From Kiritimatiellia bacterium (GTDB lineage Bacteria; Verrucomicrobiota; Kiritimatiellia; RFP12; JAAYLN01), in contig JAQULY010000003.1 of NCBI GenBank assembly GCA_028718445.1, positions 1 through 35,088 on the forward strand: DNA of 35,088 nt, written 5' to 3'. How positions within the stretch are numbered: position 1 is the stretch's first letter; each line of letters begins with the position of its first letter. The notes beneath the pieces were generated by a model that did no database searches, was not told the origin of the DNA, and was given only the letters and a program-made list of their open reading frames with translations. Shown here in pieces: positions 1 through 35,088 of this stretch. A program made the position numbers and the translations under genes.

Positions 1-29
1 CGCCTTCGCCCAAAGCTGCGAGGGCCTTC

Positions 30-1172
30 TCAGAAGCTGTCCCTGAGCCTGACAAACTCGTCCAGCATCGCCATGAAATTGTCGTACGTTGTGTTCATGG
101 CGACCGAATGACTGGGACCGAGGATGAACCCACCCCCGGGAGCACCGCGCTCCATGGCGGTTCTCACAGCGTTCCTGACGTCTTCAGGGGTGCCGACAAT
201 CAGCGCCTCCACGGGAACACCACCCCAGAATGACAACCGGTCGCCAAACATCTGCTTCAATTTCCAGACCTCCATTCCGGCGGTCGTCTGAAGGGACTGA
301 TAGCAGTCAATTCCCGCCTCGATGAACATCTCCATCAAGGGAATGTTGTTGCCGCAGTTGTGGAATATCACCTGCGGCACGGATTTCTTCACGTGAGCGA
401 TCCTCTCTCTCAGGAAGGGGAAACACAACTCCTTGAACATTTGTGGCGACACCCAAGGTCCAGTCGTGCCGGCCATGTCTTGTTCCATGAGCACACCGGG
501 AACGTCCGGTCGGATGAAATACTTGTCGCGCATGTTCTGGGCCGCCACGGACTGCCGATTGGCCGCCACGATGACCTCCGGCTGGGAAGCGTACAGCATT
601 AGTCCGTTTTGCATACCATCCAGAAAGGTCAGGGCTGTGATGCCCCCCGTGGTGCCTGCAACGTAACGATCCTCTCCAAGTTGTTCCACGACGTAGTCAA
701 GGACTTCAAAAATGGACGGATCGGGCGGTGTCACCTCAAGGGGATCGCGAAAATCATCCACCGAATACGTGGTCTGTCCTTGCTGCGGATCGTAAACGCA
801 CTGGATTTCGTTGGTTTGCGGCACAGCCTGGTAAATCCGCCCCGTGCGGTCCTCCCATCGGAGTTCAGCGATCCGCTTGGGCGGGTCGGGATCGTAGTCC
901 GCCGGGGGGAGGAGTTGAGCCTCTTTGGGAAGGAGGATGTCGGCACAATCAATCTTGCGGTAGAAAGCTACCGTGTCTTCCTTCAGGCCCTTGGCCACCT
1001 CATCCCGTCGTCCTTCCCAGAGCGCAACTTGGATCTCGATCTTGTTGCGCACATAGGTGGGATGGCCGAGAACCCGTGCCACCGTGTCATGGTCAACCGC
1101 ATAGAACCCGAGCGGAACGCGGTCCACCGGCGCCCGCGCGATAGCCGCGGTTACTCGTTCCTTGGAATTCAT
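30..1172 (-). CDS. URO-D/MtaA-like methyltransferase family protein
   Basis: This 380-aa protein belongs to the uroporphyrinogen decarboxylase (URO-D) superfamily, in the branch containing MtaA/CmuA-type corrinoid methyltransferases rather than haem HemE. Visible hallmarks are an HNCG motif (H271, C273), matching the His-x-Cys zinc ligands of MtaA-like proteins, and a C-terminal GGGFILGPSH segment typical of this branch. The third Cys ligand of MtaA is not evident; His355 in GPSH might replace it. There is no signal peptide, so it is cytoplasmic. The ATG is preceded by GGAGAG at good spacing. It is the last gene of the minus-strand pectin operon, 80 bases after the lyase gene. A methyl-transfer role (for example on O-methylated sugars) is inference; no corrinoid protein is encoded nearby. 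Family call firm, function open. Confidence 0.85.
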   Translation of the reverse strand: MNSKERVTAAIARAPVDRVPLGFYAVDHDTVARVLGHPTYVRNKIEIQVALWEGRRDEVAKGLKEDTVAFYRKIDCADILLPKEAQLLPPADYDPDPPKRIAELRWEDRTGRIYQAVPQTNEIQCVYDPQQGQTTYSVDDFRDPLEVTPPDPSIFEVLDYVVEQLGEDRYVAGTTGGITALTFLDGMQNGLMLYASQPEVIVAANRQSVAAQNMRDKYFIRPDVPGVLMEQDMAGTTGPWVSPQMFKELCFPFLRERIAHVKKSVPQVIFHNCGNNIPLMEMFIEAGIDCYQSLQTTAGMEVWKLKQMFGDRLSFWGGVPVEALIVGTPEDVRNAVRTAMERGAPGGGFILGPSHSVAMNTTYDNFMAMLDEFVRLRDSF

Positions 1173-1252
1173 GTTTTCTCTCCATCAGCCGAACAGTGTT
1201 CTTGAGTGTTCTTCATGGCGGGGGATGGGGACATAGAGACTGTGGCGAATCT

Positions 1253-3823
1253 CTATTCGCGGCGAAGCCGCGCGACCGGCTCTGTCTCCAGCGCCGCAAG
1301 GAGCAGCGGCAGGTGTTGGAGCGCGTTGCCGGTGCGGTAGGGCATGCAGCGATGTTCTTCGTTCCAGTTGCCGTCCTCCACGGCGCGGCCGGTGCGGTCC
1401 TGTGCCGCCAGCGCCACGTCCAGCACGCGCCGCCCCCTTTCGGCCCAGTCCCCCGCGGGATCAATCCGGATCAGGTGTGCCAGGCATTCGGCCGTTTTCG
1501 GAAGGCCGACGAAATCGCCCACCAGCACGCGGCAGGCGCCAAATGCCAGCAGGGCCGGCCGGGAGTCGGCTTCCACATCCGGCGGCGGCTCCAAGGCTTC
1601 CAGATCGGCGGTGCTCCACCGCACCGCCCGCTTGAGCGCCGCGAGATAGCGTGCCTCCCCCGTCGCCTGATACAGCCTGAGCAGAGCCATCTGGCAGCCG
1701 CCCTCCGAGTAAGAATCACCGCGTGCCAGCCGACCGTCCTCGTTCTGACGGCGGAGGAGTTCCTCGCCGCTGCCTCGCGCGGCTTCGAGGTACCGCTCAT
1801 CGTGAGTCTCCAGGTAGGCGGCTGCAAGCTCCCATGCGGACCGGAACAGATAGCGGGGGTGAACGGTCTCTTTGGCCACGCCCCACAGCCGGTATCCCTG
1901 CACGGCGGCGCGGGCCAGATGGTCGGCGATCAGCCGCGCGGCCTCCAGTGCCCGCGGGTCGCCCGTGACATGGTAGAGGTCGAAGAAGCCCGAACACCAG
2001 TTGTGGTCAATGTCGAAGCCGGCCCCCGACTTGCGGTGGTGGCCTTCCTGGTGCGCGACCAGCCCCGGACCCGTTTTCCCGTCGGACAAGCGGATGAAGT
2101 CCACCTCCATGTTGTGATGCGCCGACGACAGAAACGCATCGAGCTGCTCGCGCCGGCCCGTTCTCATGAACTGCACGTAGTACCCGCGATGCGTGTCGCG
2201 CTCGTTGTTGTTCCACCAGCCGGCGCGGGGATGGCAGCGGCTGAAAAAGCCGCCGTCCTCGCGCTTGCGCAGGCGCCCCTTGGTGGCTTTGCCCAGTCGG
2301 ACGGTCTGGTAGTGGCGCTGCAGGTCGCCGTAGTCCAGTTCGCCATAGGACCGGTAGAGCCGCTGCATGCGCCGGTCCCACGCGAAGGCGCGGTCAAGCA
2401 TCGTCTCGAAGGGCTGCAGCGTGCCGGAGGCGGGCGGCGCGAGGGGCCCCAGCACGCCGGCGCAGTCGGTTTGGGCGGGGTCAACCCAGGCCAGGGGCGG
2501 CGCGGACCGCTGCGCGTGCCAGGCCCTGCCCTCCGGGGACGCCCCTCCGCCCGTGAATTCCAGGCTGAACGTGTGCGTGCGGCCAATGCCAGCCACCAGC
2601 GCGAAAGTGCCGCGCGACGGCGACGCGCCGGTGAACGACGGAAACGGCATCAGGCACTCGTAGCCTTCCTCGCGCCAGCGCTTGCGCGGGTCGGGCGGTT
2701 CGGGATCGTGGGGGAGGGCGAGGAACGCCGGCAATGCGCGTTCGGGCCAGACCGCGAAAGCGACGGAGTGCTGGCTAATCTCGATTTCCTTGGGGAACGA
2801 TGCCCAGAAGTCCGCCATCCGCCAGAGGATCGCGCCGCGCTGGCCCTGGAGCGAGACCCAGCCGGGAGCGTGGTCGCCGCGCGCGCCGCTGCTGGCGACC
2901 GGATAGATTCCGTAGCCGGGCTCGTCCTGGTACAGGTTGAACGCGTCGTGCGCCGTCTGGAGAAGGAAGTACCGGCTGTCGGGGTCTATCTGATCGTCAA
3001 ACACGTCGTCGAACCCGCAGCCGACCGCGAACCGCGGGAGCGCATCCGCCGGTGCCTTGCTCTCCCCGGGGCCCATGTGCCCCGCCACGTAGCGCGGCCG
3101 CATATCGCACGTGCGGTCAACCTCGAACGGGTGCGGTAGTTCCCAGCGCAAGTCCCTGAAAAACAGTTCCGGCACGTCGCCGGAAGCCGTGTAAGTGACC
3201 GTGGCCTCCACGCGCGCCGTGCCGGCGAAGAAAACCAGCCGCGCGTCCACAAGGAGCGGGGCATTCTCGACGCCCTGGCGCCGCAGCAAGGCGCGCTGCC
3301 GCACAAGCGCGCGATAGGGACCGCGCTCCACCAGCTCGACTTCAGGCGATGTGTCCGCGGCGCTGGAAAACACACGGTCCTCCGCGTCCTTGAGCTGAAA
3401 GCCCCCCTGCCCTTCCCGAATGAGGTCCGTGCCGCCGATCTGCGCGCGGTCAATCAGCGTGCCGCGCTGCAGGCTCACGCGGAAGATGGCCACGCCGGTG
3501 TCGATCTCGATGTGCGATCCCTTCCTCTCGGTTACGACAAGCGCCTGCGCGGCCGACTTGGCTTCGCCCGGTTCCAGAACGACAACGCCCCGCTTGAGAT
3601 CCTCCGGCCCGACCGGGAACGTGACCGAGCCCCACCGCGACGTGTCGTCGGGCCAGACGCCCAGTTCGCGCACCTGCGCCACCACGGCATCCTGGTGGCG
3701 CCGCACGCGCAGCGGGGTGTCGAAGCGAACGTCGCCGCGCGCGAAGGGAACGCCGACGGACACGATTTCTTCCGTCGCGGACGTCACCGCCCCGGAAGTC
3801 AGGAAAAGTTGAATGGGATTCAT
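1253..3823 (-). CDS. PcRGLX/YetA-like exo-rhamnogalacturonan lyase (PL26-type)
   Basis: This 856-aa protein matches the three-part PcRGLX/YetA layout. Residues about 1-90 form the N-terminal RIFT-like barrel (VGVPFARGDV, then a WPDDTSRWGSVTF segment). A central beta-sandwich runs to about 440, and a C-terminal alpha/alpha toroid from about 480 to the end contains WWNNNERDTHRGYY and HNWCSGFFDLYHVTG. Known family members cleave rhamnogalacturonan I from the chain end, releasing unsaturated galacturonosyl-rhamnose. I see no signal peptide, so it probably acts on imported oligosaccharides in the cytoplasm. The ATG follows AAGGAG by 8 bases and lies 16 bases after the preceding gene's stop, so they are co-transcribed. 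Substrate is inferred from family and from the GH78 and GH42-like neighbours. The 647-aa plus-strand ORF across it is a shadow. Confidence 0.8.
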   Translation of the reverse strand: MNPIQLFLTSGAVTSATEEIVSVGVPFARGDVRFDTPLRVRRHQDAVVAQVRELGVWPDDTSRWGSVTFPVGPEDLKRGVVVLEPGEAKSAAQALVVTERKGSHIEIDTGVAIFRVSLQRGTLIDRAQIGGTDLIREGQGGFQLKDAEDRVFSSAADTSPEVELVERGPYRALVRQRALLRRQGVENAPLLVDARLVFFAGTARVEATVTYTASGDVPELFFRDLRWELPHPFEVDRTCDMRPRYVAGHMGPGESKAPADALPRFAVGCGFDDVFDDQIDPDSRYFLLQTAHDAFNLYQDEPGYGIYPVASSGARGDHAPGWVSLQGQRGAILWRMADFWASFPKEIEISQHSVAFAVWPERALPAFLALPHDPEPPDPRKRWREEGYECLMPFPSFTGASPSRGTFALVAGIGRTHTFSLEFTGGGASPEGRAWHAQRSAPPLAWVDPAQTDCAGVLGPLAPPASGTLQPFETMLDRAFAWDRRMQRLYRSYGELDYGDLQRHYQTVRLGKATKGRLRKREDGGFFSRCHPRAGWWNNNERDTHRGYYVQFMRTGRREQLDAFLSSAHHNMEVDFIRLSDGKTGPGLVAHQEGHHRKSGAGFDIDHNWCSGFFDLYHVTGDPRALEAARLIADHLARAAVQGYRLWGVAKETVHPRYLFRSAWELAAAYLETHDERYLEAARGSGEELLRRQNEDGRLARGDSYSEGGCQMALLRLYQATGEARYLAALKRAVRWSTADLEALEPPPDVEADSRPALLAFGACRVLVGDFVGLPKTAECLAHLIRIDPAGDWAERGRRVLDVALAAQDRTGRAVEDGNWNEEHRCMPYRTGNALQHLPLLLAALETEPVARLRRE

Positions 3824-3839
3824 GGGAAGTGCTCCTTGC

Positions 3840-4679
3840 TCACTCGTTGAGCCGCAGAACCCGCCAGCGCCAGTAGTCCTGTTCCAGCAGGTTCACCTCG
3901 CCCACGAAGAAGGCGCGGTCCTGCGGATTGCGGCCCAGCAGGCCGGGCAGCTTTCGGAGGCGATCATCGATACGGTCGCAGAGGGGATCCCCCCGACGTC
4001 CCGCCGCGCCGGCCGACCATTCACGGCGGATGTCGTCGTAGCTTTGCCGCTTGGCCTGGTACTCAGCCTCCGTCGGCACGGGAACGGGGTTCGTCCGCGA
4101 CAGCCGCACGTCGTCGATGAGCAGGCACACTGTTTCCCCTGCCACGCCATTCAAGATGCGCGCCATGAAGCCGCGCGCAATCCGATCCGTAAGGACGCCC
4201 GAAAGGTCCGTGGTGTAAAGGTAGTGCCATCCGTCATTACTATCTGCGCGCTGCGCAATGTTGGTCCACCCGACAAGGCGGGAATTGTTCCCGCAGAGAA
4301 GGAAGATACCGAGCCCGGGGCCGTGCGAGGTCTCGGGATCCTGTTCAGCGAACTTGAACCAAGCCGAGAGATACACCGGACCCGACGGCAGCGTGACCGG
4401 CTCAGGGAAGAGAAAGTTGGGATAAAAGAAACCGTCCTTGAGGAGATCGGCGCGGAAGAAGAACGCTCCGCTTCCTTCCAGGCCGCTGGTCGGGGCGATG
4501 CCGGTCTCCGTTGCGATTTTGAAGGCATCGCCAGCGATGTTCGGCAAGGACAAAAGCGAAAGCGCGTCGCCGGGCCGTTCGAACCCGTTCGAGTAGATGA
4601 TCGCGTCATTGGTGCCCGCGGACACGGCGAGCGCTGCCATCAGCGCTGCCCCTGTCGCGGCTACCATTCTGGTCTTCAA
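3840..4679 (-). CDS. Secreted jelly-roll (CBM-like) protein, paralogue of the 8287-9297 product
   Basis: No named family recognised. I chose the TTG at 4679 because GGAG lies 7 bases upstream and the TTG overlaps the TGA of the GH42-like gene (TTGA), giving about 279 aa. An ATG at 4667 lacks a good ribosome site, and the track start at 4763 only reads back into the upstream gene. The N-terminus (MVAATGAALMAALAVSAG) is a signal peptide. The body looks like a beta-sandwich carbohydrate-binding fold: VYLSAWFKFAEQDPE, a GWHYLYTTDL strand, and LLIDDVRLSRTNP. A short helical tail ends in EQDYWRWRVLRL. The same strands and tail occur in the protein on the other side of the GH42-like gene, so the two are paralogues. 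Inferred role: extracytoplasmic glycan binding or partner to the GH42-like enzyme. Confidence 0.7.
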   Translation of the reverse strand: MKTRMVAATGAALMAALAVSAGTNDAIIYSNGFERPGDALSLLSLPNIAGDAFKIATETGIAPTSGLEGSGAFFFRADLLKDGFFYPNFLFPEPVTLPSGPVYLSAWFKFAEQDPETSHGPGLGIFLLCGNNSRLVGWTNIAQRADSNDGWHYLYTTDLSGVLTDRIARGFMARILNGVAGETVCLLIDDVRLSRTNPVPVPTEAEYQAKRQSYDDIRREWSAGAAGRRGDPLCDRIDDRLRKLPGLLGRNPQDRAFFVGEVNLLEQDYWRWRVLRLNE

Positions 4680-7600
4680 GGCGTTTCTCCGCTGTGCCCG
4701 ACCACATGGAATTCCATCTCGGCTTGCATGCCCGTGGCGGCATCGCGCGCGACAATGCGCCAAGGTCCGACCTGCTCGCTTAAGCAGAAGAATATCTCGA
4801 TGCTTGCGCGCCCGCCGGGCGCCAGTACGTCCTGGTGGTAATGGCGCGCTTCGAGTTTGTCAGGTCCGAACAGCATCACGGAGAACACGTGCCGGCCGGG
4901 CTGCTGCTTCGATTCGGTGGTCAGAATGGCGCTGAACCTGACGGAGTCGCCCTGCTTGACACGGGCCGGTCCCGTCAGCGCGAGTCCGGCGACCCGGTAA
5001 GGGAGGAGGCTGATCAGCCGGCCCCGGTTGGCGGTCAACGCGATTTCCGCCGTATCCGCTTCGCCCAGGTAGGACGCCTGCCTCGCGTCATAAAGATGCC
5101 CTGTCCGGAGGAAGCGAAAGCGACAGGGCTTGCTTTCCCGGTCCAGGAGAAGTGCGTATTCATTGGCGCCGTCGCGGTAGTGTCCGAAGCGCTTCACGGA
5201 CGCCGCGAGTGCCGGCGTCACACCGGCGGCGGACAGGGCCGCGTCAAACGCGCGCGCGAAGCCCGGGCGCCGCTCTTTGTTGTAGCGCAGCGAGCCGCTG
5301 GCCGTGTTGAGCAACAAGGCGGCGCCCTTGCCGGTTTGCTTCCGCTCGTCGCGCGTGCTATTCCCGTCGGCCACCACGGCGGTATCGAACAGGTCGTCCA
5401 GCTGTCCGCGCTCCAGTTTCTTGCCATGCTGGTCCATGATGCCCGGCCGCACGTCCGCGACCAGCATGCCGCCGCCGGCGACATACTGCCGGAGATGTTC
5501 CGCCGCCGCCGGAGAGAGTAGCGTCACGGCGGGCAGCGCGATCAGCTTGTAGCGCGCCAGTCCCTCGCCGCCCGCGTCCATCTCGTCGTGAGGCACGAGG
5601 ACGTTCTCGATCGATCGCTCCCAGCAGAGATCCCGGAAGGCGTCGTAACAGTCCAGGTGTTCGTAGTTCTGGCCCAGAATCCGCGGCCCGTGGCGGCTGG
5701 GTTCGGAGAACACGATGCCGACCTCGGCCGGCACGCGTTCAGCGTTGAAGATCAGCTTGTCCAGTCCCCGCCCGATCTGGTCGAATTCGTGAAAGAACTC
5801 CTTCACGAAGGCGTACCAGCGCACGTCCGGCGTGATGTAGCCCTCCAGGCTGCCGGGCCGGCTGACTTCCCACCCGCCGAACCGGGCGCCGTTCAGGAAG
5901 GTGTCCCAGAAATAATAGGTCTGGCCGGCCCCGCGCTCCAGCGACCAGGCCCAGGCGGCGAACCCGCCTTTCAGCGCCTGGGGGAGATCGAGACTGCGCA
6001 TCAGTTCGGCGGAGATGTTCCGTTTGGCCGTCGGTGCCAGCAGCATCATTTGGACATGGCGGAGCACCGCCAGACTCCCGTTGACGTCCTGCATGTAGAT
6101 GATTCCGGCCCTTCCCGCGGGATCGATTTCGTTCGCCCACCGGACTTGGTCTCCGTAGAAGGCGCCCCAGTCCTCAGCCATATGCAGCTTGTGGTCAACC
6201 CAGCGCGGGTACTGCCCGTTCTTCCGCGCCATCGGGAAGTCGATGGGCGTCGCCTCCGCCCAGTTCGTGACGACGCAGCCCCATGACGCGCCGAGTTTCT
6301 CCAACGTTCCATACTCGCGCTGGAGCCACGTGATGAACCGCGCGTTGCAGTGCGGACACATGCAGGCATCGCTGTTGCCGGGCGAGAACTCGTTCTCGTC
6401 ACCGAGCGAGTAGGCGCCCCCGAACGGTTTCAGGGCGCGTACGGCCATCTGGATGCGGTCGCGGATCTGCTCCCGGATGGCCGGATCGTTGAAGCATGGC
6501 GTGTTGACATTGTTGTCCAGCCGGGTCTGGGCGTGGAAGTGCGCGATGCGGTAGTAGCAGCCCAGATTGTGGCGCGCCGAGGCGCGGGCCTTGCGCAGCA
6601 GGGGGAGGTCGGACTTCAGGTAGTAGGGATTCACACCGACACAGCTCATTTCGACATACCGCTGGTCCGACTTTTCCAGCAGAAGGCCCTCCGCGCGGCC
6701 GATGGGAGTGGGATCCGCGCCGCCCATCCCGATGGGATACCATTCGTCGGCGTCACCCAAGGGAAGCCGGACGGGGAGTTCCACGACGCCTCGGTCCACG
6801 AGACGCTCCCCCTCGCGCCAGTCCGCGACCACGGTGAGCCAGCGGCCGATCCGGTCGCGATGCGCGTAGGTCCACTCGCACTCGGTTTGCCCCTCCCGCA
6901 GGGGAACGGTTTCATCGCACAACAGCCGGTCGTAATTGCCGATCGCGCGCACCTGCAGCGACGCGCCGGCAGGTGCGCCCCCCGCCAGCTCGATGCGGAC
7001 CGCCAGCGTTTCGCCGGGCGCCAGGCTGTCGCGGTCGGCGGCCACGCGGGCAATCCCCCGGTTGCCAGTCACGTCAAACGCTGTCGATCCCCAGTTCACG
7101 GTATTGCCGCCGTCCCGGATCCAGGCATCAACAAAGTACGGCCCTATGGGAAGCGAGGGCGGCAGCGCCAGGACGGCGGCGCCCTGTTCCAAGGGCGTGG
7201 AGTCCTTGTGCAGGACTTTGCCGTCGCCAAGACCGCCGCGCACGGCCCAGTCCACAACCAGGCCGGCGGCCGCCTCAGCGGGACGGACATGCAGCGCGAC
7301 CGTGCTCCCCGCCAATCCATCCAGATCGAACCGGTTGGTCGCGACGCCGGCCGCGTCCCGCATGACGAACCGGTCCAGCAAGACCGACGGCATGCGGTTC
7401 CCGGCCCACAACGCAACCTTGGCCACCAAGGAGTAAGCGTACTCGAACTCCACGGGTTCCGGCTCCCCGGCTCCCGGCCGCTCCGGCGGGACGGCGCTGG
7501 GTTTTGGCAGCGGCGGGGTGAAGCGTCCGTCAGGGAACGAGCCGTAATGCGGAAACAGCTCGCTCAGGATCGCGATTCGCCCCTTGCCAAAGGTGCGCAG

Positions 7601-8290
7601 ATTGATCTTCTTCTCGAACGACTCAATGGAGGAAATCCCTTCCCACGCCCTCAGCCGGTCGAAAGGCACACCCACTGAAAGGAAATGATCGGGGGCGGAT
7701 GCGGCCACGCTCGTCTTCCGGAGCAGAAGATCGACTTCGGGAAGCTCCGAAGAGTAGGTAACAGGCGCGGAATCGCCGGTGTGGTTGTACCTGTTGATGA
7801 TAACCATCCCGGCCCCGTCATGCACCTTTCTGAACAGCCTGTAAATCACTTCGTCAGGGTAAACACGGAAGATGGTCGTCGCCCCCATGAGGATCACATC
7901 GAGATCGTTGGTGATGACGCGGTTGAACTCGGCAAGCTTCACATCCGGCTCGTCGCCCACATAGTTGAAGATCGTCGTACTGGGCGGGAAACCCCATCCG
8001 TAAAGGTAGGGATTGATGAACTCGTAGGCCAGGTCGAGGCGTTGCGCCAGCTCGATCAGGTCGCGCTGGTAGTAGCGGCTGTCGATGGACAGCGCGCGCA
8101 GCGGCCCGCCAACCAGCGGCACGCCCCACGCGACGTGCGGCGTCACAAAATCCCTGGTCAGTTGGTTCCATTCCGGATCGGTCGGACGCGAAGCCGCAGG
8201 GCACAGGGCCGCCGCTCCCCATGCGGTCATGAGAATCGCGGTCTTGAAAAGAGCTTGGAAAGCGGTGGCGGGGGATTTCGACGTTTTCAT
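4676..8290 (-). CDS. Large secreted GH42-like beta-galactosidase
   Basis: A 1204-aa protein with a signal peptide (residues 1-34). Residues about 40-260 form a Rossmann-like domain. Beta-sandwich domains follow (about 285-510), then a GH42-like TIM barrel (about 520-850), a GATase-like trimerisation-type domain (about 850-1010), and a C-terminal beta domain. The barrel carries GDENE (E634 the likely acid/base) and a zinc-type cysteine set C599, C643, C645, C648 (TPCFND, then CMCPHC), as in GH42 enzymes. WLQREYGTLEKLGASWG also fits GH42. I could not place the nucleophile with certainty. GH42 enzymes remove beta-galactose; here galactan side chains of rhamnogalacturonan are the likely target. 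The ATG follows GGGGAG and overlaps the previous stop (ATGA), so translation is coupled. Length is nearly twice that of ordinary GH42 enzymes because of the added N-terminal domains. Confidence 0.75.
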   Translation of the reverse strand: MKTSKSPATAFQALFKTAILMTAWGAAALCPAASRPTDPEWNQLTRDFVTPHVAWGVPLVGGPLRALSIDSRYYQRDLIELAQRLDLAYEFINPYLYGWGFPPSTTIFNYVGDEPDVKLAEFNRVITNDLDVILMGATTIFRVYPDEVIYRLFRKVHDGAGMVIINRYNHTGDSAPVTYSSELPEVDLLLRKTSVAASAPDHFLSVGVPFDRLRAWEGISSIESFEKKINLRTFGKGRIAILSELFPHYGSFPDGRFTPPLPKPSAVPPERPGAGEPEPVEFEYAYSLVAKVALWAGNRMPSVLLDRFVMRDAAGVATNRFDLDGLAGSTVALHVRPAEAAAGLVVDWAVRGGLGDGKVLHKDSTPLEQGAAVLALPPSLPIGPYFVDAWIRDGGNTVNWGSTAFDVTGNRGIARVAADRDSLAPGETLAVRIELAGGAPAGASLQVRAIGNYDRLLCDETVPLREGQTECEWTYAHRDRIGRWLTVVADWREGERLVDRGVVELPVRLPLGDADEWYPIGMGGADPTPIGRAEGLLLEKSDQRYVEMSCVGVNPYYLKSDLPLLRKARASARHNLGCYYRIAHFHAQTRLDNNVNTPCFNDPAIREQIRDRIQMAVRALKPFGGAYSLGDENEFSPGNSDACMCPHCNARFITWLQREYGTLEKLGASWGCVVTNWAEATPIDFPMARKNGQYPRWVDHKLHMAEDWGAFYGDQVRWANEIDPAGRAGIIYMQDVNGSLAVLRHVQMMLLAPTAKRNISAELMRSLDLPQALKGGFAAWAWSLERGAGQTYYFWDTFLNGARFGGWEVSRPGSLEGYITPDVRWYAFVKEFFHEFDQIGRGLDKLIFNAERVPAEVGIVFSEPSRHGPRILGQNYEHLDCYDAFRDLCWERSIENVLVPHDEMDAGGEGLARYKLIALPAVTLLSPAAAEHLRQYVAGGGMLVADVRPGIMDQHGKKLERGQLDDLFDTAVVADGNSTRDERKQTGKGAALLLNTASGSLRYNKERRPGFARAFDAALSAAGVTPALAASVKRFGHYRDGANEYALLLDRESKPCRFRFLRTGHLYDARQASYLGEADTAEIALTANRGRLISLLPYRVAGLALTGPARVKQGDSVRFSAILTTESKQQPGRHVFSVMLFGPDKLEARHYHQDVLAPGGRASIEIFFCLSEQVGPWRIVARDAATGMQAEMEFHVVGHSGETP

Positions 8291-9297
8291 GGCAGACTCC
8301 CCGTGATGTCAAGGACCTTCAATCTCCAGTACCGCTGCTTGAGGTCGTGCAACCGGGACACAAACGACGCCGAGGCATCCGCAGCGTCGTCAGCTTCGGC
8401 CCGTTCGCCCAGGACCTCGACCTCGTCGGCGAGAGCGGCATTGGCCCGCCGGTCCGCCTCAGCGGCATCCCTGACGGCCAGCGATCGGAATTCCGGCAGG
8501 ATCGTCCGGCAAGCCGCGTGAGCGGCGCGGATCTCGGCGGCCCCGAGGGGTGGAAGGGGATTGGCGCGCGTCAGCCGGATATCGTCGACCAGCAACTCCA
8601 GGTTGCGCCCGGCCGTTACGTTGTTCAGGTGCATTGTCACCGCGTAGACGCACTTGCCCTCGGCCTCGATGCGCACCAGCTTTCCGTCCTTGCGTGGGGC
8701 CCGTTGCGCCGCTGCCATCATGTCCGCGTTGACGTCCGGCGACCAGAGGTACACCCAGCCGCTGTCCGTTTCCCGGTTGAGGTGCGTGGGCATCGTGTAC
8801 CCCTTGTACACCCGGAGGCCTTCTTCGTCAGCAACCGGCGAGAAATCGGGCCGCGTGTGCAGCCGCCCCATGAGTGGATTCGAGTCGTTCGGAAATTCCC
8901 CCCACAGGAGCAGGTACGGGCGGATGGACGCTTCCGGATCCTTGTCCAGGATGCGGACCCATCCCGAAAGGTAAAGCGGCGCGTCCACGCACAGCGGCGC
9001 GGGGAGGTAAAACGTCGGCAACGCGTAGCCGTCCTTCCCGAATTCCAGCACGAGGCGCAGGACATGGGTTCCCGAGGGCGCGTCGGCCCGCTGTTCGACG
9101 GCTTGGTGCACGATGCGCGGTGCGCTGCTTCCCATGAATCCCATGCCGTCCGGCTTCTCCCCGAACGCGAAACGCGGACGGTCCGCGGCCGATTCGAAGT
9201 CCGCTCGGAAGAGAACCGTCGAGGCACCAACGCCCGCCCGCGCGATCAGCATTCCCGCGCACATCACCGCCCGCATCAGGCATACTCCTGCGCTCAT
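8287..9297 (-). CDS. Secreted jelly-roll (CBM-like) protein, paralogue of the 3840-4679 product
   Basis: A 336-aa secreted protein of unnamed family. A signal peptide spans about residues 8-26 (MRAVMCAGMLIARAGVGAS). The beta-sandwich contains LYLSGWVRILDKDPEAS, GWVYLWSPDV and LELLVDDIRLTRANPLPP, and a helical tail ends in LKQRYWRLKVLDI. These match the protein at 3840-4679 in order and spacing. The start at 9297 overlaps the regulator stop (ATGA) and has GGGAG 8 bases upstream. A second ATG at 9276 has AGGAG 8 bases upstream and would give a more standard signal peptide, so either start may be used. Its own stop overlaps the start of the GH42-like gene (ATGA). Probable role: glycan binding alongside that enzyme (inference). 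Confidence 0.7.
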   Translation of the reverse strand: MSAGVCLMRAVMCAGMLIARAGVGASTVLFRADFESAADRPRFAFGEKPDGMGFMGSSAPRIVHQAVEQRADAPSGTHVLRLVLEFGKDGYALPTFYLPAPLCVDAPLYLSGWVRILDKDPEASIRPYLLLWGEFPNDSNPLMGRLHTRPDFSPVADEEGLRVYKGYTMPTHLNRETDSGWVYLWSPDVNADMMAAAQRAPRKDGKLVRIEAEGKCVYAVTMHLNNVTAGRNLELLVDDIRLTRANPLPPLGAAEIRAAHAACRTILPEFRSLAVRDAAEADRRANAALADEVEVLGERAEADDAADASASFVSRLHDLKQRYWRLKVLDITGSLP

Positions 9298-10538
9298 GAC
9301 CGCTTCTCCCGCCGCTTTCGTGTGCCGCCCTTCCTCGCAGGAAGGGGAAGGGCGCAGTTCTCCGGAGACGATGTCCGTTGCGTCAAGTTCGCATGGTCAA
9401 ACGACGCGCGCACCTGTCCCGGCGTTTCCCCGAAGCGCGTTTTGAACAGGTGGTGCATCTGTTGCCGGTCCGTGAATCCGCTTTTGTAGCAGATCTCCTT
9501 AAGCGACCCTTCGCGCGAATCCTGCCGGAGGAGGTTCATCGCGCGGCGGAGCCGCAGCTCATCCAGGTATTGTCTTGGCGAGAGACCCAGTCCGCGCCGG
9601 AACATGCGTTCCAGCGTCCGTCGGCTCAGATGCCAGCAGGCCGCCACCTCCGCCATGCTCCGGATCTCGCCCAGGTGGTTTTCGACATGCTCGCAGATGT
9701 CCCGCAACGGTCTGGACGCCACTGCCAGAAGGTCTGTCGAGCGGCGTTGGACGACACCCAGCGACGGCACCAGCCAGTCGCCGTCCCCTGCCCGTTCTCC
9801 GTCCAGAAGCGACGCCAGCCGCCGCGCCGCCTCGTAACCCAGGCCCTCCCAGTTCACGGCGATGCTGGAGAGCGGCGGCGAGGTCTCCTCGCAAATGTTC
9901 GTTTCGTTGTCCGTCCCCAGCACCGCGACATCCGAGGGAACGCGCAGACCGTCCCGCCGACAGACCTCGAGGACTAACCCGGCTTGCGGGTCCGCGCAAC
10001 AGTAGACCGCCGCCGGCTTCGAAAGCCTTCCCAGCCACAGCGACAGCTCCTTGGTCTCCCGAGCCCACTGGCCGCCCCGCAGAAGGCTTCCCGGAAGGGC
10101 GTGGAAGGCGCACGGATGGCCGGCCTGTCTGAGACGCCGCGCGAACCCCTCGTGCCGCAGGCGGAAACCCCAGTGCCCGGCGATTCCCACATACCCGAAG
10201 CAGCTAAACCCCTGCTGTAGAAAATGCTCCGCGGCGATCTGGCCATCCCGTCGTTGGTCCACCCGGACGCGCGGGAAGGACTGCCGTTCGAATGCGGCCG
10301 AAATGTTCACCATAGGAACCCCTATGCCCTTTGCGGCCGCCAGCTCGGAACGGCGGTCCAGAAAGGCAATGACACCGTCAACCCTGACCTCGCTCAGCTC
10401 GCCCAGTTCCAGGGAACGGGCCGCGAGGAAATACGGCACGAACCAATCCGTGCGTTGCCGCGCAAAGCGCAACATGCCCCGCCGGATGAGCCCGTAGCGC
10501 GGAATCAACGTGGGGTAGCAAAGCACAACGGTCTTCAC
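9294..10538 (-). CDS. XylR-type transcriptional regulator (LacI-like sensor plus AraC HTH)
   Basis: A 414-aa cytoplasmic activator or repressor built like E. coli XylR. Residues 1 to about 285 form a periplasmic-binding-protein/LacI-type sugar sensor (HFLQQGFSCFGYVG, VPSDVAVLGTDNETNICEE, PPLSSIAVNWEGLG). Residues about 290-390 form a double helix-turn-helix AraC domain (HLSRRTLERMFRRGLGLSPRQYL and ICYKSGFTDRQQMHHLFK). The start is GTG, with TGAGGG 7 bases upstream. It heads the minus-strand operon, its stop overlapping the next start (ATGA), so regulator and enzymes share a transcript. It is divergent from the beta-helix/GH78 pair and probably controls both directions from the shared intergenic region. 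The effector is unknown; a rhamnose- or galacturonate-derived sugar would fit. Confidence 0.88.
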   Translation of the reverse strand: MKTVVLCYPTLIPRYGLIRRGMLRFARQRTDWFVPYFLAARSLELGELSEVRVDGVIAFLDRRSELAAAKGIGVPMVNISAAFERQSFPRVRVDQRRDGQIAAEHFLQQGFSCFGYVGIAGHWGFRLRHEGFARRLRQAGHPCAFHALPGSLLRGGQWARETKELSLWLGRLSKPAAVYCCADPQAGLVLEVCRRDGLRVPSDVAVLGTDNETNICEETSPPLSSIAVNWEGLGYEAARRLASLLDGERAGDGDWLVPSLGVVQRRSTDLLAVASRPLRDICEHVENHLGEIRSMAEVAACWHLSRRTLERMFRRGLGLSPRQYLDELRLRRAMNLLRQDSREGSLKEICYKSGFTDRQQMHHLFKTRFGETPGQVRASFDHANLTQRTSSPENCALPLPARKGGTRKRREKRS

Positions 10539-10548
10539 AGGGAAACCC

Positions 10549-10564
10549 TCAAAAGGCCTTTTGA
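10549..10564. promoter_or_regulatory. Perfect 16-bp palindrome upstream of the XylR-type gene
   Basis: TCAAAAGGCCTTTTGA is a perfect palindrome ending 11 bases before the GTG start of the regulator and overlapping its TGAGGG ribosome site. It could be an operator for autoregulation or, in the minus-strand mRNA, a hairpin hiding the ribosome site. XylR-type proteins usually bind direct repeats, so a perfect palindrome might instead belong to another regulator. Confidence 0.5.
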
Positions 10565-10580
10565 CGCATTAAGATAATGG

Positions 10581-10612
10581 ATTGTCGCAAATTCTACAAT
10601 GGCCGTCATTGT
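10581..10612. promoter_or_regulatory. Triple ATTGT/ACAAT half-site cluster (candidate operator)
   Basis: The divergent intergenic region contains ATTGT at 10581-10585, ACAAT at 10596-10600 and ATTGT at 10608-10612. The last two form the inverted repeat ACAATG-N5-CATTGT (10596-10612). The first and second half-sites are spaced so that each outer copy can pair with the middle one. The position between a sugar regulator and its divergent target genes suggests a regulator-binding site. This is seen in sequence; binding is inferred. Confidence 0.45.
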
Positions 10613-10637
10613 GCCCGGCAAGGCTTACCTCTAGACT
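10609..10637 (+). promoter_or_regulatory. Weak candidate promoter for the beta-helix/GH78 pair
   Basis: TTGTGC (10609-10614) is separated by 17 bases from TAGACT (10632-10637). The -10 matches sigma-70 in 4 of 6 positions and the -35 in only 3 of 6, as expected for an activator-dependent promoter. The half-site ATTGT overlaps the -35. Low confidence without start-site mapping. Confidence 0.25.
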
Positions 10638-10713
10638 ATGGCTTGATGAAAGGGCCGTTGCCGCGCGTCGCGGTTCAAAGGCCGTCCGGAAAAAAAACGC
10701 AAGAAGGTGCCAC

Positions 10714-12165
10714 ATGTACCGTATGCAGAGAAGACTGGTGTTCGCTGCCGCAATCCTGTTCGCCGCAGCGTCCGCGCGCGCCGCCGACTTCTACTTCCGG
10801 CCCCGCATGCACGGCACGTATGACGCCAAGAGCTGGGAGAACTCGGGCGGCATGTACCTGGACACCCCTCAGGATAAGTATGACAGCGTGGGAAACAAGC
10901 TGTTCCGGATCTGCGACAACTACTACGGCGATGGCGACGGCCCGCACAACTTCTACTTCGCCGAAGGAACCTACGACCTGAGTCTCGGACGCAACGGGGC
11001 TCAGTATAATGCCCTCGGTGTTTACAGCAACGCCGGCGGCACGGTCTCCACGCCCACTTTGTTCAGCGGCGGCTGGTACACGAACGCGCTCGGAGAATGG
11101 CTGCGCGACCCGACCAATCACCCCCCGATCATAGACTGCAAAAACGCCAGCCGGGCCTTCAGTTGCTTCGTGGACAACCTGGTTCTCGACGGTTTCCGTT
11201 TCGTTAACTCGAAGGGCGTCGTTTACCTCAGCGAGAAACCCGAACAGGAAAATAACAGCGACGTCGCGGGCGTGCTCACGATCGGCAGCAACATCACGGT
11301 CCGCAACTGCTGGTTCATGAACAACCAAACCAACACCGTCGGCGTTGGCCGCCAGATCGGTGTGGGACAGGGCTCGAAGCAAGGCACTTCCGGACCGCGG
11401 ACCGACCGCTCGCCGGCGCCGGACATCACTGTTGAGAGCTGCATCTTCTCCAACTGGACGCTTCGTACGGAGGGCTATACGACCCTGTTCCTCAACATCA
11501 CCAACCTGACCGTTCGGAACTGCTCGTTTCTGGACCTTGATATCGGTGGTGGAGGCAATTGCCTGAACATTTACGTATACAACTTCACGCTGGAGGACAG
11601 CGTGATCGAGGGCGGAGTCTACAGGGATTATTATGGCGCCATCGGTGAGCACGGGAACCCGCGCATAGAACGCTGCCGCATCCAGAACATTACCGGGGCC
11701 GATGCGATCAAAAACATATCGAGCGATAAATCGATCGAGGTCGTCAACTGCCTGATCACCGGCAATGCCCAGCGTGGGATTCACACGCACAACGGCAACA
11801 TCCGCATCGTCAACTGCACCGTCGTCGGCAACGCCCTTGGGGATGTATACGCCGGCTATTACGACGCGACCTGCATCAACTGCATCGTCAGCAACGCCAC
11901 TGACCGCGGTTTGGCCGGCAAGGTGAAAGCCACTTATTCCATGACGTATACTGGCGTCGCGGGCGATGGGAATATCGCATGGCATCCGACGTGGGAGCCG
12001 GGCACGTACCGGCTCGTGGCTGGGTCTGCCGGCTTGAACGCAGGCACCACGGCGGGGGCTCCGGCCACGGATATCGAGGGACTCTCGCGCCCGCAGGGCA
12101 AGGGCATCGACATGGGTTGCTACGAGCTCTTCGTGCCGAGCGGAACCGTCCTGCTCATCAACTGA
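10714..12165 (+). CDS. Secreted right-handed parallel beta-helix protein (pectin lyase fold)
   Basis: I place the start at the ATG at 10714 (AAGAAGG upstream), giving 483 aa. The track start at 10582 only adds an unlikely leader before the signal peptide MYRMQRRLVFAAAILFAAASARA. Residues about 25-410 carry repeated short strands such as NITVRNCWFMNN, DITVESCIFSNW, NLTVRNCSFLDL and NIRIVNCTVVGN, the rungs of a right-handed beta-helix seen in pectate lyases, polygalacturonases and related enzymes. The C-terminus (DIEGLSRPQGKGIDMGCYEL) matches the end motif common in secreted beta-helix proteins of this type (choice-of-anchor Q-like). No catalytic residues could be assigned. Located 5 bases before the GH78 gene and divergent from the regulator, it probably makes the first endo-cut in pectin or binds it. 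Confidence 0.8.
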   Translation: MYRMQRRLVFAAAILFAAASARAADFYFRPRMHGTYDAKSWENSGGMYLDTPQDKYDSVGNKLFRICDNYYGDGDGPHNFYFAEGTYDLSLGRNGAQYNALGVYSNAGGTVSTPTLFSGGWYTNALGEWLRDPTNHPPIIDCKNASRAFSCFVDNLVLDGFRFVNSKGVVYLSEKPEQENNSDVAGVLTIGSNITVRNCWFMNNQTNTVGVGRQIGVGQGSKQGTSGPRTDRSPAPDITVESCIFSNWTLRTEGYTTLFLNITNLTVRNCSFLDLDIGGGGNCLNIYVYNFTLEDSVIEGGVYRDYYGAIGEHGNPRIERCRIQNITGADAIKNISSDKSIEVVNCLITGNAQRGIHTHNGNIRIVNCTVVGNALGDVYAGYYDATCINCIVSNATDRGLAGKVKATYSMTYTGVAGDGNIAWHPTWEPGTYRLVAGSAGLNAGTTAGAPATDIEGLSRPQGKGIDMGCYELFVPSGTVLLIN

Positions 12166-12170
12166 GATAT

Positions 12171-14321
12171 ATGCTGGAAAACATCACCGCACTACCCCCG
12201 ACCGGATTGCTCTGCGACCTGCTGGAATTCCCGGAGCGGACGCGATTGACCAACCCGTGCCCGAACTTCGGGTGGGTGGTGCGCGATGCGGCGCCCAATG
12301 CTCGCGCGACGGCCTACCGGATTCTCGTGGCAACCCGCGCCGACCTGCTGCGACGGGAGACAGGCGACCTGTGGGATTCCGGGCGGGTCGCCTCACCGGC
12401 GAATCGGCGGAGGTTCGCGGCCTCTCTCAACGTGCCGTATGACGGCAGGCCGCTGCGGTCCAACCGCACCTATCACTGGCAGGTGCGCACTTGGAACCAC
12501 CGAGGCGAGATCAGTCCATGGTCCATGCCGCAGAGGTTCCGCACGGGGCGGTTGGCGACAACCGCCGTCACGGCTGGATACCTGCCGGAACAACACTGCT
12601 TCACGCCGCTCGAAGTGGTGGCCGTGGCGCCCGGCCACACGTTCATTGACTTCGGCAAGGCCGCGTTCGGCACCATCGAGATCGTCCTGACCTGCCGCAA
12701 AGCGGGAACGGTGGAGGTTCATCTGGGCGAGGTTCTCAGCGGCCCGCATGCGCTGAACCGCGAACCGGGCGGTTCGCGGCGCTACCGGATGGTCCCCGTC
12801 CGCGTCGCGGCAGGCACACGGACCTACCGGGTCGCGCTTCCCAAGGATGCGCGCAACACCGGCCCCAGCGCCGTGCGCATTCCGGCTCGCCTGGGTGTCG
12901 TCATGCCGTTTCGCTACGCCGAGATCGTGGGCCGCCACCGCCTCCCGCGGCCCGATGAGGTCCGTCAGATCGCTCTGACATATCCCTTCAACGACCGGGC
13001 GGCGTCATTCGGTTCCTCCTGCCAGGTCTTGAACGATGTCTGGGACCTATGCCACCACACGATCAAGGCCACCAGTTTCGCCGGACTGTACGTCGACGGT
13101 GATCGCGAGCGCATCCCCTATGAGGCGGACGCCTACATCAACCAGCTCGGTCACTACGGCTGTGACCGCGAGTTCTCGCTGGCCCGCCGGACGCACGAGT
13201 ACCTGATCACGCACCCGAACTGGCCCACCGAATGGCTGATGTTCTCCGTGTTGCTGGCCTGGGCCGATTATGAATACACGGGCGACCTTCGTTCGCTCGC
13301 TCGCTTCTACCCGGATCTGCAGGCGAAAACGCTCACGGCCCTGGCCCGACCCGATGGCCTGATCAGCGTGGCCGAGCATCCGCCGACAGCCGAGTTGCTC
13401 GCGGACCTGCACTACACGCTGGAAACTCCGATCCGTGACATCGTCGACTGGCCCCCTTGCGAACGCGACGGCTATGAGTTGGTCGCCGTGAACACGGTCG
13501 TCAACGCACTGCACTACCGCGCCCTCACATGTATGCGCCACATCGCCCTCGTCCTGGGCAAGCGGAACGACGCGCGCCGCTATGCAGCGAGACGCGCACG
13601 TGTCCGCGCCGCCATCCTGTCAAAGCTGGTGGACAAGTCACGACGGCTGTTTGTGGACGGGCTTGGCAGCGTGCACAGTTCGTTGCACGCCAGTCTGTTC
13701 CCGCTGGCCTTCGGACTCGTGCCTGCGGCGATGCGCCCTGACGTGCTGGCCTTTATCCGAAGCCGGGGCATGGCGTGCAGCGTCTACGGAGCCCAGTTCC
13801 TGTTGGAGGGACTGTACGAAGCCGGTGAAGCCGACTATGCCCTGTCGCTCCTGACCGCACGTACCGAACGCAGTTGGAGCCACATGATCTATGAGGTGGG
13901 TTCGACGATCGCCTTGGAGGCGTGGGACAATCGCTTCAAGCCGAATCAGGACTGGAACCACCCCTGGGGCGCCGCTCCGGCGAACATTATTCCGCGCTAC
14001 CTGATGGGTGTGCGACCGCTCGAGCCCGGGTTTGGGCGCATCCTCATCCATCCCCAGCCGGGATCTCTCGACCACGCCACGATGACCGTGCCCACCATTC
14101 GCGGCCCGGTGTGTGTCGGCTTCCGCCAGGAGCCGGGACGCGCTTTTCACATGGAGGTAGACCTTCCCGCCAACACCGTGGCGCGAGTCCTATTGCCACG
14201 CCTGAGGGCGGGTAAGAAGGCCGTGCGCTTCGATGACCGCGCCGTCCGTGCGGCAACGGCCGGTCGCTGCCTGGCCATCGATCCGGTTGGATCAGGCCGG
14301 CATCGCTTCGAGGTTTCATGA
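12171..14321 (+). CDS. GH78-family alpha-L-rhamnosidase
   Basis: A 716-aa protein starting at the ATG at 12171, 5 bases after the beta-helix stop; the track start at 11979 is inside the previous gene. The ribosome site is weak, suggesting translational coupling. The N-terminal beta domain has the usual GH78 pattern (RLTNPCPNFGWVV, AYRILVATRADLL, GDLWDSGRV, NRTYHWQVRTWN). The catalytic alpha/alpha barrel carries DGDRERIPYEADAYI (D309, E313 and D320 match the conserved acidic set), a later EVGSTIALEAWD and the NHPWGAAPANII signature. GH78 enzymes hydrolyse terminal alpha-L-rhamnose. No signal peptide, so it likely acts in the cytoplasm on rhamnose-ended oligosaccharides, complementing the exo-lyase. 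Confidence 0.88.
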   Translation: MLENITALPPTGLLCDLLEFPERTRLTNPCPNFGWVVRDAAPNARATAYRILVATRADLLRRETGDLWDSGRVASPANRRRFAASLNVPYDGRPLRSNRTYHWQVRTWNHRGEISPWSMPQRFRTGRLATTAVTAGYLPEQHCFTPLEVVAVAPGHTFIDFGKAAFGTIEIVLTCRKAGTVEVHLGEVLSGPHALNREPGGSRRYRMVPVRVAAGTRTYRVALPKDARNTGPSAVRIPARLGVVMPFRYAEIVGRHRLPRPDEVRQIALTYPFNDRAASFGSSCQVLNDVWDLCHHTIKATSFAGLYVDGDRERIPYEADAYINQLGHYGCDREFSLARRTHEYLITHPNWPTEWLMFSVLLAWADYEYTGDLRSLARFYPDLQAKTLTALARPDGLISVAEHPPTAELLADLHYTLETPIRDIVDWPPCERDGYELVAVNTVVNALHYRALTCMRHIALVLGKRNDARRYAARRARVRAAILSKLVDKSRRLFVDGLGSVHSSLHASLFPLAFGLVPAAMRPDVLAFIRSRGMACSVYGAQFLLEGLYEAGEADYALSLLTARTERSWSHMIYEVGSTIALEAWDNRFKPNQDWNHPWGAAPANIIPRYLMGVRPLEPGFGRILIHPQPGSLDHATMTVPTIRGPVCVGFRQEPGRAFHMEVDLPANTVARVLLPRLRAGKKAVRFDDRAVRAATAGRCLAIDPVGSGRHRFEVS

Positions 14322-14651
14322 ACGCCCGCCCTGCCAGGTTCAGACTAGAATCTAGAATATTCAGGTTCAACCACGACAACCGCCCGACCGCCATCGCCGT
14401 CTCTGGCTGTGACGACTTCACCTGCGACAATGACGCCTTCGGCCGCTTCGCGTGATCGGCCGCGCCCGGTGACAGCCGGAAGGCGACAACAATCAACAAC
14501 GGCCTTGCGTCGGTTGGGACTGTGTGATAGAGGCAGGGCATCGCAAGGCGAACTGTGCACCTGGCGGGACGAGCGAAGGTGACTGTGTCGCGATCCACAC
14601 GTATGCGCTGGTGGACAACCACAGGCTCGTTTCAATATTGAGTGTCAAGAC
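14322..14651. other. 330-base gap with small ORF remnants, no identified gene
   Basis: No recognised gene. A 44-codon plus-strand ORF starts at 14318 (ATGA overlap with the GH78 stop) and encodes SGCDDFTCDNDAFGRFA at its end. A second open stretch (about 14473-14655) has no good start, encodes HTYALVDNHRLVSIL, and its TGA overlaps the GTG start of the EamA gene (GTGA). Together they look like a decayed gene, but I cannot name it. Two TAGAAT hexamers (14346-14351, 14353-14358) lie in tandem without a -35. No tRNA or terminator hairpin seen. Confidence 0.4.
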
Positions 14652-15515
14652 GTGATCCTGCTGCTCCTGACATCCTTGGTATGGGCGTTTTCTTTCGGAC
14701 TGATCGGCAACCGTCTGGCCGGGCTGGATCCGGCCGTCGTGGCCGTGGTGCGCCTGTCGCTCTCGCTGCTGTTCTTCGCCCCCTGCGCCTGCCGCGCGGG
14801 CATCGGTATGGCGACGGCCGTGCGGCTGTTGCTGCTGGGTGGCGTGGAGTTCGGCTTGATGTACGTGTTCTACACCTCCGCCTTCACTTGCCTGCCGTCG
14901 CACCTGGTGGCGCTGTTCACCGTTACCACGCCCTTCTATGTGGCGCTGCTGGCCAACCTGGGCGCCCCGCGGCGCGCCGCGCGTCCGCTGCTGGCCGCCG
15001 GTCTGGCGGTGGCAGGCGCGGCGATCGTGCGCCGGCAAACGCTCGACGCCACACATCTCTGGACCGGTTTCGCCTTGGTGCAGGCCTCGAACCTCTGCTT
15101 CGCGGCAGGACAGCTCGGTTACCGCCGTCTCATGCTCCATACCGGCGAGTTGCGCAACGCGCCCGCCATGGCCTGGATGTATGCTGGCGGAGTCATGGCG
15201 GCGCTGCCGTTCGCCGTCATCGGCTGGCGCGCCCACGGTTTCGCGCCGGACTGGCCACAGTTGGCCGTGCTGGGCTATCTGGGCATCGTCGCCTCGGGAA
15301 TCTGCTTCTGGCTCTGGAACAGCGGCGCCCGCCGCGCTCATTCCGCCACGCTGGCCGTCATGAACAACGCCAAGATACCGCTGGGCGTGGCGGCGTCGCT
15401 GCTGGTGTTCAGGGAGCCCACCGACCTGAGGCGCCTGGTCGCCGCCGCCGTGCTGATGGCCGTGGCCGTGGCGCTGTGCGAGCTGCCGTTTGCCACGCTC
15501 CGCCCAAACCGCTAG
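14652..15515 (+). CDS. EamA/DMT-family membrane transporter
   Basis: A 287-aa integral membrane protein with about ten hydrophobic helices in two repeats, the EamA (drug/metabolite transporter) layout. Recognisable pieces are the first helix LLLLTSLVWAFSFGLIGNRL, a GxxxxxxYVFYTSAFTCLPSHLVAL stretch, and in the second half YLGIVASGICFWLWNSG followed by AVMNNAKIPLGVAASLLVF. The substrate cannot be predicted. The start is GTG, overlapping a TGA in another frame, with no clear ribosome site, so the exact start is uncertain. Its stop codon overlaps the -10 of the promoter driving the next gene. Confidence 0.85.
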   Translation: MILLLLTSLVWAFSFGLIGNRLAGLDPAVVAVVRLSLSLLFFAPCACRAGIGMATAVRLLLLGGVEFGLMYVFYTSAFTCLPSHLVALFTVTTPFYVALLANLGAPRRAARPLLAAGLAVAGAAIVRRQTLDATHLWTGFALVQASNLCFAAGQLGYRRLMLHTGELRNAPAMAWMYAGGVMAALPFAVIGWRAHGFAPDWPQLAVLGYLGIVASGICFWLWNSGARRAHSATLAVMNNAKIPLGVAASLLVFREPTDLRRLVAAAVLMAVAVALCELPFATLRPNR

Positions 15516-15518
15516 AAT
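15490..15518 (+). promoter_or_regulatory. Sigma-70 promoter for the phosphomannomutase operon
   Basis: TTGCCA (15490-15495), a 17-base spacer and TAGAAT (15513-15518) make a good sigma-70 promoter at the very end of the EamA gene; the TAG of the -10 is the EamA stop codon. It lies 37 bases before the phosphomannomutase ATG. Confidence 0.65.
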
Positions 15519-15555
15519 CCCGACGAACTGTGTTCAGCGCTTCCCGGAGGAAAGC

Positions 15556-16878
15556 ATGGCGGGCATTTTCAAGGCATACGACATACGCGGCATCTACGGC
15601 CGGGATCTGACCGACGATCTGGCCGAAAGGATCGGCCGCGCCTACGCCACCTTCACCGGCGCCAAGCGCGTGGTGGTCGGCCGCGACGTTCGTCCCCACT
15701 CCACGCCGTTGTTCGCGGCACTGACACGCGGTCTAACCGCACAGGGCGTCGCCGTCATTGACATCGGGTCGTGTTCCACCCCCATGTCCTACTTTGCCAA
15801 CGGCCATCTCGGCGCCGACGGCAGCATCATGATCACCGCCTCGCACAATCCCGGCGAGTGGAACGGTTTCAAGCTCTGCCGCGCGGCGGCCGTGCCGATC
15901 AGCGGCGCCACCGGCATTGCCGACATCGAGCGCATCGTCACCGCCGGACACTTCGCGCCACAGGCAGCCCAAGCCGGCCGCGTCACCACGCATGACATTC
16001 TGCCGGCCTATGCCGCCCATGTGGCGGGCTTCGCCCATGCCGCCGGCAAGCCGCGCGTGGCTGCGGACATGGCCAACGGCATGGGCATCTGGGAGGCCCG
16101 CACACTGGCACCGCTGTTGGATCTGGATGTGCTCTACGGCGAACCGGACGGCCGCTTCCCCAATCACGAGGCCAATCCCCTCAATACCGCCACGCTCGCA
16201 GACCTCCAGGCGAAGGTGCGCGGCGGAAAATACGCCTTCGGCGTCAGTTTTGACGGCGATGCCGACCGCGCCGGTTTCGTGGACGAGCGCGGCGTGATCG
16301 TGCCGATGGATTTCGTTACGGCCCTGATCGCGCAGGACCTGCTGGGCGCGCGCAAGGGCGTGATCTTCTATGACCTGCGCAGCAGCCGGGTGGTTCCCGA
16401 GACCATCGCCGCCGCCGGCGGCACCCCCATGATGAGCCGTGTCGGCCATGCCTTCATCAAGCAACAGATGCGCGAGCACGACGCGCTGTTTGCTGGCGAA
16501 CTGAGCGGCCACTACTACTTCCGCGACAACTTCACCGCCGAGAGCTCGGCCATGGCCGTCCTCTGCCTCGCCAACATCGTCAGCCGCGCCGGCCGGCCGC
16601 TGTCCGCGCTGGTCGCGCCGTTGCGCAAGTACCATCAGAGCGGCGAGATCAACACCCACGTGCAGCGCGACCCGCAAGCAATCCTGGCGCTCATCAGGCA
16701 GAAGTACGCCGCGGGCCAGTTGAGCGAACTCGATGGCGTCAGCGTTGCCTTTCCCGACTGGTGGTTCAACGTGCGCTGCTCCAACACCGAACCGCTGGTG
16801 CGCCTCAACCTGGAGGCGCGCACAGCCGCACTGATGTCGGCCAAGCGCGACGAAGTCCTCGCTCTGATCCGCGCGTGA
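15556..16878 (+). CDS. manB: Phosphomannomutase/phosphoglucomutase (alpha-D-phosphohexomutase)
   Basis: A 440-aa enzyme interconverting hexose 1- and 6-phosphates (mannose and/or glucose), feeding GDP-mannose or UDP-sugar synthesis. All four family loops are present: the phosphoserine loop TASHNPGEWNGFK (Ser96), the metal loop DGDADR (D233, D235, D237), the sugar loop GELSGHYYF and the phosphate loop RCSNTEPLVRLNLEA. The start at 15556 follows GGAGGAAAGC; the track start at 15490 is rejected because it reads back through the promoter. It leads an operon with galK, asnS and a beta-CASP nuclease at gaps of 24, 12 and 12 bases. The 789-aa antisense ORF is a shadow. Mannose versus glucose preference cannot be read from sequence. 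Confidence 0.9.
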   Translation: MAGIFKAYDIRGIYGRDLTDDLAERIGRAYATFTGAKRVVVGRDVRPHSTPLFAALTRGLTAQGVAVIDIGSCSTPMSYFANGHLGADGSIMITASHNPGEWNGFKLCRAAAVPISGATGIADIERIVTAGHFAPQAAQAGRVTTHDILPAYAAHVAGFAHAAGKPRVAADMANGMGIWEARTLAPLLDLDVLYGEPDGRFPNHEANPLNTATLADLQAKVRGGKYAFGVSFDGDADRAGFVDERGVIVPMDFVTALIAQDLLGARKGVIFYDLRSSRVVPETIAAAGGTPMMSRVGHAFIKQQMREHDALFAGELSGHYYFRDNFTAESSAMAVLCLANIVSRAGRPLSALVAPLRKYHQSGEINTHVQRDPQAILALIRQKYAAGQLSELDGVSVAFPDWWFNVRCSNTEPLVRLNLEARTAALMSAKRDEVLALIRA

Positions 16879-16902
16879 CGCGGCACACCCCTGGAACGCA
16901 CG

Positions 16903-18084
16903 ATGCACAATCACGACACCTACGACGCCACGCTGGCCGCCTTCCGCCGCTGCTACGGACGCGCGCCGGAGGTCGTGGCCTACGCCCCCGGCCGTGTCGA
17001 GGTACTCGGCAACCATACCGACTACAACGAGGGTTACGTGCTGTCGGCGGCCATAGACAGCGGCACCTTCTTCGCCGTCGCGCGGACAGACGCCCCTGAC
17101 TGCCGCCTGACGGCCGGCGACCTGATGCGCGAAGTGCGCTTCCCCGTGGACCGCCCCGAGCCCCGCCGCGACGACGGCTGGGCCAACTACTGCCTGGGCG
17201 TGCTCGCCGGGCTGCGCCGCCATGACGCCGTGCGGAGCGGTTTTGACGCGCTGTTCCTGGGAAACATACCGCTGGGCAGCGGCCTGTCGAGTTCCGCGGC
17301 GCTGGAGGTCTCCACCGGACTGGCCCTGGCGCGCCTGTACGAGATCGAGATTGACGCGCTGTCGCTGGCCAGGATCGGCCAACGGGCCGAGCATCTGTAT
17401 GCCGGCGTGAAATGCGGCCTGCTGGACCAGATTTCCGTCCTGTTCGGAAGGCAGGACATGCTGGTGCACACTGACTTCCGGACGCTCGACGTGCGCACCG
17501 TCCCGTTGGGTCGCGAGATCGCGCTGCTGATCTGCAACACCCACGTCAAACATGCCCTGGTGGACGGCGAGTACAACCGGCGCCGAGCCGACTGCGAGCT
17601 GGCGGCGGCGCACTTCAGCCGCGTGCTGCCACACCCCGTCACCGCCCTGCGCGATGTCACCTGGACCGAGTGGGAGCAGCAGCGCCAGGGACTCGATGAG
17701 CGCGCGGCGCGCCGCGCCGCACACATTATCGGCGAGAACGAACGCGTGCTCGAAGGCGTCCACTGCCTGGCCGCGCGCGACCTGGCGGGTTTCGGCCAAC
17801 TGATGTTCGCCTCCCACGACAGCTCGCGTAACTACTTCGAGAACTCCACGCCCGAGCTTGACCACCTGGTGGACGCCGCGCGCGGCATCCCGGGCGTGTT
17901 GGGCGCGCGACTGACCGGCGGAGGGTTCGGCGGCAGCGTGGCGGCGCTGACGCGGCTCGATGCCGCCGCGGCCGCCGGCCAGGCGCTGGCCGCCGCCTAT
18001 GCCGCACGCTTCGGCGACCCCTGCGAGGTGCGGACCATCTGCCCGAGCGACGGCGCGCGCATCGTCATGCCCGCGCGCCAATAA
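16903..18084 (+). CDS. galK: Galactokinase (GHMP kinase family)
   Basis: A 393-aa cytoplasmic GHMP kinase phosphorylating galactose at C1 in the Leloir pathway. It has the N-terminal galactokinase signature GRVEVLGNHTDYNEGYVLSAA (part quoted), the ATP loop PLGSGLSSSAALE, the catalytic-Asp region CGLLDQISVLFG (D175) and the C-terminal TGGGFGGSVAAL. Position 37 is Asn where most galactokinases have Glu (GEHTDY), a residue contacting the sugar in known structures; this may be a lineage variant. The ATG follows GGAACG. It sits between the mutase and asnS. It could use galactose released by the GH42-like enzyme of the left locus (inference). Confidence 0.88.
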   Translation: MHNHDTYDATLAAFRRCYGRAPEVVAYAPGRVEVLGNHTDYNEGYVLSAAIDSGTFFAVARTDAPDCRLTAGDLMREVRFPVDRPEPRRDDGWANYCLGVLAGLRRHDAVRSGFDALFLGNIPLGSGLSSSAALEVSTGLALARLYEIEIDALSLARIGQRAEHLYAGVKCGLLDQISVLFGRQDMLVHTDFRTLDVRTVPLGREIALLICNTHVKHALVDGEYNRRRADCELAAAHFSRVLPHPVTALRDVTWTEWEQQRQGLDERAARRAAHIIGENERVLEGVHCLAARDLAGFGQLMFASHDSSRNYFENSTPELDHLVDAARGIPGVLGARLTGGGFGGSVAALTRLDAAAAAGQALAAAYAARFGDPCEVRTICPSDGARIVMPARQ

Positions 18085-18096
18085 CTGCTGACTGCC

Positions 18097-19491
18097 ATGC
18101 AACGCACACGTATCCGCGCACTGCTATCGTCACCGCCCGCCGGCGCAGATGTCACCGCCGCCGGCTGGGTGCGCACGCGGCGCGACGCCAAGGGCGGTTT
18201 CTCGTTCATCGAGCTGAACGACGGTTCCTGTCTCGCAAACCTGCAGGTCGTCGCCGGCCAGGATCTGCCCAACTACGCCGGCGACGTGCAGCGGCTGCAC
18301 CCCGGCGCGGCCATCGTGGTCGAAGGCCCGCTGGTGGCCTCGCCCGGCAAGGAACAGAACGTCGAGCTGCGCGCCCGGACACTGCGCGTGCTGGGCTTCT
18401 GCGATCCGCTGGCCTACCCGCTGGGCAAGCAACGCATCGGGCTGGACCGGCTGCGCGAACTGCCGCACTTGCGCGCCCGCACCAACACCTTCGGCGCCAT
18501 GTCGCGCGTGCGCAACCGCCTGGCCCAGGCGGTGCACGAGTTCTTTCAGTCGCGCGGCTTCGTGCTGATGCACACGCCCATCATCGCCACCAGCGACTGC
18601 GAAGGCGCCGGCGAAATGTTCCAGGTCACAACCCTGGACCTGGACAACCTGCCCCATTTGGATCGAGGCGGCGTGGACTATACTCACGACTTCTTCTCAC
18701 GCCGCACCTCGCTGACGGTGAGCGGGCAGATCGAGGGCGAGACCTATGCCTGCGCCCTGGGCGACGTCTACACCTTCGGGCCGACCTTCCGCGCAGAGAA
18801 CTCCAACACTCGCCGCCACCTGGCCGAGTTTTGGATGGTCGAGCCGGAAATGGCCTTCGCCGATCTCCAGGACGACGCCGTTGTGGCCGAGGCCATGCTG
18901 AAGCACCTCTTCGGCACGGTGCTGCGGGACTGCGCCGAGGACTTGGCATTCTTCGAGCAGCGCGTGGCGCCCGGCGTGGTGGCGCGTCTGCAAAGGCTGG
19001 CGGACAAGCCCTTCGCCGCCATGGAATACTCCGAAGCGGTGGCGCAGCTGCAGCGGGCCGACTGCGCTTTCGAACACGCGCCGGTCTGGGGAACCGACCT
19101 GAAGGCCGAGCACGAACGCTATCTGACCGAGAAGGTGACCGGCGGCGAACCGCTGGTTGTGCTCAACTATCCGGCCGAGATCAAGGCTTTCTACATGCGC
19201 CTGAACGACGACGGCCGCACCGTGGCCGCCATGGACATCCTGCTGCCCGGGGTTGGCGAGATCGTCGGCGGCAGTCAGCGCGAAGAGCGGCTGGAGCCAC
19301 TGCTCGCCGCCATGCACGCACGCGGCCTGAACCCCGACGACTACGCGCACTACGTGGATCTGCGCCGCTTCGGCAGCGTGCCACACGCCGGTTTCGGCAT
19401 GGGCTTCGAACGGCTGGTCCAGTTCTGCACCGGACTCTCCAATATCCGCGATGTTATCCCCTACCCCCGCACGCCTCGCGGCAGCGAGTAA
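18097..19491 (+). CDS. asnS: Asparaginyl-tRNA synthetase
   Basis: A 464-aa class IIb aminoacyl-tRNA synthetase charging tRNA-Asn. The N-terminal OB-fold anticodon domain has GWVRTRRDAKGGFSFIELND. The catalytic domain has motif 2 (FRAENSNTRRHLAEFWMVEPEM, part quoted) and motif 3 (GFGMGFERLVQF), and ends in the AsnRS-typical GLSNIRDVIPYPRTP. AsnRS rather than AspRS is supported by length and this C-terminus. It starts 12 bases after galK, so it is co-transcribed with sugar genes; this is probably a chance operon of housekeeping genes. Confidence 0.95.
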   Translation: MQRTRIRALLSSPPAGADVTAAGWVRTRRDAKGGFSFIELNDGSCLANLQVVAGQDLPNYAGDVQRLHPGAAIVVEGPLVASPGKEQNVELRARTLRVLGFCDPLAYPLGKQRIGLDRLRELPHLRARTNTFGAMSRVRNRLAQAVHEFFQSRGFVLMHTPIIATSDCEGAGEMFQVTTLDLDNLPHLDRGGVDYTHDFFSRRTSLTVSGQIEGETYACALGDVYTFGPTFRAENSNTRRHLAEFWMVEPEMAFADLQDDAVVAEAMLKHLFGTVLRDCAEDLAFFEQRVAPGVVARLQRLADKPFAAMEYSEAVAQLQRADCAFEHAPVWGTDLKAEHERYLTEKVTGGEPLVVLNYPAEIKAFYMRLNDDGRTVAAMDILLPGVGEIVGGSQREERLEPLLAAMHARGLNPDDYAHYVDLRRFGSVPHAGFGMGFERLVQFCTGLSNIRDVIPYPRTPRGSE

Positions 19492-19503
19492 CGAGACAGT
19501 AAT

Positions 19504-20916
19504 ATGACGACACTTACCTTCCACGGCGCGGCACGCACAACGACTGGCTCCATGCACCTGGTGGAGACCAACGGCCTGCGTATCCTGCTCGACTGCGGCC
19601 TCTATCAGGGACATCGTAAGGAGGCCTTCGAGCGCAACCGCAAGCTGCCCTTCGATCCCGCCGGGATCGATGTGGTGATCCTGTCGCATGCGCACATTGA
19701 CCACAGCGGCAACCTGCCCACCCTCGTCAAGCACGGTTACCGCGGCCGCGTCATCTGCACGCCGGCCACGGCCGAGTTGTGCGCCATCATGCTGCGCGAC
19801 TCCGCCTTCCTGCAGGCCCAGGACGTCAAGTTCGTCAACAAGAAGCGCCACGCGCAAGGCCAGCGACCGTTCGAACTGCTGTATGACCAGGAGGACGTGG
19901 AGCGACTGCTACGGCACATCCAGCCGGAGCCGCTGCACCAGGAGATCCGTCTCGGCGAGGGCGTCTCGGCGGTCCTGCACGAAGCCGGCCATATCCTGGG
20001 ATCGGCCATCGTGCAGCTCGACGCGCGCAATAGCGCCGGACGGCCGTGGCGGCTGGTTTTCAGCGGCGACCTGGGACAGAAGCAGCAGCCGATCATCCGC
20101 GACCCGGCCACCGTGACCGGCGCCAACGCGCTGCTTATAGAGAGCACCTACGCCGATCGCGATCACCCCTCCCAGGAGGACGTCATGGGCCGCCTGAAGG
20201 GCTTCATCGAGGACATCCACCAGCAGCATTCGCGCCTGATCATACCGGCCTTCAGCGTGGGCCGGACACAGACGACGCTTTACTACCTCAACAAGCTCAT
20301 CGAGCAGCGGCGCATCCCGCCTACGACAGTATACGTTGACAGTCCTCTCGCCATGCGTGCCACCGAAATCTACGCCAGCCATCGCGAGTGCTACGACGAC
20401 GAAGCCGCCGACATGCTGCGCAAGGGCGACGATCCCCTGAAGTTCCCCGGTCTGCGCTTTACCCACAGCGTCGAGGACAGCATGGCGTTGAACGAGCGCC
20501 CCGGACCGTTCGTGATCATCTCCGCGTCCGGCATGTGCGAAGGCGGACGCATCGTGCATCACCTGCGCAACAACATCGCCGACCCGCGCAACATCGTGCT
20601 GATCGTGGGGTTCCAGGCCGAGAACACGCTGGGACGGCGGCTGGTGGAACGGCAGCCCGTTATCCGCATTTTCGGCGAGGAACTCCCCCTGAACGCGCGC
20701 GTGCATACGATCAATGCACTGAGCGCCCACGCCGATCGCGGCGGCCTGATGAGCTGGTTCGACGCGGTCAATTCGCCCGCGCTGTCAAACGTCTTCGCCG
20801 TCCACGGCGATGAAGCGCAAGCCACGGCCATGACCGAGTTGCTGAAGGCGCACGGCGCGCGTGGCATCCTGGCGCCCGTGTCCGGACAGCGCGTCGTCGT
20901 GAACCCGGTGTCGTAA
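19504..20916 (+). CDS. Metallo-beta-lactamase/beta-CASP RNA-processing exonuclease family protein
   Basis: A 470-aa protein of the CPSF73/RNase J-like beta-CASP group. Motifs in order: HAHIDHSG (zinc-binding HxHxDH), AGHILGSA, FSGDLGQ, ESTYADRDH, a beta-CASP insert with GRTQTTLYYLN, SGMCEGGRIVHHLRNN and the final LSAHADRGGL with the RNA-specificity domain to the end. Relatives are zinc-dependent RNA nucleases of similar length. It starts 12 bases after asnS and is the last gene of that operon. Target RNAs unknown. Confidence 0.88.
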   Translation: MTTLTFHGAARTTTGSMHLVETNGLRILLDCGLYQGHRKEAFERNRKLPFDPAGIDVVILSHAHIDHSGNLPTLVKHGYRGRVICTPATAELCAIMLRDSAFLQAQDVKFVNKKRHAQGQRPFELLYDQEDVERLLRHIQPEPLHQEIRLGEGVSAVLHEAGHILGSAIVQLDARNSAGRPWRLVFSGDLGQKQQPIIRDPATVTGANALLIESTYADRDHPSQEDVMGRLKGFIEDIHQQHSRLIIPAFSVGRTQTTLYYLNKLIEQRRIPPTTVYVDSPLAMRATEIYASHRECYDDEAADMLRKGDDPLKFPGLRFTHSVEDSMALNERPGPFVIISASGMCEGGRIVHHLRNNIADPRNIVLIVGFQAENTLGRRLVERQPVIRIFGEELPLNARVHTINALSAHADRGGLMSWFDAVNSPALSNVFAVHGDEAQATAMTELLKAHGARGILAPVSGQRVVVNPVS

Positions 20917-20922
20917 ACCGGA

Positions 20923-20951
20923 TTGTCACCACCAGGCCGTCGCGGTATAGT
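20923..20951 (+). promoter_or_regulatory. Strong sigma-70 promoter for the ABC ATPase gene
   Basis: TTGTCA (20923-20928), a 17-base spacer and TATAGT (20946-20951): each box has one mismatch to sigma-70 consensus with ideal spacing. It lies 70 bases before the ATG of the ABC ATPase, so that gene need not depend on upstream readthrough. Confidence 0.7.
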
Positions 20952-21021
20952 TAATGCTTTACGCGATCGGGCGTTACGTGTGTGGCGCAGCCGGCATGCC
21001 GGCAGAAAGGCGGGAGGAACG

Positions 21022-22125
<1,104 letters not shown>

Positions 22126-22162
22126 CGGCCTGGGCGCCGCCAGCCAGCACGAGAAGTTGTCT

Positions 22163-22465
22163 ATGGCCGTCAACTACATGCGTTTCGTCGTTCGCTGCGT
22201 GCTGGTCTTCGCCGTGATCGTGGCCGTGGCGGCCAGCGTGCTGATCTTCCCTCCGGTGATACGCAGATGGCGAATTCTGATTCAGAAGCGGGATCAGGTT
22301 GTCAAGTCCACGCTGGCCAAGCAGGAGGAGTTGGCCGGTATCAAGCGCCGCCAGTTGCGTTTTCAGGAAGATCCCGAGTTTGTGGAACGGGTCGCCCGGC
22401 AAAACCGCCGTGTCCGGCCGGGCGAGATCATCTTTATCTTCGATACTCCGCCCGAGGAGGAGTGA
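22163..22465 (+). CDS. FtsB/DivIC-like septum formation initiator family protein
   Basis: A small 100-aa bitopic membrane protein: a short N-terminus, one transmembrane helix (about residues 8-28, ending VLIFPPVIRRW), a coiled-coil segment (KRDQVVKSTLAKQEELAGIKRRQ) and a C-terminal stretch (DPEFVERVARQNRRVRPGEIIFIF) that matches FtsB/DivIC proteins, where this segment carries the ER/ARE-P-GE pattern. Relatives join the division complex with FtsL and FtsQ. The ATG at 22163 follows GAGAAG; the track TTG is 6 bases earlier. Its 3' end overlaps rdgB on the other strand by 32 bases. Confidence 0.75.
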   Translation: MAVNYMRFVVRCVLVFAVIVAVAASVLIFPPVIRRWRILIQKRDQVVKSTLAKQEELAGIKRRQLRFQEDPEFVERVARQNRRVRPGEIIFIFDTPPEEE

Positions 22466-23081
22466 CCGCCTGTTCCGGCGCGGCGGCCGCCTTCAGCAGC
22501 AGATCGTGCCATGCGGCGGCCGCGGCGGCCAGAGCCCGTCCGCGGTGCGAGATCCGGTTCTTGGCTTCCGGCGCCATGACGGCAAAGCTGTCGTTCGATC
22601 CCTCCGGCACGAACAGCGGGTCGTAGCCGAAACCGCCGCCGCCGCTGGGCTGCAGGGCAATGCGGCCCTCGCAGCGGCCGTCAATCAGCCAGTGGCGTCC
22701 ATCCGGCGCGCACAGCGCCAGCACACACCGGAATCGCGCGCGGCGGTCGGCCACGCCCTCGAGGGCGCGCAGGAGCTTGCGGTTGTTGGCGGCATAGTCC
22801 GCGGCAGGACCGGCGTAGCGGGCCGACATTACGCCGGGCGCCCCGCGCAAGGCGTGGACTTCCAGGCCGGAGTCATCGGCCAGTGTCCACAGGCCGCTGG
22901 CCTCGCACAGCGTGCGCGCCTTCTTGAGCGCATTGCCTTCGAACGTATCCGCATCCTCCTCGACCTCGTCCGGCAGTCCCGGAACGTCGTCCGCGCCCAG
23001 CAACTCCATACCGGGCAGGGCCAGGATGGCTTTGATCTCGGCGAGTTTGTGCGCGTTACGCGTGGCTATCAGGAGTCTCAT
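22434..23081 (-). CDS. rdgB: XTP/dITP diphosphatase (non-canonical purine NTP pyrophosphatase)
   Basis: A 215-aa cytoplasmic house-cleaning enzyme hydrolysing dITP/XTP to the monophosphate and pyrophosphate. Motifs: the N-terminal IATRNAHKLAEI, TFEGNALKKA, the catalytic DDSGLEV (D69, D70), GGGGFGYDPLF and ISHRGRAL near the C-terminus, all in family order. The C-terminal tail past about residue 195 is longer than usual and overlaps the FtsB-like gene. The ATG has no good ribosome site, and a possible -10 lies only 7 bases upstream, so it may be read from a near-leaderless transcript. Confidence 0.93.
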   Translation of the reverse strand: MRLLIATRNAHKLAEIKAILALPGMELLGADDVPGLPDEVEEDADTFEGNALKKARTLCEASGLWTLADDSGLEVHALRGAPGVMSARYAGPAADYAANNRKLLRALEGVADRRARFRCVLALCAPDGRHWLIDGRCEGRIALQPSGGGGFGYDPLFVPEGSNDSFAVMAPEAKNRISHRGRALAAAAAAWHDLLLKAAAAPEQAVTPPRAEYRR

Positions 23082-23088
23082 TGCCCGG

Positions 23089-23118
23089 AGTGTCGCACGC
23101 CCCGCCCGCCGCCGTCAA
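23089..23118 (-). promoter_or_regulatory. Weak candidate promoter of rdgB
   Basis: On the minus strand TTGACG (23113-23118) is followed by an 18-base spacer and GACACT (23089-23094). The -35 matches in 5 of 6, the -10 in only 3 of 6 positions. Transcription would start almost at the rdgB ATG, in line with its missing ribosome site. Confidence 0.3.
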
Positions 23119-23186
23119 CCGGGACGGAGGAGACCCTAAACTGCGGAAGTGCGCGCTACAACATGCACGCAGACGCGCGCCACCGC

Positions 23187-23269
23187 GGCCCGCGTGGAAG
23201 CGGGCCCTCCAGATGTTAATACAATCGCCCGTTGAAGTATCCGCTGGAGGGCCGGTTTCCACGCCGGCC
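23187..23269. repeat. 26-bp inverted repeat in the rdgB - SGNH hydrolase gap
   Basis: Arms 23187-23212 and 23244-23269 pair over 26 bases with three mismatches (core GCGTGGAA..GGCCCTCCAG), separated by 31 bases. The arms would form a long hairpin in RNA from either strand. It lies about 120 bases past the end of the right-hand glycan operon and may be its terminator or a copy of a dispersed palindromic repeat. The rest of the 308-base gap (23082-23389) holds no recognisable gene; the plus-strand ORF across it has no start context or family match. Confidence 0.65.
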
Positions 23270-23389
23270 TTATCCCGCGCGAATCAAACGCATGGCGCGG
23301 CGCACGCGAGGTGGCAACTCTCGCAGTTTTGGCAGGAGACCCGGCGACGTAGGGAACGATATCTGAAACTCGACGCGGCTTTCCCGCCT

Positions 23390-24145
23390 CTAAGGGCCCA
23401 TAAGCCTGGCGAGGGTCGGCTCAATGGCGTCGCAGAGGACGCGGCAACCGGTCGCGTTCGGATGCAACCCGTCGAGAAAGAGATCGCGGCGGAACTGGCC
23501 GGCGGCGTCATGGAAGGCGGAACCGACATCGAGGAAGGTCACGCCATCCTTGCCGTTCAGTGCGGTGCTTAGGCGATTGACCTCCACCAGTTTGGCCGGC
23601 TGGTTCGCATGTGGGAGAATTCCCAGCAGCAGGATATTGGTGGTGGGCAAGCGCCTATGAACTTCGGCGCAGATGGCGGCAATGCCTGCCGCGATTTCCT
23701 CCGCGGTATTGAGCCCGAGGTTATTGACGCCGATGAGGATGACCGCCGCCTTGGGCGCGATGCCGTCAAGTTCGCCGTTCCGCAGCCGCCAGAGAACGTT
23801 CTCGGTCCGATCCCAGCCAAAACCCAGATTTACGGCGTTACGTTTGCCGAAGTACTGCGTCCACACGTCCGGCGCCCGTGCGATTCGATGCTTCGGCTCG
23901 CCACCCCAGTAGTGGATGATGGAATCGCCGATCAGGATCAGGTCCGGCTTTTTCTCTTTCAGGCAAGCCAGCACCTCCTGATGCCGAGTCGGCCAGTCAT
24001 AGATCTGCGGTTCGCGATTGTGCGTCACCGGGACGATCGCGGTATTCGTCGGCATCACTGGCGCAGGGAGAGAAGCCGTCGGCGCGCCGACCGCTAGGCA
24101 GAATGACGTTCCGGTCCAGGCGATCACTGCAAATGCGATTCTCAT
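23390..24145 (-). CDS. Secreted SGNH/GDSL-family hydrolase
   Basis: A 251-aa protein starting at the ATG at 24145 (GGAG 6 bases upstream); the track start at 24196 lies inside the upstream gene. A signal peptide covers about residues 1-21. SGNH blocks are visible: block I LILIGDSIIHYW (Ser75), block II NLGFGWDRTENVLWRL, block III LIGVNN (Asn141) and block V DGLHPN (Asp225, His228). The layout resembles PAF-acetylhydrolase-like SGNH esterases in polysaccharide-degrading bacteria, which often remove acetyl groups from glycans. It is the last gene of the right-hand locus, 20 bases after the frameshifted gene. De-acetylation of the locus substrate is an inference. Confidence 0.85.
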   Translation of the reverse strand: MRIAFAVIAWTGTSFCLAVGAPTASLPAPVMPTNTAIVPVTHNREPQIYDWPTRHQEVLACLKEKKPDLILIGDSIIHYWGGEPKHRIARAPDVWTQYFGKRNAVNLGFGWDRTENVLWRLRNGELDGIAPKAAVILIGVNNLGLNTAEEIAAGIAAICAEVHRRLPTTNILLLGILPHANQPAKLVEVNRLSTALNGKDGVTFLDVGSAFHDAAGQFRRDLFLDGLHPNATGCRVLCDAIEPTLARLMGP

Positions 24146-24165
24146 GGGAATCTCCAATCTGCGCC

Positions 24166-25513
24166 TCACTGTACAGAATTTCCGCGATCTTCGCACAGTC
24201 TAATAGATCTCGCGATACCCGCGAGTCGGGAGCCGTTACGTGAATGCAATGTCGCGATATCGTTTTCGCTGACAATATCCTCGATCAGGTCGCCTTGAAT
24301 GACGCGATAAAGGGACTCGAAATTGGATTTTGCCTGATAAAGTTGCAGCAGGCTCCGATTGTCCTGCCGTTCTTCCCATTTTGAACGGGCGAGATCGAAC
24401 GACTCCTTTGCGCTTTTCAGTCGGGTCGATCTTTCGTCCGATTCCGGGAAACACGGCAACCGAAACTCCGGCAGGGCGGGAGGAGGAAGCCGCAGGGATA
24501 AAACGGACTGAAGTTCAGCTTCCACCTCTTGCCGCTGGGACAAAAACCGATCGATGGCCAGCACATAGGCTTCGTCAACCCAGTCGCCCAGCACGGCAAC
24601 GACACGGGTGGATGCGTCAGGCGGACGGATTTCGATTTTCACGCTGGAGCTTTCGGAACCACCCTTTTCGCCCTCCAGGATGACGTTTTCCGTTGTTTCC
24701 CTGGCCGGCGCCAGCACGACGCCCGCCGTGTTTTGCCCATGCCGGTTGAACAGGGTGAAACGCAGGGAGTCGTTCGTCGTGAAGCTGTGCGTGGCTCCAT
24801 CTAAAGGAAGCCGACGACCCGCGGCGTCGAGCCAGCGCTCGCGCCACCATTGCCCTCGGGCGCTGTAATCAAATGGATGGCAGGAGAACACATAGGTCAG
24901 GCGTTCGACTTGCCGATTGACCGGGGGCTGATATTCGAGATTGAGTCCGAACCGATCCAAGTTCCCGCGCCAGCCGATGAACCGCGCCTTCAAAAGACCT
25001 CCCGCGGCATCTCTCCAGAAGGCCTCCGCGACAATGCGGGAGGGCGTCGCCTCCCGTATTCCCGCGTGGACGAGTTCCCCGGAGTGGGTGGGCGATGGCA
25101 GGGATTCGGCATCGCCGGTCAATCGGATGTCGGCGTCGAGAAACGACCAGGAACTCCAGTTCGACAGTGCGTACCCGGCCGTTTTTTTCCCCATGATGCC
25201 GGTGGAACTGTCCCCCCACTTTTGTTGCTTGGGCGGAAATCCGGTCGCGGGGTCGAGTCGCTGTGTCGCCGTGAAACCAAATGCGCCGAACCGAAGGACG
25301 GCTTGGCGCTCGGTGAATCCGCTTCGATCCGCCGCGTCGCGCCCCCCCCGTCCCTTCGATGACCGTGGAGGAGAAACGCTCGCTTGCGACAAAAGAGGTG
25401 TCGCCAGTCATGAAGGCTTGTTCGTTGTCCTGCGAATGCCCGGGCGCCGCCCAGGCGAACAGCAGAGCGGACACAGGCAAATGCCATAGCATCGTTCGCT
25501 TCGTCGGGATCAT
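24166..25513 (-). pseudogene. Frameshifted secreted protein of unknown family (G8 run)
   Basis: Two ORFs in different frames form one gene. The 5' part starts at the ATG at 25513 (GGAGG 7 bases upstream; ATGA overlap with the GH42-like stop) and encodes the signal peptide MIPTKRTMLWHLPVSALLFAW followed by a mature start. The 3' part is the 408-aa track ORF to 24166. The frames meet at a run of eight G on the minus strand (25342-25349); seven would join them into about 448 aa. The intact protein would have a beta-rich body (RLTYVFSCHPFDYSARGQWWRERW) and a helical tail (KSAKESFDLARSKWEERQDN). No family recognised. It sits directly downstream of the GH42-like gene, as the jelly-roll protein does in the left locus. 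Real mutation, slippage switch or sequencing error are all possible. Confidence 0.75.
25342..25349 (-). repeat. G8 homopolymer at the frame break
   Basis: Eight consecutive C on the plus strand (G on the coding strand), flanked ACG...CGCGAC in the coding direction. Removing one G restores a continuous reading frame from the signal peptide to the 408-aa body. Confidence 0.9.
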
Positions 25514-28500
25514 GGCAGCGCCTCCGTTCCATCCAGGTCGACGGCGATCGTCGCGCGTCTTCCAGAAATCACATCCGTGGCGATAAACGTCCATCGGCCG
25601 GGGGCGTCGTCGAAGGCAAACGTCAGCGGAACCGTCTCCCTCTTGCCAGCCTGGAGTTTGAGCACCTTGCGAAAGGGATAAAAGGCGCTTCCGTCCGGTT
25701 GAATCGCCTCGAGCCGGATGACATGCAGGCCGCGTCTGCCCGTCGAGGCCCCCACGTCGATCTTCAAGGCGATGGTCTGCCCCTGCGCGAGCCGGGAGGC
25801 GTCCGAAGCCAGTTCGACGCCCGTGACGGAATAGGGCAGCAACGCATAGGCCCGGTGGCCGCGGCGGGGGATGTCGTCCTCCAACCGGGAAACCTTCCCC
25901 AAATACCGCTGTGAACGGATCTCGTAGACATGCAGGGGGGCGGGCAATGTCAGTTCGAAGGGTCGGCGGGAGCCGATGAAATCGCCGCTTCCGAGCTCGG
26001 CGACGCCGACAAGATAACCTTCCCCCATCCGGAACGGGCTGATCTCAAAACCTGGAGTCTCCTCCCCCTGACTGGCGCCGTGAAGGGCGACCGGGACGTT
26101 GGCAAGCGCCAGCGCCTGCTTGACAACGCCATGCCAGGCCCGCCAGAGTTCTCCGCCTTCAACGCGGTATCCGTTGTAGGCGGAGAAGGAGGCGTTCAGC
26201 AGAACGGCCGCGCCCTTGCCATGTCGATTGAGCAGCAGGGCCTGCGCGCCCTCCACCTCGCCGAAGGAACTGGCCGTGGTGGCCCGGATGCGCGGATCGG
26301 CCAGCACCTTGCCGAAGTCCAATGCAGGGCCGACGTCCGAGAGCGGCCTCCCCGACAGCGTGCCGCGAACCCGGCGTCTCTTTTCCGATGCATCCGTCGT
26401 GACGCCGAAAACATCGTCAAGCGCGGGCGCCTGGCGCAGGTTGCCATTCGGAAGCCGCCTGCCTGGATAAATGTCCGCGAGAACGACTCCGCCAGCCTGA
26501 ACGAATGTTCGAATGGATTGGGGTTCCTTCTCCGAGAGACTGTGAGAGCTTGGCAGGACCAGCAGTCTGACCGGCGCATCGACCGGCAGACCCGAGGCAA
26601 GTTCGTCGGAGGTGATGAAATCGGGATTGACTAGGTGATCCTGCAGGGCCGGAAGAAAGGCGCGCATGCCCTCGTATTCCGTGGAAATCGGTTGATCCGC
26701 CTTTTCCAATCTGTCGCAGATCGCCGAGGTTTCGCTGGCCAGCAGCGCAACGGGATCGAAAACCCGTTGCGCGGATGTGAACAACTCCCCAATCCCCGAG
26801 GACAGCTCCTCGATCACCTCCGCTTGATAGAGCGCGTGATGATCCGAGAGCCGGATGCCGCCCTGAATGCCCGGGCCGGGAGCCAGTATCCAGTAGTAGA
26901 TGCCATTTCCTCCTGCAAACAGCACCTCCCAGATTTGCGCCCGGCGTCCATGCATCCTGTTGGGCTTGCCTCCATAGGTGCCAAGGCATGAGCCAAAATC
27001 CCCGTCTTTGCGCATGCGGCCTCGCGCCACGCCCAGCTTGAGGGCGAGGTTGTCGTGATACGGGGCGAAATAATTGACGGCGTCCGCCACGGCGTAGAGG
27101 GAATCGCCGTAGAGGCCGGCATCGCTGCCGACGACAAGTTCGGGGTCTATGCCGCCGGCCGCTTCGTCGGCCCATTTCATGTACGTCGTCCATCGTTCGA
27201 TGAGAAAACGCCGAGCATCGATCCAGGGCGCCGTCGTCCCTTGGGAAAAGGCCGCTTTGATCGACGTCGGCGTGATGGCGCCCCAGGGATTTCTCGAAAG
27301 GGCGTCTCCCTGTTCCGACATGAAAGCCCGCGCGTCGGCCCGCGGGGCGTCGTTTCCCTTCCTTCCAAGTTCCTCGATCATCTCCGGCTCGATGGCGCCG
27401 AATTCCCGCATCGATCCAGGGGAAGGCGCCGCGTTCAGCTTCCAGGCCGTCGCGGTCTCGGCGATGCCGCCGTATTTCCGCCGCAGCCATTCGTGAAACG
27501 CAAGGATGGCGTATGGATCCGAGGGGAGCGTGTTACCGGATTCAGGCTGCTGGAACGCCTCGTTCCAGCCCCATGCCTTGAGCGTCTCCTCCAATCCCCC
27601 ATACTCGTCTGCCAGCCATTTGTGGAAACGCGCCGTCGTGTAGGCCCCGGGAGGAAGTTCTTCCGCAGCCCCCGAGTCATCTGTCAAATTGAAGCCGCGA
27701 AGTCCGTATCGCCGCAAGCTCGACGCCTGGAAGGCGCTCCCGGCGCGCAGCTCCTCCTGAACGGAAGGCTCCTCCCAATCGGAGATGTGGTCGCGCGTCC
27801 AGTCCCTTTGCGAGGGACTGACCATTTTCAGAAAGGGGTGCATCTGGATGTCGCTCCAGGCACAGGTCTCAGCCTGAATCGGATCGCCGGGAGAATAAGG
27901 GCGGTTTGCGAGAAAGCCCAGACGCCTGAGAAATTCCAGGCGGGCGGCCAGTTCCGGCCCCGGGAACCCATGGCCAAGCCCGTGCGTCAAGGTTCCGAGA
28001 ACGTGAAGTCCTCCGCGCTTCGACCGTGGCTGGGGCCGGATCTCGGTCACATGGCTTTGCGAGGCGATCCTCCCATGCGCGTCGACAAGCTCGGCATGCA
28101 GCGTCCAGATCGGCCCGTCAAGTCCACCCGAGGAGAAGTCATAGTGAACCTCGTCCGCACCCGAAGCGCCCTCCAGGCGCCCGACCTCCCGCCAATGGCG
28201 GTCGACCAGACGAATGCGGATGCGCGCGTCGGGGGGCATGTTGGGAACCGCGACGACGCCGGAGACGGCCGCGTCCCAATCGATTCCATCCGGGTGGTCC
28301 GATGCGATCCGGGGAGGGTCGACATGACGGTCGACGAACATGAATGAACTGCCCCAGTCGACCGTCCTGCCGCCTGCGTCCTCCACCCAGACGTCGAGAA
28401 AGCGGCGCCCGGCGTCCTTGAAGGCGATCCCCGGAACGGGGAGCCTTGTGTCGCCCCCGGCCAGATCCAGGACGATCTCGCCGCCATCGGATGCGCAGCC

Positions 28501-29478
28501 CCAGGTGTCCCGGATTTGCCACCGCAACGCGCCGGCGAATTTCCCGGAGGCGCTCAGGACGATCTCGGGTGCGCCGCCATCGCCCTTTCCACGCGGCTGG
28601 ATCTCGCCGATCCGGCAGGCGGGGACATGCCCCGAGGCCGCCAGGATCAGCTTGGCCACGAGACTGCAATGATAATCCGCCTCGACCCACATGTCCCGTG
28701 AAAGCGCAATGCTGGGAAGCAGGGTGCGGCACCACGCGTTGCGCGCCCAGTGCGATTGCGTATCACAAAAGACGACCCGCCCCTTCCCGAAATCGGCAAT
28801 CGACGTCTTGCCGTAGGCATACGGCTTGACGACGGGCGCATAATTCAAGTTGCCATGCCAATAATTGTACGTCAGATACACAGTTCTTTTCGAGGTTGTC
28901 CATTGCCGCAGCCCATCGCCGGGAATGCCGGGAACTTGAAGGGGAGCCTGATCGAGACCGAGGAACGACGGTGTCAGAATGGTTTCGGGATCGAACAGGT
29001 CGATGACCAGCAGGCCGGCGCCGTCCGCCTTGACGCGGCGGAGGATCTCGTACTTGACATCGTCCGGGATGCGCGCGGAGTTCACGCGGGAAAGCACGAA
29101 GCAATCAAACCTGGGGCGACTCGCGAGCGCTTGGGCGAATTTCTCCCGTCCTCCGGAGAACGCATAATCGGCGAGGATCACGGCGTCGATGGGGAACTCG
29201 AGGTTCAACGCATGGATCTTGTCCTCCGCAAAGTCGTTTGTGATGAACAGGACGGTGGGCTTCCGGCCGGCGAAGGCGGTCCGCACAAGCTGCAGTCGCC
29301 GCGGCCAGACCGTCTCCAGCCATTGGCATCCATCCGCGAGTCGCGGCCCGCCTTCGGTCGATTCCGGCGCATCGTAGCCCACGGGAAGACGGGGCGTGAG
29401 AAGGATCGGCTCCCCGCGTCCCAAACCGATGCAGAGGAATGAGCAGCAGACGATGATCGCGCGTCTTGCGAAGGTCAT
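25510..29478 (-). CDS. Large secreted GH42-like protein with degenerate active site
   Basis: I start at the ATG at 29478 (AGGAG 7 bases upstream), giving 1322 aa with signal peptide MTFARRAIIVCCSFLCIGLG. It is a paralogue of the 1204-aa protein of the left locus: both share FGKGR in the N-terminal domain, FLDVWVEDAGGRTVDWGS against FVDAWIRDGGNTVNWGS, the GATase-like LLVLPSSHSLS region and the C-terminal YLGKVS..LLPYSVTGVEL domain. In the barrel, NLTDDSG replaces SLGDENE and the four-cysteine cluster is missing, so GH42 chemistry is doubtful. A segment FHKWLADEYGGLEETLKAWG is repeated about 44 residues later as FHEWLRRKYGGIAETATAWK. Its stop overlaps the next start (ATGA). It may be a glycan-binding or altered-specificity enzyme. 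Confidence 0.72.
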   Translation of the reverse strand: MTFARRAIIVCCSFLCIGLGRGEPILLTPRLPVGYDAPESTEGGPRLADGCQWLETVWPRRLQLVRTAFAGRKPTVLFITNDFAEDKIHALNLEFPIDAVILADYAFSGGREKFAQALASRPRFDCFVLSRVNSARIPDDVKYEILRRVKADGAGLLVIDLFDPETILTPSFLGLDQAPLQVPGIPGDGLRQWTTSKRTVYLTYNYWHGNLNYAPVVKPYAYGKTSIADFGKGRVVFCDTQSHWARNAWCRTLLPSIALSRDMWVEADYHCSLVAKLILAASGHVPACRIGEIQPRGKGDGGAPEIVLSASGKFAGALRWQIRDTWGCASDGGEIVLDLAGGDTRLPVPGIAFKDAGRRFLDVWVEDAGGRTVDWGSSFMFVDRHVDPPRIASDHPDGIDWDAAVSGVVAVPNMPPDARIRIRLVDRHWREVGRLEGASGADEVHYDFSSGGLDGPIWTLHAELVDAHGRIASQSHVTEIRPQPRSKRGGLHVLGTLTHGLGHGFPGPELAARLEFLRRLGFLANRPYSPGDPIQAETCAWSDIQMHPFLKMVSPSQRDWTRDHISDWEEPSVQEELRAGSAFQASSLRRYGLRGFNLTDDSGAAEELPPGAYTTARFHKWLADEYGGLEETLKAWGWNEAFQQPESGNTLPSDPYAILAFHEWLRRKYGGIAETATAWKLNAAPSPGSMREFGAIEPEMIEELGRKGNDAPRADARAFMSEQGDALSRNPWGAITPTSIKAAFSQGTTAPWIDARRFLIERWTTYMKWADEAAGGIDPELVVGSDAGLYGDSLYAVADAVNYFAPYHDNLALKLGVARGRMRKDGDFGSCLGTYGGKPNRMHGRRAQIWEVLFAGGNGIYYWILAPGPGIQGGIRLSDHHALYQAEVIEELSSGIGELFTSAQRVFDPVALLASETSAICDRLEKADQPISTEYEGMRAFLPALQDHLVNPDFITSDELASGLPVDAPVRLLVLPSSHSLSEKEPQSIRTFVQAGGVVLADIYPGRRLPNGNLRQAPALDDVFGVTTDASEKRRRVRGTLSGRPLSDVGPALDFGKVLADPRIRATTASSFGEVEGAQALLLNRHGKGAAVLLNASFSAYNGYRVEGGELWRAWHGVVKQALALANVPVALHGASQGEETPGFEISPFRMGEGYLVGVAELGSGDFIGSRRPFELTLPAPLHVYEIRSQRYLGKVSRLEDDIPRRGHRAYALLPYSVTGVELASDASRLAQGQTIALKIDVGASTGRRGLHVIRLEAIQPDGSAFYPFRKVLKLQAGKRETVPLTFAFDDAPGRWTFIATDVISGRRATIAVDLDGTEALP

Positions 29479-29491
29479 GGAGCGGCTCCTG

Positions 29492-29539
29492 CTATGCATC
29501 CGCGAACCAGGCGTAGGGGTCGTCGTGTTTGTCGGTCAT
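29492..29539 (-). CDS. Possible 15-codon leader ORF
   Basis: In the 102-base gap between the DUF4838 gene and the second GH42-like gene, an ATG opens a 15-aa ORF, MTDKHDDPYAWFADA, ending 13 bases before the next gene's ATG. The ribosome site is weak (AGAAAAG). It may be a translational coupling leader, a gene remnant or chance. Confidence 0.25.
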   Translation of the reverse strand: MTDKHDDPYAWFADA

Positions 29540-29580
29540 TGCGTCTTTTCTGCTGGTTGTATCTGGATGGGTGCTACGGA

Positions 29581-32208
29581 TCATGGCGCGAGCCTGACTT
29601 CGCCGAGCCGGTCCACTTCGCGCACCGTGCAGTAGGAGACCCAGGTGTCGATGCCATAGGGGCCTTCGCCTGCGAGCTTAGAATTGCTGGTGCGCAGGAT
29701 GTTCATGTAGATCGTGTCGCCCGGCTTGATCGGCTGGTCCACCAGCGTCGCCAGGGGCCAGGAGAGCCGTGTGACCCAGCGCTTGCCGGTGGTATCGGCC
29801 ACGGCGCGGATGCCGGTCTCGTTCATGGGAACGTATTGCCGCCAGTTGATTTCACCGTAGGAAAGCGCCCTCGTCTTTCCGGTGATCCCCACGGCGTACT
29901 GCCGGAAGGGCTGGGCGCGTTGACGGGCGAAGAGCGGTTCCCAGATATCGGCGGGGAACACATCGGCTGTTTCGATGAGTTGCTCCTTGGCGACGTTCTC
30001 TTCCGTCAGTTCCAGGTAGAAGAACTCGCCGTCGTGGCAGGCCCGGCCGCGAAAGATCCGTTTCGAGGGCTCCTTGCCGCCGCGCGCATACCACTTGTCG
30101 CCAAGGTCGCCGGCCTTGTCCCAGGCGACTTTGGCGGGATCGCCATTTGCCGCCGGCACGCGCACGGCCGTGACGGACGGGATCGGCGTACGCATCCGCT
30201 CCACGTACGTTTGGCGCCCGGTCTGCATGTAGCTCCATACGCCCTTGTCCCACAGCTCCACCCGCTTGGCGCTTTCGCCCGCGGCCTTGCCGCGCGCTTC
30301 GTCCAACAAGGCGCCCAACTTCGCCATGGTCTCGGCATTCCCCATGTACTCCCAGGCGATGGCCACCGTGTAGCCGCCCCCGTAGGGCTTTCCTCCGACC
30401 TCGGGCAACACCGACGGATCCATGAAGCGGCTCTCAGCCAGGTCATACCAGGCGCGCATGGGTCTGGCGGCCGGTCCGTAGGCGGCGAAGTAGTCGCCGA
30501 GCAGCGCGTCCACGTCCAGCGTCGGGTCGTCCATGAGCTTGTACGTCAGGTAGTTCTCCACCTCGCCGTTGAAACCGCAGTGGAAGATGCCCTGGACTCC
30601 GAGCTTGTGGAAGTAGTCGAACTGCCGTTTGATCTCATGTGCGAAGAAGCCTGGGAAGCAGTGGAACCTGCCGTTATTGGCGGTTTCCAGCGGAAACGTG
30701 TTGTAAAGCCACAGGTACATGGGGACGTCGGGTTGCTTGTCCCGCCACTCCTGAAGCCGCGCGAGCTGCTTCGCCAACCCCTGCCTCCCCGCGCCGCCCG
30801 AGCGGTTGGCGGAAACGCAGAAATGCACCACCACGTTGCTTTCCAGGCCAAATCCCGCGGGCAGTCCCTCGTGGGTCATGTAGGCCAGTGTGGAGATGAA
30901 CTTGCCGGGATGCGTCTTCGCAACCTCCTTTGCCACGGCGTTGACGAAGCGGAACCAGTAGGTGCTGTGCTGGCTCCTCTCGGATTCGCGCGCCGGTTCG
31001 TAATGTGGCGCGCAGATCGCGCAGCGGCAGAACGAGGCGTTGTCCATGGGCTCCAGGGCGAAGAAGTCCTTTCCCCATCGCCGTCCGCCGACATCGAAGT
31101 AGTGGCGGGCGTCCTGGACCACCTGGGCGATCGTGGCGGGGTTCCCGTAGCAGAGCTGCGGGGGCTCGGCCTCCCCATAGCCCTGTGCGAAGTATTCGGG
31201 GCGGTAGCTCTCGAACCCCTTCCGGTCCTTGTGGAAGAAACGGTCATAGTAGTTGTAGAAGGAATGGTTGCACTGGCGATCGTCGCCGCCCGCCTTCATG
31301 TGGTACTGGAACAGGAGATTCTGCGCGCGCAACGCCGACTTGAAACGCGCGTCGGGATAGACCGCTTTCAGCAGCGGATAGGCCGCCGCCATGTAGGCCT
31401 CGGCCTGCTCGGTCTTCCCGCGCCAGAGGCCGCCGCCATACTGATAGTCCGCGGCATCGCCATGTCCCCGCCCGTTTCCCGAACTTCCCGCCGCAAGCCC
31501 GCCCCGGAACGCCATGAAGGGGCGCCGCCGGATCTCCTCGCCCTTGACCGTCAGGGTCGCGGTGCGCGGACTGAGCGTGCCGAAGTCGGTGGGATTGATC
31601 CAGCGCACGCCGCAGTACTTCTCCAGTAAGTCGTAGACGGCGTGCATCGTGCCCTGCGTCTCGTACAAGGACACCCAGGTGTCGCTGGCGTTGGGGTTGG
31701 TCAGGTAGTCGTAGTCCACCGGCCCCCGGTCGTCCTTGTCGCGACCCATGAGCACAAGCGTGTCGGGCAGGAACCGGATCAGGTACCCCTGCGGTGCGAA
31801 ACCGTCGTTCGCGAGCCCCAGCGCGCGCGTGGCGCCGCTCTCGCCGACCAGGATGCGAACGCCGGGAACGGTCGCGTCCTCGGCGACGATCGGCAGCGTG
31901 GCACTCGTCATCAACCGCACATGGTGCTGAAGCTCGAATGCCGCCAACTGCGCCGCGCGCGTCGGCTGCGTCGCCAGCACGATAGCCGCCGCCGTGGCAC
32001 CGTCCTTGACCAACGTCAGATCCAGCGGCGCGGCGCTGGCAAGTCCGACGTCCATCACCAGAAGCGAGCCCGCCATGGCCGCTCCCACGCGCAAGCCCGT
32101 TCGTCCGTGTATGCTTGTCATATCGTCCCGCCGATCCAGAAGCTCCTGTAGAACGGGAGCCGCGTCCCGGGCGCCGTCCGCGACCTCGGCCAACAAAGAA
32201 TGGTCCAT
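29581..32208 (-). CDS. DUF4838 glycoside-hydrolase-like protein with C-terminal CBM9-like domain
   Basis: I chose the ATG at 32208 because AGGAGG lies 5 bases upstream (875 aa). An ATG at 32121 would place the signal sequence (GLRVGAAMAGSLLVMDVGLASA) at the usual distance from the N-terminus. Residues about 60-140 resemble the N-terminal domain of alpha-glucuronidases (AAFELQHHVRLMTSATLPIV). The DUF4838 domain (about 190-480) has PPQLCYGNP, a cysteine cluster CRCAIC (394, 396, 399) and FVNAVAKEVAKTHPGKFISTLAY. About 640-875 is a CBM9-like sandwich ending DTWVSYCTVREVDRLGEV. DUF4838 proteins accompany glycan-degrading genes; the reaction is unknown. It lies 40 bases after the PATRR gene. Confidence 0.82.
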   Translation of the reverse strand: MDHSLLAEVADGARDAAPVLQELLDRRDDMTSIHGRTGLRVGAAMAGSLLVMDVGLASAAPLDLTLVKDGATAAAIVLATQPTRAAQLAAFELQHHVRLMTSATLPIVAEDATVPGVRILVGESGATRALGLANDGFAPQGYLIRFLPDTLVLMGRDKDDRGPVDYDYLTNPNASDTWVSLYETQGTMHAVYDLLEKYCGVRWINPTDFGTLSPRTATLTVKGEEIRRRPFMAFRGGLAAGSSGNGRGHGDAADYQYGGGLWRGKTEQAEAYMAAAYPLLKAVYPDARFKSALRAQNLLFQYHMKAGGDDRQCNHSFYNYYDRFFHKDRKGFESYRPEYFAQGYGEAEPPQLCYGNPATIAQVVQDARHYFDVGGRRWGKDFFALEPMDNASFCRCAICAPHYEPARESERSQHSTYWFRFVNAVAKEVAKTHPGKFISTLAYMTHEGLPAGFGLESNVVVHFCVSANRSGGAGRQGLAKQLARLQEWRDKQPDVPMYLWLYNTFPLETANNGRFHCFPGFFAHEIKRQFDYFHKLGVQGIFHCGFNGEVENYLTYKLMDDPTLDVDALLGDYFAAYGPAARPMRAWYDLAESRFMDPSVLPEVGGKPYGGGYTVAIAWEYMGNAETMAKLGALLDEARGKAAGESAKRVELWDKGVWSYMQTGRQTYVERMRTPIPSVTAVRVPAANGDPAKVAWDKAGDLGDKWYARGGKEPSKRIFRGRACHDGEFFYLELTEENVAKEQLIETADVFPADIWEPLFARQRAQPFRQYAVGITGKTRALSYGEINWRQYVPMNETGIRAVADTTGKRWVTRLSWPLATLVDQPIKPGDTIYMNILRTSNSKLAGEGPYGIDTWVSYCTVREVDRLGEVRLAP

Positions 32209-32248
32209 GCTACCCTCCTGTCGTATCACGGTATGCGACTCGGGCTAA

Positions 32249-33514
32249 TCACCGGACGACGATCGCCAGTCCAGGGGCAGGATCCCCGTTTTGCGGAAGA
32301 AGGGAACCGGTCCCTTCCAAATAGGCGCCGAGGTTAGATGGCGTGTATAATTTCCCTTTAACCTGCAACTCGCCGTTCACATAAAGTGTCCCGACAACCA
32401 GCGGCGCGCCCGTGAAATCGAGCTTCAGCTTGGTGCCCGGAACGAGCCGAACGGCTGTCGCATCGGAAAGCGCCTCGCGATGGGTCACGCTGAGAATCCC
32501 CTCCTCGACAACCGTCGCCCCGCTGAACGTGTTGGTTCCGGAAAGCGTCAGCGTGCCCGCCCCACGTTTCGTCAGACCGCGGGCGGCGCCGCCTTCAGCA
32601 ATCGCGCTGCTGACTGAAAGATCGTGCTGGACGTTCCAGACCGAGTTCGCGAAGAGCTTGAGATTGGTCAGCGCGATGGCGTAGGTGCCGGTTGATCCCT
32701 CCGTGGTCACGCCCCCGCCTCCCAGCGCGAGACTTCCTCCGCCGTCGTTCAACGTGAAATCCCCCGCGCGGTTGATCGTCATGCCATACCAGACCAGGTC
32801 GCCATCGATGGTGGCGGCGTCTCCGCCGCTGCCAAAGGCGCCCCCGTCCGTACCGTCATTGAGCGGACTCAATCCGTTCAACCAGTTGTTCGTTAAGCCG
32901 ACGGATAGATTGGTTCCGCCTACCCCGGTCCAGACGGCGTAATCGCGGACGATGGACACGTCGTCAACCAAGAATACGGATGGGTTCGAATAACTGTCCT
33001 GTTTAACGGACAGCCAGAAGACGCGTGTTACGTAATTTCCCGTGAGAAACGTCCGCTTCCGGCTTTCCCAGCCATTCCCCCAGGGCCAATAGTATGCTGC
33101 ATAAGCGCCTAGGCCGGGGCTGCGCCACTCGCTCTGCATCAGCGGGTTTTCTGCATTGGGAATGCTGCAGGAGCGATTGAACATCCAGGAAACCGTGTAG
33201 TAGCGATTTGATGTCGTGGGGACTTCGTACCAGATGGCGGTCCAGACGGAAATCGAGGAGTTGAGCTGGAAGCAGTTGGTTCCCGCATACGGATTCAAGG
33301 TGTTTCGCACGTGAGATCCGCGCCCTGCATTCCCATCGCGCGCCCAGCCCGTCGGCATGTTCGCCTGTGCATAATAGGGCGTGTCGGCCGCGGCGTTGGT
33401 CCAGTTCTCGAAACCGGGATCCACGACCAGATTGCTTTGGCCCGGGGCGGGGAGATGCAGCAGGCATCCCACGCTGACGACGACGAGTGACAATGCGATC
33501 GGTTTGCTGTTCAT
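32249..33514 (-). CDS. Secreted PATRR (autotransporter-associated beta-strand repeat) protein with CBM-like domain
   Basis: The ATG at 33514 (GAGG upstream) gives 421 aa; the track start at 34036 reads back through the regulator. A signal peptide (MNSKPIALSLVVVSVGCLLHL) leads to a jelly-roll domain (about 25-190) opening NLVVDPGFENW and closing FLVDDVSIVRD. From about 195 a beta-solenoid region follows, with the PATRR signature LTKRGAGTLTLSGTNTFSGATVVEEG and a terminal VGTLYVNGELQVKGKLY. No PEP-CTERM or other anchor is visible; the protein ends GLAIVVR. Such proteins are secreted or surface-attached, probably holding glycan near the cell. First structural gene of the right-hand operon, 77 bases after the regulator. 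Confidence 0.78.
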   Translation of the reverse strand: MNSKPIALSLVVVSVGCLLHLPAPGQSNLVVDPGFENWTNAAADTPYYAQANMPTGWARDGNAGRGSHVRNTLNPYAGTNCFQLNSSISVWTAIWYEVPTTSNRYYTVSWMFNRSCSIPNAENPLMQSEWRSPGLGAYAAYYWPWGNGWESRKRTFLTGNYVTRVFWLSVKQDSYSNPSVFLVDDVSIVRDYAVWTGVGGTNLSVGLTNNWLNGLSPLNDGTDGGAFGSGGDAATIDGDLVWYGMTINRAGDFTLNDGGGSLALGGGGVTTEGSTGTYAIALTNLKLFANSVWNVQHDLSVSSAIAEGGAARGLTKRGAGTLTLSGTNTFSGATVVEEGILSVTHREALSDATAVRLVPGTKLKLDFTGAPLVVGTLYVNGELQVKGKLYTPSNLGAYLEGTGSLLPQNGDPAPGLAIVVR

Positions 33515-33561
33515 CCTTGACCTCACTTCTTGTCTGTGTGTGTTGACTGTGGCGTTCACGA

Positions 33562-33585
33562 AAACAGCCGAAAGCGTTTCTGTTT
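33562..33585. promoter_or_regulatory. Candidate operator before the PATRR operon
   Basis: Between regulator and PATRR gene, AAACAG (33562-33567) and CTGTTT (33580-33585) form a perfect inverted repeat spaced by 12 bases. Inside it GAAAGCGTTTC (33570-33580) resembles LacI-family operators. The regulator here has a LacI-like sensor but a GntR DNA-binding domain, so which protein binds is open. Confidence 0.4.
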
Positions 33586-33591
33586 CCTGTC

Positions 33592-34680
33592 TTAGTCTGG
33601 AGCTAAGCGGGGGGCGATGCGTTCGACCCGAGGCGGAAGCGCGGGATTGCGAAGACGTTCCATGAAAACCGCCACGCCGGCTTGAGCCAACGCGAGGATG
33701 TCGACCTCGAACCGGAGAACGGGGATCGAGAAGACCAAGGGATTCTGGACATGTGTCAGCACAGCGACCCTGGGGCGGTATTCTCCCGCATCCCGGATGT
33801 GCTGCGTGAATCCCGCTCCGATGTAGTCGTCGAACACAATGAAGCCATCGGGACGCCGATGCGCCGGGAGGCGAAGCACCCTCTTGGCCAAGGCACGCCC
33901 ACCCCGCAGAAAAAAGTCGCTGTCCAGCTCGGTGCTTGAACGATCCAGGGAGACGGACAGAGGTGCCTCGTCTTCGGTTTGCAGAAGAAAGTCCTGTGTC
34001 GCGTTTCCTTTTTGGAGCCTGGCAACCTGCCTGCATCCGCGGGCGCGCAACGTTTTCCCGGCCTCGTCCCGCATGGCGTCCATGTCGATCACGGCGCTAT
34101 TTCTCGGCCTCCAGAAAAAGACACTCAAAGGCATACCCGGGGCGACGTCGTCCCAGCCCTTCGGATCGAATTCGCCCAGACTGATCGCGCCGTCAAGTGT
34201 TCCCTTCTTGGCGTCGGCTACGCAGTCCGGATAATCCTCCGCGATGCGACCAGTTTGCCTATGGTGAAAATAGATCCGCGGCAGGCAACCCGCTTGAGTC
34301 AATTCATATTGGATGTAGGCGACAAGCAGACTCTCAAACGGGCATGCCGCGTGCATGTCCCTGATATTTTCAAGGATGGCGATCCGCCACAGAGATCCCG
34401 TGTAGGCGTTGGGGTTCAGCACGAACACGCCGCTTCTGAGACGACGCTCCAGGGCGCCTTCCTCCGCCAACCGGTCCAGCGCCGGCATGAGCGCGTTGTT
34501 GCTCATCCCCAGCGTTGCGGCAAGCCTGCGCAGCGGGGGCAGCCGTTCGCCGGGCTGCATGTCCCGCACCCAGATTGTGCGCAAAATGGCTTTGCAGGCG
34601 CGTTCCACCTGGGTAGTTCCCGCGTTGCGCCCCGAAAAAATATGAGCTGAATCTGCTCTCATCAATGAGAACAGTACCAT
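33592..34680 (-). CDS. GntR-type regulator with LacI-like sugar-sensing domain
   Basis: A 362-aa regulator. Residues about 22-90 form a GntR winged helix (RACKAILRTIWVRDMQPGERLPPLRRLAATLGMSNNALMPALDRL, part quoted). Residues about 98-350 resemble a LacI/periplasmic-binding sensor (DGAISLGEFDPKGW, RPDGFIVFDDYIGAGFTQHI, NPLVFSIPVLRFEVDILALAQAGVAVFMERL). It precedes the PATRR/DUF4838/GH42-like operon in the same direction and probably controls it. The start is uncertain: the ATG at 34680 has GGAG nearby but lies within a strong promoter (TTGACA-N17-TACTGT), whereas the ATG at 34662 would sit almost at the transcription start. Effector unknown. Confidence 0.83.
   Translation of the reverse strand: MVLFSLMRADSAHIFSGRNAGTTQVERACKAILRTIWVRDMQPGERLPPLRRLAATLGMSNNALMPALDRLAEEGALERRLRSGVFVLNPNAYTGSLWRIAILENIRDMHAACPFESLLVAYIQYELTQAGCLPRIYFHHRQTGRIAEDYPDCVADAKKGTLDGAISLGEFDPKGWDDVAPGMPLSVFFWRPRNSAVIDMDAMRDEAGKTLRARGCRQVARLQKGNATQDFLLQTEDEAPLSVSLDRSSTELDSDFFLRGGRALAKRVLRLPAHRRPDGFIVFDDYIGAGFTQHIRDAGEYRPRVAVLTHVQNPLVFSIPVLRFEVDILALAQAGVAVFMERLRNPALPPRVERIAPRLAPD
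34657..34670. promoter_or_regulatory. Palindrome TCTCATcaATGAGA at the regulator start
   Basis: A perfect inverted repeat with 6-bp arms and a 2-bp centre, overlapping the predicted transcription start and the second ATG of the GntR-type gene. This is the position expected for an autorepression operator. Confidence 0.45.
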
Positions 34681-34699
34681 GCCAGCTCCGCCGTGTCAA
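34671..34699 (-). promoter_or_regulatory. Promoter of the GntR-type regulator
   Basis: On the minus strand a consensus TTGACA (34694-34699) is followed by a 17-base spacer and TACTGT (34671-34676), with TGG just before the -10 (extended -10). The annotated ATG at 34678-34680 lies in the spacer, so a transcript from here could only use a downstream start. Confidence 0.5.
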
Positions 34700-34735
34700 G
34701 CCCCCGGAGAAAGCCTGTCATGTGATTCTCAAGAG

Positions 34736-34766
34736 CAGTTCGGGCACGCGAAGCGCGCCCGAACTG
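34736..34766. terminator. Strong hairpin between the second DUF4838 gene and the regulator
   Basis: CAGTTCGGG...CCCGAACTG forms a 9-10-bp GC-rich stem extended by inner GCG/CGC pairing. It lies downstream of the DUF4838 gene ending at 34900 and before the regulator promoter. No U-run follows in the minus direction, so factor-independent termination is not certain. The rest of 34681-34899 holds nothing else recognisable. Confidence 0.45.
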
Positions 34767-34899
34767 ATCCTTCTAGTCTGACACATTGCAGCCTACGCGC
34801 AATGGCCGCAGTCGATGAGTCCGACGCTATTTGCGGGAAACACGTCCAGGCGGGCGGAGACGTGAATGGCGGATGGACGGAAGCGGTGGGCGCCTTGAA

Positions 34900-35088
34900 T
34901 CACGGCTCCAGCTTGACTTCTCCCAGCCGGTCGACTTCCTTCACCGTGCAGTAGGAGACCCATGTGTCGATGCCGAAGGGCCCTTCGCAGGCCAGGGTCG
35001 GATTGCTGGTGCGCAGAATGTTCATGTAGATCGTGTCGCCCGGCTTGACCGGCTGGTCCACCAGCGTTGTCAGGGGCCAGGAGAGACG
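34900..35088 (-). CDS. C-terminal end of a second DUF4838/CBM9-like protein (cut by window edge)
   Basis: The last 62 codons plus stop of a minus-strand gene that continues beyond the window. The translation (RLSWPLTTLVDQPVKPGDTI ... DTWVSYCTVKEVDRLGEVKLEP) matches the end of the DUF4838 protein at 29581-32208 at 53 of 62 residues with no gaps, so it is a close paralogue. The DNA after the two stops is unrelated, so the similarity ends with the coding region. Being upstream of the GntR-type regulator, it probably belongs to another transcript of the same glycan locus. Confidence 0.85.
   Translation of the reverse strand, partial: RLSWPLTTLVDQPVKPGDTIYMNILRTSNPTLACEGPFGIDTWVSYCTVKEVDRLGEVKLEP

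Follow-up and report, generated by a model that had tools for sequence, protein, structure and literature searches.

Two kinds of described system come closest to the locus analyzed here. The first comprises the poly-G contingency loci of Campylobacter and Neisseria: G/C tracts of at least 8 switch genes in Campylobacter, where poly-G tracts exceed chance expectation and peak at 9-10 (PMC6321876), homopolymers of at least 8 are mostly variable in the meningococcus (PMC5084427), and a tract of 8 is long enough to switch (PMC6321876, PMC5084427). The second comprises the frameshifts left by homopolymer indels in draft and metagenome-assembled genomes, on which our literature search (homopolymer errors in metagenome-assembled genomes) returned nothing specific.

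The window, i.e. the whole 35,088-nt stretch that was analyzed, belongs to contig 3 (JAQULY010000003.1) of a 5.72-Mb draft assembly of a Kiritimatiellia bacterium (GCA_028718445.1; 725 contigs, 86.7% complete), which is presumably a metagenome bin and has contig sizes resembling those of a short-read assembly. The same assembly contains a putative giant gene: one 14.4-kb contig is occupied for at least 12.5 kb by an uninterrupted open frame (L131:1-12522, G000:C85). In the window, a C8 run on the plus strand, which reads as G8 on the coding minus strand, occupies exactly positions 25342-25349, in a sequence context that is unique in the genome. The run and its surroundings are laid out as follows.

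23390-24196, minus strand: secreted SGNH/GDSL-type hydrolase, downstream; likely start at ATG 24145, 20 nt past the stop of the body frame
24166-25347, minus strand: body frame, 393 aa followed by a stop; predicted beta-sandwich, then C-terminal helices (from the coding frame and structure prediction)
25342-25349, minus strand: G8 homopolymer at the junction of two frames (from the sequence and a codon-usage change point at 25338-25349)
25350-25513, minus strand: 5′ part of the gene, with ATG 25513, the signal peptide MIPTKRTMLWHLPVSALLFAWAAPGHSQ and then about 26 residues (the coding frame with the highest score as far as the run)
25510-29499, minus strand: 1329-aa secreted glycoside-hydrolase-like protein, upstream and co-directional (weak DUF4350 and GH42M matches, under the Pfam cut-offs)
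29581-32229, minus strand: DUF4838 protein, presumed to be in the same operon

The ATG at 25513 and the stop codon that ends the upstream 1329-aa gene (25510-25512) share bases in an ATGA; this overlap speaks for translational coupling and identifies the ATG as the real start. From there, 214 aa can be read in the signal-peptide frame, which passes through the run without interruption and is closed by a stop at 24869-24871. The body frame is offset from it by one base, has an upstream stop at 25408-25410 and ends at 24166-24168, so that any shift between the two frames is confined to the interval 25410-24871. The initial annotation had described a 408-aa body; the frame does exist, but the figure counts from TTG 25392, which is not a plausible start, and the body proper, taken from the run, has 393 aa. 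No signal peptide was found in the body frame, which upstream of the run reads LATPLLSQASVSPPRSSKGRGG, and the 393-aa body has no Pfam match. As that annotation had also stated, the body is open without further stops; it is coding-like and shows no decay.

To locate the switch, we built a codon-usage model from long ORFs of the same genome that do not overlap one another (about 0.37 Mb in total). Upstream of the run the highest score belongs to the signal-peptide frame, and downstream of it to the body frame. A likelihood scan across the entire permissible interval, conducted blind to the run, peaks at 25338-25349, identifying the G8 run as the correct switch site; a switch at the run scores +33, versus -40 for the signal-peptide frame continued to its own stop. 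The tract lies inside a reading frame that is set by its length, and the claim that G8 at 25342-25349 breaks the gene by one base is borne out.

On the basis mainly of codon usage and the ATGA overlap, with which candidate counterparts agree, the two frames are parts of a single broken secreted-protein gene, and not two genes. The ORF listing, which gives 408 aa from TTG 25392, would favor a short secreted peptide followed by an independent cytoplasmic body protein. This arrangement is very unlikely: codon usage upstream of the run matches the signal-peptide frame and not the body frame, and the body would be left without a signal peptide although its predicted fold and its operon are of the exported-protein type. 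Direct homologues of the body protein were not found in 95 genomes of the order or in the GTDB contig collection, and a search of 288 genomes of the class returned only one chance-level GH2-type match. We therefore turned to the upstream glycoside-hydrolase-like protein as a bait.

The bait found matches in 13 genomes, the window's own included. Several relatives of this protein are adjoined by small secreted proteins (L024 and L030), and further members of the same group occur in the window's own genome (L070, L071 and a fused version, L072). These proteins carry a signal peptide and a beta-sandwich in one frame, with C-terminal helices in L024 and L030. L024 and L070, which are candidate counterparts by synteny, have signal peptide and body in a shared frame, in opposition to the two-gene reading. 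Homologues that begin within the body frame and bring a signal peptide of their own were also sought, and none was seen among the candidate counterparts; the single-gene reading proposed earlier is supported. The body aligns colinearly with the L024/L030 group at 18-19% identity (hhalign P 0.04-0.06), which is suggestive but not proof. Structure models of the body and of the group suggest a similar order of strands and helices (mean pLDDT 58 for the window body and 76 for the other model; TM about 0.35), and both models retrieve, at low confidence, mutarotase-like supersandwich proteins, among them the YidC periplasmic domain and sandwich domains from GH and PL enzymes. A single-sequence HMM comparison of the candidate counterparts with the body was not significant. 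Taken by themselves, L024, L030, L070, L071 and L072 make up a small secreted beta-sandwich family, with a handful of members, located beside or fused to glycoside-hydrolase-like/DUF4350 proteins.

The neighboring genes (glycoside-hydrolase-like, DUF4838 and SGNH hydrolase) point to a polysaccharide-use operon, and the broken protein, which is poorly conserved and predicted to form a beta-sandwich plus helices, is probably an exported, carbohydrate-associated accessory. Farther upstream, a 595-aa ORF with a PATR (autotransporter-type) repeat (32249-34036, minus strand) overlaps a GntR-type regulator ORF (33592-34680), likewise on the minus strand, in the 3′ part of the latter.

We also sought other breaks at homopolymer runs in the assembly. 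Each of the 69 distinct G/C runs of at least 8 in the listed places was assigned to a class according to the coding frame on its two sides: 32 are in continuous frame, 9 at a frame switch, 25 in non-coding or unclear sequence and 3 at contig ends. Frame switches thus account for 9 of the 41 classifiable runs (22%), versus 73 of 2557 random sites (2.9%, a rate that takes in real gene boundaries; Fisher p = 3e-6), and a stricter count of six breaks yields p = 8e-4; because some sampled stretches were chosen for holding G8 runs, the switch rate refers to the listed runs only, while the class of each run is unaffected. Inspection by eye recognized about 7 convincing intragenic breaks at such runs, the window gene being one of them and the others as listed below.

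L077:14039-14579 (G000:C6), run at L077:14161: NfeD gene, adjoining an SPFH-like gene, broken at C8/G8
L091:5359-8116 (G000:C28), run at L091:7669: CHASE4/HisKA/HATPase/response-regulator hybrid histidine kinase, broken at G8 with the same offset
L078:16402-18484, run at L078:16870: signal peptide plus GATase1-like protein, split at a G/C run of 8-9
L105:1149-3945, run at L105:2042: GDSL plus GH123 N-terminal type protein, split at a G/C run of 8-9
L098:10658-11540, run at L098:11441: unnamed protein, split at a G/C run of 8-9
L113:578-2391, run at L113:2087: beta-helix-like exported protein, split at a G/C run of 8-9 with the opposite offset

The L077 run had been placed by the script in the class "other", and is a clear break in which the right half matches Pfam NfeD at 2.7e-12. 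Script-called switches in L093, L095 and L129 were weak or coincided with gene ends, and were excluded. Among G/C runs of length 7, none of 15 shows a frame switch; among those of length 6, the count is 1 of 75, a borderline case adjoining the L078 break. Apparent switches at three A/T runs of 7-8, and at the A/T runs of 6 that were inspected, are gene boundaries.

The breaks occur at long runs whatever the function of the gene (NfeD, hybrid histidine kinase and others), and the offset is +1 in 6 of 7, L113 being the exception. A pattern that follows run length and not gene function, with one offset dominant, fits a length error or random slippage at G7-to-G8 tracts; the prevalence of +1 would be expected from error and mutation alike, since true G7 tracts outnumber G9 tracts. 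Long G/C tracts are not enriched over chance genome-wide, but depleted: 355 kb contain 15 runs of at least 7, as compared with about 65 by first-order expectation (10 vs 47.6 for length 7, 5 vs 12.9 for length 8, and 0 vs 4.8 for length 9 and above).

The earlier suggestion that a surface protein is switched by slippage, with slipped-strand mispairing in the G run turning production of the secreted protein on or off among the cells of a population, is not supported. Such phase variation would agree with the location of the run directly behind the signal peptide of an exported protein, with the intact body, with the Campylobacter and meningococcal precedents for tracts of at least 8, and with the signal peptides that L078 and L113, among the other broken genes, also carry. 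A selected switch, however, would predict enrichment in long tracts, as in phase-variable Campylobacter, where they lie above chance, and the depletion seen here disfavors it; the tract is short, +1 breaks affect NfeD and the hybrid histidine kinase likewise, and a long run at this position is missing from the candidate counterparts. No comparable run was found near the 5′ ends of L024, L030 and L071, and L070 has one G5, although at such a distance between counterparts this is a weak test. Overall, we consider phase variation at this locus unlikely. About 4 of the 7 broken genes look exported, and a version in which just the exported-protein set (the window gene, L078, L105 and L113) is phase-variable via short G8-G9 tracts is decidedly improbable; if true, it would amount to a small phasome in an environmental, polysaccharide-degrading lineage.

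Recoding at G8, by programmed ribosomal frameshifting or by transcriptional slippage, could yield full-length protein without any change to the assembled sequence, and the location of the run exactly at the frame junction, together with the apparently intact body, speaks for it. Nevertheless, the run is not conserved in the counterparts, and the same break in unrelated genes makes a gene-specific recoding site unlikely; we regard the chances of recoding as minimal.

An ordinary homopolymer indel, be it an artifact of sequencing or assembly or a slippage mutation that arose recently and by chance, is very probably the correct explanation. A consensus error at the G8 run has about an even chance of being the cause, and the probability that the sampled cells carry a slippage mutation of recent, non-adaptive origin is substantial but falls short of even. 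In short-read data, consensus errors at G8 are uncommon, and in an assembly that looks short-read-like this makes genuine recent mutation a serious half of the explanation. The undecayed body is compatible with both. Against error as a rule at long runs, it should be noted that 32 of the 69 remain in frame, and against a plain indel of either kind, that several broken genes encode exported proteins, as a switch would favor.

According to our model, the locus would hold one gene, altered by a one-base length change in the G run and translationally coupled to the glycoside-hydrolase-like gene; the encoded protein would be secreted and carbohydrate-associated, with C-terminal helices following a signal peptide and a mutarotase-like beta-sandwich. 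If the additional base is real, translation from 25513 would give about 55 residues of the correct protein and then an out-of-frame tail up to the stop at 24871, and the body protein would not be made.

The significance lies mainly in annotation hygiene: one-base changes at long G/C runs probably split about seven genes of this assembly, for which a flag is more appropriate than a reading as pseudogenes, short proteins or switches. Should the tract prove variable in reads, an environmental bacterium would be shown to switch a polysaccharide-use protein by means of a tract.

Comparison with the poly-G contingency loci of Campylobacter and Neisseria reveals a shared arrangement, in which an intragenic G run lies near the 5′ end of an exported-protein gene and a one-base change turns the body off. 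The present locus, known from one assembly, differs in having a tract of 8 instead of the usual 9-10, in the lack of genome-wide enrichment, and in the breakage of housekeeping-type genes as well. With the L024, L030, L070, L071 and L072 proteins it appears to have in common the location in or beside the operon, secretion, the predicted strand order and C-terminal helices, while the identity is only 18-19% and the profile match alone is not significant (P about 0.05). As far as can be judged from the assembly alone, we can name no difference from the homopolymer indel frameshifts of draft and metagenome-assembled genomes, with which the locus shares an offset of one base located precisely at a long G/C run, the intact flanks and the recurrence in unrelated genes.
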